Shown: piece after piece, positions 1 to 64,000 of the stretch
Numbering within the stretch: the first letter of the stretch is position 1
Layout of the letters: each line of letters opens with the position of its first letter
Assembly: GCA_012520915.1 (NCBI GenBank)
Contig: JAAYNJ010000017.1
Span: 186,001 to 250,000, forward strand
Source of the DNA: Oscillospiraceae bacterium
Lineage (GTDB): Bacteria > Bacillota > Clostridia > Oscillospirales > Ruminococcaceae
Reading direction: 5' to 3'
DNA length: 64,000 nucleotides
Notes under the pieces: model-generated
The model's input: only the letters and a program-made list of their open reading frames with translations
Told to the model about the DNA's origin: nothing
Databases searched by the model: none
Made by a program: the position numbers and the translations under genes

Positions 1-2
1 CG

Positions 3-491
3 GGTGTTTCCATGTTGCTTCTTTTTACATCCCTCAGATACTTTCTGAATTTCAACATGGGATTCGGCACCCTGCTCATAGCACATATAACATTCAACGT
101 TCCCTACGTCATACTCTCGGTAAACCCGAAATTCCGACAACTTGATAACAGTCTGTACGAAGCGGCGCTTGATCTCGGCTGTAATCCGACGCAGGCTTTC
201 TTTAAAGTTATTCTGCCTCAGATAATGCCGGGCATAACCACCGGTTTCCTCATGGCGCTGACATATTCCATAGACGACTTTGTAATAAGCTATTTCACGT
301 CGGGAACATCACAGACGCTTTCCATCGCCGTCTACTCGATGACGAGGAGAAAGGTCAGCCCTGAGATAAACGCCCTGTCGACACTGATATTCGCTGCGGT
401 GCTGACTATACTTCTCATCATGAATTTCAAAGATATCCGCTCGGAAAACTCCAAAAGCGGACTGAAAAAGAAGGGGGCGGAGAGGATATGA
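3..491 (+). CDS. potC: Spermidine/putrescine ABC transporter permease, PotC-like (5' partial)
   Basis: Inner-membrane permease subunit of a polyamine ABC importer. The open frame enters from the left edge, so the N-terminus is missing. Several hydrophobic segments are visible. The EAA-type loop that docks on the ATPase reads EAALDLGCNPTQAFFKVILP, which is typical of PotB/PotC. The protein ends in a basic Lys-rich tail. Its stop overlaps the start of the PotD-like gene by 4 bases (ATGA), so the two are translationally coupled. The ATPase and the second permease (PotA, PotB) are presumably to the left, outside the window. The PotC call rests on the downstream PotD gene and on similarity of the C-terminal half. 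Confidence 0.88.
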   Translation, partial: GVSMLLLFTSLRYFLNFNMGFGTLLIAHITFNVPYVILSVNPKFRQLDNSLYEAALDLGCNPTQAFFKVILPQIMPGITTGFLMALTYSIDDFVISYFTSGTSQTLSIAVYSMTRRKVSPEINALSTLIFAAVLTILLIMNFKDIRSENSKSGLKKKGAERI

Positions 492-1699
492 CAAAGAGAA
501 TACTGTCCTTTATCTTTGCGGTGTTGCTGACGATGTCGTTTTTCGTCTCTGCCGAGACGGAATATGAAACCGATATAAGCTATTATGAAAAATTCAAAGA
601 TCAGAACATCACAATCAACGTCTATAACTGGGGAGAGTATATCTCCGACGGCGGCGACGATTCCGTAAATGTTAATTCCGAATTTGAGAAACTGACGGGC
701 ATTAAGGTTCACTACACCACTTTTGCGAGCAACGAGCAGATGTACGCCAAGCTGAAAGGTGAAGGCACCTCGGTCTACGACATAATAATACCCTCCGAAT
801 ACATGATAGCGAGGATGATAAAGGAGGATATGCTCGAAGAAATCGATATGGAAAACATCCCCAACTATGCCCTGATAGACGACCAGTACAAAGACCTGCT
901 GCATGACCCGGACAACCTCTATTCGGTGCCCTATATGTGGGGAATGGTAGGGCTTATATACAACACCTCGATGACCGATGAAGAGATAATCTCCTGGAAC
1001 TCCCTTTGGGACGAGAGATATTTCGGAAACATCCTGATGTTTGAAAATCCTCGCGACGCCTTCGGCATATCCCTTGCGCGTCTCGGATATTCAATGAATT
1101 CGGAGGATCCGAAGGAGATGGAGGAGGCTGCCGAGGAACTGAAAAAACAGAAGATGCTGGTTCAGGCATATGTTATGGATGAGATCTTCAACAAGATGGA
1201 GGGAGGAGAGGCGGTAATCGCTCCTTACTACGCCGGAGATGCCATCACCATGATGGATGAAAATCCCGATCTCGCTTTTGCCTTCCCGGAGGAAACGACG
1301 AACTTCTTTGTTGACAGTTTTGTTATACCGAAGGGCAGTAAAAACAAAGAAGCAGCGGAAATGTATATCAACTTCATGTGCGAACCCGAGATTTCGGCGG
1401 CAAATGCCGAGTATATCGGATACTCCACCCCTATATCTGCCGCCAGAGAGATGCTGGATCTCGATGAAGAGATAATGGCAATATCCTATCCGTCGGTTGA
1501 AGTTATAGAGAAAAGTGAAATATTCAGAGAACTCGATCCGGAAATCAACAAACTCATGGACAAACTCTGGACCGAAATAAGAAGTTATAATGAAAGCGCA
1601 AATGACTGGATAGCTCCCATCTTTATACTTTCGCTGTTTTTGGCATCGATAACGATAATAGTGGTCAGAGCTGTTAAGAAGAAACGAAGCGTTCAGTAA
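488..1699 (+). CDS. potD: Spermidine/putrescine-binding protein, PotD-like, with C-terminal membrane anchor
   Basis: Extracytoplasmic solute-binding protein of 403 residues that would deliver polyamines to the PotC-type permease encoded just upstream. Residues 1-22 form a signal peptide with probable cleavage after SFFVSA. The PotD signature follows: INVYNWGEYISDG near residue 40, then DIIIPSEYMIARM and VPYMWGMVGLIYNTS. Firmicute binding proteins are usually held by an N-terminal lipid-Cys, but none is present here. Instead the C-terminus carries a single hydrophobic helix (about residues 378-396) followed by a basic KKKRS tail, which looks like a built-in membrane anchor. The family is confident; polyamine specificity is inferred. 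Confidence 0.9.
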   Translation: MTKRILSFIFAVLLTMSFFVSAETEYETDISYYEKFKDQNITINVYNWGEYISDGGDDSVNVNSEFEKLTGIKVHYTTFASNEQMYAKLKGEGTSVYDIIIPSEYMIARMIKEDMLEEIDMENIPNYALIDDQYKDLLHDPDNLYSVPYMWGMVGLIYNTSMTDEEIISWNSLWDERYFGNILMFENPRDAFGISLARLGYSMNSEDPKEMEEAAEELKKQKMLVQAYVMDEIFNKMEGGEAVIAPYYAGDAITMMDENPDLAFAFPEETTNFFVDSFVIPKGSKNKEAAEMYINFMCEPEISAANAEYIGYSTPISAAREMLDLDEEIMAISYPSVEVIEKSEIFRELDPEINKLMDKLWTEIRSYNESANDWIAPIFILSLFLASITIIVVRAVKKKRSVQ

Positions 1700-1711
1700 A
1701 GTCAATACCCG

Positions 1712-1744
1712 ACCCCTGCCGAGAGGCGGGGGTTGTTGATTTTC
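1712..1744 (+). terminator. Intrinsic terminator after potCD
   Basis: A 9-bp GC-rich stem (1712-1720 with 1725-1733, one G-U pair, GAGA loop) is followed by a T-rich run. It lies 12 bases after the potD stop and separates the transporter from the nucleoside-hydrolase genes. Confidence 0.75.
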
Positions 1745-1830
1745 GGGAAATATTAATCGGTTTGGGGCAAACTGATAAAGACGCTGTGAAAAAATCGTCG
1801 TTTTTGACAAATTTTCGACGGCGCAAATCG

Positions 1831-1839
1831 TGGTATAAT
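1831..1839 (+). promoter_or_regulatory. Extended -10 promoter for the first nucleoside-hydrolase pair
   Basis: TGGTATAAT is an extended -10 element. A perfect TTGACA lies further upstream (1804-1809), but the 24-base spacer is too long for standard use. Transcription would start near 1846. That places the ATG at 1841 outside the transcript and favours the TTG start at 1868. Confidence 0.55.
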
Positions 1840-1867
1840 TATGAAAAATGTAAAGGGGGGTAACGTT

Positions 1868-2818
1868 TTGTCAAAAAAAAGAATTCCCGTCATTCTCGAC
1901 GGAGATCCGGGACACGATGATGCGATAGCCTGGGTTTTGGCGTTTGCAAGCGACATGCTCGACATAAAGGCGGTAACATCTGTTTCGGGAAACGTCAACA
2001 TAGACCAAACTACCAAAAACACTCTTGAAGTGCTGACCCTGCTCGGAGTAAAGGACGTTCCGATTGCAAGGGGATGCACAAAACCGCTCATCGGACCGTT
2101 TTTCGACGCTCCTTCGGTTCACGGAGAATCGGGACTGGACGGTCCTGTAATGCCCGAATCAAAACTCGAACTCTGCGGCCTCCATGGGGTTGACCTCATG
2201 ATAAAGGTTTTGGAGGAAAGCGAAGAGCCGGTTACCTTGGTGCCGACGGGACCGCTGACCAACGTCGCGCTTTTGCTGATTACGAGACCGGACCTCAAAG
2301 ATAAGATTGAAAGAATATCCCTTATGGGCGGAGGACTTCTCCACGGAAACTGGACCTATGCCGCCGAATTCAACATTTTGGTTGACCCAGAAGCTGCGAA
2401 ATTCGTCTTTGAAAGCGGTATTCCCATTATCATGGCGGGTCTGGATGTTACCGAAAAGTCCTACATAACCTCGGAAGACATAGACAAGATAAGAGCGGTC
2501 TCAAATGAAGTGGCGGTGATTGTAGCCGACTGGATTGATTTCTTCTACAAATTCCACAGAGATATCGGCTATCTCGGCGCACCGGTCCACGACCCCGTTG
2601 CGATAGTCGCCCTTATAAACCCCGATATACTGGAAATGAGAGAGCTGTATGTCGAAATTGAGACCGAAGGGGAATTCCTGCGTGGCGCCACACTCGGCGA
2701 CTACTCGAGCTTGTCGGGTAAAGCGCCGAACGTAACGGCCATAACAAACATCGACCGAGAGGCGTATGTCGATATGATTGTCGAAGCGACAAAGAAGTAT
2801 AGTGAGGTGACGATGTGA
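1868..2818 (+). CDS. Inosine-uridine-type nucleoside hydrolase (paralogue 1)
   Basis: Hydrolyses the N-glycosidic bond of ribonucleosides to a free base and ribose in salvage. I chose TTG 1868 because an AAAGGGGGG ribosome site (1852-1860) sits 7 bases before it; an upstream in-frame ATG at 1841 precedes the likely transcription start. The 316-residue protein carries the calcium-binding motif DGDPGHDDA (D11, D13, D17, D18), VPTGPLTN in the middle, the GGG/AEFN segment, and VHDP with Asp242, the canonical fourth metal ligand. All expected active-site residues are present. The next paralogue overlaps its stop, so the two form an operon. The preferred nucleoside cannot be read from sequence. Confidence 0.9.
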   Translation: MSKKRIPVILDGDPGHDDAIAWVLAFASDMLDIKAVTSVSGNVNIDQTTKNTLEVLTLLGVKDVPIARGCTKPLIGPFFDAPSVHGESGLDGPVMPESKLELCGLHGVDLMIKVLEESEEPVTLVPTGPLTNVALLLITRPDLKDKIERISLMGGGLLHGNWTYAAEFNILVDPEAAKFVFESGIPIIMAGLDVTEKSYITSEDIDKIRAVSNEVAVIVADWIDFFYKFHRDIGYLGAPVHDPVAIVALINPDILEMRELYVEIETEGEFLRGATLGDYSSLSGKAPNVTAITNIDREAYVDMIVEATKKYSEVTM

Positions 2819-3759
2819 ACAGACGCCCGATTATTATTGATTGCGATCCGGGATACGATGATATCCAGGCGCTAATCCTTGCAAAACAGTGCGAGAATGT
2901 CCGCGTCGTGGCGGTAACGGCCGTGTCGGGAAACGTCGCACTGAAGTATACCGAAAAAAATGCCCTCGCCATTACCGAATATTTGGGATTTGACGTCCCG
3001 GTGGCATCGGGAGCGGAGAGACCGCTGTTCAGAGACCCGCTTTTTGCGGAAGAACACCACGGCGAAGAGGGTCTGCTCGGCATGAACCTCCCCGAACCTT
3101 CGAAAAAGGTTGTAGATAAAAAGGCATGGGATTTCATCTATGACATAGCGGTTGAGCTAAAAGGCGAACTCGAAATAGTCGCGGTAGGACCGCTGACCAA
3201 TATAGCGATTGCCCTTATGAAATATCCCGAACTGAAAGATCTCGTTAAAACCATTTATATAATGGGCGGGGCTATACTGAGCGGAAACAGCCGTTTTTCG
3301 ACGGAGTTCAATATACACGTCGATCCCGAGGCTGCAAAAAGGGTATTCGAAAGCGGCATACCTTTCTACCTCTGTCCGCTCGACCTGACGAGACAGAGCT
3401 ATATCACCGACGAGGAGATAGTAAAGGTCGAAGAGATGGGCAATAAAGAAACAAAATTCTTCGCCGATATAACGAAGTTGTCGATGGTAACCTTTTCGGG
3501 CAATCTGCCCCAGAGAAAGGACGGAATAGTAGGTTCGAATATGCACGACCCCTGCACGCTTCTCTTTGCCGACGACAACAGCATTTTCGACTTCGAAGAG
3601 TGTTATATAAACGTCGAAACCTTCGGCAAAAACGCCGGCAAGACGGTTACCGACTGCTACAGCGACAAACAGGCGGAGGTAAAGAACGGCTATCTCGTAA
3701 AATCTGTGGACAGAAAGGCTTTTGTGGAGAGAGTCTACAGCCTGCTTTCAAAATACTGA
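2815..3759 (+). CDS. Inosine-uridine-type nucleoside hydrolase (paralogue 2)
   Basis: Nucleoside N-ribohydrolase of 314 residues. It starts at GTG 2815, overlapping the previous stop (GTGA), behind a GTGAGGTGA ribosome site. The metal site IDCDPGYDD (D9, D11, D15, D16) is complete, as is the late MHDP motif. VGPLTNIA and the STEFNIHVDPEAA segment match the family. It is a divergent tandem duplicate of the gene before it, so the pair may form mixed oligomers or cover different bases. A strong bidirectional hairpin follows. Confidence 0.9.
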   Translation: MNRRPIIIDCDPGYDDIQALILAKQCENVRVVAVTAVSGNVALKYTEKNALAITEYLGFDVPVASGAERPLFRDPLFAEEHHGEEGLLGMNLPEPSKKVVDKKAWDFIYDIAVELKGELEIVAVGPLTNIAIALMKYPELKDLVKTIYIMGGAILSGNSRFSTEFNIHVDPEAAKRVFESGIPFYLCPLDLTRQSYITDEEIVKVEEMGNKETKFFADITKLSMVTFSGNLPQRKDGIVGSNMHDPCTLLFADDNSIFDFEECYINVETFGKNAGKTVTDCYSDKQAEVKNGYLVKSVDRKAFVERVYSLLSKY

Positions 3760-3790
3760 TATCAAAGCATGAGATAATTTAACAATAAAA

Positions 3791-3827
3791 CATACCGGGC
3801 GGAATATTCCGCCCGGTATGTCGTTTT
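3791..3827. terminator. Bidirectional terminator between convergent genes
   Basis: A perfect 30-base palindrome (3791-3820) with CATACCGGGCGG arms, flanked by an A-rich stretch on the left and a T-rich one on the right. It lies between the plus-strand hydrolases and the minus-strand membrane gene ending at 3884. Confidence 0.8.
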
Positions 3828-3883
3828 CGTATATGTTTAAAAAATACCCGTGATTATTTTTACACCGCTGTTAAATTTGTGTT

Positions 3884-4423
3884 TTATCTTCTTTTGAGTT
3901 TCGGGCGGATGAGGCGGATGTAGAGGATTATGAGTCTCGTGAGAGCGATGTCGTAGACAAAAAAAGTCACGTTGCCCAGAACGAGCAGCAACAGAAGAAA
4001 GGCCGTTTTGTAGTCGGCGAATTCCTTTACTATCGCTTCAAAACCGAATATCTTCAGCATCAGAAAATATGCCGATATAATCGAAATATTAAAAACCGAA
4101 AATTTAAGCAGGTATTCGAGTATCTTTCTTTTGAGGTTTTCGAAAAGCGCCTTCAGTATGGGATAGTGCCCGAAAAAGAATGCGAAGAGAAAGGTGACTT
4201 CCCTGTCCGAAACCAGCAGAAGGGAGAGAATTGAAATCGAAAGATAGACGATAAAAGCGGTGGTTTTTGAAAGCTCCATTACAAAAAACAACACCGTAAG
4301 GGATGCCATTGCAGGGACGGCAAATGTGGCAAAGGGAATCATCGAACCCATGAACATAATGGTTATGCTCACTGCGGTGAGGATTCCCCCTAAAGCTATG
4401 ACATAACTGTCGGACTTTCGCAA
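3884..4423 (-). CDS. Multi-pass membrane protein of unknown function
   Basis: 179 residues with about five hydrophobic segments and a strongly basic C-terminus (IRPKLKRR). The opening KSDSYVIALGGILTAVSI and the general layout resemble small clostridial membrane proteins related to ECF-transporter substrate subunits, but I see no diagnostic substrate motif and do not assign one. It is the last gene of a minus-strand group with the J-like protein (16 bases upstream) and the DUF5685 protein, which suggests a role linked to those two. Confidence 0.7.
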   Translation of the reverse strand: MRKSDSYVIALGGILTAVSITIMFMGSMIPFATFAVPAMASLTVLFFVMELSKTTAFIVYLSISILSLLLVSDREVTFLFAFFFGHYPILKALFENLKRKILEYLLKFSVFNISIISAYFLMLKIFGFEAIVKEFADYKTAFLLLLLVLGNVTFFVYDIALTRLIILYIRLIRPKLKRR

Positions 4424-4439
4424 AATTTCCTCCGAAATA

Positions 4440-5087
4440 TCAGCAACAGCGGATTAAGTCGCCGCCCATGCACTCGCAACAACAGTCGGCACAGAGAAGA
4501 CCGGTGCAGATGTCGCAACCGGAACAACCGCCGCCGCTGCGGCGCTGTGTATCGTAACCCCCGTAAGGATTTCCGGGAGCATTTCCCTGACGGTATCCCT
4601 TCATGCGGTTATATGCCGCGCTGTACTCCTTGTTTGAGGGCTGCATGGAGGTCGCAATTGAAAAATATCTTTCCGCTTCATCGAGCCAACCCTTGGCGTG
4701 GGCGACGCTGCCCATGAGAAAATTCCATTCGGCGTCTCTGAAACTCGGCTTTATCGCCTTAAGCGTCTCTTCCGCCTCACCCGTTCTGCCGGAATTGATC
4801 ATATTTCTTATTGCGACGCTGTCGTAGTTTGAGAAGACCTGAGACCTGTCGTTATAGGTGTTTTGTGCTGCGCGCGGATTTTGACGGGCCTGTATGCTGC
4901 GCTCGGCCATTATCCTGTCGTAAGCGTCGTTTATGTCCTTTTGTTTCTTTGCCGCAAGGTCGGCCAGAGGATTGCCAGAATAATTTTCGGCATCATATTT
5001 TTCCGAAAGCCTGCGATAAGAGGCCTTTACCTCTTCGTCGCTGGCATCGGGAGAAATTTCAAGAACTCTGTACGGATCTGTCATCAT
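4440..5087 (-). CDS. J-domain-like protein lacking HPD, with Cys-rich C-terminus
   Basis: About 215 residues. The start is one of two adjacent ATGs (5087 or 5084) behind CGGAGA; an ATG at 5123 lies at or before the probable transcription start. Residues 1-65 look like a J domain: DPYRVLEISPDASDEEVKAS, then NPLADLAAKKQKDINDAYD. However, the HPD tripeptide that stimulates Hsp70 ATPase is replaced: KYDAEN stands where KYHPDN is expected. A TPR-like middle (NSGRTGEAEETL, WLDEAERYFSIA) follows, then a tail with about ten cysteines (CSGCDICTG, CADCCCECMGG) that could bind metal. It is unlikely to be a normal Hsp70 co-chaperone. Confidence 0.82.
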   Translation of the reverse strand: MMTDPYRVLEISPDASDEEVKASYRRLSEKYDAENYSGNPLADLAAKKQKDINDAYDRIMAERSIQARQNPRAAQNTYNDRSQVFSNYDSVAIRNMINSGRTGEAEETLKAIKPSFRDAEWNFLMGSVAHAKGWLDEAERYFSIATSMQPSNKEYSAAYNRMKGYRQGNAPGNPYGGYDTQRRSGGGCSGCDICTGLLCADCCCECMGGDLIRCC

Positions 5088-5128
5088 TAAATCTCCGAAT
5101 TGTTTATCGGCTTGTTGCCGCAACTACA

Positions 5129-5134
5129 ATTATA
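5129..5134 (-). promoter_or_regulatory. -10 box for the minus-strand J-like gene
   Basis: Perfect TATAAT on the minus strand, about 42 bases before the ATG at 5087. No convincing -35 is visible. It implies a transcription start near 5122 and supports the shorter reading of the J-like protein. Confidence 0.45.
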
Positions 5135-5184
5135 CTCTAAAAAACTCGATATTACTTTATATCGACATATTATCAGACGGGTAA

Positions 5185-6072
5185 TTACTCTGTCTTCTCA
5201 CCGGTTACTATCTCGGTTTTGAGCTTGCCTATGTTGTCGATTGAAGTGTAGAGTCCTAAAAAAATTATGTTGTCGAGAATCTCCCTGTAATTCTTTATTT
5301 CCAACAGGTTGTAGGTTGAAGCGATTTCGCCGACATTGAGCCTTAAAGAACCTTTGAATTCTTCCACTGCCTGCTTTATCTCGTCTTCCGCCGGATTTTG
5401 AGAGAGTCTGTTTCTCAGCGGGTTAAACCGGTTATACTTTATGTCATCGGAGAGGTCGTCCCCCGCGTCGCAGAGATAAATAAATCTGCCGAGCAGATAT
5501 CCGAGCCTCTTGAGTATCCTCTTTGTGTTCTCCTCCTCCGACAACATCTCAAATATTGCGGAAAGTCCGTTGGCGGACGACTGGGAAGCAAGATCGGTTG
5601 AGGAAGTGCTGTTCCTTTCAATCCCGCTTTGATTTTCCATCTCCGTATTTATCAGCTTGTCGATTTCGGGGTAGAGTCTTTTAGCCCTTTTATACCCCCT
5701 CGAAATGGCGAGCTTTGTCGCAAAAGAAGCCGCTTTTTTAATAAACCTCTCATCGGACATATCGTCAGCCAGTTTGTAGTATGCGGTGATGACCGCCATG
5801 GCTGCGGAAAATTCAATCGACTCGTTGCCTTTGGCGACGGGTACTTTTTTTAAAGGATTTGTGTTGCAGCGTTCCCGGGATACGGTTATTTCCCCGTCCT
5901 TGAGCGACAATGAGAGGAGGGTCAAAAAGACAAAGTCGTACCCGACGAGAATTCTCGAAGAGGCGGTGAATTTGTTCGAAAGTGTTTTACAGAGTCCGCA
6001 ATAGACGGCTCTGTAGGTGTTAAAATCCCTGATTGTAAGGTCGGGTTTTGAAGGTATGATATATCCGAACAA
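5185..6072 (-). CDS. DUF5685 family protein
   Basis: 295 residues of unknown function. I chose TTG 6072, preceded by AGGTG at 5-base spacing, because it gives the family's usual N-terminus, MFGYIIPSKPDLTIRDF. Longer in-frame readings add only residues encoded by AT-rich upstream DNA. A CGLCK motif follows at about residue 26 (AVYCGLCKTL), and a second half contains YLLGRFIYLCDAGDDLSDD with an Asp-rich run. This arrangement resembles the all-helical, Asp-rich active sites of prenyl-transfer proteins, but no function is established. It lies upstream of the J-like gene on the same strand. The family call is good; the function is unknown. Confidence 0.78.
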   Translation of the reverse strand: MFGYIIPSKPDLTIRDFNTYRAVYCGLCKTLSNKFTASSRILVGYDFVFLTLLSLSLKDGEITVSRERCNTNPLKKVPVAKGNESIEFSAAMAVITAYYKLADDMSDERFIKKAASFATKLAISRGYKRAKRLYPEIDKLINTEMENQSGIERNSTSSTDLASQSSANGLSAIFEMLSEEENTKRILKRLGYLLGRFIYLCDAGDDLSDDIKYNRFNPLRNRLSQNPAEDEIKQAVEEFKGSLRLNVGEIASTYNLLEIKNYREILDNIIFLGLYTSIDNIGKLKTEIVTGEKTE

Positions 6073-6184
6073 ATCTTCACCTGCGCGTTTTTTATAAGTT
6101 TTTAAAATGATACTATAATTTATTTCAGCCTGCAATTTATGTATGTTAACAGATATTGTTACGGAAAAAGCGGGGCAGGTTCGA

Positions 6185-6213
6185 TTGATTTTGAAAAACC
6201 AAAGTTATATACT
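6185..6213 (+). promoter_or_regulatory. Sigma-A-type promoter for the second nucleoside-hydrolase pair
   Basis: TTGATT (6185-6190), a 17-base spacer, then TATACT (6208-6213), 37 bases before the ATG at 6251. Confidence 0.65.
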
Positions 6214-6250
6214 TTATTTTGTATGAAAACTAATACCGAAAGGAAGGATA

Positions 6251-7165
6251 ATGGATAAAATTCCGGTATTTATAGATATGGATCCCGGCGCGGAAGACGC
6301 GCTTGCCGTCATGATTTGTGCCGCGCACAACTGCGAAATCGTGGGAATGTCGGCGAGTTACGGGAGTGTAAGCCTAAAGGATTCTCTTGAAAATCTCAAA
6401 CAGCTGGCGGAGCTCTTTTCCGTCGACTGTTCCATATCCCGCGGGGCAAACAGACCCTTGGTTTCCGCGACTGAAAGGGATGAGGATTTAAAAGAGAGTC
6501 ATTTGAAAAGCTGGGACGCGATAAATGATTATGTAAAAGAAAATCCCGGCAAACTCACCCTGCTCACGACCGGACCGCTCACCGATATTGCAATATTCGC
6601 GCTCAGATATCCCGAATCGGTCCAGCTGGTAAACAAGCTGGTGGTTTCGGGAGGATCGATGGGGTTCGGGGATGTGACCCCGACGGCGGAATTTAACATT
6701 TTTGCCGACCCCCACGCCGCCTCGATAGTTCTTGACGCCGGATTTAAAGAGATATTGATGGTGGATCTCGTCGGAGCTTCGACGGGATTCCTGACCGAGC
6801 TGGAGGCGGACAGGCTGCTGATTGTCAAATCGAAAGCCGGACAACTGCTTGAAGCCATCCGGCTCTACCAAAAAAGACTTCAGAAAAATGACGCAACGGG
6901 CAGGCATCTTGACGACAGGGTGATATTTAAAGATGCCGTTGCAGCCGCGGTTGCGGCGGATGAGACGATAGCGGAAATAAAGAGGCGTTTTGTATTTTGT
7001 GAAACGCAGAGCGATAAGAATAAAGGCAGAACCGTATCCGATAAAAACAGCCGTTTCGGTCAGAAACCCAATGTATCCATTGTGGAATCGGTGGACAGAG
7101 AAAAATTTGCGGATATGTTTCTTTCTTCGATAGTGTTTTTTGAAAAGGAGGAAAGCGATGAGTAA
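6251..7165 (+). CDS. Nucleoside hydrolase-like protein with altered active site (paralogue 3)
   Basis: 304 residues, ATG behind AAAGGAAGG. The fold motifs are present (IDMDPGAEDA, TTGPLTDIA, TAEFNIFADPHAA), but the metal site reads D9-x-D11-P-G-x-E15-D16, with Glu where family members have the first Asp of the DD pair. The late HD dipeptide is replaced by KD (FKDAVAAA). In characterised nucleoside hydrolases these positions bind calcium and protonate the leaving base, so substrate or activity has probably changed. It overlaps paralogue 4 by 8 bases. Confidence 0.85.
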   Translation: MDKIPVFIDMDPGAEDALAVMICAAHNCEIVGMSASYGSVSLKDSLENLKQLAELFSVDCSISRGANRPLVSATERDEDLKESHLKSWDAINDYVKENPGKLTLLTTGPLTDIAIFALRYPESVQLVNKLVVSGGSMGFGDVTPTAEFNIFADPHAASIVLDAGFKEILMVDLVGASTGFLTELEADRLLIVKSKAGQLLEAIRLYQKRLQKNDATGRHLDDRVIFKDAVAAAVAADETIAEIKRRFVFCETQSDKNKGRTVSDKNSRFGQKPNVSIVESVDREKFADMFLSSIVFFEKEESDE

Positions 7166-8099
7166 AATTCCCGTAATACTCAATGTCGATACAGGAATAG
7201 ACGACGCATTTGCAATAGCGCTTGCGGTTTCTTCCGAATTTATAGATTTGAAACTCATAACCACCTCCTTCGGAAACTGTCCCGTAAAAACCTCCACCAC
7301 AAATACCCTGAGAATACTCGAACTGATCGGGAGGGGAGATATACCCGTCGCGGTGGGAGCCGCGGGGAGCATTATGTCCTATCTGCAGACTGTGGTGGGA
7401 AGCGCCGCACACGGAGACGACGGTCTCGGCAATAAAGCCGCGCTCCTGCCCTATCCCGAGATAATTCCCTCGACAATGACCGCCGTGGAACACATGGCAA
7501 AGACGATAAAAGAAAGCAAAAACAATGTAATCATAATTTCAACCTGTGCGTTGACGAACGTCGCCGTGCTGTTGCTTTCACACCCAGAAGTTGCGGAAAA
7601 AATCGACGGCATTGCTTTTTCGGGCGGTTCTCTGTTCTCGGGAAACGTATTGCCGACGGTCGAGGCAAATGTCTTTTCCGACCCCGAAGCGGCACAGGTG
7701 GTTTTAAACAGCGGAATCAGAGTTTTGATGTGTTCGCTGGAGGCATCCACAGGCGCATATTTTACTTTTGAAGACAGACAGAAGATAAGACAGCTGGAGA
7801 CGAGACCCTCGTATTTCCTCTGTGAAGCGCTTAAGCACCACGCAGACCACTTTGAAAATCTGCTTTTAAGAGAGGGAAGCGTGCTCCACGACATAGTTCC
7901 CGTAGCGTGGACGATAGACCCTTCAACCGTCGAAACAAAACCCTATTACATCGAAGTGGACCTCGACGGACGCTATACAAGGGGCTCCACCGTCGCCGAT
8001 TTCCCGAAACAAAGAAGGGCAAATGCCGCAGTCTGCATGAAGGTGGACAGAGAGAAGCTCGTTGACCTCGTCGTCGAAGGACTTGGAAAGATTGGATAA
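7158..8099 (+). CDS. Nucleoside hydrolase-like protein (paralogue 4)
   Basis: 313 residues. ATG 7158 is set by AAGGAGG (7145-7151) with 6-base spacing; a TTG at 7140 lies too early. The N-terminal motif is NVDTGIDDA: the first Asp is Asn and the usual DPG is DTG, while D11, D15 and D16 remain. VLHDIVPVAW keeps the late HD. TCALTNVAV and SGGSLFSGN fill the positions of the TGPLTN and GGG loops. It is translationally coupled to paralogue 3 and ends before a strong hairpin. Probably a ribohydrolase with shifted specificity. Confidence 0.86.
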   Translation: MSKIPVILNVDTGIDDAFAIALAVSSEFIDLKLITTSFGNCPVKTSTTNTLRILELIGRGDIPVAVGAAGSIMSYLQTVVGSAAHGDDGLGNKAALLPYPEIIPSTMTAVEHMAKTIKESKNNVIIISTCALTNVAVLLLSHPEVAEKIDGIAFSGGSLFSGNVLPTVEANVFSDPEAAQVVLNSGIRVLMCSLEASTGAYFTFEDRQKIRQLETRPSYFLCEALKHHADHFENLLLREGSVLHDIVPVAWTIDPSTVETKPYYIEVDLDGRYTRGSTVADFPKQRRANAAVCMKVDREKLVDLVVEGLGKIG

Positions 8100-8116
8100 A
8101 AGACGGTTTCTCACGT

Positions 8117-8157
8117 GAAGTTCATTGTGCATTCTGCTACAATGAACTTCAATTTTA
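8117..8157 (+). terminator. Intrinsic terminator after the second hydrolase pair
   Basis: Perfect 12-bp stem, GAAGTTCATTGT (8117-8128) with its complement (8139-8150), a 10-base loop and then AATTTTATT. Confidence 0.8.
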
Positions 8158-8186
8158 TTGACTATTATATATAATCTTGTTAATAT
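8158..8186 (+). promoter_or_regulatory. Probable promoter for the paaK-iorAB operon
   Basis: TTGACT (8158-8163), a 17-base spacer, then TAATAT (8181-8186), 55 bases before the paaK start. A small GTCC-GAAG-GGAC hairpin lies in the leader (8206-8217). Confidence 0.45.
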
Positions 8187-8240
8187 TATTAGAAATTTTG
8201 ACCGTCCGAAGGGACAAAAAAGAAATCAGTGAGGGTAAAA

Positions 8241-9563
8241 ATGGAAATCAGAATGTGGCAGAGAGAAATCGAAACGATGCAGAGGGATGCAATTAAGGAG
8301 CTCCAATTGGAGAAGCTCAAGTCGATGGTCGCCAAATTATATAGGGATGTTCCTCACTATAAGAAAAAATTCGATGAGGCGGGGGTCTCTCCCGACGATA
8401 TAAAGACTCTTTCGGATATCTCCAAGTTCCCCTTTACCACTAAAGAGGATATAAGGGTAAACTATCCTTACGGATTGTTTGCAAAACCGCTGAAGGAGAT
8501 AGTGAGGATACACGCCAGCAGCGGAACCACCGGAGTTCCGACGGTGGTCGGATATACGAGAAACGACCTGAACACCTGGTCGGACCTCGTTGCGAGAATA
8601 GTTGTGGCGGCGGGAGTTACCGGTGAAGATATTGCTCAGATATCCTTCGGATACGGGCTTTTTACCGGAGCGCTCGGACTCCACTACGGATTGGAAAAGA
8701 TAGGCGCCACGGTGGTGCCGGTGTCTTCCGGAAACACCGAAAGACAGATAAACATAATGAGAGATTTCGGATCCACCGTTTTGATAAGCACCCCCACATA
8801 TGCCATGTACCTTGCCGAGACGGCAAAAGGCATGGGACTTGAAAAGGGCGATTTAAAGCTTAAAATCGGACTCCTGGGTTCCGAAGGGTGTTCGGACGAA
8901 TTCCGCGACGAGATAGAGGAGAAGTTCGGAATATTCCCGACCGACAACTACGGTTTGTCGGAAATCATGGGACCCGGTATTTCCGGCGAGTGTGTCTACC
9001 GCGAGGGAATGCATATAGCGGAGGACCACTTTTTAGCGGAGATAATCGATCCGGTTACCGAAGAAGTACTGCCGATGGGCAGTACCGGAGAGCTTGTATT
9101 GAGCTCGCTTACACGCGAGGGGATTCCCCTTTTGAGATACAGAACAAAGGATATAACCACCCTGATAGACGAACCCTGCCGTTGCGGCAGAACGCATACC
9201 AGAATGACGAGAACGCTCGGAAGATCCGACGATATGCTCAAGGTCAAGGGCGTAAACGTATTCCCGACTCAGATAGAGAGTGCGATAGTAGGTATAGAAG
9301 GTATAGGAAGCCACTATCTGCTGATACTCAGAAGGGAAAACTATATGGACAACCTCGAAGTCAAGGTTGAGCTCGTCGACGGAAAGGTGCTCGAGAGCTA
9401 CGGCGAACTCGAAAAAATTCAGATGACGATAAAGAAGAGGCTGCTTACAATTTTGGGTCTCGATGCCAAGGTTACGCTGTGTTCACCGATGGAACTCGAA
9501 AGATTTACCGGCAAGGCGAAGAGGGTGCTCGACTTGAGATTTGAGAAAGAGGGCGGCAGATGA
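8241..9563 (+). CDS. paaK: Phenylacetate-CoA ligase-type adenylate-forming enzyme (copy 1)
   Basis: Activates an aryl acid such as phenylacetate to its CoA thioester through an acyl-AMP. ATG 8241 follows GAGGG by 5 bases, giving 440 residues. The ATP-binding loop ASSGTTGVPTVVGYT is near residues 90-104. The PaaK-type motifs DNYGLSEIMGPG, SLTREGIPLLRYRTKD and RSDDMLKVKGVNVFPTQIE are all present, and the C-terminal Lys motif ends in TGKAKRV. The stop overlaps iorA by 4 bases. Beside IorAB it fits aryl-CoA metabolism from aromatic amino acids; the true acyl substrate is not shown by sequence. Confidence 0.9.
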   Translation: MEIRMWQREIETMQRDAIKELQLEKLKSMVAKLYRDVPHYKKKFDEAGVSPDDIKTLSDISKFPFTTKEDIRVNYPYGLFAKPLKEIVRIHASSGTTGVPTVVGYTRNDLNTWSDLVARIVVAAGVTGEDIAQISFGYGLFTGALGLHYGLEKIGATVVPVSSGNTERQINIMRDFGSTVLISTPTYAMYLAETAKGMGLEKGDLKLKIGLLGSEGCSDEFRDEIEEKFGIFPTDNYGLSEIMGPGISGECVYREGMHIAEDHFLAEIIDPVTEEVLPMGSTGELVLSSLTREGIPLLRYRTKDITTLIDEPCRCGRTHTRMTRTLGRSDDMLKVKGVNVFPTQIESAIVGIEGIGSHYLLILRRENYMDNLEVKVELVDGKVLESYGELEKIQMTIKKRLLTILGLDAKVTLCSPMELERFTGKAKRVLDLRFEKEGGR

Positions 9564-11290
9564 AACAGTTGATGTTGGGAAACGAAGCGGTCGCAAGAGG
9601 TGTGTATGAGGCGGGATGCGAACTCGTATTCAGCTATCCCGGCACGCCCAGCACCGAGATAACCGAATATGTAACCAAATACGACAATATCTACGCCGAA
9701 TGGGCGCCGAATGAAAAGGTCGCTCTCGAAGCGGCGATAGGCGCCTCCATGGTGGGTGCGAGAGCGTTTTGCGCCATGAAACACGTGGGGCTCAATGTCG
9801 CCGCCGATCCGCTTTTTACCGCGGCCTATACCGGAGTTTCGGGAGGACTGGTGATAGCGGTTGCCGATGACCCCGGTATGTTTTCTTCACAAAACGAACA
9901 GGATACGAGAGCCATAGCATTGGCGGCAAAGCTTCCCGTCCTCGAACCGTCGGATTCGATGGAGTGTATAGAATATACAAAACTTGCGTTCGAGATTTCG
10001 GAAACATTCGATACGCCGGTGATTTTAAGACTGACTACAAGAGTTTCCCATACCGCTTCTCCCGTCGAAAAGGGTGAAAAGAAGGAGCGGAGAGATATAG
10101 ATTATAAAAAGAACGCCGTTAAGAACGTCATGGTTCCGGCAAACGCCAAAACCAGGAGAATAGAACTTGAAAAGCGTTTTAAAAGACTGGCAGAATACGC
10201 GGAAACGAGCGGCATCAACAGGGAGATTCAGGGAGAAAATCTCGGGTTTATCTCCTGCGGTGTCGGTTATCTCTATGCAAGGGAAGGAGCGCCGCAAAAC
10301 AGCGGACATCTAAAACTTTCTTTGACAAACCCTCTGCCGAAAAAGCTCATAAAGGATTTTGCCTCGAAATACGAAAAAGTTTATGTGGTGGAGGAACTCG
10401 ACCCGATTATTGAAAACTTCTGCCGTTCACAGGGAATAGACGTCATAGGAAAAGACCTCTTTTCAAACTACGGGGAATATTCGCAAAACATGATAAGAGA
10501 GAGGGTTTCGGGAATAAAGACGGAGCACGACGGTTCTGACATCGAACTTCCCGGACGTCCTCCGCTGCTCTGTTCCGGATGTCCCCACAGAGCCGTGTTT
10601 AAGGCGCTTAAAGACCTGAAACTGTTTGTGAGCGGGGATATCGGCTGTTATGCGCTTGGTGCGGGAGCTCCGCTCTCCGCCATAGATACCACCGTTTGTA
10701 TGGGCGCATCGGTGTCGGGACTCCACGGAGTATTAAAAGCGCGTCCCGATATGAGCGACAAGGCGGTTGCGGTAATAGGGGACAGCACATTTTTGCATTC
10801 CGGCATAACCGGCCTTATTGACATCGTTTATAACGGCAGCAACGCAACCGTGATAATACTCGATAACCGCATAACCGGAATGACGGGACACCAGCACAAC
10901 CCCGCCACCGGATTTGACATAAGGGGAAATGAAGCGCCCGCCATAGATCTTGAGAAGCTCTGCTATGCCTGCGGAGTCAGCCTTGTCACGGTAGTGGACC
11001 CCTGTGATTTTGAGGCGAGCAAAGAAGCTGTAAAGCAACATCTCGCTCTCGGAAAACCCTCGGTGATTATAATGAAAAGGCCCTGCATACTGCTCAAAAA
11101 CTCCCTGAGGGAAAAACCCTTTGAGGTGAACGCGGAGCTTTGCAAAAGCTGCAAGATATGTATAGGAATAGGATGTCCGTCAATAAGCTTCGATAAAAGG
11201 GCAAAGATCGACAAAGAGAGCTGCACCGGATGCGGACTCTGCGCCCGGATTTGTCCTTTCGGAGCCATTTCGGGAGGGGACGATGAGTAA
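9560..11290 (+). CDS. iorA: Indolepyruvate:ferredoxin oxidoreductase, alpha subunit
   Basis: Thiamine-diphosphate and Fe-S subunit that oxidatively decarboxylates indole-, phenyl- or hydroxyphenylpyruvate to aryl-acetyl-CoA while reducing ferredoxin. Residues 1-190 are the pyrimidine-binding domain (FSYPGTPSTEITEY; the ANEKVALE-type loop reads PNEKVALEAA). Around residues 340-480 lies the ThDP domain with CSGCPHRAVF, GDIGCYALG and GDSTFLHSG. The C-terminus carries a two-cluster ferredoxin domain (CKSCKICIGIGCP and CTGCGLCARICP). The length of 576 residues is normal. It overlaps paaK upstream and iorB downstream. Confidence 0.96.
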   Translation: MKQLMLGNEAVARGVYEAGCELVFSYPGTPSTEITEYVTKYDNIYAEWAPNEKVALEAAIGASMVGARAFCAMKHVGLNVAADPLFTAAYTGVSGGLVIAVADDPGMFSSQNEQDTRAIALAAKLPVLEPSDSMECIEYTKLAFEISETFDTPVILRLTTRVSHTASPVEKGEKKERRDIDYKKNAVKNVMVPANAKTRRIELEKRFKRLAEYAETSGINREIQGENLGFISCGVGYLYAREGAPQNSGHLKLSLTNPLPKKLIKDFASKYEKVYVVEELDPIIENFCRSQGIDVIGKDLFSNYGEYSQNMIRERVSGIKTEHDGSDIELPGRPPLLCSGCPHRAVFKALKDLKLFVSGDIGCYALGAGAPLSAIDTTVCMGASVSGLHGVLKARPDMSDKAVAVIGDSTFLHSGITGLIDIVYNGSNATVIILDNRITGMTGHQHNPATGFDIRGNEAPAIDLEKLCYACGVSLVTVVDPCDFEASKEAVKQHLALGKPSVIIMKRPCILLKNSLREKPFEVNAELCKSCKICIGIGCPSISFDKRAKIDKESCTGCGLCARICPFGAISGGDDE

Positions 11291-11870
11291 CAGCAGAACG
11301 GTTATAATAGCAGGTGTCGGCGGACAGGGAAATATCCTCGCCAGCAGGGTGCTCGGTCTTGCCGCAATGAAGGCGGGATTTGATGTAAAGGTCTCGGAAG
11401 TTCACGGAATGTCCCAAAGGGGCGGATCGGTGATAACCTATGTGAGGTATGGCGATGAGGTTATATCCCCCGTCGTAACCGAAGGCGAAGCCGATTATGT
11501 AATAACATTTGAAATTCTCGAATCTGCGAGATGGATATCTCTGCTGAAGAAGAACGGGGTATTGCTGACCGGAAAGAAAAAGATTCCCCCCGTGCCGGTT
11601 CTCTCGGGTGCCAGAGAATACCCTGAAGGAATCGAGGAAATGTTGGAGAAAAAGGGTATAGACTACCTGTCAATAGATGCGGAGAGCATTGCAAAGACCG
11701 CGGGACTTAAAAAAGCCGAAAACATCGTGATGCTGGGCGCTTTCGCCGCATATTCCGACCTCGATATCGAATTCTTTTTTGACGCTATGAAGGATGTAGT
11801 GCCCGAACGCTTTTTTGAGATAAACAAAACCGCCTTTATCGCCGGATACGATGAGGTGAAAAACAGGTGA
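11283..11870 (+). CDS. iorB: Indolepyruvate:ferredoxin oxidoreductase, beta subunit
   Basis: 195-residue gamma-domain partner of IorA. It shows GVGGQGNILASRVLG at the N-terminus and the EVHGMSQRGGSVITYVRYG motif characteristic of IorB. It overlaps iorA by 8 bases and the next ligase by 4, so subunit synthesis is coupled. With IorA it supplies aryl-acetyl-CoA; the flanking ligases could run the acid/CoA-ester interconversion. Confidence 0.95.
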   Translation: MSNSRTVIIAGVGGQGNILASRVLGLAAMKAGFDVKVSEVHGMSQRGGSVITYVRYGDEVISPVVTEGEADYVITFEILESARWISLLKKNGVLLTGKKKIPPVPVLSGAREYPEGIEEMLEKKGIDYLSIDAESIAKTAGLKKAENIVMLGAFAAYSDLDIEFFFDAMKDVVPERFFEINKTAFIAGYDEVKNR

Positions 11871-13165
11871 AATACTTTGACTTTAACGAGGTGATACCCG
11901 AAAAGGTATTGAGGAACCTGCAGGCCGAACGGCTTATTGAGACGGTAAAGAGGGTGTACGACAGGGTTGCTCCCTACAGAAAAAAGATGGATGAGGCGGG
12001 CATTTCGCCCGACGATATAAAGAGTCTCGACGATCTCAAAAAACTTCCCTTTACCGAAAAACAGGATTTGAGGGATTCCTATCCTTATGGATATTTTGCC
12101 TGCGACATGGAAGATGTCGTGAGGATTCACGCCAGCAGCGGGACGACAGGAAAACAGACGGTGGTCGGATATACCGAAAGAGACCTCGATGTCTGGGCGA
12201 CGGATACCGCAAGGGCGCTTGTCGCCGCGGGAGCGGACAATACCGACTTTGTCCATGTATCATACGGTTACGGGCTCTTTACGGGAGGACTCGGAGTAAA
12301 CGGCGGAGCGGAAAAGATAAAAGCAAAGACCATCCCAGTCTCGGTCGGCAACACCGCAAGACAGATTAACATAATGAAGGATTTCGGCTCGACGGTTCTC
12401 TGTTGCACTCCGAGCTATGCGCTCTACATGGTGGAAGCGCTCAAAGAAGCCGGGATTTCAACCGATGAACTCAGCCTCAAGTGCGGAATTTTCGGCGCGG
12501 AGCCCTGGAGCGAAAATATGCGCGCCGAGATAGAGAAAGGTTTCGGAATAAAGGCATACGATATCTACGGTCTTTCGGAGGTTATGGGACCAGGTGTCGC
12601 CTACGAATGTTGTGAGCAGGACGGTCTGCATATAAGCGACGACCACTTTATCGCCGAGATAATAGATCCCGAAACGGGTGAAGTTTTAGAAGACGGACAA
12701 GAGGGGGAACTGGTGTTCACCTGCATAGATAAAGAGGCGCTTCCGCTTATACGGTATCGCACCAGAGACGTTTCATACCTCTACAAGGGAGAGTGCGCAT
12801 GCGGACGGAGCTTTAAGAGAATGGCAAGACCTATGGGCAGAACCGACGACATGCTCATCATCAGGGGAGTAAACGTATTCCCGTCGCAGATAGAGCAGGT
12901 TCTCCTTGAAACCGAACATATACTTGCCCAGTACCTCATAACCGTTGACAGGGTTGACAACCTCGACAGAATGCTGATTGAAATCGAAATGTCCCCCGAT
13001 GCGCCGTTTGACGCCGTAAGGTTTGTCGAAGAGAAAGAACGCTCGATAAGGGCGGCGATAGAGTCGACACTCGGTATATCCGCAGTAGTAAAACTCGTAA
13101 GCCCAAAAACGCTTGCGAGGGGAGAGGGAAAAGCGAAAAGAGTAATAGACAACAGGAACATCTGA
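11867..13165 (+). CDS. paaK: Phenylacetate-CoA ligase-type adenylate-forming enzyme (copy 2)
   Basis: 432 residues, ATGA-type overlap with iorB (starts at GTG 11867). It has the ASSGTTGKQTVVGYT nucleotide loop, DIYGLSEVMGPG, RYRTRD and RTDDMLIIRGVNVFPSQIE, and ends in EGKAKRV. It is clearly homologous to copy 1 but well diverged (for example KCGIFGAEPWSENM against KIGLLGSEGCSDEF), which suggests different aryl acids rather than a recent duplication. The arrangement ligase-IorA-IorB-ligase-ACT is also known from other anaerobes. Confidence 0.9.
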   Translation: MKYFDFNEVIPEKVLRNLQAERLIETVKRVYDRVAPYRKKMDEAGISPDDIKSLDDLKKLPFTEKQDLRDSYPYGYFACDMEDVVRIHASSGTTGKQTVVGYTERDLDVWATDTARALVAAGADNTDFVHVSYGYGLFTGGLGVNGGAEKIKAKTIPVSVGNTARQINIMKDFGSTVLCCTPSYALYMVEALKEAGISTDELSLKCGIFGAEPWSENMRAEIEKGFGIKAYDIYGLSEVMGPGVAYECCEQDGLHISDDHFIAEIIDPETGEVLEDGQEGELVFTCIDKEALPLIRYRTRDVSYLYKGECACGRSFKRMARPMGRTDDMLIIRGVNVFPSQIEQVLLETEHILAQYLITVDRVDNLDRMLIEIEMSPDAPFDAVRFVEEKERSIRAAIESTLGISAVVKLVSPKTLARGEGKAKRVIDNRNI

Positions 13166-13167
13166 TG

Positions 13168-13176
13168 TGATATAAT
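13168..13176 (+). promoter_or_regulatory. Extended -10 promoter for the ACT-domain gene
   Basis: TGATATAAT overlaps the end of paaK copy 2 and lies about 34 bases before the ACT gene. TAGACA at 13146-13151 is a weak -35 with a 19-base spacer. The ACT gene can thus be transcribed separately from the ior operon. Confidence 0.45.
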
Positions 13177-13209
13177 AATAATTAAGCGAGTATAAGGAGG
13201 TAGGACAGC

Positions 13210-13641
13210 ATGTATGTAAAACAGATATCGGTTTTTATAGAAAACACCAAGGGGAGACTCGCGGATATCACGTCGGTACTTGCGAAAGGCAGTATAGACA
13301 TACGCGCGTTGTCCCTCGCCGATACCACCAACTTCGGAATTTTAAGACTTATAGTTGACAGACCGTTTGATGCGGAAAAAATGCTAAAGGAATCGGGATT
13401 TACCGTTTCGGTAACCTCAGTTATCGCAATAGGAATTGAAGACAGACCGGGCGCACTCGCCGAAGCGCTGAAAATTCTGGAGGAGGGGGATATCTCGGTC
13501 GAATACCTCTATGCGTTTATCAGCAAAACCTCCGGCAAGGCATCGGTGATATTAAGAGTGGACGACGGCGACAAAGCGGTGGAGATGTTGGTAAACGGCG
13601 GAATTACCTTCCTTTCCGACAAGGATATAATCGAAATTTAA
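13210..13641 (+). CDS. Double ACT-domain protein
   Basis: 143 residues made of two ACT modules: residues 1-68 (QISVFIENTKGRLADITSVL) and 69-143 (IGIEDRPGALAEALKILEE). Each keeps the ligand-loop Gly at the start of the first helix (KGRLAD, PGALAE). ACT pairs of this type bind amino acids and act as small sensors. Its position after two aryl-CoA ligases and IorAB suggests it senses an aromatic amino acid. It has a good AAGGAGG site. It has no DNA-binding or catalytic domain of its own, so its partner is unknown. Confidence 0.88.
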   Translation: MYVKQISVFIENTKGRLADITSVLAKGSIDIRALSLADTTNFGILRLIVDRPFDAEKMLKESGFTVSVTSVIAIGIEDRPGALAEALKILEEGDISVEYLYAFISKTSGKASVILRVDDGDKAVEMLVNGGITFLSDKDIIEI

Positions 13642-13659
13642 AGCCGATTTGAACGCAGG

Positions 13660-13689
13660 CCGGCGGGGATTTATCCCCGCCGGTTTTTT
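13660..13689 (+). terminator. Intrinsic terminator after the ior/ACT genes
   Basis: Perfect 10-bp stem CCGGCGGGGA (13660-13669) with 13674-13683, TTTA loop, followed by six Ts. Confidence 0.92.
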
Positions 13690-13764
13690 GTCCGGACAAC
13701 ATATTGCACAAAAAGAGGGGGATAAATTTTATATAAAATATCCTGAAAATCTATTGTAAACAGT

Positions 13765-13780
13765 ATGCCATATATAGTAT
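13765..13780 (+). promoter_or_regulatory. NrdR box 1 (upstream, imperfect)
   Basis: ATGCCATATATAGTAT agrees with the NrdR consensus (acaCwAtATaTwGtgt) over most of its length, including the whole ATATATAG core. It starts 42 bases upstream of box 2, close to four helical turns, so both boxes face the same side of DNA. Confidence 0.75.
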
Positions 13781-13786
13781 TATTAT

Positions 13787-13816
13787 TTGCACGGACGAAA
13801 AACAAAACACTATATA
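13787..13816 (+). promoter_or_regulatory. Probable nrdDG promoter overlapping an NrdR box
   Basis: TTGCAC (13787-13792), an 18-base spacer, then TATATA (13811-13816). The -10 lies inside NrdR box 2, so binding of the repressor would block RNA polymerase. Confidence 0.5.
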
Positions 13817-13822
13817 TAGTGT
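13807..13822 (+). promoter_or_regulatory. NrdR box 2 (perfect palindrome)
   Basis: ACACTATATATAGTGT is a perfect 16-base palindrome and an exact fit to the NrdR consensus. NrdR is the dATP/ATP-sensing repressor of ribonucleotide reductase genes. Its gene is not in this window. Confidence 0.88.
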
Positions 13823-13997
13823 TTGTCGCGCAGGCACGAAAAACGGGGTTTTTGCCCCGGATACCCTAAACATAAGCGCTTTTGAGATTTCATTTAGAGC
13901 TTTTCTGCAGGGTGCAAAATGCCGATGAGCCGATTACGGCGCCAAACGCGAAGGCTTGTCTGAAACCGCAATTACAAAACTTGAAAAGGAGCATGTC
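13823..13997 (+). other. Long untranslated leader of nrdDG
   Basis: About 175 bases separate the NrdR-controlled promoter from the nrdD start. A CGGGG-CCCCG hairpin (13844-13859, no T run) and a GCCG/CGGC hairpin around 13921-13940 are visible. I recognise no known riboswitch class here. Confidence 0.4.
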
Positions 13998-16334
13998 ATG
14001 GAAGCACTCGCAGTAGAAAAAAGGGAAATCGCAACAAAATTTGAGGTAATAAAAAAGAGAGACGGCAAACTCAATGCGTTTGACGCCACGAAGATTTCCG
14101 ACGCAATTTACAAGGCCTCCGTCGCTACCGCAACCGACGATATTTCGGAGAAAGACATCGCCAGGATAACCGAAGCGGTCATAGCCGAACTGCCCTCGGG
14201 CGTGATACCCTCCGTAGAAGAGATACAGGATGTGGTGGAAAAGAAGCTTATAGAGGCAAACTACGCCGACACCGCAAAGGCCTATATTCTTTACCGCGCC
14301 CAGAGAGCGAAGATAAGAGAAGGCGAAGACGGTCTTATGGACATATACTCGGACCTCACCTTCTCCTATTCAAAAGATGTCGACCTCATGAGGGAAAATG
14401 CTAATATCGACGCCGATTCGGCGATGGGAACCATGCTGAAATACGGCAGTGAAGGCGCAAAATACTATGTCGATCACTATGTCCTGCCAAAAGATATCTC
14501 CGAAGCTCATCTCAACGGCGATATTCATATACACGACAAGGACTTTTATATGCTGACCGAAACCTGCTGTCAGATAGACCTGATAAAGCTGTTTAAGAAC
14601 GGGTTTTCTACGGGACACGGGTTTCTGAGGGAACCCAACAGCATTACCAGCTACGCTGCCCTCGCGTGTATTGCGATACAGGCAAACCAAAACGAGATGC
14701 ACGGCGGTCAGAGTATCCCGAACTTCGACTATGCAATGACTGAAGGGGTAAAGAGAACCTATCGCAAGGAATACATAAAAGCTCTCGCCATGTTCTCCTC
14801 AATTTATACCGATATTCCGGTGGAGGAGATAAAAGACCTCTTTGAAGCCGAAAATATAAAAACTTCCATGTCCGACGTTTCGCCGGATCCGAAAATCGAG
14901 AAGATTCTGGTTCTTAAATTCGGAATGAAGGAAGAGGACGCCGAAAAGGTCATAGACAGAGCGGCGAAGACCGCATACCGCGACACCGAGCGCACCACAT
15001 TTCAGGCGATGGAAGCGCTTATCCACAACCTCAACACCATGAATTCGAGGGCGGGGGCGCAGGTGCCTTTCAGTTCGATAAACTACGGCACCGACACCTC
15101 CGAAGAAGGCAGAATGGTGGTGAGAAACCTCCTGCTTGCAACCGACGCCGGTCTCGGGGGAGGGGAAACGCCGATATTCCCGGTGCAGATATTCAAGGTT
15201 AAAGAGGGCATAAACTACAATGAAGGGGACAAAAACTACGATCTCTTCAAGCTCGCCATGGAAGTTTCGGCAAAGAGACTCTTCCCCAATTTCAGCTTTT
15301 TGGACGCGCCATTTAACCTAGCCATATACCGCGAGGGCGACTACAACACCGAGGTCGCGTATATGGGATGCAGGACGAGGGTGCTCGCCAATGTGCACGA
15401 CCCCAACAGACAGGTTACCTGCGGAAGGGGCAACTTGAGTTTCACATCGATAAACCTGCCGAGACTGGGAATCGAGGCGAAAGGGGATATCGATAAGTTT
15501 TATGAAATGCTGGACGATAAGATTGAACTCGTCGTCAGACAGCTGCTCCACAGATTTAAAATCCAGTGCAGAAAGAAAGGAAAAAACTATCCCTTCCTCA
15601 TGGGACAGGGCATATGGATAGATTCCGACGACCTGACGGAAAACGACTCCGTCGGTGAAGTGTTAAAACACGGCACCCTCAGCATCGGATTTATAGGACT
15701 TGCCGAAACGCTCAAAGCGCTCACCGGAAAACACCATGCCGAGTGTGAAGAAAGCAGAAAGCTGGGGCTCGAGATAGTGACCCGGATGAGAAAAAAGGTG
15801 GATTGGTTTGCACAGCACTACAAATTGAACTTCACCCTGCTCGCCACGCCGGCGGAGGGACTTGCCGGCAGATTTGTTGAAATAGACAAAAAGAAATACG
15901 GAATTATCGAAGGTATTACCGACAGAGATTATTACACAAATTCCTTCCACGTGCCCGTCTATTACGAAATCTCCGCCTATAAAAAAATAGACATCGAGGC
16001 GCCCTACCACGCCCTCACGAATGCCGGACATATAAGCTATGTCGAACTCGACGGCGATGTCACGAAAAACATAAAGGCGTTTGAAAAAATAATCCGCCTG
16101 ATGAAGGAAAAGGGCATGGGCTACGGCTCTATAAACCATCCCGTTGACAGAGATCCGGTCTGCGGTTACTGTGGAGTTATAGGAAATGTATGCCCGGGAT
16201 GCAACCGGACCGAAGAGGACGGAGTGAAGTTCGAGAGGATAAGGAGAATTACGGGATATCTCGTGGGGACGACCGACAGATTTAACAACGCAAAACAAAA
16301 AGAAGAGAAGGATCGCGTAAAACATGGGATATGA
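13998..16334 (+). CDS. nrdD: Anaerobic (class III) ribonucleoside-triphosphate reductase
   Basis: Oxygen-sensitive glycyl-radical enzyme making deoxyribonucleotides from NTPs. ATG 13998 follows AAAGGAG (13985-13991) at 6 bases; an in-frame TTG at 13956 has a poor site. The 778-residue protein has an N-terminal ATP-cone for allosteric control (VIKKRDGKLNAFDATKISDA, about residues 15-100), the catalytic barrel, a C-terminal zinc site made of two CxxC pairs (CGYCG, CPGCN) and the glycyl-radical motif RITGYLVG with the radical at Gly753. nrdG overlaps its end. Two NrdR boxes upstream indicate repression when dNTPs are sufficient. Confidence 0.97.
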   Translation: MEALAVEKREIATKFEVIKKRDGKLNAFDATKISDAIYKASVATATDDISEKDIARITEAVIAELPSGVIPSVEEIQDVVEKKLIEANYADTAKAYILYRAQRAKIREGEDGLMDIYSDLTFSYSKDVDLMRENANIDADSAMGTMLKYGSEGAKYYVDHYVLPKDISEAHLNGDIHIHDKDFYMLTETCCQIDLIKLFKNGFSTGHGFLREPNSITSYAALACIAIQANQNEMHGGQSIPNFDYAMTEGVKRTYRKEYIKALAMFSSIYTDIPVEEIKDLFEAENIKTSMSDVSPDPKIEKILVLKFGMKEEDAEKVIDRAAKTAYRDTERTTFQAMEALIHNLNTMNSRAGAQVPFSSINYGTDTSEEGRMVVRNLLLATDAGLGGGETPIFPVQIFKVKEGINYNEGDKNYDLFKLAMEVSAKRLFPNFSFLDAPFNLAIYREGDYNTEVAYMGCRTRVLANVHDPNRQVTCGRGNLSFTSINLPRLGIEAKGDIDKFYEMLDDKIELVVRQLLHRFKIQCRKKGKNYPFLMGQGIWIDSDDLTENDSVGEVLKHGTLSIGFIGLAETLKALTGKHHAECEESRKLGLEIVTRMRKKVDWFAQHYKLNFTLLATPAEGLAGRFVEIDKKKYGIIEGITDRDYYTNSFHVPVYYEISAYKKIDIEAPYHALTNAGHISYVELDGDVTKNIKAFEKIIRLMKEKGMGYGSINHPVDRDPVCGYCGVIGNVCPGCNRTEEDGVKFERIRRITGYLVGTTDRFNNAKQKEEKDRVKHGI

Positions 16335-16821
16335 ACTTCGCATTTCCGGAATAAACAGGGAATCCATAGTTGACGGAGAAGGACTCAGGTTTGTGGTGTT
16401 TGCACAGGGGTGTATACACAACTGTCCGGGATGCCACAATCCCGAGACTCACAGTCTGACGGGGGGCAAGCTTGTTCCTGTGGAAGAACTTTTCTCGATG
16501 ATAGCCGAAAACCCCCTGCTCGACGGCGTGACCTTTTCCGGAGGAGAACCCTTCCTGCAGCCCAAACCCTTTCTCGAGCTTGCAAAGATGGCGCGCGCCT
16601 CGGGTATGGATGTGACTGTTTATACCGGCTATACATACGAAGAGCTGCTCATAGAAGCAAAGAAAAATGAGGACATCATAAAACTTCTTGAGGAGACCGA
16701 CGTGCTGATAGACGGCAGGTTTATAGAAGAAAAAAAAGATCTCTCGCTGGCGTTCAGAGGCAGTGAAAATCAAAGGATAATCAGGCTCTGCGACGGCCGT
16801 CCGCAGAAAGAAGAACTGTAA
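16324..16821 (+). CDS. nrdG: Anaerobic ribonucleotide reductase activating protein
   Basis: Radical-SAM activase of 165 residues that places the glycyl radical on NrdD. The [4Fe-4S] motif CIHNCPGC (CX3CX2C) is near residue 30, followed by TFSGGEPFLQ (the GGE motif for SAM binding). The frame overlaps nrdD by 11 bases, which couples translation of the pair. Length and motifs are normal. Confidence 0.96.
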   Translation: MGYELRISGINRESIVDGEGLRFVVFAQGCIHNCPGCHNPETHSLTGGKLVPVEELFSMIAENPLLDGVTFSGGEPFLQPKPFLELAKMARASGMDVTVYTGYTYEELLIEAKKNEDIIKLLEETDVLIDGRFIEEKKDLSLAFRGSENQRIIRLCDGRPQKEEL

Positions 16822-16828
16822 ACGACAA

Positions 16829-16857
16829 AAAGCCCTCCCGTAAAAGGAGGGCTTTAC
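16829..16857. terminator. Bidirectional terminator between nrdG and the Crp/Fnr gene
   Basis: Perfect 10-bp stem AAAGCCCTCC (16829-16838) with 16846-16855 and a 7-base loop. The arm ends supply a U tract on either strand, suiting the convergent genes. Confidence 0.8.
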
Positions 16858-16888
16858 TGTTAAATGTCAAATTCCCTGAATTCTTATT

Positions 16889-17563
16889 TCAGTCTCTGTT
16901 CGCAATGTCGTAGAGGGCGTTGTAGTCTAAAATCTTAATCTTTCCGCGGCCGATCTCGACCAAACCTTCGCTTTTCAGGTAATTTAAGGTTCTCGTAACC
17001 ACCTCTCTTGCGGAACCCATCTGTTTTGCAAGCATATCGTGGGTGATAATGAGTTCATCCGACTCGTCTATCGCCTGCTGTTCTATGAGGGCTGCGGCAA
17101 GCCTTGCGTCGAGACTTTTAAATAGTATCTGTTCAATCGTCCACATAACCTCCGAAAACCTCGAGGTCATGAGATTGACGACGTACTGCGCCATTTCAAC
17201 CGATTCCGATTGGATTTCTTCCACCACATCGGGCGGTATCTGGTAGACGGATGTTTTCTTCTCCACCTCAAACTGTATCTCGAAGTTCATGTTGTTCATC
17301 GTGCAGGATGCGGTGAAGAGGCAGATATCCCTTTCAAACAGGCGGTAGAGGCTTACCTCCCTGCCCTGATTTGAGAGTATGAAGGCCTTAAGCCTCCCGC
17401 TTATGACGAGAAGCAGGCCGAGACAGCTCTTGTCGTCGCCTCCTATTATCCTGCCCGGCGACAATTCAAGCCTGTTTGTTCTGTTTTCTATGAGATCCCT
17501 GTGACGCTGTTCCATCTTCTCCCAAAAGGGGAAAAAAGACGATACCGCAAGTTCGTTTTTCAT
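16889..17563 (-). CDS. Crp/Fnr-family transcriptional regulator
   Basis: 224 residues: an N-terminal cyclic-nucleotide-binding-like beta-roll (residues 15-125) and a C-terminal winged helix (LAKQMGSAREVVTRTLNYLK, about 180-200) that reads operators. There is no FNR-type N-terminal cysteine cluster. Two cysteines in DICLFTASCTMNN sit in the ligand-pocket region and could serve redox sensing, which is an inference. Good GGAGG site. Its neighbours are ferritin and thioredoxin, and a Crp/Fnr-type palindrome lies at the thioredoxin promoter, so it probably controls a redox/iron response. Confidence 0.92.
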   Translation of the reverse strand: MKNELAVSSFFPFWEKMEQRHRDLIENRTNRLELSPGRIIGGDDKSCLGLLLVISGRLKAFILSNQGREVSLYRLFERDICLFTASCTMNNMNFEIQFEVEKKTSVYQIPPDVVEEIQSESVEMAQYVVNLMTSRFSEVMWTIEQILFKSLDARLAAALIEQQAIDESDELIITHDMLAKQMGSAREVVTRTLNYLKSEGLVEIGRGKIKILDYNALYDIANRD

Positions 17564-17620
17564 CCGCTACCTCCGAAATCCTAAGAGTGAGTATAAATCG
17601 GAGGTATATTTATGTCAAAT

Positions 17621-17657
17621 AAAAAGACCGCACATATTAAGAGCGGTCTTTTTGGTT
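17621..17657. terminator. Terminator after ferritin (usable on both strands)
   Basis: Perfect 11-bp stem AAAAAGACCGC (17621-17631) with 17643-17653. U tracts form on either strand. It lies 13 bases beyond the ferritin stop. Confidence 0.82.
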
Positions 17658-17666
17658 TTTTGCAAT

Positions 17667-18182
17667 TTATCCTACTGTGAGGGTTGGGGGCGTGTATACC
17701 CTTGCCCCGAGTTCCTGGTCCAAAGCATAGAGTCCCTTGGCATCTGTTCCGAAAAGGTCGTATTTCGAAATCAGCGTGTTCGCATTGTTTTCTTCTTCGA
17801 CCTGTTCTTTTACGAACCAGTTGAGAAAGTCAACCGTTCCGAAATCCTTTTTGCTTAAAGCATGATCGTAAATCTCATATATCGAAGCCGTTACCAGGCG
17901 TTCGTGATTCAGCGCGGCTTCAAGCGGGGTTTTATGGTCGCTGTACTTTGCGCCGGGCGCGTCGATTGCAGTGAGAATCGGTTCAACCCCGTGAATGATG
18001 AGGTAATCCTTAATGAGTTCCGCATGACTGAGTTCTTCCCTGGTCTGAACGTTAAACCAGTTTTGGAAACCCTCCAGTCCCTCGACGCCGTAGTAGTTTG
18101 CTATTTCGTAGTAGATATAGGCGGAATGAAGCTCCATGTTTAATTGCTCATTTAGGAGCTCGCATAATTTTTTGTCCAACAT
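17667..18182 (-). CDS. ftnA: Ferritin (non-haem, bacterial FtnA type)
   Basis: Iron-storage protein of 171 residues that oxidises Fe(II) at a di-iron site and stores ferric mineral in a 24-mer. The family opening NEQLNMELHSAYIYYEIANY (ferroxidase Glu ligands) and REELSHAELIKDYLI (Glu and His ligands) are visible, followed by the late VKEQVEEENNANTLI helix. Good AGAGGTG site. The thioredoxin gene ends 37 bases upstream on the same strand and may be co-transcribed. Confidence 0.95.
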   Translation of the reverse strand: MLDKKLCELLNEQLNMELHSAYIYYEIANYYGVEGLEGFQNWFNVQTREELSHAELIKDYLIIHGVEPILTAIDAPGAKYSDHKTPLEAALNHERLVTASIYEIYDHALSKKDFGTVDFLNWFVKEQVEEENNANTLISKYDLFGTDAKGLYALDQELGARVYTPPTLTVG

Positions 18183-18219
18183 TTATTAGCACCTCTCTTG
18201 TCAAAAAGAGTCTTAAAAG

Positions 18220-18525
18220 TTATTTAAAGAGATTTAGCAGTTCCTGTTTCGGCCGAACTCCGACAAGCGTCTTTTCAGCTTTTCCGTCTTTAAAGAGGAT
18301 AAGTGTGGGAATGCTGACTACCGAATATTTGGAGGCTAATCCGGGATCGTTGTCGATGTTTACCTTTCCGACTTTTCCTGTCGTAACTTCTTTTGCCACT
18401 TCTTCTATAACCGGACCGAGCATTTTACAAGGCATACACCAATCCGCATAAAAATCCACCAGTACCGGCTTATCACTTTTCAGAACTTCGGTTTCAAAGT
18501 TGTCTTTTGTTAATTTAAGTGTCAT
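18220..18525 (-). CDS. trxA: Thioredoxin with CMPC active site
   Basis: 101-residue cytosolic disulfide reductase. The core VLVDFYADWCMPCKMLGPVI carries the redox pair as Cys-Met-Pro-Cys rather than the usual Cys-Gly-Pro-Cys. The cis-Pro loop VVSIPTLILF and the Lys/Gly C-terminal segment are normal. A Met between the cysteines should shift redox potential or partner choice. AAAGGAG site. It sits between ferritin and a Crp/Fnr-type operator, so an oxidative-stress role is likely. Confidence 0.94.
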   Translation of the reverse strand: MTLKLTKDNFETEVLKSDKPVLVDFYADWCMPCKMLGPVIEEVAKEVTTGKVGKVNIDNDPGLASKYSVVSIPTLILFKDGKAEKTLVGVRPKQELLNLFK

Positions 18526-18570
18526 ATTATTTTCTCCTTTTGGATAATGATTAATTTTTTTACTGTCCTC

Positions 18571-18576
18571 ATTATA
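18571..18576 (-). promoter_or_regulatory. -10 box of the thioredoxin/ferritin promoter
   Basis: Perfect TATAAT on the minus strand, giving a start near 18564 and a leader of about 40 bases. No normal -35 is present; a palindrome takes its place. Confidence 0.65.
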
Positions 18577-18596
18577 ACACGAAAGGAATTATGTTA

Positions 18597-18611
18597 TGTG
18601 ATTAAATCACA
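18597..18611 (-). promoter_or_regulatory. Crp/Fnr-type operator at the thioredoxin promoter
   Basis: The perfect 15-base palindrome TGTGATTAAATCACA resembles Crp/Fnr half-sites (TGTGA/TCACA) with one base less in the middle than E. coli Crp. Its centre (18604) lies about 40 bases before the inferred transcription start, the position of a class II activator site. The Crp/Fnr gene 1 kb away is the obvious candidate regulator. Confidence 0.7.
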
Positions 18612-18617
18612 ATAGCT

Positions 18618-19592
18618 TTAAATATATGAAACCTTCATACCGGCAAGGCCTGCTATCTCTTTTATATGGGAAAGCCGGAGGGAGGAACGGTTGTCAACGA
18701 CGCTGAAATTTTTAGCCATCGCATCGGGAAGAAGGTCGACAAAGAGCATATTCGCTCCCGAATTCACCGCATCGAGGTTGCCTTCGGTATCCGACAGACC
18801 TTTTTTAAGATCCCTGCCCGGCTGCTGGGCGGTTATATTGACCGTCGGCATCATTATCCTTAAAATCGATATCTCTTTATGGAGGAGTTCGAGATTTCCG
18901 GGACCGCCTTCTTTTGCAAGCGGGGTATCCTTTGCCGGAAGATAGGATATCACCGGCGCCCAGCTTATAGACAGTTCTTTCATGAGCATAATGTCGTTTG
19001 CAAGAGAATCGCGCGTCTGGCCGGGATAGTCGACGATATTTCCCGACGCCAGCGATATGCCCTCCTCGAGAATAAAGGATATCCTCTCCATTCTCCTGTC
19101 GAAATTTGTGGAAGGGTTGAGTCTGTTAAAAGTATCCCTGTCCGACATCTCGAACTTCATCGCATATTCGTCGAGTCCCGCCGCCTTCAGCTCGTTAAAT
19201 TGGGACCTTTCCAACTCCCCGATTCCGAGACACACTCTCATACCCAGCTTTTTTGCGTATGAAAGATATTCCAGAATATCGTCGAAGGAGCAGCCCGGGT
19301 CTTCGCCGGAGATAAAGAATATTCTCTTCATGCCCTGACTGTCGGCAAGGTCGACGGAATTTTTAATCTCTTCGAGATTTAAACGATATCTTTCGATTTT
19401 GCTTCCGGCGCGCATGCCGCAGTAGAGACATCTGCTTCTGCAGACGTTGCTGTAACCCAGCATGGCGTTAGCTATTATTTCATTTCTGTAATTTTTATAG
19501 ATTTTCTTAGCAAGCGGTGCGATATCCCGAAGATATTCCTCTCTCGGCATATCGAGCAGAGCAAGCACATCCTTTTTTGTTTCTATATTCAA
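18618..19592 (-). CDS. HydE/BioB-type radical SAM protein
   Basis: 324 residues from TTG 19592, which follows GGGAGG by 6 bases and overlaps the ABC ATPase stop. GYSNVCRSRCLYCGMRAG holds the CX3CX2C cluster motif as in HydE, the maturase that makes part of the [FeFe]-hydrogenase cofactor. FISGEDPG and VDYPGQT also resemble HydE, and the end (AQQPGRDLKKGLSDTEGNL) resembles the BATS region of BioB/HydE. No hydF, hydG or hydrogenase is nearby. Being the last gene of an ABC-transporter operon, it might process an imported small molecule. HydE-like is firm; HydE itself is uncertain. Confidence 0.78.
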   Translation of the reverse strand: MNIETKKDVLALLDMPREEYLRDIAPLAKKIYKNYRNEIIANAMLGYSNVCRSRCLYCGMRAGSKIERYRLNLEEIKNSVDLADSQGMKRIFFISGEDPGCSFDDILEYLSYAKKLGMRVCLGIGELERSQFNELKAAGLDEYAMKFEMSDRDTFNRLNPSTNFDRRMERISFILEEGISLASGNIVDYPGQTRDSLANDIMLMKELSISWAPVISYLPAKDTPLAKEGGPGNLELLHKEISILRIMMPTVNITAQQPGRDLKKGLSDTEGNLDAVNSGANMLFVDLLPDAMAKNFSVVDNRSSLRLSHIKEIAGLAGMKVSYI

Positions 19593-20170
19593 ATCAAATC
19601 CTCCCACTTGATAATGTCCGCCGACAAAAGTTCCGCTTCGTCCCTGTCGTGAGTGACGAGTATCACCGTCGTATCCGCAGTGTTTTTTAAAATGTAGTTT
19701 GAGACATTCTCCCTGTTTTCCTCGTCCAACCCCTTAAAAGGTTCGTCGAGCAGCAGCAGTTCCGCCTTTGCCAATACGGCTCTGACTATGGAGACGCGCC
19801 GCTTCATTCCACCGCTCAGATTTTCCGCCGTCTGAAGGGTGCTGTCGGTTAAACCGACTTCGATAAGGTGTTCCCTTGCCGTTTCGTCGCCGATGTTTTT
19901 GCCGGCAGCGAATTTTGCATTAGACAGGGCGGTGAATTTTTCAAATAGACGGTCTTCCTGAAATACGAAGGAGATTTTTTCGGGCAACCCCTCTATTCTT
20001 CCGCCGTCCGCTTTTTCCAGACCGGAAATTATTTTAAGCAGAGTGGTTTTTCCGCAACCGGACTCGCCCATGATGGCGATTTTTTCCGATTTTTTAACCG
20101 TCAGGTTGAGATTTTCAAAAACAGTGCGGTTTTGGTATGTTTTTTTGAGATCGGTAATTTTTATATCCAT
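19589..20170 (-). CDS. ABC transporter ATP-binding protein (NitT/TauT/ThiY type)
   Basis: 193 residues from ATG 20170, placed by GGAGG at 5 bases and overlapping the permease stop by one base. Walker A GESGCGKTTLL (about residue 33), signature LSGGMKRRVSIVRA, Walker B LLLLDEPFKGLD and switch His in LVTHDRDEAE are all intact. It is shorter than most such ATPases because it ends soon after the switch region. It energises the import system encoded immediately upstream. Confidence 0.92.
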   Translation of the reverse strand: MDIKITDLKKTYQNRTVFENLNLTVKKSEKIAIMGESGCGKTTLLKIISGLEKADGGRIEGLPEKISFVFQEDRLFEKFTALSNAKFAAGKNIGDETAREHLIEVGLTDSTLQTAENLSGGMKRRVSIVRAVLAKAELLLLDEPFKGLDEENRENVSNYILKNTADTTVILVTHDRDEAELLSADIIKWEDLI

Positions 20171-20919
20171 CAGCTCCTCCAAAGTCTTTTATAAAAGAAT
20201 TTCAGAGCCCAAATAAAGATTTTTTCAAAGAGGACGCTTGCAAGTATGATGACCGCCGTCCAGGCAAAAACCTCACTCGTCATGAGATAAATCTTCGCCT
20301 CATAAAGTCTTTCTCCAATCGACCCCTTCGGTATTCCGATTACTTCCGCCGCCGTGCCCGCTTTCCATGCCATGCCAATCGAGGCGGAGGTTGCCGAGAG
20401 TATATAGGGTTCGAGCTGGGGGAGATAGATGAATTTAATGCGCTTAATAAATCCCGCTCCGAAAACCTTAGCCACCTCTATCAGCTTTTCGTCGGTGGAG
20501 GTGAGTCCCTGAAGCACGTTTGAATATATGACCGGAAGGACGATAAGGAAGGTAACAAACGCCGAAAGGTTTTTTGAAGAAAAGATGATGAGCATGAGGA
20601 TGACGGAGGATGCGACAGGCGTCGATTTTATAATTGCGATATACGGCCAAAGAAGGGTGCGCATCGGTTTATATGCGTATGAAAGCGACGCCAGCACGAT
20701 TCCGAGGATTACCGCCACCGAAAATCCTGCGAAAATCCTCAAAAACGAAAAGAGTATCGAGCCCCAGAAAACCGGCGTGACAATGTCCTTTATCAGCTGT
20801 TTCGTCACATCAAGGGGGCCGACGATGACGATGCTGTTGCCTATAATCACGGCAAGCAGTTGCCAGAACAACAAGGCAAGCAGCACCGCCCCGAATTTTA
20901 AAAGTTTATTTCGAGCCAT
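20170..20919 (-). CDS. ABC transporter permease (NitT/TauT/ThiX type)
   Basis: 249 residues and about six membrane helices. The EAA-type cytoplasmic loop is EVAKVFGAGFIKRIKFIYLP. ATG 20919 lies inside the end of the substrate-binding gene (14-base overlap) with no clear ribosome site, so translation is probably coupled. It belongs to the BPD_transp_1 group used for nitrate, taurine, aliphatic sulfonates and thiamine precursors; which of these applies cannot be read. Confidence 0.9.
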   Translation of the reverse strand: MARNKLLKFGAVLLALLFWQLLAVIIGNSIVIVGPLDVTKQLIKDIVTPVFWGSILFSFLRIFAGFSVAVILGIVLASLSYAYKPMRTLLWPYIAIIKSTPVASSVILMLIIFSSKNLSAFVTFLIVLPVIYSNVLQGLTSTDEKLIEVAKVFGAGFIKRIKFIYLPQLEPYILSATSASIGMAWKAGTAAEVIGIPKGSIGERLYEAKIYLMTSEVFAWTAVIILASVLFEKIFIWALKFFYKRLWRS

Positions 20920-21949
20920 AATAGAATGCGTCGTCAGGCAGATGTTCGCCGACCGATTTCGGGTTTTGGTCAAACAATACCTGCAGATACCCGCTCATCG
21001 CAGCCTTCATTTCGTCGCCCGCATAAAATGCGATGTTGCAGTAGGGGAGGGCTTTTTTTGCGATGTCGGCTTTCACTATATCGTACTTTTCAATCATTGC
21101 GGAAGCTTCGTCGATATTTACATTTACATACTTTGTTGACGCCTCGTACTCTTCGAGGAATCTGTCAATGAGAGAAGGATAACTTTCGGCAAATTCCGTG
21201 CGGACTATGAGAACACCGGTTATCAACATGCTGCCGTTGTCGAGGGCGTCCCATTCTTTTGTGAGGTCGACGGCTATCCTGAGGTCGGGTATCGACGCCT
21301 GCGCAACCGTCACATACGGTTGGGGCATCATGGCAATACTCCCGGGTTCGTTTTTCATAACGGCGACAACCTCGGTAGGCTCCGTCTTCCACTCAATCGT
21401 GAGATCCGTTTCGGTGTCGATTCCGTTTTCCTTAAGTATGTAGTTTAAGGCGTATTCGGGAGTTGAACCCTTGCCGGTCGCATAGATGGTTTTGCCCTTT
21501 AAATCTGCAAGGCTCTTGACGGTGTCTCCGTTCTCGACGATATATATTACGCCGAGGGTGTTTATTGCAAGGAGTTTTACCTTGCCCTTTGTGTTGTTAT
21601 ATAAGACGGCGGCGAGGTTTGCGGGAACAGCGGCTATGTCGAGTTCTCCGCCTATCAGCTTCGGAGTGAGTTCGTCCGCCGCGCCGTAGATGGAAAATTC
21701 GTATTTATTTAGCGAATCTCCCGCTTCGTTATCTTCCAACAATTTTACCAGACCCATCGAGGTGGGGCCTTTTAACCCTCCGATTCTTATAACCGGTTCT
21801 TCTTCCTGTTTCTCAACCGGTTTTTCGACGGTGACATCGGGCTTTTCCTCTTTTTCTATGGGCGCCGGTTTCGGCTGATCTTTTTTGCAACCCGCCATCA
21901 GCGACACCGTGAGCAGGAGGACTGTGATAACAGCAATAAACTTTTTCAT
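20906..21949 (-). CDS. ABC transporter substrate-binding lipoprotein (NMT1/ThiY-like)
   Basis: 347 residues. A signal peptide ending in the lipobox LMAG-C20 anchors it to the membrane. An acidic, Pro/Lys-rich linker (residues 22-50) leads to a periplasmic-binding fold: RIGGLKGPTSMGLVKLLED, then LIGGELDIAAVPANLAAVLY and DLKGKTIYATGKGSTPEYALNY. This pattern matches ThiY/SsuA/NitT-type receptors, which bind small aromatic or sulfonated organics. It has a strong AAGGAG site and lies between the small regulator gene and the permease gene. Confidence 0.9.
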   Translation of the reverse strand: MKKFIAVITVLLLTVSLMAGCKKDQPKPAPIEKEEKPDVTVEKPVEKQEEEPVIRIGGLKGPTSMGLVKLLEDNEAGDSLNKYEFSIYGAADELTPKLIGGELDIAAVPANLAAVLYNNTKGKVKLLAINTLGVIYIVENGDTVKSLADLKGKTIYATGKGSTPEYALNYILKENGIDTETDLTIEWKTEPTEVVAVMKNEPGSIAMMPQPYVTVAQASIPDLRIAVDLTKEWDALDNGSMLITGVLIVRTEFAESYPSLIDRFLEEYEASTKYVNVNIDEASAMIEKYDIVKADIAKKALPYCNIAFYAGDEMKAAMSGYLQVLFDQNPKSVGEHLPDDAFYYGSK

Positions 21950-21961
21950 TTGATTTTCTCC

Positions 21962-22243
21962 TTAAAAGGGTTTTTGATTTTTGTAGCTTTTCTTACCCGT
22001 GACGGTCTTGCTGGTGACGCCGTCTATCATGCCTATCTTTCCCGAAAGCGAACTGACAACATCCATGGGCGCGTCAAGCACGATGCAGATTATGGATAAA
22101 TCCCTGTGCCTGTGGGGGATACCCATTCTCCCGATGATGTGTTCAGCGTTTTCGCTCAGCAGTTCGTTTATCCTGCCGGCGTTTTTGAGCTCTTCGATTA
22201 TTATGCTTATAACGGCTATTCTGTTTTCGACTTCAGCTGACAC
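21962..22243 (-). CDS. TM1266-like small ACT/NikR-fold regulator
   Basis: 93 residues from GTG 22243 behind GGAGG. The sequence ENRIAVISIIIEE at the start and IICIVLDAPMDVVSSLSGKIGMIDGVTSKT near the end match the small TM1266 family, often called putative iron-only hydrogenase system regulators because they neighbour hydE/hydG. It has the ferredoxin-like alpha/beta fold of ACT and NikR C-domains and no DNA-binding region. It is the first gene of an operon with an ABC importer and a HydE-like enzyme. Confidence 0.8.
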   Translation of the reverse strand: MSAEVENRIAVISIIIEELKNAGRINELLSENAEHIIGRMGIPHRHRDLSIICIVLDAPMDVVSSLSGKIGMIDGVTSKTVTGKKSYKNQKPF

Positions 22244-22260
22244 CTATGCACCTCCAAAAC

Positions 22261-22284
22261 AAAAAAGCACGCCAAAAAGGCGTG
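22261..22284 (-). terminator. Terminator in the leader of the TM1266/ABC/HydE-like operon
   Basis: On the minus strand CACGCC-UUUUU-GGCGUG is followed by six U residues. It ends only about 17 bases before the GTG of the first gene and just before its ribosome site, so it acts in cis as an attenuator rather than at an operon end. Confidence 0.82.
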
Positions 22285-22450
22285 TTTACAGCAAAAATAA
22301 CGATCGCCTTTCGCCTTTAAAGACCGGAAAACCCGATTTTTTTAGAACGTCAAGGAATAAGACTGTCCCTCTGCCTCAGGAAATACCTTCAGCATGGGGA
22401 ATTTTTTAAGATTGAAATGCCGAAACGGAGTTTACCGAAACGGTCCACTT
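22261..22450 (-). promoter_or_regulatory. Candidate riboswitch/attenuator leader
   Basis: Two adjacent copies of AAAGGCG (minus strand; 22312-22318 and 22305-22311) lie just upstream of the terminator. Each can pair with CGCCUUU of the terminator's first arm and loop, giving an antiterminator that excludes the terminator. Further upstream is a purine-rich conserved-looking segment (CUGAGGCAGAGGGACAG) and a CCGUUUCGG element. I do not recognise a known riboswitch class; TPP, SAM and Moco motifs do not fit. Confidence 0.55.
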
Positions 22451-22553
22451 CAACTGTCTATATGTTAATTTATTTTTTTAAAAAAAGCAATAGAAAGATA
22501 TAAAAGATGTAATTGAATTATTTTTATAGTTTTATATATAGTACTGTTAATTA

Positions 22554-22583
22554 TTGGAATTCGTTACATAAAACGCTTATAAT
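22554..22583 (+). promoter_or_regulatory. Promoter for the ferredoxin-type aldo/keto reductase
   Basis: TTGGAA (22554-22559), an 18-base spacer, then TATAAT (22578-22583), 54 bases before the ATG at 22638. Confidence 0.68.
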
Positions 22584-22637
22584 AAAACTTGGTCTGACAA
22601 ACCCGTTGTAAGCGGGAGAAACGAAAGGGAAACTGAT

Positions 22638-23780
22638 ATGGTATACAGAGAATTGGGGAATACGGGCAAAAAAGTCAGTATTATAGGTCATGGATGTGAA
22701 AATCTTGACAGAAAGCCCTATTCACAGGTCGAGGCTACGGTAAAAACCGCACTCGACAACGGCATTAATATATTTGAGATGTTCATGCCGGGCAAACAGA
22801 TACGCGAAGATGTAGCAAAAGCTCTCGGCGACAGGCGCAAGGATGTTTTTATACAGGGACATATCTGTTCAACCGATATAAATCAGCAGTATGACATAAG
22901 CCGCGACTTTGAGACGTCGAAAAAATACTTCGAGGACTGTCTTCGCATCTTCGGCGGCTACCTCGATTTCGGAATGATATTTTTTGTCGACTCGGATAAG
23001 GACTTTAATGCCATATTCGACAACGGTATAGTCGAGTATATGCAAAAACGCAAAGAACTCGGAGATATCGGACATATCGGCTTTTCCTCGCACAACCCGC
23101 TTGTCGCCACAAAAATGATAAAGACGGGGATTCCCGAACTCATGATGTTCAGCATAAACCTCGCATTCGACCTCTGCCCTCCCGACACATATGCGCTGGG
23201 AGAGTTGGGAAGCGACTTTAACAAGGTCGATTTCAGGGGAATAAATCCCGAAAGAGCGGAACTCTACAAACTCTGTGAGAGAATGGGTGTCGGTATAACC
23301 GTAATGAAACCTCTCGGAGCGGGAAAACTTCTGTCCACCGACCACACTCCCTTCTCCAAACCGATGACGGATATCCAGTGCATCCACTATGCGCTCTCCC
23401 GTCCCGCCGTTGCAAGCGCGCTTGTCGGTTGTCAGACGCCCGAAGAGATTATCAGCTCTGTTAAATATCTGACCGCGTCGGATAAGGAAAAGGACTACAC
23501 TTTCTTTTTGGACGATATGGAAAACGACTTTATGGGGCACTGCGTCTATTGCAACCACTGTCAGCCCTGTCCCGTCGAGATAGATATAGCGGCGGTTAAC
23601 AGCTACCTCGACATAGCAAAACTCAACGAAGCCGACATACCTCCCTCTATAATTTCCCACTACTCGGAACTTTCGGTTGGCGGATCCGCCTGCGTATCCT
23701 GCGGAAGCTGCGAATCGCGCTGTCCCTTCGGCGTCCCGATAATCGAAAACATGGCCGAAGCCGCAAGAATATTTGAATAA
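22638..23780 (+). CDS. Aldo/keto reductase with C-terminal 2[4Fe-4S] ferredoxin domain
   Basis: 380 residues. Residues 1-280 are an aldo/keto reductase barrel: MVYRELGNTGKKVSIIGHGC, then GHIGFSSHNP and the ALVGCQTPEEI end motif. The barrel is degenerate at the family's usual catalytic Tyr region. The C-terminus has CVYCNHCQPCP and CVSCGSCESRCPFG, eight cysteines for two [4Fe-4S] clusters. Such fused proteins are common in anaerobes; the electron carrier is probably ferredoxin and the substrate is unknown. It is transcribed divergently from the TM1266 operon. Confidence 0.92.
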   Translation: MVYRELGNTGKKVSIIGHGCENLDRKPYSQVEATVKTALDNGINIFEMFMPGKQIREDVAKALGDRRKDVFIQGHICSTDINQQYDISRDFETSKKYFEDCLRIFGGYLDFGMIFFVDSDKDFNAIFDNGIVEYMQKRKELGDIGHIGFSSHNPLVATKMIKTGIPELMMFSINLAFDLCPPDTYALGELGSDFNKVDFRGINPERAELYKLCERMGVGITVMKPLGAGKLLSTDHTPFSKPMTDIQCIHYALSRPAVASALVGCQTPEEIISSVKYLTASDKEKDYTFFLDDMENDFMGHCVYCNHCQPCPVEIDIAAVNSYLDIAKLNEADIPPSIISHYSELSVGGSACVSCGSCESRCPFGVPIIENMAEAARIFE

Positions 23781-23795
23781 ACAACAGAATTTACC

Positions 23796-23830
23796 ACACC
23801 CCCGGCTAAACCGTCGGGGGTGTAATTTTT
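23796..23830 (+). terminator. Intrinsic terminator after the aldo/keto reductase
   Basis: 9-bp stem ACACCCCCG with CGGGGGTGT (23796-23823), then AATTTTT. It separates this gene from the CRISPR array. Confidence 0.82.
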
Positions 23831-23863
23831 GAACGCATTCTTATTAAAAATGATAATTAAATA

Positions 23864-23899
23864 TATTATCTGCTTAATGAAATCGCACGAATCTCAAAC
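23864..23899 (-). repeat. Degenerate leader-distal CRISPR repeat
   Basis: This 36-base stretch matches the array repeat at 26 of 36 positions by eye, with the crRNA-side GTTTGAGA perfectly kept. It lies one spacer length (31 bases) beyond the last perfect repeat, at the end far from the leader. Terminal repeats typically decay there. Confidence 0.72.
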
Positions 23900-23930
23900 T
23901 GCCTTTTTCCAACTGTTGGAAAATGTGCCT

Positions 23931-24296
23931 GTTTATCTACCCTATGAAATTACACTACTCTCAAACCAGCACTTTCCTTTGACCCGTCAGAGAAATGTTT
24001 ATCTACCCTATGAAATTACACTACTCTCAAACCGGCGACAGAGGCAGTCCTGGAAGGGTTTGGTTTATCTACCCTATGAAATTACACTACTCTCAAACCA
24101 AATTTGCGTAAATCCTCGCCATTTACTTGTTTATCTACCCTATGAAATTACACTACTCTCAAACCGCGCCGCGTAACTAGCCAAACAGCTAGAAGTTTAT
24201 CTACCCTATGAAATTACACTACTCTCAAACGGGAATCGATACGAAACCTGAACCGTGAGAGTTTATCTACCCTATGAAATTACACTACTCTCAAAC
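23931..24296 (-). CRISPR. Type II-A CRISPR array, six perfect repeats and five 30-nt spacers
   Basis: Identical 36-base repeats start at 23931, 23997, 24063, 24129, 24195 and 24261 (plus-strand coordinates). The spacers between them are all exactly 30 bases and unrelated to each other. In crRNA sense (minus strand) each repeat begins GTTTGAGAGTAGTGTAATTT and ends GATAAAC, a typical type II repeat. The minus orientation follows from the plus-strand tracrRNA and from the leader on the csn2 side. A further 31-base spacer and a degenerate repeat extend the array to 23864. The protein frame that runs through the repeats is not a gene. Confidence 0.98.
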
Positions 24297-24384
24297 CTCA
24301 AATCCAAGATAAAAGAGTATAGCGCCACTACATCGCCGTAATTTCAGAGGATATATTTATAATACCACTATCTTACTAATGCTT
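24297..24384 (-). promoter_or_regulatory. CRISPR leader with ATTTGAG anchoring motif
   Basis: On the minus strand the leader ends in ATTTGAG directly against the first repeat (24303-24297). This is the leader-anchoring sequence used in type II-A systems to direct spacer insertion. TATACT (24321-24316) is a possible -10 for the array transcript. The leader fills the gap after csn2. Confidence 0.85.
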
Positions 24385-25056
24385 CTATATAATTCTGCAA
24401 TAATCGCAGTCGTATACCGTTTTGACTTCGCCCTTTATCTTATCTCTTTCATGCGACTCGACTAACATAAGCTTATATCCCTTATATGCCGCGAATTTAT
24501 AAAATTCTCTTAACTCTTCGCGTTCCAAATAGTCCTTTAATGATATAAAGATGAATATTTCGATTTTACTGCATAAACTGACTATTTCCATATAGTCGCA
24601 GAGTCTTTCGGCGAGAGAGATGTCGGTTATATCCGCCCCAGCCTTAACCGCCTTTATTAGTGAGAGAGGGTCTATCTCTACCGCTGTCAGGTTGCAGGGA
24701 AACTCGTCTAAAATTTCAAGTATATATCTGTTGATTTCGGAGCATATATTTGAGGTTTTAATATAATAGTTTTCTGAAACGGCTATATCGCTTAGTTGCT
24801 GATGTATGTAGTTTAATATTCTTCGCGAATTGGGGTCTGCGTTTGGCGGAAAGGATATCAAATCAGCGCTTTTTGAAAAGACGAGGGGGGTATATTCCCG
24901 TGAAAGGCAGACGTCGGAGTCCAAGCCCAAAGAAGCGTCAAGCAGGCTGAAAGTTAAATCTCTGAATGCCTTCGCATTCTCCAAAACCAGAACGGTTGCG
25001 GCTCCGCTGTTTATTTCTATCGGTTCTTCTAAAACCGGATGAACCAGGCGCGTCAC
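24385..25056 (-). CDS. csn2: CRISPR adaptation protein Csn2 (type II-A)
   Basis: 223 residues, the usual Csn2 length. Csn2 forms a calcium-stabilised tetrameric ring that slides on DNA ends during spacer acquisition with Cas1-Cas2, Cas9 and tracrRNA. Matching features are the start MTRLVHPVLEEPIEI, the LEILDEFPCNLTAVEIDPLSLIKAV segment in two pieces around residues 115-140, and the DYLEREELREFYKFAAYKGYKLM region in the C-terminal lobe. It overlaps cas2 by 4 bases and defines the subtype as II-A. Confidence 0.93.
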   Translation of the reverse strand: MTRLVHPVLEEPIEINSGAATVLVLENAKAFRDLTFSLLDASLGLDSDVCLSREYTPLVFSKSADLISFPPNADPNSRRILNYIHQQLSDIAVSENYYIKTSNICSEINRYILEILDEFPCNLTAVEIDPLSLIKAVKAGADITDISLAERLCDYMEIVSLCSKIEIFIFISLKDYLEREELREFYKFAAYKGYKLMLVESHERDKIKGEVKTVYDCDYCRII

Positions 25057-25373
25057 AGTATCACCAACCTCTCATCGCTGTCTATAATTTCGCTTTCTCT
25101 GTTGCCTACTATGAGCTCTATGGACGAGTATTGCCTTTCGGTTATTGTGAGCAGTTGCACATTTCCTGTCGGAGGTTTGTTTTTTCTTATGTTCGACGTA
25201 ATAGCTTCAACCGCCGAGGAATTAAGCGCCAGTTTTGAATAGACGGATTCCTGTTGCATGATAAAACCCGACTTTATTAAAAACCTTCTGAATTTTCTGT
25301 ATTCCTTAAGGTCGGCAGAGGTGGTCGTAGGGAGGTCGAACATCACTATTACTCTCATAAATCTATAGCTCAT
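25053..25373 (-). CDS. cas2: CRISPR-associated endoribonuclease-fold protein Cas2
   Basis: 106 residues with a ferredoxin-like fold. The start MRVIVMFDLPTTTSADLKEYR (from residue 6, split by the Asp of MFDLP) is the standard Cas2 opening. In type II systems Cas2 bridges two Cas1 dimers in the integrase and needs no nuclease activity. It overlaps cas1 by 11 bases and csn2 by 4. The true start may be the first Met or the Met of MRVIV five codons later. Confidence 0.96.
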   Translation of the reverse strand: MSYRFMRVIVMFDLPTTTSADLKEYRKFRRFLIKSGFIMQQESVYSKLALNSSAVEAITSNIRKNKPPTGNVQLLTITERQYSSIELIVGNRESEIIDSDERLVIL

Positions 25374-26235
25374 ATTCTATAAACCTGAGATAGGAGATAT
25401 CTTCATTATCAAGACTGTCAAAAACGCTTCTGCAGTAGAGAGATATGGCGTTATTTAAAAAGTGCTTTTTTCCGTCGATATAACATTCCGAATTTAAAAT
25501 CGAGAGCACGGCGACCTTTTCCTCCTTGCCGAAGTTTTCGGGTTTTAAGTCATAGACGGTTTTATCGACGAGCGGTCTGAGCGGTTCCATCAGATCGCTG
25601 CCGAAGTTAAACATGTTGTAGATATTATCGTGGCAGATTCCGAGCTGAGTGAGGTAGCCCGAAGCGGTTATATGTCGATTTACAGCCGAGAGAATTACCC
25701 CGTAACCGTAATTCAATGCCGCATTAAGCGGGCTCTCCCTCTCTCTTGAAAAATCTTTTCCGAAAAGTGCGTTAAAGTAGACTTTGGCGGAGTGACCCTC
25801 GCGGTTGGTGGAGTCGTTATGCTCAATTTCGGATAGGTAACCCTCGAGCATTTCCGATTCTTTTAAATTTCTGCTTTCAAGATGGCGCATCTGGTTAAAA
25901 ATTTTCTGCTCCACTATCCTGGTCCAGACGGATTCTTTAATATCGCGGCTCCAGGATATCTGCGAACGCACCTTTCTGCTGGTGTCGTGACTGCCGTAGT
26001 AAGGGGAGGTCTCAAAGAGGGGATTTCTCTTTTCATCGCAGAATATGACTTTTACCTTCTTCTTCACAAGTTCCGCCAACAAGGCGGCGGTAATCGAAAC
26101 AGCGGTATTTTCTATTATCAGAATCGAGATTTCCGATATGTGAATTTTATTAACCGTTTCGCCCCTTACCGTCAGATAACCGAGTCTTAAATCGAGTTTG
26201 GCGCGCTCGGATATCTGCACTATCCTCCAGCTCAC
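25363..26235 (-). CDS. cas1: CRISPR integrase Cas1
   Basis: 290 residues, normal for type II Cas1. Metal-dependent integrase that inserts spacers at the leader-repeat junction. The beta-rich N-terminus holds MSWRIVQISERAKLDLRLGY. The helical domain contains the catalytic residues: Glu in REGHSAKVYFNALFG, His in LGICHDN (LTQLGICHDNIYNMF), and the Asp of DLMEPLRPLVD. The ATG overlaps the cas9 stop by 4 bases. All catalytic positions appear intact. Confidence 0.97.
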   Translation of the reverse strand: MSWRIVQISERAKLDLRLGYLTVRGETVNKIHISEISILIIENTAVSITAALLAELVKKKVKVIFCDEKRNPLFETSPYYGSHDTSRKVRSQISWSRDIKESVWTRIVEQKIFNQMRHLESRNLKESEMLEGYLSEIEHNDSTNREGHSAKVYFNALFGKDFSRERESPLNAALNYGYGVILSAVNRHITASGYLTQLGICHDNIYNMFNFGSDLMEPLRPLVDKTVYDLKPENFGKEEKVAVLSILNSECYIDGKKHFLNNAISLYCRSVFDSLDNEDISYLRFIEYEL

Positions 26236-29200
26236 AACTTCGGATCCTTGAGGTCTATTACCTGCTCAAAGAGCCCGGTAATTGACTGATGAATCAGCTC
26301 AACGCTGTCTGCATTATCAATATTCCACGAAACGGTTAATCTTCCGACCTGTCCTTTTCCACCTATAGCTTTAAGATCAGACATACTAACCCGACAGGCA
26401 AATAAAATGAGTATGTTGTTTAGGGTAGAACACTGCTCCCTTAAGCTAAGATTTATGAATATCTCTCTACCTTCTTCAAGAGTTTTAAGTTGATCAGAGA
26501 GCTTTTTGCGGTATATGGTAACCCTGAGTTTCCTGCTGAGTTCATCATAGAAATTGAGATTTTCTTCGGATGTAATCTTATAATATTCCTTTAAAATCTC
26601 GTCCGAATCTTCCTTTGCGCCAACTGCATTTTCGATCTTTTTTGCGTAGTTGTAATAGTCATCCGAAATTATAAGCGGAACAGCTTTCTTAATCGTGAAA
26701 TTATTTCCGGTTCTTCCGGATATATGACCCCTGAAGCCGTCTATGCTCAGGAGGGAATTAATCTTTATCTTCGGGATAATTATTCTTGGCTCTTTTAAGC
26801 CCAAAATGCTTTCGGCATAGGCCTTTAGTCCTCCCGGCTTCTCCACTTTTGAAATATTTAATCTTGTTACCGCATTGAAGGAACGCTTGAGTTTTTTACC
26901 TTGTTTATGTTCACATAAGAAATAGTATGCGACGCCGGGCTTGTTGTATCCGCCGTATCTGGAGGTATCGTGAAACCTCTCATCTTTTGTTTTTATCGGA
27001 ACCAGACTGCTTTCTTCCTTCGGTTTATCCTCTTTTTTAAGTGGGTTCTGGTCAAAGAATTCGCCGGTCTCGGTTGTCGCATATCGCGTAAACCGGATGT
27101 CGTTTTTTGACAGAACTTCTTTTACCTTGGATATTGATTTTCCGTCGGAAGCCTCCCAAGCCGTATACCCTCCTCTTGATACATCGAAGTCGAATATTTT
27201 ATTCATGCTGTAGCTGTTTCCGCTTTTGTTTATATTTTTTATGAAGTTGAGGGGATTTGAAGTGAACTTCGTGTCGTAGACGTTTCCGACCACTATGTTT
27301 AAATATGCATCTTTCGCATGATGAAAGTCGTTTACAATTCTATTTTTGGTTATATTAAATTTTTGTCTGAATTCCGCCACGTTTCCCGCCTTGGAGTAAA
27401 CCACCCTGCTGTCGGGATAAATTTTTTTAAATACCTCTATAACCGCTTTGGAGGACTGTCTCGTCTCGACAAGCTGGCGGTTTATAAAGCCCGCCAACTC
27501 ATCTTCGCTTAGCGGTCTGCTTCTGGTGAGCCTGTCGTATTTTTCCTGCGACATCATTTTATTTGCCTTTAATACCTGCCAGAGATCCCTCGCTTTTTGG
27601 GTAACAGCATCTTTAGGTATGGGATAGAGGTCTTTTTTTGTATCCTGGTTGAACGAGCTTTTTGAAAGTACGAGATTGTCGAGACTGTCGTCCTTAACTT
27701 TCGACCTCGGAATTATATGGTCTATATCATATCGTTTTGTTTTTTCGGAATATAAATCGCTTAAGTTTATAGGTTCGCCGGTATAGATACACCTTCCCAT
27801 CTGAAGGTAGTACAAAAACAGAGTTCTCTTATTAAGTCTGTTGTTGTCGGTTTCTTTGAGTGACTTCTGAAAATCCTTGATAGTTTCATTCAGCTCCAGA
27901 CTGTCGGCTTTTGCATTTTTGTAGAGTTCTTCGAGCTGTTCCTTTCTCGACCTTGTTCTAACTCCTCTTTGTAATCCCGTACTGTCCCTCGCCGTCTCTA
28001 CAAAAATCTTTTTGGGCGCTTTGCCGGTTATTTTTACTATCTCCTTTACCAGTACGACGGTTCTCCAAACCGCCCTCTTTACAGCTGGAGATATGTAGAG
28101 CTCCTTTATATCGTCATAACTGAATCCCTTTTTATCGCTTGCAGCTTCGCTGTTAAATTTTTCTATGGATTCGGCGAAGTTATAGGCGTAGGATAAAAGC
28201 TGCTGCAGATTGTCCTGCCTGCTTTCGAGAGCATCGATTATCGAAAGCGCTTCCCCGGTTTCCTTGTCTATGTGAAATATTTCGGTCAAAAATTCTTTGG
28301 ACAGCCTGCCATATCCCGTATAGTTCAATCGCGTTATTTCCTTTATCTGCTCATCGCTCAAAAAGGAATAGCTTTCAGCCAAAGAATCCCTTAAAAGGTC
28401 TTTTGATTTTCCATAAACGGTTATTCTCTCTATGATGTCTTCCACTATCTCATCGTCCGGAAGCTTGCCGTCAAATATCCTTTTAAAGTCGTGATATGCC
28501 TTCATCTGTCCGACGATTTCTTTATCTATTCCCGATACGCTTATTTCGTTCGGCTTTACGAAATCTCCTTTAGAGATTAAATATTGCTTGATTTCCCTTT
28601 CGGTAACTTTGTTTTTTGATGACCTGCCGTCGCTCAAATAGAAATGCTCAAAAAACTCTTTCTTTGCTTCCGGTTCAAGAAGCATGCCGTTTATTTTCAG
28701 AACATTAAGTTTATTCAAAATGTCAAATTTGCTGTAAAGTAGCGATTCCTTCGGAAGCACCTTTGCGGCGGGAAGATAGGTGCAGCTGCTGACAAGATTT
28801 TCGATAAATTTGGCAGCGCTTTTCTTTTTATCGACCACTTCGTCAAAACTCCATGGATAAATCTTTTCTTCCTCTGCTCCTTTAACCCTTTCGAACCAGG
28901 AAAATTCGGAGTGCCTGTTAAGCGGCCCGACATAGTAGGGTACCCTGTATGTCATTAGCGACTTTATCTTTTCCGTTGCGGTATAGCCGTCGGAATCTTT
29001 TTCTTTAAGGAAGGGGAGATATTTCGAAGCGTTTTCCAATATCTTATCAAGCTCCTTTTTATGAAGCTGATTGGGTATCTTGCTGTTGTCTCCGCTCTTT
29101 TGCTTAGGCAGGGCGGTGTTGTTGTTTATTTTATTCAACAACTCCGTTTCGCTTTCCGACAAATATAAAAGATCGTCCTTTTCAATCAATTCGGAAAGAT

Positions 29201-30365
29201 TTTTTCTGAGAAACTTGCAAAAATCCTCCTGGGAACAGACGCTTTTGTTGTTCTTCCCCTTATATCTGCCGATATAATTCACATAGTTATGCTCTACATT
29301 GTCTTCCTCGAAAAACTTTTTGTAGTTTTTTCTTTGATAAGTATTAACCAACCGTCTGAGCAGAGCAAGGTCGCGCTTGTGTTCTTCATATACCGCAACC
29401 TTCGCTTCCGAGAGGTATTCGGAATCTCTTAAAATATTTTGAAGTATCGACCAGTCGTAGAGACTCTTTATTGCGGTAAAAGCTTCAAGCTCAAAGTCGT
29501 AAAGTTCGACCTTAAGAAGGCTTTCCTTTTCTTCAAGATCCTCTTTCAGGCTCAGTGAATTGATTTCCGAGCTGAATTCTTCCTCTCTGTCGAACAGGGC
29601 ATTTAATTTGGCTTTGGAACCGACAAGGAGTTTAATCGCTTCTTTTTGCTGAGGAATGGTTGCCTTTAATATTTTAACCAGTACGGAATTTTTTTCTCTG
29701 AGATTTATACTTTGATTTTTTAATATTTCTTCGATTTTTAATTTGTCCGATTCGTCGAACTCGGGAAATGATATTCCGCAAAATTCAAGCGATTTTATCA
29801 TTTCGCAAAATAAATCCTCAAAAGACAAAATATCTCCCGAACCGAAATCTCCTTCAAATAAAAAGTGGCCCCGATGTTTGAGGATGTGGTTCAAAGCGAG
29901 GTAAACAAGCCTAACATCAAAGGGTCCGCTTTCCTTAATAAGCGCATATCGAAGGTGATAGATGGTTTTATAGGTGTTATGATAATCGACATCGTTAAAA
30001 TCATCGTCGTCAAAGAGCGAATATTTTTTCTTTTTCGGATGTTTTCCTTTAAGAAGTTTTGAATCCTCTCTGTGATAAATGCTCTCGCTCAAACGCTCAA
30101 AAAAATCGCTGTCGACTTTTTCTATTTCCTTTCGGAATATCTCTCTAAGCAACAGCAATCTATAATCTTTGCGCCCTTTTCTCCTTCGTGCGCTTCTGAA
30201 AGTTCTTCTTTCCAGGGCGGTTTTTCCCGACTCGAAAAGGTGTATGCCCATCATAGTTTTTCTGTTGAATTTAAGCGGAGTGTAATTTTCGTCGGTGACA
30301 GCCCAGCCGAGCGAGTCGGTTCCGATATCGAGTCCTAAATAATAATCCCCGTATTGATTTTTCAT
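26232..30365 (-). CDS. cas9: CRISPR RNA-guided nuclease Cas9 (type II-A)
   Basis: 1377 residues from ATG 30365; an ATG at 30410 lies inside the tracrRNA anti-repeat and is unlikely. RuvC-I is YLGLDIGTDSLGWAVTD with catalytic Asp13. An Arg-rich bridge helix follows (ERRTFRSARRRKGRKDYR). RuvC-II is KIFVETARDS with Glu790, HNH is YDIDHIIPRS with His883, and RuvC-III is FHHAKDAYLNI with His1016 and Asp1019. All nuclease residues are present, so it should cut both DNA strands. The recognition lobe and C-terminal PAM domain are full length. The gene is AT-richer than its neighbours, consistent with transfer. The PAM cannot be read from sequence. Confidence 0.98.
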   Translation of the reverse strand: MKNQYGDYYLGLDIGTDSLGWAVTDENYTPLKFNRKTMMGIHLFESGKTALERRTFRSARRRKGRKDYRLLLLREIFRKEIEKVDSDFFERLSESIYHREDSKLLKGKHPKKKKYSLFDDDDFNDVDYHNTYKTIYHLRYALIKESGPFDVRLVYLALNHILKHRGHFLFEGDFGSGDILSFEDLFCEMIKSLEFCGISFPEFDESDKLKIEEILKNQSINLREKNSVLVKILKATIPQQKEAIKLLVGSKAKLNALFDREEEFSSEINSLSLKEDLEEKESLLKVELYDFELEAFTAIKSLYDWSILQNILRDSEYLSEAKVAVYEEHKRDLALLRRLVNTYQRKNYKKFFEEDNVEHNYVNYIGRYKGKNNKSVCSQEDFCKFLRKNLSELIEKDDLLYLSESETELLNKINNNTALPKQKSGDNSKIPNQLHKKELDKILENASKYLPFLKEKDSDGYTATEKIKSLMTYRVPYYVGPLNRHSEFSWFERVKGAEEEKIYPWSFDEVVDKKKSAAKFIENLVSSCTYLPAAKVLPKESLLYSKFDILNKLNVLKINGMLLEPEAKKEFFEHFYLSDGRSSKNKVTEREIKQYLISKGDFVKPNEISVSGIDKEIVGQMKAYHDFKRIFDGKLPDDEIVEDIIERITVYGKSKDLLRDSLAESYSFLSDEQIKEITRLNYTGYGRLSKEFLTEIFHIDKETGEALSIIDALESRQDNLQQLLSYAYNFAESIEKFNSEAASDKKGFSYDDIKELYISPAVKRAVWRTVVLVKEIVKITGKAPKKIFVETARDSTGLQRGVRTRSRKEQLEELYKNAKADSLELNETIKDFQKSLKETDNNRLNKRTLFLYYLQMGRCIYTGEPINLSDLYSEKTKRYDIDHIIPRSKVKDDSLDNLVLSKSSFNQDTKKDLYPIPKDAVTQKARDLWQVLKANKMMSQEKYDRLTRSRPLSEDELAGFINRQLVETRQSSKAVIEVFKKIYPDSRVVYSKAGNVAEFRQKFNITKNRIVNDFHHAKDAYLNIVVGNVYDTKFTSNPLNFIKNINKSGNSYSMNKIFDFDVSRGGYTAWEASDGKSISKVKEVLSKNDIRFTRYATTETGEFFDQNPLKKEDKPKEESSLVPIKTKDERFHDTSRYGGYNKPGVAYYFLCEHKQGKKLKRSFNAVTRLNISKVEKPGGLKAYAESILGLKEPRIIIPKIKINSLLSIDGFRGHISGRTGNNFTIKKAVPLIISDDYYNYAKKIENAVGAKEDSDEILKEYYKITSEENLNFYDELSRKLRVTIYRKKLSDQLKTLEEGREIFINLSLREQCSTLNNILILFACRVSMSDLKAIGGKGQVGRLTVSWNIDNADSVELIHQSITGLFEQVIDLKDPKL

Positions 30366-30367
30366 TA

Positions 30368-30394
30368 TTGACAACCCCCGAATAGTTTTATAAA
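30368..30394 (+). promoter_or_regulatory. Probable tracrRNA promoter
   Basis: Perfect TTGACA (30368-30373) with TATAAA at 30389-30394 (15-base spacer) or TAAACT at 30391-30396 (17-base spacer). It starts 3 bases from the cas9 ATG on the opposite strand, so the tracrRNA and cas9 leaders are antisense to each other. Confidence 0.55.
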
Positions 30395-30399
30395 CTATA

Positions 30400-30517
30400 G
30401 GTAGTTTCATTACCCTATGAGACTACACTACAGGTTCAAATAAAAATTTATTCTAACCGTCACTTTTGTGACCGCACGCTGTGTGCAAAAGAAGGCCGAT
30501 AACAAATCGGTCTTTTT
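30400..30517 (+). ncRNA. tracrRNA of the type II-A system
   Basis: The anti-repeat (30404-30440) is a near-complement of the crRNA repeat. TCAAAT pairs with GUUUGA as a 6-bp lower stem, crRNA GA faces tracr AGGU as a 2/4-nt bulge, and TACACTAC pairs with GUAGUGUA as the upper stem, extended through TACCCTATGA. The tail has a GTCAC-TTTT-GTGAC hairpin (30459-30472), a GCAC/GTGC hairpin (30474-30486) and a terminator (30494-30512, then five Ts). Orientation is fixed by the T run on the plus strand. The exact 5' end is inferred. Confidence 0.9.
30494..30517 (+). terminator. Terminator hairpin of the tracrRNA
   Basis: GGCCGAT (30494-30500) pairs with ATCGGTC (30506-30512), allowing one G-U pair, with an AACAA loop and then TTTTT. 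Confidence 0.85.
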
Positions 30518-30725
30518 GTTTTACATTTATTTATAATATTAAAACCGATTTTTGTAATTATAACATGTAATCATCAATGACATTAATTGAATTTTAAGCA
30601 ACTTGACATATAACCTAAACTTTTGCAACTATAAACTCTCAAGTTGCTTTTATGTGATATTATTTACTAAAGCGACCGATGCGGTTAATCGGATATCAAT
30701 ATGCTTTTTTGAAAGGGGGTTGGAG

Positions 30726-31562
30726 TTGAAAAACAGGGTAAAACTGAATGACGGAAGCTGTATTCCGTCGATAGGATACGGATGCTATAAAGTGAGCCCC
30801 GACGAAGCGGAAAGACTTGCTAAAACCGCGATTGAATGCGGATACCGCATGATCGATACGGCTATAAGATACGAAAACGAAGCGGAAATAGGAAGAGCCG
30901 TAAAATCCTCGGGACTCTTCCGCGAGGAGTTATATATAGTGAGCAAGGTTTGGCAGACATGTTACGACAGACCCGTTGATGCGATTGAGTTCAGTTTAAA
31001 AGAGCTTGACTGCGATTATATCGACCTGTACTACCTGCACTGGCCGGCTACCGATGCCGGCAGGAGATACAGAATGTGGGAGGCGATATTGAATTACAGG
31101 GAGAAAGGGCTTATAAAAAGCGTCGGAGTGTCGAACTTTAAAGTCCATCACATTAAAGATTTAATAGAACAATTCGGAGTGGCGCCGGCTGCAAATCAGG
31201 TAGAACTTCACCCTCTCTATCAGCAGAGGGAAGTGTCGGAATACTGCGAAAAAGAGGGAATTAAAATAGTCTGCTGGGCGCCTATAATGAGGGGGAAATT
31301 TGACGAGATACCCGCGCTCTTCGATATCGGGGAAAGATACGGAAAAACCCCCGCTCAGGTTGTGTTGCGTTGGCATATCCAAAGCGGACGAATTCCTCTG
31401 CCGAAATCCTCTTCAAGAGAGAGAATGACGGAGAATATAGACGTTTTCGACTTCGAACTCTCGGATGAGGAAATGGGAATTATAGGGGGGTCTGAAACAG
31501 GATTTCATTTCGGAAGGGACCCCGATATCTACGACGGCGAAGATTTTGTGATTGAATATTAG
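30726..31562 (+). CDS. Aldo/keto reductase (2,5-diketogluconate reductase/AKR5-like)
   Basis: NADPH-dependent carbonyl reductase of 278 residues. TTG 30726 follows AAAGGGGG and gives the family start KNRVKLNDGSCIPSIGYGCY; a longer in-frame reading from 30603 begins in a -35-like TTGACA and is not supported. The catalytic tetrad is visible: Asp and Tyr in MIDTAIRYENEAEIG, Lys in IVSKVW, His in YYLHWP. GVSNF and the C-terminal PLPKSS cofactor motif are normal. The physiological substrate is unknown. The next gene starts 67 bases later and may be co-transcribed. Confidence 0.92.
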   Translation: MKNRVKLNDGSCIPSIGYGCYKVSPDEAERLAKTAIECGYRMIDTAIRYENEAEIGRAVKSSGLFREELYIVSKVWQTCYDRPVDAIEFSLKELDCDYIDLYYLHWPATDAGRRYRMWEAILNYREKGLIKSVGVSNFKVHHIKDLIEQFGVAPAANQVELHPLYQQREVSEYCEKEGIKIVCWAPIMRGKFDEIPALFDIGERYGKTPAQVVLRWHIQSGRIPLPKSSSRERMTENIDVFDFELSDEEMGIIGGSETGFHFGRDPDIYDGEDFVIEY

Positions 31563-31629
31563 AGATAATAAAAAACACGGCCTGTTTGGCGGGCGGAATT
31601 AAGACAATAAAAAACGGAGGACAACCGGA

Positions 31630-32652
31630 ATGGAGTATTCAAATTGCGGTTCTGAATTAAGAGAAGATAATAAAGGGGAAAAACAGAATATAAAGAATTC
31701 TAAAAAGCGATTGCGCATTGTTGCTTTTGCGGTTGCTTTAATGCTCATGATTCCGTGCTTTTCCCTGCTTGTAGGATGCGGAGACGATACCGTAAATGAG
31801 GAAATTACATGGTCGGATTTGCTCCTCGGCGACTTGCTTCCCGAACCCGGGTCCAATGTCGGCTGGGTGATGTTCGACTCGCAGGATATTCTTTCCGTAT
31901 ATATAAACGATACGTCAATGACCGAATTCTATGACTATACAACATCCTGCAGGGATATGGGGTTTACCATTGAGGCGGACCAATCATCAACTTCATTTAA
32001 CGCCTACAACGAATCGGGTTACAAAGTATCCGCTTTTTTTAAAGAAAATGAAAAGAAAATGGAAATCAACCTGTTTGCTCCGCCGGAATACGGCGAACTT
32101 GAGTGGCCGGGGAGCGGTTACGGGAGCCTTCTGCCGGTTCCCTTATTCAAATACGGAAAAATTGAAAAAGACGACGAATCAGGTTTTGAAGCGGTAATAG
32201 CCGAAACATCGCTTGAAGAGCTGAAAGCTTATGCGAAAGAGTGTTCGGATGCAGGTTTTTCGGAAGATGTAGCGGAGTGGGAGGTATACTACAGCGCAAG
32301 GAATGCACAGGGAAACAAGCTTACTCTTGAATATGCCGGATTTAATACAATGTCCGTTAAAGTTGACGAGCCCGAATATAAAGTGAATATCGAAGTGGAA
32401 TGCGTTGAGAATGCGGTGTTCAGCAGATATGACATTGATGTTTATATAGACAACTCTTTTGAGGATACGCTTGAACACGGAACAACAAAAACCTATTCCG
32501 TCTATCGCAAAAAAGGAACTTATACGATTGAGTTTATAAGTACGGAAAATGACGACATAACCGGTACGGTCAGCATTGATGTTGCGCAGAACGAGGATTT
32601 TAAATTTACGATTTCCTGTTACGACGACGGATTGAATGTGGTTAGAGATTAG
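31630..32652 (+). CDS. Secreted/membrane-anchored protein with two DUF6591-like repeats
   Basis: 340 residues. It begins with a half zinc-ribbon-like MEYSNCGSEL, then a basic stretch and a hydrophobic segment (about residues 27-50) ending in LVGCGDD, a possible lipobox. Two tandem domains follow: ITWSDLLLGDLLPEPGSNVG to about residue 140, and LEWPGSGYGSLLPVPLFKYG to about 245, both with a C-x-x-x-GF motif (SCRDMGFTIE, ECSDAGFSED). This fits the DUF6591 pattern. A C-terminal Ig-like strand-rich part (YDIDVYIDNS) ends the protein. Function is unknown; an extracellular location is inferred. Confidence 0.75.
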   Translation: MEYSNCGSELREDNKGEKQNIKNSKKRLRIVAFAVALMLMIPCFSLLVGCGDDTVNEEITWSDLLLGDLLPEPGSNVGWVMFDSQDILSVYINDTSMTEFYDYTTSCRDMGFTIEADQSSTSFNAYNESGYKVSAFFKENEKKMEINLFAPPEYGELEWPGSGYGSLLPVPLFKYGKIEKDDESGFEAVIAETSLEELKAYAKECSDAGFSEDVAEWEVYYSARNAQGNKLTLEYAGFNTMSVKVDEPEYKVNIEVECVENAVFSRYDIDVYIDNSFEDTLEHGTTKTYSVYRKKGTYTIEFISTENDDITGTVSIDVAQNEDFKFTISCYDDGLNVVRD

Positions 32653-32676
32653 GATAATTTAAACGGCGCATATTAA

Positions 32677-32709
32677 AAGAAGGACAGCCTTTTCGAGGCT
32701 GTCCTTCTT
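32677..32709. terminator. Bidirectional terminator between convergent genes
   Basis: 14-bp perfect stem, AAGAAGGACAGCCT (32677-32690) with 32696-32709, 5-base loop. It serves the plus-strand lipoprotein gene and the minus-strand hydrolase gene. Confidence 0.85.
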
Positions 32710-32726
32710 AAACGCTGAGGATATTT

Positions 32727-33695
32727 TTAAAGATACTTCTTCAAAAAAGAGGTTATCTTGTTCCAGTAGATTTCATGTTCGAGTATTTCCGACTCGAGAT
32801 GACCGGCGCCCTCCACGATTAAAAAGTCTTTTTTATCGGATTTTGCCGACTTGAACAGTTTGAAGAGCATATGGCAGGGCACGATTTTATCCTTATCACC
32901 GTGTATGAGGAGCAGGGGAAGTGAGGATTTTTTTACCTGATTGACGGTGTTTGCCGTGTATATGTTGTATCCCGCCTTTTTCTGAATCGTAACCGCGGAG
33001 AGGGGAAGTACCGGGAAGGGGGGGAGCTTCATGTAGGTTTTCATAATGAATGCTATCTGTTCCGATATACTTGAAAATCCGCTGTCTGCGATTACCGCCT
33101 TTACCGCCTTGGGAAGGGATTCCCCCGCCGTATTCAGTACGGTGGTGGCGCCCATGGAGACGCCGAAAAGGACTATTTCCGCATTGGGGTTCATTCTCAG
33201 AATGCGGTTTATCCAGCCCTTTATATCATGTCTCTCCGGCCAGCCCATGCCGACATAAAGTCCGCCGCTCGAACCGTGACCTCTCGCATCGGGTATGAGC
33301 AGGTTAAAACCGAGATCATAAAACTTTTCGGCATAGGTGGACATAAACATACCGCTTATGCCGTATCCGTGACAGGCTATTACGTATTTGTTGCTGCCTT
33401 CATTTTTAACAAAACGTGAAAACAGCCAGGTTTTGTCAAAAGCGTCCATATAGAGTTCGGTGGAGTTCTTCTTTAACCACTCATCGGTCTTCTTTTTGCG
33501 CTCTTTAAATTCATCGGAAAAGAAAACGGAATAAAGTTCCTCCGCCGAGCCAGAGAGTTCGGGAAGCTTTTCCATCAGATTTTCGGGCTTTCTCTCAATG
33601 CCCAGTGTGACGAGTTTGTCGATAATGGCCCATGCGGCAAGCGAACCGAGCGCCAGCGCTGTCGTTGCACACAACACATATTTAGGTTTGCACAT
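32727..33695 (-). CDS. Alpha/beta hydrolase with N-terminal membrane segment
   Basis: 322 residues. ATG 33695 lies 6 bases after GAGGTG; a GTG at 33704 is within that site. A hydrophobic N-terminal helix (about residues 8-25) probably anchors it. The fold shows VIACHGYG (oxyanion loop), DARGHGSSGG, the nucleophile elbow FGVSMGATT (Ser), LIHGDKDKIVP (Asp) and GAGHLES (His), so the catalytic triad is complete. Similar proteins are generic esterases or acyl hydrolases; the substrate is unknown. The preceding glycosylase gene ends 12 bases upstream. Confidence 0.88.
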   Translation of the reverse strand: MCKPKYVLCATTALALGSLAAWAIIDKLVTLGIERKPENLMEKLPELSGSAEELYSVFFSDEFKERKKKTDEWLKKNSTELYMDAFDKTWLFSRFVKNEGSNKYVIACHGYGISGMFMSTYAEKFYDLGFNLLIPDARGHGSSGGLYVGMGWPERHDIKGWINRILRMNPNAEIVLFGVSMGATTVLNTAGESLPKAVKAVIADSGFSSISEQIAFIMKTYMKLPPFPVLPLSAVTIQKKAGYNIYTANTVNQVKKSSLPLLLIHGDKDKIVPCHMLFKLFKSAKSDKKDFLIVEGAGHLESEILEHEIYWNKITSFLKKYL

Positions 33696-33707
33696 ATAAT
33701 TCACCTC

Positions 33708-34457
33708 TTATATAATCTGTCGGTTTCTCGCATAATGAAAGATATACTGCTGTGCTATCCCGGCATATTCCCTTGCACATTCGGGAAGACCGTCGGGGAA
33801 AAGGCTTTCCATAGCCCTTTTAATCCATACATCCTTCGGAAATGTCTCGAGACGGTTGGCGGAAAAGAGCAGAACACAGTCGGCAACCTTGGGGCCGACG
33901 CCCTTTATTTTCATAAGCATATCCCTCGCCGAATCGAGAGGTGCCGTTTTAAGAAATTCTTCCCGTACGATGCCGTCCGTCCATTTAATTGCGGCATCGA
34001 TTATGTATTTGTCTCTGAAACCGGCGCGTATGGGAGCGAGATCTTCGGGAGAGAGCTCCGATAGAACCCCGGCTGTGGGAAAATCGCGGTAACCCCCTTT
34101 GTCCTCGCCGAAATTATCGCAAAGTCTTTCGACTATGCCCGATATCCTCGGTATGTTGTTGTTTTGAGATATGATAAAGGTTATGAGGGTTTCAAAAACC
34201 GGCTGTCTCATTACCCTTATTCCCGGCGCGAATTCGACAATCTCTTCAAGCGTCGGATCGAGACTCAGCTGTTTTTTGATTTTTTTATAGTCGATGTCGA
34301 GGGAAAAATAGCGGTTAAAGTCGGCTCCGGCAAGACTGTCGCTAGAAGAAATTTCAATCTTATCATCTTCCTGTTTTATAAAAATCTCTTTTCCGAGCGC
34401 GACCCCTTGGTATCCGTCATTAAAACTTTTAAAACGAAAAGTCTGCCCGCTTTCCAA
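33708..34457 (-). CDS. 8-oxoguanine DNA glycosylase/AP lyase, OGG1-like (start uncertain)
   Basis: Base-excision repair enzyme that removes 8-oxoguanine. The N-terminal OGG domain begins in ESGQTFRF. The helix-hairpin-helix-GPD part has MKIKGVGPKVADCVLLFS (catalytic Lys and hairpin) and ETFPKDVWIKR (catalytic Asp). From TTG 34457 there are 249 residues, but the start has no ribosome site. Coding-like sequence (HAEREDFSLKDT) continues upstream in frame to an ATA at 34511, 9 bases after AAGGCGG, with a stop just beyond. Either a rare start codon is used or the N-terminus is damaged. Confidence 0.85.
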   Translation of the reverse strand: MESGQTFRFKSFNDGYQGVALGKEIFIKQEDDKIEISSSDSLAGADFNRYFSLDIDYKKIKKQLSLDPTLEEIVEFAPGIRVMRQPVFETLITFIISQNNNIPRISGIVERLCDNFGEDKGGYRDFPTAGVLSELSPEDLAPIRAGFRDKYIIDAAIKWTDGIVREEFLKTAPLDSARDMLMKIKGVGPKVADCVLLFSANRLETFPKDVWIKRAMESLFPDGLPECAREYAGIAQQYIFHYARNRQII

Positions 34458-34511
34458 CGTGTCTTTAAGGGAAAAATCCTCCCTTTCGGCATGTATAAAA
34501 ATTCTTTCTAT

Positions 34512-34970
34512 TTCAAATTACCGCCTTTATATCTCTTACATATATTATATATTCCATGCGATGTTAAATGCAAAATAATTGATAATTTTGTGTTAAGAGA
34601 CGGTAAACAACAGGTTTTTGTAATATATTCAACGATAAGTTTTGTTGACAATTTTGAACATACAGTTGAAAACACCGTTTATTCATTAAAAAAAATATCC
34701 GAAAAGGCCGATAAACTCGCGGTTGTAGACAGTTTGAACAGAGTTATCAACATTAAAAGTTGCATAAAGATTATACAAAAGGTAATCGAACCTTTTACTG
34801 CTGTCGGTCGGGAAAACCGTTTTCGGGATTTGCGGATATCCCGGAGTTTTATATGCGAGGAAAAGAGGCGGATAAAGATAAAAGATTATAAATTTCCCGT
34901 ATATGGCAATTCTATATAAATAACTGATATAATTCTTAGTACGAGGACAGGAACGAAAAGGTGCAATACC
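34512..34970. other. Gene-poor stretch of about 460 bases
   Basis: AT-rich. Open frames cross it on both strands, but none has a ribosome site or recognisable motif. An extended -10 (TGATATAAT, 34925-34933) near the right end probably serves the next gene. I see no T-box, riboswitch or repeat. Confidence 0.4.
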
Positions 34971-36329
34971 ATGACTGAAAATCGTGCTAAAAAAATAGAC
35001 TTTAATTTTTTGATAATCGGTGCGGCGGTTGTCGCAGGCTGGATGCTGTTCATGCATGTCGATGTAATGGAGACGGCGAACCATGCCTATATTTTTTTGG
35101 AAAGCCTTTTCAGCGGACGTCCGCTTGATTTCTACTCCGTCGTTTCCGCCCATGAAAACAGTTATTACTACATAAACAACGCACACTACAATATTGCAGT
35201 CTATCTGCTCTTCGGACTGTGGGAACTCCCGGTGTTTGCCGTTAACGCCGTCTTCTCCCTTCCGCTCAACGAGGGGTTTCTCTGGCTGTGGGCGAAGGGA
35301 CTCTGCGTTGCCGCCTTTATCGGCTGTTACTTTATTATTAAAAAACTTGCCGATTTCGGAAATATAAGGAATCCGAAAATTGTTGCCATTGCCTTTCTGT
35401 TGAATCCGGCGGCATATTTTATGCCGGTAGCGGTGGGACAGTATGATGTTCTCTGCATATTTTTCATACTGCTTTCGCTTGTCTACTTTTTAAAAGGGGA
35501 CTCCCTGAGATTCAGCGTGATAATGGGAGTGGGGATTTTACTGAAGTCTTTTGCCGTTCTCGCATTTATTCCGCTCCTGCTCTACAAGGAAAAGAAGTTG
35601 AAAGACATAATCAAATATATGCTGGTGGGTTTTTCCCCCTATTTAATAACCTACCTGCTTTACAGAGGCAGAACGGGAGATGCGGATTATTTTAACAATG
35701 TAATGATGGGCCGGCTCTTCGAAATAAAGGTAGGTCAAATTCCGTTGTTTCCCCTTTTCTTCGCTCTTCTCTGTCTTGTATGCTGGTCGGTTGACTTTGA
35801 AAAAAACAGAGGAAAACGGCTGAAAACGGCTTCCTTCATCTGCCTGTTTGTATTCGTTTCACTTCTTCTTTCGATTTATTGGCACCCCCAGTGGGCTTTC
35901 CTCGTGACTCCGTTTTTGGTAATCTCCGCATTCTCATCCGAAAATAAAACGCTTTATCTCTATCTGAACATATTCTTTTCCGCAGGTGTTTTTCTCCATG
36001 CCTGGAGGGTGTTTCCCGGACATTTCGAGTTCAACATGCTTTTTTACGGTATATTCTATGCATTGGGAAATAAACAGTTCTACATGATCCCTTACCGCAC
36101 GATGTCGTCGATAATGGCCTCGCTGCCCGTTTTTTGGCATGTTGCATCATCGCTCGTTTTTGTTGCATCTGCCGCCGTCGTTCTCGCATATCTGCCGCTT
36201 CCCTCTCTCGGGAGAATTTCGGATAGAAGGAAAGAACAGCCGAAAAAAATGTTGTTGTGCCTGTATCTCGGTTTTCTGATACCCATATCATTTTGGGCAG
36301 TCTCCGCCCTGATTTCGCGTTATATTTAA
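34971..36329 (+). CDS. Polytopic membrane protein, probable GT-C-type glycosyltransferase
   Basis: 452 residues with about ten hydrophobic helices. The features fit GT-C fold mannosyl/glucosyltransferases that use polyprenyl-phosphate sugars: an acidic first extracytoplasmic loop, the short loop motif VGQYDVLCIFFILLSL after LLNPAAYFMP, LKSFAVLAFIPLLLYKEKK, and YWHPQWAFLVTPFL. No exact family or acceptor can be named. It is followed after 87 bases by rlmB, which has its own promoter. Confidence 0.65.
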   Translation: MTENRAKKIDFNFLIIGAAVVAGWMLFMHVDVMETANHAYIFLESLFSGRPLDFYSVVSAHENSYYYINNAHYNIAVYLLFGLWELPVFAVNAVFSLPLNEGFLWLWAKGLCVAAFIGCYFIIKKLADFGNIRNPKIVAIAFLLNPAAYFMPVAVGQYDVLCIFFILLSLVYFLKGDSLRFSVIMGVGILLKSFAVLAFIPLLLYKEKKLKDIIKYMLVGFSPYLITYLLYRGRTGDADYFNNVMMGRLFEIKVGQIPLFPLFFALLCLVCWSVDFEKNRGKRLKTASFICLFVFVSLLLSIYWHPQWAFLVTPFLVISAFSSENKTLYLYLNIFFSAGVFLHAWRVFPGHFEFNMLFYGIFYALGNKQFYMIPYRTMSSIMASLPVFWHVASSLVFVASAAVVLAYLPLPSLGRISDRRKEQPKKMLLCLYLGFLIPISFWAVSALISRYI

Positions 36330-36375
36330 ATCGGACTGAGAAAGCCTGCTGTTGTTGAGAAGTTAACGGATGTGA

Positions 36376-36381
36376 TATAAT
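36376..36381 (+). promoter_or_regulatory. -10 box for rlmB
   Basis: TATAAT at 36376-36381. TTGTTG at 36352-36357 is a possible -35 (18-base spacer), as is TTGAGA at 36355-36360 (15-base spacer). Confidence 0.5.
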
Positions 36382-36415
36382 AATTTGAATGGTATAAATC
36401 ACCGGAGATAATATT

Positions 36416-37195
36416 TTGTCAAAAAATAACGAAAATAACAGGGAAGTCAGGGAGACCGACGAACTTGTCGTTTACGGAAAAAATGCGGTATTGGAGCTTC
36501 TTCGAAGCGACAAAAAGATAGATACCCTCTATATCGATTCAAAGAGGGAGGACAGACAACAGTCCTTTATAGTTTCTTCGGCTAAAGAAAAGGGCGCCGT
36601 TATAAAGAGAGTGCACCCGAAAAAGCTGGAAGCATTATGCAATAATACCGGACACCAGGGTGTCGCGGCTCTTGTCCCGGGAATAGAATACAAAGAGCTC
36701 GGCGAGGTTCTGGACAAATCTTTTGAAAAAGGAACCGCGCCGTTATTTGTGGTGTGTGACGGGATATACGACCCCCAAAACCTCGGAGCCATTATAAGAA
36801 CGGCGGAGGTTGCCGGAGCGGATGCGGTTATAATACCGAAGAGAAATTCCGTAGGTGTAAACTCCACCGTTTTCAGAGCTTCTGCGGGGGCTGCAAGCCA
36901 TATTGATGTTGCAAGGGTGGGAAATCTGCCTGATGCCGTCAGGGAACTTAAAAAAAGAGGCATTTTCTGCTACGCCGCCGACATGAACGGCAATTCGGCC
37001 TACGAAACCGATCTTACGGGACCGATAGCGCTGATTGTCGGCTCGGAGGGTTTCGGCGTATCTTCGCTTGTGCTCAAACTCAGCGACGGGGTGGTTTGTC
37101 TGCCGATGGCGGGCAAAACAAATTCCCTAAACGCGTCGGTCGCAGCCGGTGCCTTGATATATGAGATTATAAGACAAAGAAAATACAGTATTTAA
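36416..37195 (+). CDS. rlmB: 23S rRNA (guanosine-2'-O)-methyltransferase RlmB/TrmH-SpoU family
   Basis: 259 residues from TTG 36416 behind GGAGATAA. It methylates the ribose of a guanosine in 23S rRNA using SAM. The N-terminal L30e-like RNA-binding part (VVYGKNAVLELLRSDKKIDT) is followed by the SPOUT knot: QNLGAIIRTAEVAGADAVII (motif 1), LIVGSEGFGVS (motif 2) and CLPMAGKTNSLNASVAAG (motif 3). Length and motifs are typical. The downstream P-type ATPase-like gene starts 29 bases later. Confidence 0.93.
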   Translation: MSKNNENNREVRETDELVVYGKNAVLELLRSDKKIDTLYIDSKREDRQQSFIVSSAKEKGAVIKRVHPKKLEALCNNTGHQGVAALVPGIEYKELGEVLDKSFEKGTAPLFVVCDGIYDPQNLGAIIRTAEVAGADAVIIPKRNSVGVNSTVFRASAGAASHIDVARVGNLPDAVRELKKRGIFCYAADMNGNSAYETDLTGPIALIVGSEGFGVSSLVLKLSDGVVCLPMAGKTNSLNASVAAGALIYEIIRQRKYSI

Positions 37196-37224
37196 CAGCG
37201 ACGTAAAAAACAAGAGGTGTATTT

Positions 37225-39771
37225 ATGAGCGGGTATGACGCAGACAAACAACTTGAAGAAATACTCGAAAATATCAAAAAAATGCGGGAAGCGGAGCAGC
37301 GCCACAGAGAAGACGCGCTTTTAAAGACGGCCGAACTCAAAAGAATCGAGGAGAAAGAAGCGATAGAAAAGACGGCCGAGCTTAAAAAGATCAAAGAAGA
37401 AGAGGCTATGGAAAAAGCGGCTGCCGAGCATGCCGAATCCGGAGAAGAGCTGCCGGCGGAAACCCTTTCCGAGACGGAAATTAAAGAAACCGCCGTCGAA
37501 AAAACGGCTGAGGAAGAGGTAAAAAAAGACGTCGGCTCCGAAAAAAAGAAAGAGGTATTCGTTTCGAAGCCGCAAAGAAAAAGCGATTTTGCGCGCGCGT
37601 TGTCCGGCGATGTCGTCGAGATGAAGACGATGGAAGTTTCCTTTGAGATTGATGAGGACGAAGAGGACAAAACAGACGAAGCAAAAGCGCCTGCTGCGGA
37701 TCCGGCGGAGCATCCTCTCTTTACCGATACATCCTCTTTTGACAGAGCAATTCCAAAATCGGAAGATGAAGGGGAGAGGGAACAGAGACGGCAGGAACTG
37801 GAAGAAAAAAAGCATGAGGAACCCGAACGGCGCGGAGTGATAGTTGAGGAAAAGTTTGAGACAAAGGGAATCCTCAACCTCAGGGAAAGCGTAAACGACG
37901 AGGATTTTAAAAAATTCTTCAGCGACACCGTCATCATTGATGCAAAAACCCACACGCAGAAACGCGCAAGACAGCGAAAGGTTACAGATTTCGTGGTGAG
38001 CGAAAATGCCGGAGGTCCCGTGTTTGCCGACGAGCCCGAGACGGATACGATAGACGAATACAGCAGCGAGGATCAGACGGAATATGTCATGGAACGTCTG
38101 ATTGATGACAAACAGCATCTTTCAACGCGTGTCTTCTTTACCGGTCTTTTTGCGTTGGCGCTTTTGATATTCAACCTGCTGATTGCTTTTGATAAATTTT
38201 CCGAAGGTTTTTCCGGAAATCCTAAAATGATTTACGGTCTTAATGTTCTCATGATGGCCGGAGTGTTTGCATTTAATCTTTCCGATGTGATAAAAGGCTT
38301 TTTAAATCTGATTACCTTTAAGGCCGACAAAAGGTCGATTACTTCATTTGCGGTGATTTCGGCGCTTATAGAACCGATTGTAATGTTTTTTGCGGCGAAG
38401 GGTGACGGTCCGTTCATCTGCCATGCCGCTCCCATAGCTGCGCTTACGATCTTCTTCTCGGTGTATGGAGAAAAACTCGCTGCGAAGAGAGTGCTTAGAG
38501 GATTTAACAACATATCTTCCGACTACGATAAATACGCAACCGTTGTGCTTGAAGACGATCCCCTGGTAAGAAGACTGACGAGAGGACTGATAGAGACCGA
38601 CCCGAGAGTGCTTGTAAAGCGCAAGACCGGGTTTACCGACGACTACCTCGCTCACAGCAAATCCGAGGACACCTTCAATCCGGTAGTTTCCAAACCTGCG
38701 AGCATAGCCTTTGCGGTATCCTTGCTGGCGGGACTGATAGTCTTTTTAAAGACCGGTTCCTACGCCGAAGCGATATCCGCCCTCGCAATGGCGGCGGCGC
38801 TGTCTGCGCCTTTTACCGCAACGCTTGCAAGCGAACTGCCGTTCGGCAGAATGCAGGCTCACCTTTCGAGAATTGGCTGTGTCATACCGGGGTACTCGGC
38901 GGCCGACGAGGTTATCGATTCAAATACCGCGCTCTTTGAAGGAAAGGAGATATTCCCGAGAGGAAACGTACTGCTTCACGGTATAAAGACGTTTGAAAGG
39001 GAGAGAATAGACAAAGCGATACTCTTTGCGGCTTCGGTTCTGATTCAGAGCTGCGACACCATGAGCCACATGTTTTTAAACGTCATACAGAGCAAGACGG
39101 ATATGCTTTACGATGTCGACAGCATAGTTTATGAAGACGGGTTGGGATTCAGCTGTTGGATAGACAAGACGAGAATCCTTATTGGAAAGAGGGAGCTTTT
39201 GGAGTCGAGGGATATCGAAGTGCCTTCGAGGGACTATGAAAACCGCTATACCAAGGCGACCACCCGCGACGCTATCTACCTCGCCGTTTCGGGAAAACTC
39301 TATGCCATGTTTGTGGTGAGTTATGCCGCGTCTAGCGAAGTCGCAAGGGCGATGAGAGAACTCGAAAAAGAAGGAATAAAGGTTATTATAAGGACGAGAG
39401 ACTTTAACATAACCGCGGAAAAAGTCTCTAATCTCTACAGTATTCCCAGAGGAATGGTATCGATAGTTGCCGACCACGATATGGAGGAGCTTGCGACAAA
39501 GACCTCCTACGCAACGAGGTCTCCCTCGGTAATGACCCATATAGGTTCATTCAGCTCCTATGTCGGCGGGATACTCTCCTGCCACAAACTGCTCGGTTCA
39601 TTGAGACTTACTTCGGTCATCGAACTTGCCGCGATTATCATAGGCGCCCTGCTGTCGCTGCTGCTTGCCATATTCGGCGGACTTTCAACCTTCTCCATCT
39701 TGACGGCTCTGCTCTTCCATACGGCGTGGCTGCTGATAACTGCGTTGATTTCGTATATAAACAGATATTGA
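37225..39771 (+). CDS. P-type ATPase-like membrane protein lacking the phosphorylation motif
   Basis: 848 residues. The first 270 or so form a charged, low-complexity cytoplasmic region rich in Glu, Lys and Ala with heptad-like coiled-coil stretches (ILENIKKMREAEQRHREDAL). Four helices follow at about 300-420, a pair at about 490-540, and a C-terminal pair at about 800-845. The middle resembles a P1B-type ATPase: FSVYGEKLAAKRVL, then VIDSNTALFEGKEIFPRG where VxFDKTGTLT should be, and REELEKEGI-like MRELEKEGIKVIIRTRDFNITAEKV where the TGD loop should be. The phosphorylated Asp is Glu and the motif is lost, so it cannot be a normal pump. Confidence 0.78.
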   Translation: MSGYDADKQLEEILENIKKMREAEQRHREDALLKTAELKRIEEKEAIEKTAELKKIKEEEAMEKAAAEHAESGEELPAETLSETEIKETAVEKTAEEEVKKDVGSEKKKEVFVSKPQRKSDFARALSGDVVEMKTMEVSFEIDEDEEDKTDEAKAPAADPAEHPLFTDTSSFDRAIPKSEDEGEREQRRQELEEKKHEEPERRGVIVEEKFETKGILNLRESVNDEDFKKFFSDTVIIDAKTHTQKRARQRKVTDFVVSENAGGPVFADEPETDTIDEYSSEDQTEYVMERLIDDKQHLSTRVFFTGLFALALLIFNLLIAFDKFSEGFSGNPKMIYGLNVLMMAGVFAFNLSDVIKGFLNLITFKADKRSITSFAVISALIEPIVMFFAAKGDGPFICHAAPIAALTIFFSVYGEKLAAKRVLRGFNNISSDYDKYATVVLEDDPLVRRLTRGLIETDPRVLVKRKTGFTDDYLAHSKSEDTFNPVVSKPASIAFAVSLLAGLIVFLKTGSYAEAISALAMAAALSAPFTATLASELPFGRMQAHLSRIGCVIPGYSAADEVIDSNTALFEGKEIFPRGNVLLHGIKTFERERIDKAILFAASVLIQSCDTMSHMFLNVIQSKTDMLYDVDSIVYEDGLGFSCWIDKTRILIGKRELLESRDIEVPSRDYENRYTKATTRDAIYLAVSGKLYAMFVVSYAASSEVARAMRELEKEGIKVIIRTRDFNITAEKVSNLYSIPRGMVSIVADHDMEELATKTSYATRSPSVMTHIGSFSSYVGGILSCHKLLGSLRLTSVIELAAIIIGALLSLLLAIFGGLSTFSILTALLFHTAWLLITALISYINRY

Positions 39772-39878
39772 AATTAGTAAAATAATACAAAAATCACTGT
39801 CAATATTTTACATGCTCCCGGAATTTTATCGCTTTAATATAGAGCCTTAATATGATAAAATGATTGGTGCAGTATGCA

Positions 39879-39907
39879 AACGGTTTGGTTGCTGCCAAGC
39901 CGTTTTT
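39879..39907 (+). terminator. Terminator upstream of the EF-G-like gene
   Basis: AACGGTTTGG (39879-39888) pairs with 39895-39904 (one G-U pair), followed by TTT. It lies about 108 bases after the preceding stop and 50 bases before the EF-G-like ATG. Confidence 0.6.
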
Positions 39908-39914
39908 ATATAAT
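39885..39914 (+). promoter_or_regulatory. Promoter of the EF-G-like gene, overlapping the terminator
   Basis: TTGGTT (39885-39890), an 18-base spacer, TATAAT (39909-39914). A stable CCGC-TTCG-GCGG hairpin (39920-39931) lies in the short leader. Confidence 0.5.
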
Positions 39915-39953
39915 AACGACCGCTTCGGCGGAAGATTTAAGGGGGAAATATAA

Positions 39954-42020
39954 ATGGGATTAAAACCCGTAGACATCAGAAATGTAATGCTCGGCGGACA
40001 CAGCTCCAGCGGAAAGACCTCGCTTGCAGAGGCTCTCATGCACCTGACCAAATCTTCGGACAGGTTCGGGTCGGTGGTTGACGGAAACACCGTGAGCGAC
40101 TTTGATCCGGAAGAAATTAAACGCGGATCTTCAATTTCGTCATCCCTTCTTCAATATCAGCATAGCGGGAAAAAGATAAATCTTTTGGATGCGCCGGGAA
40201 TATTCGATTTCGAACTCGGACTTTATGAGTCGGTAATGGCGGCGGACAGCGTGCTCATAGTGGTGTCGGCGAGAGCCGGAGTTGCGGTGGGTACCGAAAA
40301 GGCAAACCGCATTGCCTATAAAAACAAAAAGTCGAGGATGTTCTTTATAAATCAAATGACGGTGGAGAATGCCGACTACGGCAAGGTGCTTGCATCTCTC
40401 AGAGATAATTTCGGAACTTCGGTATGTCCCATTGTCGTGCCGGTGGTCGAAGAGGGTAAGGCGACTGTCTATGTCGACCTTCTCACAATGAAAGCTTATG
40501 AATATGCAAACGGAAAGGCAAAGGAAGTTGACCTTCCCGATGCCGATTTGGAAGAATATATCCACGAACTCAACGAAGCCGTCGCCGAGACGGATGAAGA
40601 ACTCATGGAAAAGTTCTTTTCCGACGAACCCTTTACAGGCGAGGAGCTCATTAAGGGCCTGTCTATCGGAATTGCCGACGGCAGCGTAGCGCCCGTTCTG
40701 GCCGGCGATGCCGTGGAACTTGAAGGAATAGACCTTCTTCTCTCCGCAATCTCCGATTTGCTGCCGTCGCCCCTGAAGGCATCGAAGGTGCCCGCGGTTG
40801 ACGCGAAAGATGAGGAAATCGAGATTGCAATCGATCCGAGCGGCAAGCTTTGCTGTTATGTCTTTAAAACAATCGTCGACCCCTTTGTGGGAAAGCTTTC
40901 TTTTGTGAAGGTGCTTTCCGGAAAACTCGGCTCAAACAGCCCGCTCTATAACAACAACAAACACGAAAACGAAAAGATAGGAAAGCTGTTGTCGATAAAG
41001 GGCAAAAAACAGACGGAAGTTGACGAGATAGTTGCCGGAGATATCGGCGCAATCACGAAACTCTCCGATACCGGTACGGGAGATACCTTGAGCGATCCCT
41101 CCTTTAAGGTCAAGGTAAAGAGCATCGATTTCCCGACACCCAGTCTTTCGATAGCCATTGCCCCCAAGAAAAAAGGCGATGAAAGCAAGATATCCGGCGC
41201 CATTCAGAGAATAACCGACGAAGACCAGACGCTCAGCTATTTCGTAAATTCCGAAACGGGCCAGCAGATTCTTTCGGGACTCGGAGAACAGCACCTCGAT
41301 GTCGTGCTCAGCAGAATGAAATCGAAATTCGGAGTTGAGGTCGACACATCCGTTCCGAGAATTGCCTACCGTGAAACGATAAGAAAGAAAGTAAAGGTAC
41401 AGGGAAGGCATAAAAAACAGTCCGGCGGACACGGTCAGTTCGGAGATGTCTGGATTGAATTCGAACCCAACGAAGGCGACGAACTGGTGTTTGAAGAAAA
41501 GATATTCGGCGGTGCGGTTCCCAAAAACTTCTTCCCCGCAGTTGAAAAGGGACTTATCGAGAGCACCGAAAAAGGAGTGCTTGCGGGTTATCCGGTTGTA
41601 GGAATCAAAGCGACACTCGTGGACGGCTCCTATCACTCGGTAGACTCTTCGGAAATGGCGTTTAAAACCGCCGCATCGATAGCCTTTAAGGAAGGCGTGT
41701 CGCAGGCGTCGCCCATACTGCTTGAACCCATCCTCAGCGTGAAGGCATTGGTTCCCGACTCCAACACGGGAGACATCATGGGAGAAGTCACAAAGAGAAG
41801 AGGCAGAGTGCTCGGAATGCATCCCGGAGAGGATTCGCTCCAGCAGGTCGAAGCCGAGGTGCCGGAATCCGAGATGAGCGACTTTACGACATATATCCGC
41901 TCTTCGACGCAGGGCAGAGGAAGCTTTACAACGGAATTCTTGAGGTATGAGCCCCTTCCCTCCACCCTCGAACAGAAGGTTATAGATGAAGCGGAGAGAC
42001 TAAAAGAAGAAAACCAGTAG
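39954..42020 (+). CDS. Elongation factor G-like GTPase (paralogue type)
   Basis: 688 residues with EF-G domain order: G domain (about 1-270), barrel domain II (about 290-380), III, IV (GGHGQFGDVWIEFEP, KNFFPAVEKGL) and V (EPILSVKALVPDSNTGDIMGEVTKRRGRVLGM). The P-loop is GGHSSSGKTS instead of AHIDAGKTT, and the G4 region reads INQM instead of NKMD. These marks place it in the divergent EF-G-like group rather than the housekeeping fusA, which normally sits in the rpsL-rpsG operon. Its role may be ribosome recycling or stress translation; that is inference. Good RBS (AAGGGGG). Confidence 0.86.
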   Translation: MGLKPVDIRNVMLGGHSSSGKTSLAEALMHLTKSSDRFGSVVDGNTVSDFDPEEIKRGSSISSSLLQYQHSGKKINLLDAPGIFDFELGLYESVMAADSVLIVVSARAGVAVGTEKANRIAYKNKKSRMFFINQMTVENADYGKVLASLRDNFGTSVCPIVVPVVEEGKATVYVDLLTMKAYEYANGKAKEVDLPDADLEEYIHELNEAVAETDEELMEKFFSDEPFTGEELIKGLSIGIADGSVAPVLAGDAVELEGIDLLLSAISDLLPSPLKASKVPAVDAKDEEIEIAIDPSGKLCCYVFKTIVDPFVGKLSFVKVLSGKLGSNSPLYNNNKHENEKIGKLLSIKGKKQTEVDEIVAGDIGAITKLSDTGTGDTLSDPSFKVKVKSIDFPTPSLSIAIAPKKKGDESKISGAIQRITDEDQTLSYFVNSETGQQILSGLGEQHLDVVLSRMKSKFGVEVDTSVPRIAYRETIRKKVKVQGRHKKQSGGHGQFGDVWIEFEPNEGDELVFEEKIFGGAVPKNFFPAVEKGLIESTEKGVLAGYPVVGIKATLVDGSYHSVDSSEMAFKTAASIAFKEGVSQASPILLEPILSVKALVPDSNTGDIMGEVTKRRGRVLGMHPGEDSLQQVEAEVPESEMSDFTTYIRSSTQGRGSFTTEFLRYEPLPSTLEQKVIDEAERLKEENQ

Positions 42021-42037
42021 TTTTATATATTGCCGGT

Positions 42038-42075
42038 ATCCCGAAACACATTTCCGTGTTTCGGGATGTTTTTTT
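42038..42075 (+). terminator. Intrinsic terminator after the EF-G-like gene
   Basis: Perfect 12-bp stem ATCCCGAAACAC (42038-42049) with 42056-42067, 6-base loop, followed by GTTTTTTTG. Confidence 0.92.
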
Positions 42076-42200
42076 GATATTTCCTCTCTGCAGTATGACA
42101 GCAGATTTATCCGAGGTTTAAGGCAATTTCTGCTTGAAAAAATAACACTATTTCATATAATAGGTTAAGATACTTTTTTTGAAAAAGACAGGGTGAAATC

Positions 42201-42482
42201 ATGCTTGAAATGAAGTACGAAGAAGATAAAAACCGCATTGCCGCATATGTCGGGGACAAAATGGTGGGCAAGGTGCTGTTCACCGTAGACGGAGATGTTT
42301 GGACTATAGACAGCACAAGGGTTGAAAAGGAGTACAGGGGCCAGGGTGTTGCGCAAAAACTCATAAAGGCCGCCATTGTCACGGCGAGAGGCAAAAATGT
42401 TAAGATTAAGCCGGTGTGCAGTTTTGCCGTCAAGGAGTTCGAGAGGGTCAAGGAATACAGAGACCTGCTCTTTGAAGAGTAA
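42201..42482 (+). CDS. Small GNAT-type N-acetyltransferase (YjdJ-like)
   Basis: 93 residues of the short GNAT subfamily, about the usual size. VWTIDSTRVEKEYRGQGVAQ contains the acetyl-CoA pyrophosphate-binding R-G-Q-G-V-A-Q loop, followed by LIKAAIVTARGKNVKIKPVCSFA with the conserved late Cys. Starts at ATG 42201 behind AGGGTG. The acetyl acceptor is unknown. Confidence 0.88.
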   Translation: MLEMKYEEDKNRIAAYVGDKMVGKVLFTVDGDVWTIDSTRVEKEYRGQGVAQKLIKAAIVTARGKNVKIKPVCSFAVKEFERVKEYRDLLFEE

Positions 42483-42832
42483 AAAAGAAACGCCGCTACC
42501 GAAACCGTCAATAACGACATTTTGTTCACACCGTTTCGAGGATTGGACAGGGAGTTTTAATAAGGGCATATCCGTCGTTCGTGGATAAACGGGATTCGGA
42601 ATATGTCCTTTTTGATTTTTGTCAGAACGAAAATAGTATTTCCCTCTCCGATATAAAACAGTTGAAAGAATTATTATGTTTGTTTGAGAGTTGAGGTTTA
42701 AAGTATAATAATTAATTATCGAACAAAACTATAAAACAAGGATATCGCATATTCTCTGCGGAAAGTTTTCGGCATAAAGATTATGATTACCTAAAGAATT
42801 AAAAATAACCGACTGAATGACAGGAGTATTTC
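42483..42832. other. Intergenic stretch with an open frame lacking a clear start
   Basis: About 350 bases. A plus-strand frame from 42515 to TGA 42694 reads like protein (RAYPSFVDKRDSEYVLFDF, then SDIKQLKELLCLFES) but has no upstream ATG. The only in-frame start is GTG 42581, without a good ribosome site. It may be the tail of a decayed gene or chance. The rest is AT-rich and presumably carries the promoter of the HTH gene. Confidence 0.35.
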
Positions 42833-43282
42833 ATGGGAGAATCGAACGACAGAGAGAAAAAACCGCTAAACACCATACTCATGCATGAAAAGCTTAAAGG
42901 GGAATCCTTTCCCGACAACTGGGAAGGGTTTCTTGATGACGATATCCGCAACTTCTTCGACGCCTTGCTTAACGAAACCAAACAAAAGAAGAGCGAGATT
43001 ATAAGAAAGGCGAACCTCTCCCGCGTCTACGGATACCAGCTGATGGAGGGCAGAAGACGGGGAAAACGGGATTACTACCTTCTCATAGCGATTGCCATGT
43101 CTCTCGACCTTAAGACCACGCAGAGAATGTTGGCGGTGGTGCAGTACGGTTCGCTTCATCCGCTCATCAAACGCGATGCCGCGCTGATATTCGCGATAAA
43201 CCACGGATACGATATAGAAAAGACCTACGATTTTATGTGTTCCATAGGAGTTGAGCCGCTGGACGACGGTCTGGATAACTGA
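42833..43282 (+). CDS. Helix-turn-helix (XRE-like) protein
   Basis: 149 residues, ATG 42833 behind AGGAG. The centre (about residues 44-95) reads like an XRE-type five-helix domain: DALLNETKQKKSEIIRKANL, SRVYGYQLMEGRRRGKRDYYL, then IAIAMSLDLKTTQRML. A C-terminal helical part (PLIKRDAALIFAINHGYDIEKTYDFM) has no known ligand site. It lies directly before the lipoprotein/kinase operon and is a likely regulator or partner of it. Similar proteins are seen beside bacterial Ser/Thr kinase genes, but I could not check this. Confidence 0.72.
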   Translation: MGESNDREKKPLNTILMHEKLKGESFPDNWEGFLDDDIRNFFDALLNETKQKKSEIIRKANLSRVYGYQLMEGRRRGKRDYYLLIAIAMSLDLKTTQRMLAVVQYGSLHPLIKRDAALIFAINHGYDIEKTYDFMCSIGVEPLDDGLDN

Positions 43283-43376
43283 AATAAGTCGGTATTCACT
43301 TAACCGTAAAAAGAATTTTATCCTTTTTGTTTAGAATTAAACGATTAACGGTTTTGATGTTGGGGAGAGTTTGGGA

Positions 43377-44669
43377 ATGCGGGGAAACAGGGCGAAGGGT
43401 TTTAAAAGATTATTGAGCGGTGCAGTCTGCATGCTCTTATTATTCTCGTTGTTGTTTTCCGGCTGTCGCCGCAACACGAAATTCGAGCCTGCTGTTGAAA
43501 AGATAGCCGAAATCTCGCAGGCTGCGGGTTTTCTTGCGAAAAAGGCGGAGGAGAGCGGGGGGTTTATTTCGAGTCTGGAAAAGAAATCAAACGAGCCTGA
43601 CCACGCCTATGTATATGACAACTCGCTGGCGGTTATAGTGTTGAGCTTTGCCGGCGCGCATCAGCATGCCCGGACGATAGCCGACGCGTTGCTCTTTGCC
43701 CAGCAACACGACAGAACATTTAACGACGGAAGACTGAGAAACGCCTATCTTGACGGCGATCCGAAGAGTGATTCCGGCCGGTCGATAACGGCGGGGAAGA
43801 TTAAAATACGGCTTCCAGGGTTTTGGAAGGACGGGCGCTGGCAGGAAGATTCCTTCGTGGTTTCGACTTCTACCGGCAATATGGCATGGGCGGTTCTGGC
43901 TTTCTGCACCGTGGCGGAAAATGCAGCTCCCGAACAGCGGGAAGAGTACCTTGCGGCTGCCGTCCGCGCGGCGGACTTCCTTATCGGACTGAAATCCGAA
44001 AGCGGGGGATTCACCGCCGGCTATGAAGGGTGGGACGATACACAGAAAAAGGTGACCTATAAATCAACCGAACACAATATCGACCTCATCTGCGCTTTTA
44101 AAGCGATATCAAACTCTGTGAAGGAAATCGATCCCGAAAAATCAAAAATCTATATGGATGCGTCGGATTACGCCAAGGAATTCGTGCATTCCATGTACGA
44201 CAATGAACTTCACTGTTTTTATACCGGTACCGGAGATGACGGAAAGACGGTAAGCAAGGGGGTGATACCTCTTGATACGAACACCCTGACCATACTCGCT
44301 ATCGGAGATGAACTTAACAATGCGGACAAGATGCTGCTGTTTGTTGAGAAAAACATGGCGGTGGGCGAGGGGTTTGACTTCAGCAACGGAGACCTCGACG
44401 GAATATGGAACGAAGGTACGGCTCAGATGGCCGTCTGCTACAACTTGCTCGGCTATCAGGATAAATATACGGCTATTATGGAATATCTTAAAACTCAAAT
44501 CGCAAAGGACGGCAGCATTCCGGCCGCCGACCGCGACGGAGTTTCAACCGGATTTGTCGTAATAGGCACGGAGATTTACTGGGAATATCACAACTCTCAG
44601 AGCATCGGGGCTACCGGCTGGCTGGCCTTGGCGCAGATGGGCAGAAATCCTTTTGAAATAACCGGATAA
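43377..44669 (+). CDS. Lipoprotein with alpha/alpha-toroid (six-hairpin glycosidase-like) fold
   Basis: 430 residues from ATG 43377 (GGGGAGAG 7 bases before). Signal peptide and lipobox LLFSG-C mark a surface lipoprotein. The body shows repeated helical-hairpin motifs: YVYDNSLAVIVLSFAG, STSTGNMAWAVLAF, STEHNIDLICAFKAI, LDTNTLTILAI and GIWNEGTAQMAVCYNLL, with Trp/Glu/Asp residues typical of six-hairpin carbohydrate-active enzymes. No exact GH family is assigned. It sits 12 bases before a gene with a processive-type glycosyltransferase domain, which suggests action on that enzyme's polysaccharide product, much as cellulase-like proteins accompany cellulose synthases. Confidence 0.75.
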   Translation: MRGNRAKGFKRLLSGAVCMLLLFSLLFSGCRRNTKFEPAVEKIAEISQAAGFLAKKAEESGGFISSLEKKSNEPDHAYVYDNSLAVIVLSFAGAHQHARTIADALLFAQQHDRTFNDGRLRNAYLDGDPKSDSGRSITAGKIKIRLPGFWKDGRWQEDSFVVSTSTGNMAWAVLAFCTVAENAAPEQREEYLAAAVRAADFLIGLKSESGGFTAGYEGWDDTQKKVTYKSTEHNIDLICAFKAISNSVKEIDPEKSKIYMDASDYAKEFVHSMYDNELHCFYTGTGDDGKTVSKGVIPLDTNTLTILAIGDELNNADKMLLFVEKNMAVGEGFDFSNGDLDGIWNEGTAQMAVCYNLLGYQDKYTAIMEYLKTQIAKDGSIPAADRDGVSTGFVVIGTEIYWEYHNSQSIGATGWLALAQMGRNPFEITG

Positions 44670-44681
44670 CGGTGTCGGTAT

Positions 44682-47600
44682 ATGCTGAAAAAAACTCCCC
44701 CTAAAAGAAAAAGAATTCCCGAAAATCTCGGGAACAGCGTATGCGGTGTCTGGCCGTATGCGGTTGCGCTCGCTGTCAATGCGGCGGCGCATATCGTCCT
44801 GTTTATTTTATACGGACAAACAGTCGTGAGTTTTGTCCGTCTTTTTTTCTCCTTTCTATTCTTTATATATCCCTTCTATTATATTGCGGATTCGCTCTGG
44901 TCTCTTCGGCCTTCGGTTTGCGATATGCTTTCCGGCCGCATTCAGATAAACAGGAAATACTACATGAATACGGTGCAAAAAGAAGTGAGCAAAGAACATC
45001 TTGTTCCGGTCACGGTAAGCATACCGGTTTACCTGGAAGACAATGAGGTGATTTTTAAAACTTTAAGAGAGAGTCTGGCGGCGGTAAAGCGGTACGGCGA
45101 ATACAGCGGCAGATATGCAAATATAATTGTTTCCGACGACGGACTTGCCTCGATGCTTGGGGGCATATGCGATAAAGGGGCGGTGGAGGATCTGGTGTTT
45201 AAATTCTACGGAAATCCGTCCAATCTGACATTGTCGGAAACGAAAGCCGCGGAAAGGATTCTCTTTTACAGGAAAAATAAAATATCATTTGTCGCAAGAC
45301 CTGCGAATGACAGAGCGGGGCTTTTTAAAAAATCTTCAAATCTGAATTTCACCCTTCGCCTCGGCGATGCGATATCCGAAGGAGTGTCGGGAGATGTCCT
45401 CACGGGGGAAAAAGGAAAATTTGAAGGCGGATATTATGAGGGAGATATCGAAACCCGTGAAATAATTCTCCTGCTGGACAAGGACTCGGGGATTAAAGAG
45501 AGGATAATAGAAGCGGTTGTTCCGGAATTCGCTTTGGACGACAGACTGGCGTATGTGCAGTGCGCAACAAAAGCGGTAAACTCAAATGACAACTACTATG
45601 CTAAATCGACGGGACAGCAGACGAGCAAGCTTTTCCACAATGTCTGGCCCTGCAAAGCGCTTCAGGGTTTTTTTGTTCCGCTGGTGGGACACAACGTTTT
45701 TTTGAGAAAGAGCGCGCTTTCAAAAAGCGGATACTGGGCGGAGGACAGGGTGTCCGAAGATTACGACAAGGCTATCGTTCTCTACGGCATGGGGTATCAC
45801 GGAAAATATGCTCAACTGAAAGGTCTTGAGTTTACCGAGTATGCCAGCAGGACATTTATCGAAGAAACGGGAAAGCAGAGACGGTATGCGTACGGACTGT
45901 TTGAAATGCTTTTCGACGGTACCGTCAGGCTGGGAAAGACCCGAAACTGTGATATTTTTTATATGATAATGTACTTTTTTTCGCTGATAAACGAAATATT
46001 GCTGTTGCCTACGATACTGATTGAAAGCTATTTCGGAAGTGTTCACTTTCTATGGGCCGGTTTCATTTTCTGCAATTTAAATTTTCTGCTCCTGCCGCTG
46101 ATAAGGGGATTTGTAATGAAACGCTATGTGCCGAAGGATTATATAGAACACACCGTACAGACCTTTATTCTGGTGCTTTCTTTTATAGGCCACTCTCATT
46201 CCATAATGGCAGGCGCGTTCAGATATATCGGAAATAAAATAAAAAAGAACAACAGACCCTTTCCGGCAACCAATGTCGACAAACAGGAATATAAATTTTC
46301 CGTAGGACTTAAGATGTTGACGGAATATCTGATTAACAACAAATGGTTTATACTTATTATCGTCCTCTGCCTCGACAGAGGGATGTTCATGCTGACCAAA
46401 AGGGGAATCGGCGCGGCTACGACCTTTGCCTACTGCTATGTTCTTTTTAGCGCGGCATTTGTACCGGTAATTCTGACACCGCATCTTTTTGGCGGACTTT
46501 TCTCTGAAAACGGCATATTCGGAAGAAAGGAAAGAGTAGCAATGGCGGCTATGGGAGGAGAAGGGGGTTTTGACGAAGTGGTTAAAGAGCGTGAATTCGG
46601 ATATGCCGATATTCCGGTATCCTCTCCGCTGATTGTAAACGAAAGGCGCGATGAAACCTTGTCCGATATAGAAATAGAGAGCTTTCTCGGATCCTATCAA
46701 AAAATTCTGCTCGGCTCTATAGACGAGGAGATTCTAAATATGGAGCGGCTTTCAAGCTACACCTTTGAGAGCTGTATCAGAAAGGATCCCGATGGGAAAA
46801 AGGATATATACCTTCTTGCGAGAGCCGACGGCAGCAAGGTGTTGCTTAAAATTACAAAGGATTATCCCCAGGAAGACGCCATTGAGGAAGCGAAGCTGTT
46901 GTCAAAACTTGACCACCCCGGAATCCCGAAGGTGTACGACTATTTCGAACATGAGGGAAAAAACTATATAGTTCGCGAATATATCGAGGGAAGATCTCTC
47001 TATGAAGTCGTAAACACGACGGGGAATCTGAGCACAAAAGACATCTTCGACGCCGTAAAAAAACTGGCGGATATTTTAAGATACCTGCATATGAGGACGC
47101 CGCCGGTAATCCACCGCGACATCAAACCGCAGAATATAATCGTCGGAAAAGACGGCAGGATGCATCTGATTGATTTCGGGATTGCAAGACTTCATAAAGA
47201 ACAGCGAAGCCAGGATACCTCCGTGCTGCTCACACTGGATTACGCTTCCCCCGAACAGTACGGATTTGAGCAGACCACCCCGTTGTCCGACATATATTCA
47301 CTCGGAATGGTAATTCTCTTTATGGCCACCGGACGAACCGCGCGGACAGGGCTGGAGTCGCAGATTGTAAACAACCGGCTTCGCGTGCTGATAGAACAGT
47401 GTATAGCGTTTAATCCGCAATCCAGATTTCAAAGTGCGGGACAGATTATTGACTACATAACCGATGAAAAAAGCAAAGGCGCTCCGAAGAGCAGACGCCT
47501 TATCAAAGCTGCGGTCTTAGCCCTAACATCCACCGCGGTACTGTCGGCGGCTTCTTACGGCGCGGGATATTTTCTTAATAAATCCAAAGCCGAGAAATCG

Positions 47601-48524
47601 GGATATGACAGAGGCTATGAGGTGGGATATTCGAACAGCTATTCCGCCATGCCGGTGCTTAAGCGGAACGGACCGGCAGGCGATAAGATTAAGGGAAACA
47701 TATCGGGCAACTCGGCAATAGCCAAAGGGGCGTTTGCCGTATCCCATGAAGATATCTCCTTTTACATATCCGACGGAGATATCCTTAGCATGTCCGGCAA
47801 CGGAGGGACGGGCGGGATATCGGTTACGGGCAGGAACGCCGAAGCGTTGAGTTTTATGAACGGGTGGCTCTATTACTCGTCGCCGGACGGTATATATCAG
47901 ACAAGCATATACACACGGGAAAGTGACTTTCTGTTTGACTCGGCATCGGGCGAGCTTTTGATTGATGACGGAAAGTTTTATCTGAAAACTCCGGACACAC
48001 TCTATCGGGCAAACCCGGAAAAGGGGGAACTCCTGCCACTTATCGAGGACTTCAATCCGGTTTCTCTCAATATCTCACGGGAAACGGCGGTTTATATCGA
48101 CAAAGATAACGGGGCTCTCTTTAAATACAACTTATCGGATAAAACTTTTTCAAAGATAATCGACAGAGGCTGCAGAAGCGTCTGCCTTTTTGACGGGGAT
48201 ATATATTGCGCAATGAATGACGGAGGGAGCGGGGAGATTATAAAGGTCTCGGAAGATTTAAAGGATATTCAAACGCTTGCCGAAGTCAATACCGCTATGA
48301 TAAATGTGGACGGCAACGGGATTTTCTTCCTGGACGAGGTTGACAAAACGCTCAATATTATTTCTTTTGACGGCCGTATAAGAAAACAGATCTCGAAAAA
48401 CCGTGCAAGCGACTTCAATATTTCCGGAAACTGGATTTTCTATCACAATGAAGCTGATGCAAACAGAGTGTGGTGTGTAAGAACCGACGGAGCAAACGAC
48501 CACCCCGTCTATGCGGGAGGCTGA
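44682..48524 (+). CDS. Glycosyltransferase - Ser/Thr protein kinase - beta-propeller-like fusion protein
   Basis: 1280 residues, three modules. (1) Two N-terminal helices, then a GT2/cellulose-synthase-like domain (about 110-430): VTVSIPVYLEDNEV, LLLDKDSG, VSEDYDKAIVLYG and KQRRYAYG standing for the D, DxD, ED and QxxRW-type motifs, followed by four to six helices to about 605. (2) A Hanks-type kinase (about 690-925): Lys in VLLKITK, HRDIKPQN near 812, DFG near 830, YASPEQYG; all catalytic residues are present. (3) One helix (about 943-965), a Gly-Tyr linker (RGYEVGYSNSYS) and a DUF5050-like strand-repeat domain to the end. Topology would put the kinase in the cytoplasm and the propeller outside. 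Confidence 0.85.
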   Translation: MLKKTPPKRKRIPENLGNSVCGVWPYAVALAVNAAAHIVLFILYGQTVVSFVRLFFSFLFFIYPFYYIADSLWSLRPSVCDMLSGRIQINRKYYMNTVQKEVSKEHLVPVTVSIPVYLEDNEVIFKTLRESLAAVKRYGEYSGRYANIIVSDDGLASMLGGICDKGAVEDLVFKFYGNPSNLTLSETKAAERILFYRKNKISFVARPANDRAGLFKKSSNLNFTLRLGDAISEGVSGDVLTGEKGKFEGGYYEGDIETREIILLLDKDSGIKERIIEAVVPEFALDDRLAYVQCATKAVNSNDNYYAKSTGQQTSKLFHNVWPCKALQGFFVPLVGHNVFLRKSALSKSGYWAEDRVSEDYDKAIVLYGMGYHGKYAQLKGLEFTEYASRTFIEETGKQRRYAYGLFEMLFDGTVRLGKTRNCDIFYMIMYFFSLINEILLLPTILIESYFGSVHFLWAGFIFCNLNFLLLPLIRGFVMKRYVPKDYIEHTVQTFILVLSFIGHSHSIMAGAFRYIGNKIKKNNRPFPATNVDKQEYKFSVGLKMLTEYLINNKWFILIIVLCLDRGMFMLTKRGIGAATTFAYCYVLFSAAFVPVILTPHLFGGLFSENGIFGRKERVAMAAMGGEGGFDEVVKEREFGYADIPVSSPLIVNERRDETLSDIEIESFLGSYQKILLGSIDEEILNMERLSSYTFESCIRKDPDGKKDIYLLARADGSKVLLKITKDYPQEDAIEEAKLLSKLDHPGIPKVYDYFEHEGKNYIVREYIEGRSLYEVVNTTGNLSTKDIFDAVKKLADILRYLHMRTPPVIHRDIKPQNIIVGKDGRMHLIDFGIARLHKEQRSQDTSVLLTLDYASPEQYGFEQTTPLSDIYSLGMVILFMATGRTARTGLESQIVNNRLRVLIEQCIAFNPQSRFQSAGQIIDYITDEKSKGAPKSRRLIKAAVLALTSTAVLSAASYGAGYFLNKSKAEKSGYDRGYEVGYSNSYSAMPVLKRNGPAGDKIKGNISGNSAIAKGAFAVSHEDISFYISDGDILSMSGNGGTGGISVTGRNAEALSFMNGWLYYSSPDGIYQTSIYTRESDFLFDSASGELLIDDGKFYLKTPDTLYRANPEKGELLPLIEDFNPVSLNISRETAVYIDKDNGALFKYNLSDKTFSKIIDRGCRSVCLFDGDIYCAMNDGGSGEIIKVSEDLKDIQTLAEVNTAMINVDGNGIFFLDEVDKTLNIISFDGRIRKQISKNRASDFNISGNWIFYHNEADANRVWCVRTDGANDHPVYAGG

Positions 48525-48525
48525 T

Positions 48526-50085
48526 ATGTCTTTAAAATCAAAAAAAATCAGTGATAATCAAACGGTGCGGAGCATTCAGGAGATAGTATCGGAGGGTGCA
48601 AAGATGCGCTCGAAGGAGATACTTAATATTGTTTTGCAGCTCTGCGATATGTCCTGCATAAAAAACGATGACGAATCAACCGAAAGAAATGCCGATATTC
48701 ATCCGAAAAACATATTTCTGCGAAGCGACGGGGTTGTTTTTATCGGCGAACTGTCGATACCGACATCGGAAAGACAGACATATATACCTCCGGAACAGAA
48801 TTTAACCGACAGGTTGACGGCGAAGTCAAAAATATATGCCTTGGGAATGCTGATGCTTTTCATGGCGACGGGAAATGAGAGAAAAAGGGATTTGGATACC
48901 CTGGAGGAGGACAGAGCCCTTGTTCCGCTGATTGAAAAGTGTATTGCCTTTGACCCGAAACACCGGTTTTCCGGGATTAAAGACCTTTCAAATGCGATAA
49001 GACAAAAAAATGTCCTTCGCAAAAAGATACTACCGGCCGTCGGTCTTACGCTGATCGTGCTGGCGGCCGTGCTTTCGGGACTGTTCTTTTACGGCGAGGG
49101 AAGAAGAACGGGAATCGATGAAGGAGAAAGCCTGGGATACAAAAAAGGATATGCCCGGGGGTATGATATGGGCTTTTCCGATGCGCCGGGAATCGGATTT
49201 AAGATACCGGTGTTTGAAACAAAAAACGGCAACATTTCCGGCAATTATGTCGCCGGAATAGGAGCGATAGCGACTCGAAGCGAAGAAGAGGCGCTTTTTA
49301 TAATGGACAGCGGCATATATAGAATGGATCCTTATACGGGAGAGGTTGCCGTGCTGTCTTCGGATGCGAAAGCCGTCGACATAAACTATTATGACGGATA
49401 TGCCTATTTCTGCACCGACCGAAATGTTATGAGAATAAATATGAAGACTCTGAAAGAAGAGGTTTTCTGTGAAACTCAAACCGGAAATCTCCAAATAATC
49501 GACGGCAGGTTCTATCTGCACGATTTGGCTACGGGATATCTCTATAGCATAAATCCCGATACAAAATCGACGACCCAGTTAAACGGAGGGATGAGGTATA
49601 GAAGCCTTAACATTTCAGACGGAAAGCTCTACTTTATAGATGAGAATGACGGAAACTTCCTGTACAGCAGCAATCTTGACGGAGGAAATCTGAACCTTGT
49701 AAACCGCAACTACTTTGACAGTTTCTGTATTCACAACAACAGAATATACGCATCGATGGCGGGTTCCGGGGGAAATCCCGTTAATGAGCAGGCTTTTGAA
49801 ATTGTCAGCATGGATTTGGACGGGGGGAACCTTGAGATCCTCACAACGGTATCGGGATATCATCCGATTGTCACCGACGAGGGAATATTTTATATCGCAG
49901 GCAAAAACAAAACTCTGGAATGGATTTCTCCCGATACAAAAACCCGATATGTCATTCTGCAACAACCTGCAGAATCGTTTAATCTTGTCGGACGCTGGAT
50001 ATTCTACCTGAATGAACAGGACGGCGAGTTGTGGCGGGTTCGAATCGACGGATCGGGAAATTCAAAACCGGACCCGAAGGGATAA
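48526..50085 (+). CDS. Membrane protein with degenerate kinase lobe and beta-propeller-like domain
   Basis: 519 residues, ATG 48526 after GGGAGG, overlapping the stop region of the fusion gene. Residues 30-165 match a kinase C-lobe only: NADIHPKNIFLRSDG aligns with HRDIKPQNIIVGKDG but has lost the HRD catalytic pattern, and FIGE replaces DFG. YIPPEQN and YALGMLMLFMATGN keep the structural motifs. The ATP-binding N-lobe is missing. One helix (about 175-195), a GYKKGYARGYDMGF linker and an extracytoplasmic strand-repeat domain (NGNISGNY onwards) parallel the end of the upstream protein. It is probably a pseudokinase partner made by duplication and loss. Confidence 0.82.
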   Translation: MSLKSKKISDNQTVRSIQEIVSEGAKMRSKEILNIVLQLCDMSCIKNDDESTERNADIHPKNIFLRSDGVVFIGELSIPTSERQTYIPPEQNLTDRLTAKSKIYALGMLMLFMATGNERKRDLDTLEEDRALVPLIEKCIAFDPKHRFSGIKDLSNAIRQKNVLRKKILPAVGLTLIVLAAVLSGLFFYGEGRRTGIDEGESLGYKKGYARGYDMGFSDAPGIGFKIPVFETKNGNISGNYVAGIGAIATRSEEEALFIMDSGIYRMDPYTGEVAVLSSDAKAVDINYYDGYAYFCTDRNVMRINMKTLKEEVFCETQTGNLQIIDGRFYLHDLATGYLYSINPDTKSTTQLNGGMRYRSLNISDGKLYFIDENDGNFLYSSNLDGGNLNLVNRNYFDSFCIHNNRIYASMAGSGGNPVNEQAFEIVSMDLDGGNLEILTTVSGYHPIVTDEGIFYIAGKNKTLEWISPDTKTRYVILQQPAESFNLVGRWIFYLNEQDGELWRVRIDGSGNSKPDPKG

Positions 50086-50131
50086 GAATCTCAGGTTTTA
50101 TAAAATGACGGAAACTGATTAATAAAGCGAG

Positions 50132-50157
50132 AGGCGACGAAGTGTCGCCTTTTTTTG
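50132..50157 (+). terminator. Intrinsic terminator closing the kinase operon
   Basis: Perfect 7-bp stem AGGCGAC (50132-50138) with 50144-50150, GAAGT loop, then seven Ts. Confidence 0.92.
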
Positions 50158-50192
50158 TGCGGTAAATTCAAAAAAACTATCAAAAAGATTGT

Positions 50193-50214
50193 TTTGTATG
50201 CAAACTGCAGACAA
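50193..50214 (+). promoter_or_regulatory. Duplicated 22-base upstream element, copy 1
   Basis: TTTGTATGCAA, three bases, GCAGACAA. Copy 2 (53990-54011) matches at 20 of 22 positions. In both copies AAACTT lies 42 bases after the element's first base, and A-rich GTAAAAATG/GTGAAAATG sequence follows. It lies 138 bases before the gene at 50352. Confidence 0.6.
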
Positions 50215-50351
50215 GGGGACTGAAAAACAAAGGTAAACTTTAGTCAAATGAAAGATATATCCGGTGTTTTTGGGAAAAAGGGAAAAGTAAAAATGTCGGA
50301 TAAATAAAAATTCAGGTAGGGTTTTGACTAAAAAGTTAAAGGAGAAGAGAA

Positions 50352-51518
50352 ATGCTTGAAGTTATATTGTTGATGGTACTGGTCAATAAAAACAAAGAAA
50401 ACGCAATTAAACGCGGAAAAAAACCGGGAGTTTTCGTGTTCCTTACAATTATTCTGTGGATTGTGCCGGAGATTATCGGCGGAGCCTTAGGCGCTTCGAT
50501 GGGACTGGGATACGGCAGTTATGCACTGGCAATTCTCTTTGCGGCAATCGGAGCCCTCACCTCATACCTGATAGCGAAATTCGGAAAACAGGGAGATTAT
50601 GTACCTCCCGCAAAGAAGATAGGCGAAACGCTCGGACAGACCGCCACGCCCTTAAACACCCCCGCTCAAATTGTCGTCGTGAGGGACAGCAGCATGGTCG
50701 GGGCTCTAGTGCGCTGGGATATAATGCTCAACTCAAAACAGGTGGGCAGTCTCGCCAACGGAACGAGTCTGACGGTGATGACGAACCAGCGTCAGAATAT
50801 GCTGGTCGCAAGAGACGCATACGGAAACGACACCCCTCCTCTCGTTTTTGATGTTTTGGACGGAAGTGTGGCGGAAGTGCACTTTAAAGCGGGAAAATTC
50901 ATACCGAACGCAAGCAGGGGAATATATCAGGCGACACTGCCGGGAGAACAAAATATCTCAGCTCCTCCGGCATCGATAAATCCTGCCGCGCCCACGGCAG
51001 CAACGACGAACTTTAACGCACCCCCGGCAACACCGGTGAATCCTCCAGCTCCTCCTGCACCCGCGGCACCGGTATGGACGCCGAATCAGACGGCGGAAAA
51101 CGGACCCGGAGTGCTTTCGGTTCGGTTTTCAATCGAAAAGCTCAATGAACTCGGCGGTTCATACGGATTTCAGTCGGGAAGACTGATAGGAAGAGCGGTT
51201 CATCCCTCGTTGCTTGAGGGAATGACTATAAGCGACGGGGATTCCGCCGCAACCTTGAGGGAAAACGAATATGTCTGCATAGTATCCGTTTCGACGCCCT
51301 TTAGCCGCTCGCTTTTGAAGGAAAAAATAGAACCGCTTATCCTGGCGGACAACAACATACTCGCCTGCGGAAGCTACCCGATCACATCAATTGAAACGGC
51401 GTCGAACGAGCCGCTGGTAAAAGACGGAATAGTCAGAAACGGCAGAATAGAAGGCCCCGGAGGATGGTGTGCAAACGGCTTTGCAACCGCCTGGAGAGAG
51501 CGGGGATGGGCTCAATAA
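50352..51518 (+). CDS. Membrane protein with Ala/Pro-rich linker, unknown function
   Basis: 388 residues behind AAAGGAGAAG. Two helices at residues 25-75 are followed by a cytoplasm-like region, a small beta-rich domain (IVVVRDSSMVGALVRWDIML to VAEVHFKAGKFIPN), an Ala/Pro/Asn-rich linker (about 200-250; PPATPVNPPAPPAPAAPVW) and a C-terminal domain ending GRIEGPGGWCANGFATAWRE. I recognise no family. It is the first gene of a probable three-gene unit with the membrane protein at 51588 and the zinc-ribbon/repeat protein at 52375. Confidence 0.7.
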   Translation: MLEVILLMVLVNKNKENAIKRGKKPGVFVFLTIILWIVPEIIGGALGASMGLGYGSYALAILFAAIGALTSYLIAKFGKQGDYVPPAKKIGETLGQTATPLNTPAQIVVVRDSSMVGALVRWDIMLNSKQVGSLANGTSLTVMTNQRQNMLVARDAYGNDTPPLVFDVLDGSVAEVHFKAGKFIPNASRGIYQATLPGEQNISAPPASINPAAPTAATTNFNAPPATPVNPPAPPAPAAPVWTPNQTAENGPGVLSVRFSIEKLNELGGSYGFQSGRLIGRAVHPSLLEGMTISDGDSAATLRENEYVCIVSVSTPFSRSLLKEKIEPLILADNNILACGSYPITSIETASNEPLVKDGIVRNGRIEGPGGWCANGFATAWRERGWAQ

Positions 51519-51587
51519 AACCGCTTAAAAAATCTCTAACCGAAAAATTAAAATTATGTATGGAAAAGATGAAAACGGAGGAATATA

Positions 51588-52388
51588 ATGATTGAGAAAA
51601 TTGTTAATGTAATTAAGGTTACCGGAAGAGCACCGTCCCAGGCGGAGGTGGACAGACTTTCAAACATCGAGTTTAAAAACATCCCGCCCGGAAAAGCGGA
51701 AGTTAAAAACGCATTTAAATACTTTTTACTCGGAATAGGTTTCGGCGTCGGAATGTTCTTTTTCGGACTGTGGGTAATAAAGAATTTTATAGGTCCCGGG
51801 GTTTTGATTTTCGGATATTTAGGTACCGCCGCCTCGCCCTTCGTCTTCGGCTTCGGAATAATCTCCCTTCTCAAACTGCTCGAATCCGCGAGAAAAACCA
51901 AAGCCTCAAAAGCTTTCCGCTGGATGTGGATTAACGCCGTTCTCGGCAGAGATGCCGTCGATAAACGCTTCGGCGAACCCGACTATGCGCTTTCCACCAT
52001 GAGACGGATAATTCCCGACGGCACCGTCTGCTCAAAAGAGGTGTTCTCAAATTATCTCGAATCAATCCGTTCGACTATGGGCGGTATATGCGACAAATAT
52101 TCGGCAAAATACAAAGAAGAGGGCTGGGGTGAAACCTCGCCTATGAAAGATTTTAAGATAACCGAGGAAAAGGAGCTTCTGCCCTATCTGCACCAAATCA
52201 CCGGCGTGGTTGCCCTTAGAGACAGGGTTTCGAAAACCGTAAACAAAAAGACCGAGATTCAGGTTCCGTCGATTGTGGAACTTCATATCAGCCAGTACTA
52301 CATCCGTGCGGGAAAATATTGGTTCCCGTATGACTGCACACCCGCATTTCAAATTGAAAAAAAGGAGGATTACGATGAATTCAAATAA
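51588..52388 (+). CDS. Membrane protein of unknown function
   Basis: 266 residues, ATG behind GGAGG. Two helices at about residues 43-100 (GIGFGVGMFFFGLWVI and FGYLGTAASPFVFGFGII) are followed by a soluble domain that is probably cytoplasmic, starting RKTKASKAFRWMWINAVLG. No recognised motif. The downstream start lies inside its last codons (14-base overlap), so the two are translationally coupled. Confidence 0.7.
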   Translation: MIEKIVNVIKVTGRAPSQAEVDRLSNIEFKNIPPGKAEVKNAFKYFLLGIGFGVGMFFFGLWVIKNFIGPGVLIFGYLGTAASPFVFGFGIISLLKLLESARKTKASKAFRWMWINAVLGRDAVDKRFGEPDYALSTMRRIIPDGTVCSKEVFSNYLESIRSTMGGICDKYSAKYKEEGWGETSPMKDFKITEEKELLPYLHQITGVVALRDRVSKTVNKKTEIQVPSIVELHISQYYIRAGKYWFPYDCTPAFQIEKKEDYDEFK

Positions 52389-53865
52389 CGGCGAAAACAA
52401 GGAGCAGGTTATCTGTAAAAATTGCGGAGCCGTACCGGGAGAGGAGGCTATGTTCTGCACCGTATGCGGGAGCTTTATAGACAGAACGCCCGAATACGCA
52501 AAAGCGGAAATTGAAACGCCCGTTCCCGCCTCCGACCTTACACATCAGACAACGGATCAGTATTTTTCACAGCAGCAGGAATATGCTTATCAATATCAAC
52601 CCGAAACTTTCGGAAATATCGACTATCAAAGCGATATCGGGACTGCGCAGCCGACGGAAACATATGCAAGCGACGCCGGATATCAAAACTATTCGGAAAC
52701 CGCGCAAACCGCTGAAACATATGAAAGCGGCGCAGGCTATCAAAATTATAATCAAACGATGCAGCCTGCCGAGGCTTACGGATACGACGCGGGAAATCAA
52801 AACTACGCCTACCCGGCAGAAGAGCCCATTCAGTATCAGCTGAACACACAGCAGCCGGTAAAGAAAAAGTCAAAGAAAAAGCTGATTATTATTTTGTCCT
52901 CAGTCCTGCTGGTTGCTATTGCCGCCGCGATTATAATCCCGCTGTCGATAAAAGCCTCAAAACAGGCAAAGTACGACGACGCGATACTGCTCATGGAAAG
53001 CGGCAGCTATGCGGAAGCCCAGACGATTTTTGCCGGACTCGGGGACTTTGAAGATTCGGCCGACAAGGCGTTGTTCTGTAAAAATTCCGCAACTTATGAG
53101 GATGCGATTGCCGATCTCGAAAATGAAGACTACGAAAACGCCAGGGCCAAATTTTTCGGTCTCGGAAGCTTTAAGGATTCGCCGGGAAAAGTGCAGTATT
53201 GCGACTATTTTATCTCCTATGGGGAAGCGGAGGGGCTTTTTAACTCGGGAGACTACGAAGCCGCAAGGGATATCTATAACCTGTTGCCCGCTGATTTGTT
53301 CCCGGATGCAATGGAGAAATACGACCTCTGCCTAAACAAGAAAGCGTACATCGATGCGGAAGGGTTATATAATGAAGGAAAGTTTTACGACGCCTACCTT
53401 GCATTTGAAGAACTCGGAGACTTTGAAGACGCATCCGAACGTCAGTTGCAGTGTGTGCAGCCTTTCCCGGGAACGGCCGCTACCTATCAGAACGAAGAAT
53501 ACTCATCCACCGATTTATCTCTTAAAATATCACCTTACAACGACGGAAACAGAAACTACCTTAAAATCTATACCGATACCGATGTGTTGGTATGTTGCGT
53601 CGCGATAGAGGTGGGAGATACAGCGAGAATTTCGCTTCCGGCGGGGAACTACAAGATTAAAAGAGCCTTCGGAACCGGAGAGTGGTTCGGAGAAACGGAT
53701 ATGTTCGGAGACGAGGGAACGTATTTTCTTATGATAAATTCCAATGAAGATACCGAGTATTTCTACCTCGAATACGGAGGAGACTATATCCTAACCATCG
53801 GTGCGCCCGGATATGTTCCCGGCAATCCGGTGGGCGAGGAAAATGAAGACAGAAACACCTTCTAA
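52375..53865 (+). CDS. Zinc-ribbon membrane protein with TPR-like extracytoplasmic repeats
   Basis: 496 residues. ATG 52375 is set by AAGGAGG; longer readings lack a site. A zinc ribbon opens the protein (CKNCGAVPGEEAMFCTVCG, two CxxC pairs). A Gln/Tyr/Ala-rich linker contains imperfect repeats (TYASDAGYQNYSETAQ, TYESGAGYQNYNQTMQ, AYGYDAGNQNYAYPAE), then one helix (about residues 167-187). Four helical-pair repeats follow, of the type DDAILLMESGSYAEAQTIFAGLGDF and YEDAIADLENEDYENARAKF in pieces, and finally a beta-rich C-terminal domain. Such zinc_ribbon-TM-TPR proteins are common surface proteins of Clostridia; the function is unknown. Confidence 0.78.
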   Translation: MNSNNGENKEQVICKNCGAVPGEEAMFCTVCGSFIDRTPEYAKAEIETPVPASDLTHQTTDQYFSQQQEYAYQYQPETFGNIDYQSDIGTAQPTETYASDAGYQNYSETAQTAETYESGAGYQNYNQTMQPAEAYGYDAGNQNYAYPAEEPIQYQLNTQQPVKKKSKKKLIIILSSVLLVAIAAAIIIPLSIKASKQAKYDDAILLMESGSYAEAQTIFAGLGDFEDSADKALFCKNSATYEDAIADLENEDYENARAKFFGLGSFKDSPGKVQYCDYFISYGEAEGLFNSGDYEAARDIYNLLPADLFPDAMEKYDLCLNKKAYIDAEGLYNEGKFYDAYLAFEELGDFEDASERQLQCVQPFPGTAATYQNEEYSSTDLSLKISPYNDGNRNYLKIYTDTDVLVCCVAIEVGDTARISLPAGNYKIKRAFGTGEWFGETDMFGDEGTYFLMINSNEDTEYFYLEYGGDYILTIGAPGYVPGNPVGEENEDRNTF

Positions 53866-53989
53866 AGCTTTCAATTAATAATAAAATCGGTCAGCCGGGT
53901 CTTGCCCGATTGACCGGTTTTCCTCTTTTTAAGCGGGGCGGACTTTATTAACTCTCACGAACGGGAGTTATAACGGAATAAAATATCCG

Positions 53990-54011
53990 TTTGTATGCAA
54001 TCAGCAGACAA
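53990..54011 (+). promoter_or_regulatory. Duplicated 22-base upstream element, copy 2
   Basis: TTTGTATGCAA, TCA, GCAGACAA; 20 of 22 positions equal copy 1 at 50193, and the downstream AAACTT is at the same 42-base offset. It lies 99 bases before the PEBP lipoprotein start. Confidence 0.6.
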
Positions 54012-54109
54012 ATGAAATTTGCTTTCGGGATAAACTTAAAAAAAGTGAAAATGGCGAAAAGCAAATAAAAAAGAATACAATAAGATTGACTTTGCGGAGG
54101 ATTAAAACA

Positions 54110-55312
54110 ATGAAGTCTTCATATTTAAGTTTTGTAATGATATTGGTGTTGCTGTTGACGGCGTGCTCCGGAACACCGGCAAAGACAAAGACGGAAGCCC
54201 CTGCGCTACCGAAACCGCAGACTGAAAAGGCCGAGGGACCGATATTAATGGAGGGCACGGTAAGTATAGAATACATCACCGAAGCGGCTGAGAGGCTTGC
54301 AAAGAACCCTGAGGATTTCGGCAGTTTCTTCGCGGAGTATAAGGAGAAAAACAGGGAAGGCATCGAGGACTTTACTCTGCGTAGTTACCGTCGCAACGGA
54401 TATATGCTCGATATGGGCAGCCTCGATTTAAGAGCAAAAAAGACCGCTGACGGAAACCGCGTGCTCATTTGTTTCGAACAGTTTGCAAACGAAAAAGCTT
54501 CATTGGATCTGAAAACCGGAGTGTTTCTTGACTGCATGGCGCAGCTGCCTGAAGAAAACATTCCGGATAGTCTGACAGAGTACGATACCTTAATAATAAT
54601 ATCCGCTTTTCCCAATACGGTTGCCTATTACGGGAGCACGATGTCAATACCTGGGATTCAATGGACTATCAATGTATCGTATTATGATACGGTATTGGAT
54701 ATATACACGACCATTGATGAGTTTGTCGGCAGCTATCCTCCCGGAACGGTTATGGTGAGCGAAGCTAAGAAATTCGAAGACGGGTCATATCCGATGGATC
54801 AGGCTGTGGAGTGCGCATTAAAATACGCCACCGGGAATTTGGATATGAAGGTTAGCAGCTCAAATATTGTTGAGGGTGAAATCCTGCCGCAACACGGAAT
54901 GTACGGGGAGCATATGGACGGAGATGTGCCGACGCTGTCTTTCCCCCTCTCAATAAAATATGCGCCGAAGGATACCGTGTGCTATGCGATAAAAATGACC
55001 GACCCGGACTCGGTGCCTCTCTGCGGATACGAATGGTACCACTGGACGGTCGTAAACCTGAAGGATGACGAACTGCCGGAAAACGCGAGCGTTTTAAGGG
55101 CGGCGAAGATGGTTCAGGGGAAAAACGATTTCGGAAAAATCGGTTACGGCGGCCCCACCCCTCCTGATAAACCGCATACCTATGTAATCACGGTCTATGC
55201 CCTCGATTGTGTTGTCGGACTTGAAAACGGGTTTACAAAAGAAGAATTTGAAGAGGCGATAAAAGGACATATCCTTGCCGAGGCGAGTATGGAGGGCCTT
55301 TATAACAATTGA
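54110..55312 (+). CDS. Lipoprotein with C-terminal PEBP (YbhB/Raf-kinase-inhibitor-like) domain
   Basis: 400 residues from ATG 54110 (GCGGAGG site). Lipobox LLLTA-C17 predicts a surface lipoprotein. Residues 50-240 form a domain of its own that I do not recognise (STMSIPGIQWTINVSYYDT). The C-terminal 150 residues are a PEBP domain: MTDPDSVPLCGYEWYHWTVV, NDFGKIGYGGPTPPDKPHTY and VYALD, then GHILAEASMEGLY, with the anion-pocket Asp-Pro, His and Gly-Gly-Pro-x-Pro-Pro motifs intact. Secreted PEBP fusions of this type are unusual. The location 4 kb from a Ser/Thr kinase gene is suggestive only. Confidence 0.87.
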   Translation: MKSSYLSFVMILVLLLTACSGTPAKTKTEAPALPKPQTEKAEGPILMEGTVSIEYITEAAERLAKNPEDFGSFFAEYKEKNREGIEDFTLRSYRRNGYMLDMGSLDLRAKKTADGNRVLICFEQFANEKASLDLKTGVFLDCMAQLPEENIPDSLTEYDTLIIISAFPNTVAYYGSTMSIPGIQWTINVSYYDTVLDIYTTIDEFVGSYPPGTVMVSEAKKFEDGSYPMDQAVECALKYATGNLDMKVSSSNIVEGEILPQHGMYGEHMDGDVPTLSFPLSIKYAPKDTVCYAIKMTDPDSVPLCGYEWYHWTVVNLKDDELPENASVLRAAKMVQGKNDFGKIGYGGPTPPDKPHTYVITVYALDCVVGLENGFTKEEFEEAIKGHILAEASMEGLYNN

Positions 55313-55343
55313 TTTGCATTATTGATAACGGAGAAAGAGCGAA

Positions 55344-55904
55344 ATGAAAAAGATTAAAAGAGCCGCCGTTTTTACGGTTATTATGATTATCTGTCTGATG
55401 ATGTTGGCCGGTTGCGGGAAAAAACCCGACTTGTATTTTGTCAGCTACAGCGGAACAACTAAAAAATATGCCGAAGAAGATTTCGGAAAAGCCTTCGAGG
55501 TGAAAATGACCGATCCGGCAATCGTGAAGGCATCTCCCGGGAAAGGCGATTATGTGGTTTTGCAGATGAGCGGTCAGCGAAACCTGGATCTGAATAATAT
55601 TTCTATCTCGGAGGACGGCGGGGAATGGGTTGACTATCTGCTGTTCTGGGCGAAATCGGAGTACAACAGGACATGGAGCGATCCGAATGCCTATCAGAAG
55701 GATGTTGAAGAATTGGCTTCAAAAGGCATAAAGGTTTTAATGTATGTAAGCGGGACCGGCCGCAACGGGGAGGGATTTTGCACCGAGGCGCACTGGATGG
55801 AGAAAGGCGAATTAAAAAGCGAAACCGGATATTATATAAGTACCTACGACTATAAAACTGAAGACATCATGAAGGACATAAACGAATATTTTTTGGGACT
55901 TTAG
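55344..55904 (+). CDS. Small lipoprotein of unknown function
   Basis: 186 residues. Lipobox MMLAG-C24 follows a clear signal helix. The mature part (YFVSYSGTTKKYAEEDFGKAF near the start, DYVVLQMSGQRNLDLNNISI, VLMYVSGTGRNGEGF) resembles no family I know. It lies 31 bases after the PEBP lipoprotein gene and is probably co-transcribed. A terminator follows at 55968. Confidence 0.68.
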   Translation: MKKIKRAAVFTVIMIICLMMLAGCGKKPDLYFVSYSGTTKKYAEEDFGKAFEVKMTDPAIVKASPGKGDYVVLQMSGQRNLDLNNISISEDGGEWVDYLLFWAKSEYNRTWSDPNAYQKDVEELASKGIKVLMYVSGTGRNGEGFCTEAHWMEKGELKSETGYYISTYDYKTEDIMKDINEYFLGL

Positions 55905-55967
55905 AAAAGCGGATTTAATCGAAAACAAAACCCCCGCAAGACAGGCAAAAATAAAAGTCGATTTTTA

Positions 55968-56010
55968 AAAGGTGCCGTGTTTTATAAATATTCGGCACCT
56001 TTGCTTTTTC
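55968..56010 (+). terminator. Intrinsic terminator after the two lipoprotein genes
   Basis: 10-bp stem AAAGGTGCCG (55968-55977) with 55993-56002, 15-base loop, then GCTTTTTC. Confidence 0.75.
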
Positions 56011-56090
56011 AAAAAATTACACAGTTTATGACAAATATGAATCTATAGATTTATATATTCGGGTTGAGGCGATAAAGGTTAACTACAGTC

Positions 56091-56118
56091 TTGAGAAAGA
56101 TAAAAACTGTTATATAAT
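56091..56118 (+). promoter_or_regulatory. Promoter of the FUSC-like gene
   Basis: TTGAGA (56091-56096), a 16-base spacer, TATAAT (56113-56118). Confidence 0.6.
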
Positions 56119-56179
56119 TATAGGCAGGGTAAGAAGGTGCCGGATTCAAACTTATTGATATTGAAGAAGGGTGGCGCAA

Positions 56180-56764
56180 TTGATTAAAAAGCGTCTGGGT
56201 CAAATTTTAAAACAGTTCAGCGTAGGTATGAGGATTATTAAGACGGTAATATCCATATATCTATCCATAGTTATCAGTTTGGCTATAAACGGCCAGCCTA
56301 CCAGTGCGGCCATAGCCGCCTTTATTTGCACCAGATCCAGCAACAAGGATTCTGTGGATACGGGTAAAACAAGGGCAATCGGCACCCTGATAGGCGCGTT
56401 GTTTTCCCTGGTTTTTATTATTATCATAAAGTATTTTAATGTAGAGCTTTTTACCCATGGTTATTACATTATGCTCAGCCTGTTGTTAATACCTATAATC
56501 AAGGTTACAATTTGGCTCAAGATACCGGGCGCTACCGTCAGTGCCTGTATAGTGGTGCTTATTACGCTCTTAAGCTATGTCAAAGACGGAGACCCCCATG
56601 TGCGAATAATCTATAGATTTGTAGATACAATAATAGGCGTTATCGTAGCGATTATTGTCAATAAAGTTTTATCCTTTGAAAAAGATGAAAAAGAGGGGGA
56701 AAAGGAAAAACCTGATAAAGACAAAGGCGCAATAAAAGAAAGCGCCGATACTAATGAATTATAA
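56180..56764 (+). CDS. Small FUSC/aromatic acid exporter-family-like membrane protein
   Basis: 194 residues. TTG 56180 lies 8 bases after AAGAAGGG; a GTG at 56171 overlaps the ribosome site. Helices include RIIKTVISIYLSIVISLAI and TRAIGTLIGALFSLVFIIIIKYF (split by the conserved Arg-x-x-Gly-Thr), ending in a charged Glu/Lys tail. TVISIYLSIVIS plus AAIAAFICTR and the RAIGTLIGAL motif match the DUF939/aromatic acid exporter group. No energy source or substrate is shown. Confidence 0.75.
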   Translation: MIKKRLGQILKQFSVGMRIIKTVISIYLSIVISLAINGQPTSAAIAAFICTRSSNKDSVDTGKTRAIGTLIGALFSLVFIIIIKYFNVELFTHGYYIMLSLLLIPIIKVTIWLKIPGATVSACIVVLITLLSYVKDGDPHVRIIYRFVDTIIGVIVAIIVNKVLSFEKDEKEGEKEKPDKDKGAIKESADTNEL

Positions 56765-56851
56765 AACCGATGCGGCTTTTAAGAATCAGCTGCAGTTTAA
56801 CCGGTGAAACCTAATCCCGTTGTTTCAGATGCAAAACCTCATAGACAACAA

Positions 56852-56878
56852 AAAACTGCCGGATAAACCGGCAGTTTT
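56852..56878. terminator. Bidirectional terminator between FUSC-like and GNAT genes
   Basis: Perfect 11-bp stem AAAACTGCCGG (56852-56862) with 56868-56878 and a 5-base loop. Confidence 0.85.
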
Positions 56879-56892
56879 ATAATTAATAACTA

Positions 56893-57375
56893 TTAAAGAA
56901 TCATCTCGAACTCGATTTCGTGGCTCATGGGTATTCCGGTAAACCTGCTTATCTTGGGTATTGAGGGTTTGAGATAGCGGTTTTCGTTTATTGAGTTCCG
57001 ATAAATCTTTACCATGTCAAAACCGTTTCTCTGATAAAAACTTATTGATTTCATATTGTCGTTTGTCGTCATAACAACAAGACGTTGACAACCGTGCGCG
57101 CGTGCAATTCCCGCAACCCTGTCAATCAGTTTTGCGGCTATTCCGATTCCCTCTATCAAACTGTTGAGTGTGACTATTTCACATTCCGTCGGTCTTATGT
57201 CGTAGGTTATCAAGGCAACTATTTTTTTGCTCTCTTCGTTTTCCAAAAGAAAACCTTCGCAGGTTGTAGAGTCGAAAATTTCTCCCCTGATGAGAATGTC
57301 CGTTGAAAGCCAGTGGCGTGCTATGAACTCGTTTACTTTTTCTCTGTTTTCAGGTCCTATAGGTAAAAACTTCAT
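56893..57375 (-). CDS. GNAT-family N-acetyltransferase
   Basis: 160 residues from ATG 57375, 5 bases after GGGGAGG; an upstream in-frame Met at 57441 has no site. The GNAT core is visible: CEIVTLNSLIEGIGIAAKLI with the acetyl-CoA loop, then RAHGCQRLVVMTTNDNMKSISFYQRNGFDMV, the usual late motif. The acceptor is unknown. Confidence 0.88.
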   Translation of the reverse strand: MKFLPIGPENREKVNEFIARHWLSTDILIRGEIFDSTTCEGFLLENEESKKIVALITYDIRPTECEIVTLNSLIEGIGIAAKLIDRVAGIARAHGCQRLVVMTTNDNMKSISFYQRNGFDMVKIYRNSINENRYLKPSIPKISRFTGIPMSHEIEFEMIL

Positions 57376-57579
57376 AATTTCCTCCCCGATACCGCTAAAG
57401 CTCCTCTCTCTAAAAAGTAATAATACCTTGAAAATCCCCATTTATCAATATTAACATCTTTAAATTTTTCTAAAAATGTGATAGATTAATATTCATGTGT
57501 AAATAATAGATAAATTTCGAGATGGAATATTGTGTAATATTCCCTCGGTATTCAGTTTATATAGAAAAGAAGGCAAATT

Positions 57580-58866
57580 ATGTTAAATCTCATTACCAAT
57601 CTGTTTTCCGAGATAAACCCGATTCTTGCCGTGTTTATCGTGACAATGACTTTGTTGTCCGCCTTTATGGGCGGTTATGCTTTGATATCCTTTTTGAACA
57701 ACTTCGGAAAATATAAGACGCCGACCCTGCCCGATAATCCGCGCACAAGGTTCAAGGTGCTCATACCTGCCCACAACGAAAGGCGTGTAATTGCCGATTG
57801 CATAAAATCGGTTTTTGAGAGCGACTATCCGAGGGATATGATGGATGTCATCGTTTTGGCAAACAACTGCAGCGACGACACCGCCGAGGTTGCAAGACAG
57901 GCCGGCGCAAAGGTGGTTGAGGTGGAGGACTCGAGGATAAATTCAAAAGCGAGCGCTTTGAGCTGGTATTTCAGAAACTCCGATCTGATGACCCATAAAG
58001 ACGAAACGCTTTTTATGGTCGATGCCGACAATATCATTGATAAAAACGCGCTGAGATATCTCGATGTGTCCCTTTCGAAGGGATATAAGGTCGTGCAGTC
58101 CCGCTGTCTCGCGCTAAACAGAAACGCATCTGCGGCGACGGGAATTATGGCGATATTCTTTGCGGCTGAAAACCGGATTTGGAATCTTCCGCACTCGAAC
58201 AGAGGACAGACCACGCTGATGAAAGGCACCGGCTGCGCGATAAAAATTTCACATCTTGCGGATATAGGCTGGAAGGTGGAGAGCTTGAGCGATGATGTGG
58301 AATTCAGCCTTAGAACGATACTTTCGGGGAATACGATACACTACAACGACAAAGCCACGGTGTATGCGGAATTTGCAACCGAACCGGAAACCCTCTGGAA
58401 ACAGCTCAGGCGCTGGTACTCCGGACAGTGGGATGTAATGGGAAGATATTTTCCCAAACTGGTAAAACGGATGCTGCATGACTTTAATTCGAATCTGATG
58501 GTCCCCTTCGTGCTTTTGCTCATGCCGATACTGACGGTAATGTCGATTATAAAGCTGATGTTTATACCTATGATTAATGAAATGATCTTCGGAAATACTT
58601 CGACGCATATCGCGGTTCTATCGGTACTGTCGTTTATAACAGTCAGCTATTCGGGGACGGTGGCTTTTTCGATATTCGTTCTGAAGCTGGACGGGCAGAG
58701 CTTAAACGGCATCTGGAAGGGCATTCTGCTCACACCCTTCTACGGCATATTTGCGGGATTGAACTGCGTGTACAGCCTTATAAATCCTAAAAAGAGCTGG
58801 GAGCCGATAAAACACGGATTGAGACGCGGGAGAATTAAAAAGAAAAGCAGGGCGACAAACCGGTAG
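57580..58866 (+). CDS. Membrane glycosyltransferase, GT2 family
   Basis: 428 residues. One N-terminal helix (about 14-40), a cytoplasmic GT2 domain (FKVLIPAHNERRVIADCIKS at about 58; VLANNCSDDTAEVARQAGA; DxD as LFMVDADN; LSDDVEFS catalytic acid; QLRRWYSGQ), then three or four C-terminal helices. This is the layout of processive synthases of beta-linked polysaccharides. The motifs are complete. It stands alone between terminators, so the product is unknown; it may act with the sugar-related genes at 43-48 kb, but nothing in the sequence links them. Confidence 0.9.
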   Translation: MLNLITNLFSEINPILAVFIVTMTLLSAFMGGYALISFLNNFGKYKTPTLPDNPRTRFKVLIPAHNERRVIADCIKSVFESDYPRDMMDVIVLANNCSDDTAEVARQAGAKVVEVEDSRINSKASALSWYFRNSDLMTHKDETLFMVDADNIIDKNALRYLDVSLSKGYKVVQSRCLALNRNASAATGIMAIFFAAENRIWNLPHSNRGQTTLMKGTGCAIKISHLADIGWKVESLSDDVEFSLRTILSGNTIHYNDKATVYAEFATEPETLWKQLRRWYSGQWDVMGRYFPKLVKRMLHDFNSNLMVPFVLLLMPILTVMSIIKLMFIPMINEMIFGNTSTHIAVLSVLSFITVSYSGTVAFSIFVLKLDGQSLNGIWKGILLTPFYGIFAGLNCVYSLINPKKSWEPIKHGLRRGRIKKKSRATNR

Positions 58867-58887
58867 CATATAAAAAACAATCAAATC

Positions 58888-58919
58888 AAAGGGGGCTTTT
58901 TATAAAGCCTCCCTTTTTT
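58888..58919 (+). terminator. Intrinsic terminator after the GT2 gene
   Basis: AAAGGGGGCTTT pairs with AAAGCCTCCCTTT with one bulge, followed by a T run. Confidence 0.7.
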
Positions 58920-58989
58920 AACTTTCCTGTTATTGAAGGAAGAAGTGAAGAATGATAAACTGGGTTTACCTTTTTAAGGAGGACTTTAT

Positions 58990-59457
58990 ATGTTGAGCTG
59001 CGAGCTGCAGGAAAAACTGATGAGAATTGCACAACAACAGGCCGCCCTTGCCGTGGAGCGCGGAGACTATCCGTTCGGAGGTCTGATTGCCGATAAAGAG
59101 GGGAATGTAATAGTAAAAGACGGCAACCGTGAAAAGACGCTCGGCTGCCCCACCCGCCATGCGGAGATGACATTGCTTGAAAAAGCATGTAAAGAACTCG
59201 GCACAAACGACTTGAGCGGTTATATTTTGATGTGCAACGCCGAACCCTGTTCGATGTGTTCCTCCGCCATTATCAAATGCGGTATCCGCGAAATTTATTT
59301 CGGCGCCGACATGGAAGAGTTCTGCAATCCGCTTTTGCGTGTGGCGGAGGTGGCGGAATATACAAAAGGAGAACTTTTAGTGGTGCCTGGGATTTTAAAG
59401 GAAGAGTGTACCGCACAGATTTTTGCGGCGCGCGAAGAGCAAAACGAATGGGTGTAG
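58990..59457 (+). CDS. Nucleoside/base deaminase, zinc-dependent (CMP/guanine deaminase fold)
   Basis: 155 residues, ATG behind AAGGAGG. Zinc site: RHAEMTLLEKA (His and catalytic Glu) and CNAEPCSMCSSAIIKCGI (PCxxC cysteines). The spacing and the FGGLIADKEGNVI start resemble guanine/cytosine-type deaminases and TadA relatives; the exact base is not decided. It may join the nucleoside hydrolases in salvage. Confidence 0.88.
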   Translation: MLSCELQEKLMRIAQQQAALAVERGDYPFGGLIADKEGNVIVKDGNREKTLGCPTRHAEMTLLEKACKELGTNDLSGYILMCNAEPCSMCSSAIIKCGIREIYFGADMEEFCNPLLRVAEVAEYTKGELLVVPGILKEECTAQIFAAREEQNEWV

Positions 59458-59470
59458 ATATAATAAAAGA

Positions 59471-59497
59471 CGGTTCCGGAAAGGAGCCGCTTTTTTT
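59471..59497. terminator. Terminator between deaminase and Nudix genes
   Basis: CGGTTCC (59471-59477) pairs with GGAGCCG (59483-59489) with one G-U pair, then seven Ts on the plus strand and a T-rich tail on the minus strand. Confidence 0.7.
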
Positions 59498-59514
59498 ATG
59501 ATTTTATTTTAAAA

Positions 59515-59964
59515 CTATTTTATTATGGTTTCCCAGCCGCCGGCCGTTTGTTTATAAATAAATTCCGTCAAATCCTCTTCTAAAAATATTCTGAGGAGTT
59601 CATGGAAATCTTTGACGAGCTCCTTTTCAGGCAGATTGTCCTTTTTAAACCAGCGGATCTCTCCCTCGTCGGATCCGTGACATTCTCCGCTGTATTCGTC
59701 GGTTTTAAAGAGAAATACGATATATCTCCCGTTCTCTATCGGAAACTGTTTTATTCCGCAGAGTTTCGGGTTTTTTATATCGAGGGAAGTTTCTTCCTTT
59801 ATCTCCCTTATCACCGCATCGACTATCGATTCGTTTGTTTCGATATGACCTCCGGGGAGGACATAGCCTTTATAGTCGTCCCTGTCTCTGTGCTGCAGGA
59901 GGTATTCATCTTCATTATAGACAAGGCACAATACCGCGAGTTCCGTGTTTTCCGTTCTGGCCAA
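59515..59964 (-). CDS. Nudix hydrolase
   Basis: 149 residues from TTG 59964 (AAGGAG upstream), giving the start ARTENTELAVLCLVYN; the longer frame overlaps the previous gene. The Nudix box reads GGHIETNESIVDAVIREIKE ETS: G-x5-E-x7-REIxEE is present, with Ser where Gly is usual. Members cleave nucleotide-like diphosphates, for example 8-oxo-dGTP. The substrate is not defined. Last gene of a minus-strand group with two GNAT proteins. Confidence 0.88.
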   Translation of the reverse strand: MARTENTELAVLCLVYNEDEYLLQHRDRDDYKGYVLPGGHIETNESIVDAVIREIKEETSLDIKNPKLCGIKQFPIENGRYIVFLFKTDEYSGECHGSDEGEIRWFKKDNLPEKELVKDFHELLRIFLEEDLTEFIYKQTAGGWETIIK

Positions 59965-59974
59965 AATAATCTCC

Positions 59975-60523
59975 TTATAATTTGTCGATCGAATAACAGA
60001 AGAGATCTTCTCTCCTACCCGTGTTTTTGTCGATGACATATCCCTTTAATGTGGCGTCGTAGCTCATGCCGGCCTTTTGCATAACCCTGCCGGAAGCGGG
60101 GTTTGTGCTTATGTGCTTTGCAAAAACCTTCTCTGCGCCGACTTCCTCAAACATGTATTTTATAAATGCCGTAAGAGCTTCAGAGGCATAGCCTTTATTC
60201 CAAAACCTGCTGCCGTAGCAATACCCCACTTCGACCGTTTTGTCTTTAATCGAACCGCCCACCGCGTCTATCTCTCCTATGAGTTCGCCGGTCTCTTTGA
60301 GCTCAACCACCCAGTCAAAAAAGAAGTTATCGTCATAGTTTACCGCTTTAAATGCGACATATTCTTTGGTAGTTACTAAATTTTCGTGCTTGTCCCAAGT
60401 GACATATCTCGCGGTAAGGGGGTCGCTCGTCCAGTTTTTATAAATCATCTCCGCGTCGTCGATAGACATCCGTCTCATTATAAGCCTTTCGGTCTCAATC
60501 TCTTTTGTGCCGATTCCCTTCAT
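59975..60523 (-). CDS. RimJ/RimL-type GNAT acetyltransferase
   Basis: 182 residues from ATG 60523 (GGGGGG site), overlapping the upstream stop (ATGA). It begins with IETERLIMRRMSIDDAEMI, the RimJ/L opening, and has VEVGYCYGSRFWNKGYASEA as the acetyl-CoA region and NPASGRVMQKAGM near the end. Modelled targets in this family include ribosomal-protein N-termini and small amines. Confidence 0.9.
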   Translation of the reverse strand: MKGIGTKEIETERLIMRRMSIDDAEMIYKNWTSDPLTARYVTWDKHENLVTTKEYVAFKAVNYDDNFFFDWVVELKETGELIGEIDAVGGSIKDKTVEVGYCYGSRFWNKGYASEALTAFIKYMFEEVGAEKVFAKHISTNPASGRVMQKAGMSYDATLKGYVIDKNTGRREDLFCYSIDKL

Positions 60524-61239
60524 ATTTCCCCCCTGAATTCGGTATCCAACTTTTCGTTGTCGGTCTTTTTTAAAAGAATATGCCAGATGTCGGAACCGGT
60601 AAATCCGCAGTTTCGGTAAAGCTTTTCGGGATTTGAATCGCTGTCCGCCCTGCAGCATACGGTGGCGAAAGAGGCTTTTCTCTGCAATCTCTTAAGCAGT
60701 TCGTTTACAATGAGGGTTCCTATTTTATTTCCGCGTTTTTCGGGCAGCACCTGTATCCATTCGAGATACCCCTCGTTAAGCGTCCTGTCATAGTCTGCTA
60801 TACCGCATCCCGCAACTTCATTGTCTTTTGAATCGAGCGCCAATACCCAGAGATCCCCGTCATAGGTTTCGGTTTTGATGAGAGAAGCAAGTTCTTCGAC
60901 GGTGGTCATGATATCGGGATAGGAAAGGTTTATTACCTCAACTATCTTCGGGATATCCTCCAAAACGGCGGTTTTGAGATAGTATCTGTCGGAAGTGGGA
61001 AACTCGACCGTTTCAAGCCGGTGGAGCAGTCTGAAATAGCGCTCACAGCTATAATCCGACAGCATGCTCTCCTCAAAATCGTCGTCGTGAACACATTTTA
61101 CATCTTTGTTCGGATTTTGAGATTTATATTTAAAGTAGGGCAGCGGAAGCGTTCCGCAGGGGTTTTTCAGATAATCCGAAACCGACACCATAACTTTATA
61201 AATCTCCGTTGTTGGTGAAAAACGGTATCCTATCCTCAA
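60520..61239 (-). CDS. GNAT acetyltransferase with extra N-terminal domain
   Basis: 239 residues. An N-terminal region of about 85 residues (YLKNPCGTLPLPYFKYKSQN, then SCERYFRLLHRLETV) precedes the GNAT domain (YLKTAVLEDIPKIVEVIN, YLEWIQVLPEKRGNKIGTLI, then the N-x-x-P-E-K-L-Y-R-N-CGF ending). The start is uncertain: TTG 61239 has a weak site and ATG 61191 is an alternative. It lies 25 bases after fhs on the same strand. Confidence 0.8.
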   Translation of the reverse strand: MRIGYRFSPTTEIYKVMVSVSDYLKNPCGTLPLPYFKYKSQNPNKDVKCVHDDDFEESMLSDYSCERYFRLLHRLETVEFPTSDRYYLKTAVLEDIPKIVEVINLSYPDIMTTVEELASLIKTETYDGDLWVLALDSKDNEVAGCGIADYDRTLNEGYLEWIQVLPEKRGNKIGTLIVNELLKRLQRKASFATVCCRADSDSNPEKLYRNCGFTGSDIWHILLKKTDNEKLDTEFRGEI

Positions 61240-61263
61240 CCTTGCGTGAGGAAATATAAAAAC

Positions 61264-62928
61264 TTAAAAAATTCCGACGATATCTTTGCCGTTTATATCC
61301 ATCTTTTCAGCGGCGGGGGATTTTGGAAGTCCCGGCATGGTCATTATTTCGCCTGTCAATGCGACTATGAAACCGGCGCCGGCCGATATTCTGAAATCCT
61401 TTACCGTTATTGCGAAATTGTCAGGCGCTCCGAGCAATTTGGGGTCGTCGGAAAAACTGTACTGCGTCTTGGCTATACAAACGGGGAGCAAACGATAGTC
61501 GCTGTCGGAAATTTCCTTCAGCTTTCTTGCCGCCGCGGAGGAAAACTCGACATGAGTTGCCCTGTATATTCTTTTTGCGACGGTTTCGAGTTTTTCTTTT
61601 AAAGAGAACTCATCGGGATAGCAGAAGGAAAAATCATTTTCCCTTTCGCAGAGTTTAACCGCAATTTCGGCAAGAGCGGTTGCGCCCTCTCCGCCTTTTT
61701 CCCAACCTTCGAAAACAACCGACTCGACACCGAACTTCTTCGTGAAGTTTTTAATTGCCTCGATTTCCTCCGTCGTGTCGCTTGGGAATCTGTTTATGGC
61801 GACGACGGCGGGAAGATTGAAGACGCCGGTTATATTTTCTATGTGTCTTTTTAAATTTGAAAGCCCTTCATTTAACGCAGTCGGGTTCGGGTTGGTAAGT
61901 TCCGATTTTACAACGCCTCCGTGATGCTTTAATGACCTTACCGTGGCGACGATTACAACTGCATCGGGCGTCAAACCCGATTTTCTGCACTTTATGTCGA
62001 CAAACTTTTCTGCTCCCAAATCCGCGCCGAATCCGGCTTCGGTAACCGCATAGTCTGCGAGGGAGAGCGCCATTTTAGTTGCCGTAATTGAGTTGCAGCC
62101 GTGAGCGATATTGGCAAAGGGACCGCCGTGTATAAAGACGGGGGTGTTTTCAAGCGTCTGAACGAGATTCGGGTTAATGGCGTCTTTTAAAAGAATTGCC
62201 AGAGCGCCTTCGATTTTGAGCTGTTTTGCCGTGACAACTTTGTTGTCATAGGTATATCCGACTATTATGGAAGAAAGACGCCTCTTTAAATCCTCTATCC
62301 CGTCGGAGAGGCAGAGGACAGCCATAACTTCGCTTGCGACGGTTATATCAAACCCGTCCTCCCTGGGCGTGCCGTTAGGTTTGCCTCCGAGACCGCTGAC
62401 GATATTTCTGAGCTGGCGGTCATTTATATCAATACATCTTTTTATGGTGATTCTTCTCGGGTCTATCGAAAGTTCATTTCCCTGTTGAATATGGTTGTCG
62501 ACGACGGCGGCAAGCAGGTTGTTGGCGGAGGTTATTGCGTGAATGTCGCCTGTGAAATGCAGATTGATATCCTCCATAGGTATGACCTGGGAATATCCGC
62601 CTCCGGCGGCTCCGCCCTTCATTCCGAAAACGGGACCGAGAGAGGGTTCTCTTAAAGCCGCGACGGAATTCTTTCCTATCCTCCTCAATCCGTCTGCGAG
62701 TCCGACGGTAACGGTGGTTTTGCCCTCGCCGGCAGGAGTGGGTGTCATTGCGGTGACGAGTATAAGCTTGCCTTTTTTATTTTTTACAGGCATGGTGTGG
62801 TCAATCTTCGCCTTGTATTTCCCGTAATTCTCGATATACTCTTCATCGATACCGAGTTTTTTCGCCACTTCGGAAATCGGCAGGGGAGTTGCGGATTTTG
62901 CAATTTCAATGTCGGACTTTGGAATCAT
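61264..62928 (-). CDS. fhs: Formate-tetrahydrofolate ligase
   Basis: 554 residues, normal for the family. ATP + formate + THF give 10-formyl-THF, a key one-carbon step in acetogens and purinolytic Clostridia. The signature [20 protein letters not shown] (P-loop) at about residue 60, [30 protein letters not shown] and the [10 protein letters not shown] segment are intact. ATG behind GGAGATGACAAG. It stands back to back with the 5-formyl-THF cyclo-ligase and FchA-like genes, forming a divergent one-carbon locus. Confidence 0.97.
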
Positions 62929-62951
62929 CTTGTCATCTCCGTTAACTGTAA

Positions 62952-62979
62952 ATAATAAAGTCGTACCAAATTATTGTAA
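62952..62979 (-). promoter_or_regulatory. Probable fhs promoter
   Basis: On the minus strand TTACAA (62979-62974), a 16-base spacer, TATTAT (62957-62952), 24 bases before the ATG. Confidence 0.5.
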
Positions 62980-63050
62980 CAGATTAAAAGACTATAAAAA
63001 AGCGATAAAACTCAATGACTTTAAAGAATGAATACATTTTTTATATTCAG

Positions 63051-63080
63051 TTGTGTAAAACGGCAGGGATTACATATAAT
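63051..63080 (+). promoter_or_regulatory. Promoter of the 5-formyl-THF cyclo-ligase gene
   Basis: TTGTGT (63051-63056), an 18-base spacer, TATAAT (63075-63080), 25 bases before the ATG. Confidence 0.6.
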
Positions 63081-63104
63081 ATAGAGGCGGTTGCAGGAGG
63101 GATA

Positions 63105-63686
63105 ATGACAGACATAAATAAAGAGAAAAAACTGAAGAGAGGGGAAATTCTCGCCCTGAGGGAAGCGTTTGGCAGGGAGGGGGTAGAAAAACACTCTCTG
63201 TTGATAGTAAAAAAGCTTCTTGATATGCCGGAATACCTGTCGTCAAAGGTTGTATTGAGCTACAGTCCGATAAATTTTGAGGTTGATGTATCGAAATTCA
63301 ATATAACCGCGGTAAAGGAAGGCAGAAGCTGCGCCTATCCCGTTGCTTTAAAGGACGGAAAACTCGTTTTTGCGATTCCGAAAGACGAGAACGCCTGGCA
63401 AGAAGGCTCCTTCGGAATTAAGACGCCGGTATTGGAGCGGTCTTTGACGATTCCGCCGTCTCAGATAGACTTTGCGGTAATCCCCTGTGTGGGGTTCGAC
63501 CCCGAAACGGGTGTTCGGCTCGGCATGGGAGGCGGATATTACGACAGAATCATACCCGAAATGAAATCCGCATTTAAGGTCTGTCCCGCCTTTGAATTTG
63601 CAAAGGTTAATAATATCCCGGCTTGTGAGTACGATATGCCGGCGGATGCGGTTGTAACCGAAAAAACGATATATCGTTTTAAATAG
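63105..63686 (+). CDS. 5-formyltetrahydrofolate cyclo-ligase
   Basis: 193 residues from ATG 63105 (GCAGGAGGG site); upstream in-frame Met codons lie in the promoter. It converts 5-formyl-THF to 5,10-methenyl-THF with ATP. Motifs are VVLSYSPINFEVDVSKF, CAYPVALKDGKLVFA, FGIKTP (pocket), and the conserved GFDPETGVRLGMGGGYYDRI. This rescues folate stored as 5-formyl-THF. The FchA-like gene follows 21 bases later and uses the same intermediate. Confidence 0.93.
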   Translation: MTDINKEKKLKRGEILALREAFGREGVEKHSLLIVKKLLDMPEYLSSKVVLSYSPINFEVDVSKFNITAVKEGRSCAYPVALKDGKLVFAIPKDENAWQEGSFGIKTPVLERSLTIPPSQIDFAVIPCVGFDPETGVRLGMGGGYYDRIIPEMKSAFKVCPAFEFAKVNNIPACEYDMPADAVVTEKTIYRFK

Positions 63687-63707
63687 ATGAAAGATAAGGG
63701 TTGAACA

Positions 63708-64000
63708 ATGGATGAAATGAAAGTAAGAGAATATGTAGGCGCGGTATTTTCGGAAAATCCCGTTCCGGGAGGGGGAGGAGCTTCGGCGGTAGCGGCTTCG
63801 ATAGGCGTCGCCCTCGGCGGAATGGTGGGAAATCTGACAATCGGAAAAAAGAAATATGAAGAGGTTCAAAAGGAAATAGAGAAGCTGACCGATAAAGCCG
63901 AAGAGTTATATTTAAGATTGCTCGAACTCTCGAAAGCCGACGCCGAAGTGTTTTTAAATTTGATGGACTGCTTTAAACTGCCGAAAGTTACCGACGATGA
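63708..64000 (+). CDS. fchA: Methenyl-THF cyclohydrolase/cyclodeaminase-family protein (3' partial)
   Basis: The first 97 residues are in view; the gene runs off the right edge. ATG 63708 follows AAGGG. The start MDEMKVREYVGAVFSENP, then VPGGGGASAVAASIGVALGG and the helical MVGNLTIGKKKYEEV segment, are typical of the FTCD_C/FchA family. FchA hydrolyses 5,10-methenyl-THF to 10-formyl-THF, linking the cyclo-ligase product with Fhs chemistry. Confidence 0.9.
   Translation, partial: MDEMKVREYVGAVFSENPVPGGGGASAVAASIGVALGGMVGNLTIGKKKYEEVQKEIEKLTDKAEELYLRLLELSKADAEVFLNLMDCFKLPKVTDD

Follow-up and report, generated by a model that had tools for sequence, protein, structure and literature searches.

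How could a bacterial protein that joins a polysaccharide-synthase-like glycosyltransferase (GT), a Ser/Thr kinase and a putative outer sensor in one polypeptide be controlled, and is such a protein real? This question is raised by a gene within the window, a stretch of 64,000 nucleotides from an Oscillospiraceae bacterium, for which a sequence-only reading had described a 1280-residue frame of this composition, with a helix and a strand-repeat domain following the kinase and with an XRE-like gene and a gene for a glycosidase-like lipoprotein upstream (Table 1).

One reading frame recurring in a fixed cassette

These descriptions were borne out. The gene is a single uninterrupted ORF encoding one membrane protein, Pfam assigns Glyco_trans_2_3 (residues 261–470, E 1e-21), Pkinase (723–892, E 4.5e-35) and DUF5050 (1140–1278, E 5.5e-27) to it, a transmembrane (TM) helix follows the kinase, and both upstream genes are present and part of a conserved unit. 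PF16472 matches with 95.1 bits against a cut-off of 27, and it does so in 21/21 fusions. DUF5050 has been called a beta propeller and is shared with TsgL of the T7SSg, for which no kinase or GT is described (PMC11217815).

Hydrophobic helices are located at residues ~25–43, 51–72, 429–447, 456–474, 495–513 (interface-like), 554–572, 580–598 and 941–959. Hydropathy and positive-inside charges fit a GT2 domain preceded by two TM helices and followed by four more and an interface helix; this arrangement predicts a cytosolic kinase, and the one further TM helix is predicted to place the propeller outside. The full-length model is of middling quality (pLDDT 62.4) and poor in its membrane part, and the Foldseek matches obtained with it are filled by kinases.

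Intact fusions of the same layout were found in 20 other genomes from Bacillota and Actinomycetota, which together with the window's own copy gives 21; conservation across several, here distantly related, bacteria is what the sequence-only reading had named as support for its proposal, and the window fusion is 52% identical over 1,271 residues to one orthologue. The genes follow a fixed order, in which the small HTH protein precedes the glycosidase-fold lipoprotein, the GT-kinase-propeller protein and a dead kinase with its own propeller. Some relatives carry frame breaks (L053, L060, L062, L069). An assembly error joining two genes, which had been named as a possible refutation, found no support beyond these breaks and has a negligible probability, because the 21 intact copies come from separately assembled genomes. 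The recurrence of the fusion with the same partner genes suggests an undescribed coupling of surface-polymer synthesis to a kinase signal; no description of the fusion was found in the open-access literature searched, a limited library that does not prove absence.

Table 1. Positions of the cassette genes, protein modules and palindromes in the window.
Feature	Position	Strand	Remarks
Small HTH (XRE-like) protein	42833..43282	+	149 aa; predicted DNA-binding partner of the kinase
Lipoprotein, (alpha/alpha)6 glycosidase fold	43371..44669	+	start may be ATG at 43377
GT2 :: Ser/Thr kinase :: TM :: DUF5050 propeller fusion	44682..48524	+	1280 aa
GT2 synthase module with membrane helices	44682..46502	+	residues 1-607
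Kinase module	46662..47486	+	residues 661-935; HRD D813, DFG D831, K723; no Gly-rich loop
Single TM helix, kinase-propeller junction	47499..47555	+	residues 940-958
Predicted outer DUF5050 beta-propeller	47562..48521	+	residues 961-1280; Pfam, strand-repeat model
Pseudokinase :: TM :: DUF5050 propeller	48511..50085	+	14-nt overlap with fusion gene
Operator-like palindrome TGTATGCAAACTGCAGACA	50195..50213	.	ahead of 50352 unit
Membrane protein, recurrent downstream neighbour	50352..51518	+	behind palindrome
Membrane protein, recurrent in a few cassettes	51588..52388	+	cluster 26
Zinc-ribbon (weak match), TM and repeat protein	52273..53865	+	cluster 10; start probably ATG near 52375
Operator-like palindrome TGTATGCAATCAGCAGACA	53992..54010	.	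ahead of 54086 unit
Two lipoprotein-like genes, predicted regulon members	54086..55904	+	behind palindrome; PEBP-domain protein (likely ATG 54110) and 186-aa protein

The synthase module and its glycosidase-fold partner

The window copy of the GT carries the motifs SDDG (151–154), DKD (266–268), SED (358–360) and KQRRYAYG as well as an FPAT loop (527–530). DKD and SED are present in 21/21 orthologues and SDDG likewise, except for SEDG in two, while QxxRW is not conserved and the aligned motif is [KR]QxRYxxG in all 21. The GT core model resembles BcsA (9fp0) with 2.8 Å over 180 residues and Z 17.1, and it was also compared with 4hg6; judged from this model, the N-terminal GT2 domain is of the BcsA-type fold. 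The GT2 assignment of the sequence-only reading is thereby upheld by Pfam and by the model, and the predicted topology and the motifs SDDG, DKD and SED are as expected, whereas the canonical QxxRW is replaced by [KR]QxRY. The phmmer match of the GT to BcsA is weak (E 1e-3), and neither the MdoH nor the PgaC family models reached their own cut-offs. Since PDB and family searches gave BcsA-, MdoH- and PgaC-like hints only, they do not tell which glycan is made.

Similar to BcsA, the fusion combines a GT2 fold and predicted flanking TM helices with a C-terminal, presumably regulatory domain on the cytosolic side. It differs in its [KR]QxRY motif, for which BcsA has QxxRW, and in the nature of the C-terminal part: BcsA ends in a PilZ domain, which Pfam did not find in the fusion, where a kinase stands instead, followed by a TM helix and the propeller. 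A further parallel is the glycosidase-fold partner gene, as the lipoprotein adjoins the GT in nearly all loci; however, BcsZ belongs to GH8 and the cassette lipoprotein is closer to GH15/GH94-type barrels. Pfam gave nothing above cut-off for the lipoprotein. The solved folds closest to its AlphaFold2 model (pLDDT 84.8) are MmpH, GH15, GH94 and AGE epimerases, with Z 32 for the barrel to MmpH and dextran dextrinase, and E159, E234 and E348 are invariant.

The kinase, its dead paralogue and the HTH protein

The kinase had been called intact, and in the window copy HRDIKPQN (811), DFG (831), SPEQ (856) and the candidate beta3 lysine K723 are indeed present. The HRD Asp, KPQN, DFG and activation segment are invariant in 21/21 fusions, with A[SP]PEQ at the APE position. 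Intact is nevertheless an overstatement, because the Gly-rich loop GxGxxG is absent in all 21 orthologues, in a divergent N-lobe, and the beta3 position is occupied by Arg in 15/21 and by Lys in 6/21, the window copy included. Hanks-type PASTA kinases such as PrkC, StkP and PknB likewise combine a Ser/Thr kinase in the cytosol with a single TM helix and an outer sensor domain, but here the kinase is fused C-terminally to a synthase, carries a propeller instead of PASTA and lacks the Gly-loop. An identity as PASTA kinase was rejected, with DUF5050 in the place of the outer PASTA part and a PknB_PASTA score of 139.7 bits against a cut-off of 450. The neighbouring pseudokinase is a conserved cassette member without N-lobe, HRD Asp and DFG and is catalytically dead. 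No phosphatase was seen within the cassette, and the one PP2C_2 match of the genome belongs to a different place, ~200 nt away from the kinase gene at C10:176613.

The HTH protein, for which Pfam gave no match, is 68–82% identical across cassettes, and its homologues in seven relatives are encoded near a kinase in 8/8 cases. The palindrome TGTnTGC-N5-GCAnACA is located upstream of cassette gene units, in 21/24 HTH-bearing loci versus 0/11 HTH-less relatives, and the 1.9-Mb genome contains just 4 copies of it. By this distribution it is predicted to be the operator of the HTH protein, marking an HTH-kinase regulon. In many relatives the palindrome stands ahead of the lipoprotein gene; the window's GT operon has none directly upstream, and the nearest one lies behind the pseudokinase gene. 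The palindrome also accompanies a DUF805 gene to another locus. A function as RNA hairpin is disfavoured because the central pair is an A/G mismatch in 14/42 distinct sites. An Rfam search returned nothing.

Within the same order of bacteria, stand-alone pairs of HTH and kinase-LRR genes occur in L002 and L003, with a related HTH partner (26–33% identity) and a related palindrome nearby, and L037–L039 and L054 contain an extra kinase-LRR gene. All these kinases share the related N-lobe without Gly-loop, but they have an LRR sensor, not a propeller, and no GT.

Proposed control of the synthase and exchange of its regulators

We favour, with a probability of roughly 0.5, a membrane polysaccharide synthase that is under the control of a receptor kinase and belongs to an HTH-kinase regulon; the glycan, the kinase activity and the control of the synthase are inferred. 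The GT would polymerise and extrude a sugar chain, which the lipoprotein would trim or release as in the BcsA/BcsZ arrangement. Both propellers, one on the fusion and one on the pseudokinase, would sense an outside signal such as product, wall state or a ligand, the two proteins would associate, and the kinase would switch in response. A coupling of phosphorylation to glycan synthesis, with the product as the sensed signal, had already been proposed in the sequence-only reading, which is thus far supported in part. It could then act on the attached synthase, at the place of BcsA's PilZ domain, and on the HTH protein, which would bind the palindromes and set the expression of the synthase operon and of accessory envelope genes. 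This reading is favoured because of the 21 fusions in fixed order, the BcsA match, the topology and the glycosidase-fold partner, because HRD, DFG and activation segment stay invariant although the neighbouring paralogue lost the HRD Asp and DFG, because the kinase is lost or exchanged while GT and lipoprotein stay, and because HTH homologues always lie near a kinase and the palindrome goes along with the HTH gene and with gene-unit starts. It is weakened by the missing Gly-rich loop, the beta3 Arg in 15/21, the non-conserved QxxRW, the pLDDT of 62.4 for the full-length model, the lack of a cassette phosphatase and the fact that the GT operon of the window has no palindrome immediately upstream.

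The missing Gly-rich loop, the frequent beta3 Arg and the dead paralogue encoded next door also fit a kinase domain without phosphotransfer, which as a nucleotide- or partner-binding allosteric module would relay the propeller signal by conformation together with the pseudokinase. We regard this as rather unlikely, given that all 21 copies preserve HRD Asp, KPQN, DFG and activation segment, which the paralogue does not, and that six copies, including the window's, keep the Lys. Slightly less probable still is a kinase that signals to the HTH regulon only, with the GT attached to position the sensor and not itself kinase-regulated. The stand-alone HTH and kinase pairs with LRR sensors, the regulon marked by the palindrome and seven loci in which, by gene content, the GT works without a kinase agree with it; the covalent fusion kept in 21 intact copies does not, and neither does the different signalling domain that Butyrivibrio has on the GT in the position of the kinase. 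A non-processive GT, which would load a lipid or wall carrier with single sugars or short glycans that the lipoprotein then edits, is comparably improbable: the [KR]QxRY motif, the weak phmmer match and the MdoH and PgaC models below cut-off speak for it, the BcsA-like fold, the predicted helices flanking the GT, the interface helix and the adjoining glycosidase-fold partner in nearly all loci against it.

For the known bacterial synthases of the BcsA fold, the switch is typically cyclic di-GMP or a separate protein, and a receptor kinase covalently built into the synthase, if true, would represent a different control logic. More tentatively, the favoured reading can be extended to a one-component 'synthase-receptor', possible though short of an even chance, in which the synthase itself is the receptor kinase, its propeller and that of the pseudokinase co-receptor read surface or product, the kinase gates the synthase and also sets the palindrome-marked HTH regulon, and the synthase/glycosidase core receives cyclic-di-GMP or two-component modules instead in relatives. 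The conserved pair of a kinase and a dead kinase with twin propellers is open to specific tests, and so is the predicted operator.

In Butyrivibrio, the GT/glycosidase core is joined to GGDEF-EAL at the GT end where the window has the kinase, some relatives have it beside a two-component system, and seven loci keep GT and lipoprotein with no kinase, judged by gene content. Since one and the same core comes with a kinase, with GGDEF-EAL, next to a two-component system or without any evident regulator, these relatives offer a natural series for studying regulator exchange in polysaccharide synthases. These modules in the kinase's place, the pseudokinase-propeller gene and the operator-like palindromes were absent from the sequence-only reading. 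Viral contigs gave no match and phage and plasmid records weak GT2 matches only; a recent foreign origin by composition was rejected, as GC content shows no contrast (0.462 vs 0.458). The idea that the kinase replaces cyclic-di-GMP control for lack of cyclic di-GMP in the host was rejected as well, because the genome has 23 GGDEF domains.

Architecture, gene order and conservation of the fusion

The fusion carries Pfam matches, each well over cut-off, to Glyco_trans_2_3 (residues 261-470), Pkinase (723-892) and DUF5050 (1140-1278), the last already published as a beta-propeller (PMC11217815). The HTH-like and lipoprotein genes that the sequence-only reading had placed before it are both present. 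The downstream gene, absent from that reading, encodes a paralogue of the fusion's kinase-propeller half (31% identity) in which the kinase N-lobe, HRD aspartate and DFG are all missing.

Within its own order the glycosyltransferase (GT) part is nearly missing (1/295 genomes, the window's genome itself), and a class-level search gave two strong relatives, namely a full-length fusion orthologue with 52% identity across 1,271 residues and the same neighbour genes, and a Butyrivibrio protein in which the GT is fused to GGDEF-EAL. When three aligned GT regions were searched against 84,980 species genomes, 38 loci were returned, among which intact GT::kinase::TM::DUF5050 proteins of 1197-1296 aa occur in 20 genomes beyond the window's; each of the 21 aligned fusion members is hit by all three models (GT, Pkinase, DUF5050). 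The conservation across several genomes that the earlier reading had named as support was thus seen, and this recurrence excludes that the fusion is an assembly error, as the earlier reading had allowed. The commonest gene order is HTH, glycosidase-fold lipoprotein, fusion and pseudokinase-propeller. Four further genomes hold a broken or truncated fusion (L052, L056, L060, L062). L062 is interrupted by an in-frame TAA, and the frames of L060, L053 and L069 are split, through either decay or assembly error. Carriers are chiefly Bacillota MAGs, besides Coriobacteriales OH1046, an Atopobiaceae MAG and a MAG labelled Actinomycetes; in the GT tree the last three group as a single clade with Bacillota around it, which suggests horizontal transfer.

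Features of the cassette and of related loci (L handles denote loci elsewhere in the window's genome or in other genomes)
Feature	Position	Strand	Remark
HTH-like gene	window, start 42833		149 aa; upstream of fusion
Lipoprotein gene	window, start 43371		upstream of fusion
Fusion gene	window 44682-48524	+	single open frame, 1280 codons
Pseudokinase-propeller gene			524 aa; downstream of fusion, 14-nt overlap with it
Palindrome	window 50195-50213		after terminator-like hairpin, before new gene unit
Palindrome	window 53992-54010		after terminator-like hairpin, before new gene unit
Lipoprotein-like gene	window 54086-55312		behind palindrome; C-terminal PEBP (phosphatidylethanolamine-binding) domain
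Palindromes, second locus of window's genome	L079:5951, L079:6526		before DUF805 gene and 138-aa membrane protein gene; far from cassette
Butyrivibrio unit	L036:5679-13005		LTAS-like protein, GT::GGDEF-EAL, glycosidase-fold::GDPD; also L066-L068, L070
Stand-alone LRR kinase	L037:15231-16964		3' of cassette; likewise L038, L039, L054
Distant GT relatives	L072:5346-11354, L073:2855-8059, L074:5922-11153		Elusimicrobia and Endomicrobia, 1734-2002 aa

A divergent putative synthase and a divergent kinase

The claimed GT2 fold of the N-terminal part is supported by prediction, as the GT core of a full-length AlphaFold2 model of the L059 orthologue, itself of middling quality (pLDDT 62.4), matches BcsA (9fp0) over 180 residues at 2.8 A (Z 17.1); 4hg6 gave Z 17.4, at 11.3 A across 446 residues. 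SDDG (SEDG in L059 and L071), DKDSG and SED are conserved, so that the proposed DxD-type motif holds, but QxxRW does not, its position in the register of the BcsA alignment being taken by [KR]QxRYxxG. The fusion would work in the same manner as BcsA, with a regulator built in; however, because both QxxRW and PilZ are lacking, we do not class it as a cellulose synthase. Hydropathy and charge averaged over the alignment are consistent with a pair of TM helices ahead of the GT domain and, after it, two more TM helices, an interface helix, a loop and a final pair of TM helices, a layout from which the kinase is predicted to be cytosolic and the propeller outside. The loop is positively charged with an FPAT motif and, in our reading, resembles the cellulose synthase gating loop.

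The kinase had been called intact, which stands for HRDxKPQN, DFG, A[SP]PEQ and the greater part of the activation segment (unchanged in 21/21 fusion members) and fails for the N-lobe: no glycine-rich loop was found among the 21 aligned kinases, in keeping with a Pkinase match starting at profile position 30, and the beta3 lysine (K723 in the window's fusion) is arginine in 15/21. As it differs from Hanks kinases in these two features, the second in most orthologues, it is best described from its sequence as Hanks-like, its N-lobe being divergent. The strong constraint on its catalytic residues, next to a paralogue that lost its own, argues that it is probably active.

Probable regulators exchanged around a GT-lipoprotein core

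The lipoprotein is modelled (pLDDT 84.8) as an (alpha/alpha)6 barrel, nearest to MmpH, GH15 dextran dextrinase, glucoamylase, sugar epimerases and GH94 phosphorylases, with the invariant E159, E234 and E348 as catalytic candidates. Because it occurs with the GT in all intact cassettes and in GT-only loci, and a distant homologue (33%) accompanies the Butyrivibrio GT, the two constitute the core of the system. In seven loci GT and lipoprotein are present but no Ser/Thr kinase is fused; two of these loci (L050, L053) nest within the kinase-bearing clade of the GT tree, implying kinase loss. The Ohessyouella GT gene shares 4 nt with a histidine-kinase gene, after which comes a response regulator. 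Such kinase-less and swapped-regulator loci give the strongest grounds for seeing the kinase as a regulatory module added to a functional synthase. The LTAS-like sulfatase-fold protein and GH::GDPD fusion beside the Butyrivibrio GT::GGDEF-EAL hint at phosphoglycerol on its glycan.

Our preferred reading, held at a probability of about one half, is a synthase controlled by a kinase receptor, together with a pseudokinase as co-receptor and an arm acting on transcription: the propellers would sense a ligand, the kinase would transfer phosphate and act on the attached GT, the GT would synthesize a polymer, and the HTH protein would bind the palindrome. No description of the GT-kinase-propeller fusion was found in the limited open-access full-text literature searched.

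The Elusimicrobia and Endomicrobia proteins showed no clear Pfam match outside the GT. The window's 1.9-Mb genome carries 23 GGDEF domains, a large c-di-GMP complement for a genome this small.

The palindrome and its predicted regulon

Inspection of the DNA 3' of the HTH gene revealed TGTnTGC-N5-GCAnACA, exact in 21/24 HTH-bearing loci versus 0/11 HTH-less relatives (Fisher p about 1e-6, relatedness ignored) and present in 24/24 with one mismatch allowed. The 100-nt zones past the HTH stop hold eight exact and six one-mismatch copies, against a mean of 0.06 sites at <=2 mismatches in shuffled zones. From this co-occurrence we infer that the HTH protein binds it. Half-site centres are often mismatched, which makes a DNA operator likelier than an RNA hairpin. 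The whole genome has four palindromes (reversed-motif control, 0), which mark a predicted regulon including the DUF805 and small membrane protein genes; in the L042 cassette the DUF805 homologue sits behind an identical pattern, so the palindrome stays with this gene though relocated, as expected of a regulon. Many relatives have a palindrome between the HTH and lipoprotein genes, where the window has none.

HTH homologues occur in 7/60 relatives (eight copies), all eight within about 3 kb, and most within 1 kb, of a kinase also matched by the fusion's kinase. LRR-like sensors replace the propeller in two such pairs inspected, confirmed by Pfam in L002, a stand-alone pair from the same order. 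At the stand-alone LRR kinases 3' of the cassette, exact palindromes lie ahead of the gene that precedes the kinase and again past the kinase gene.
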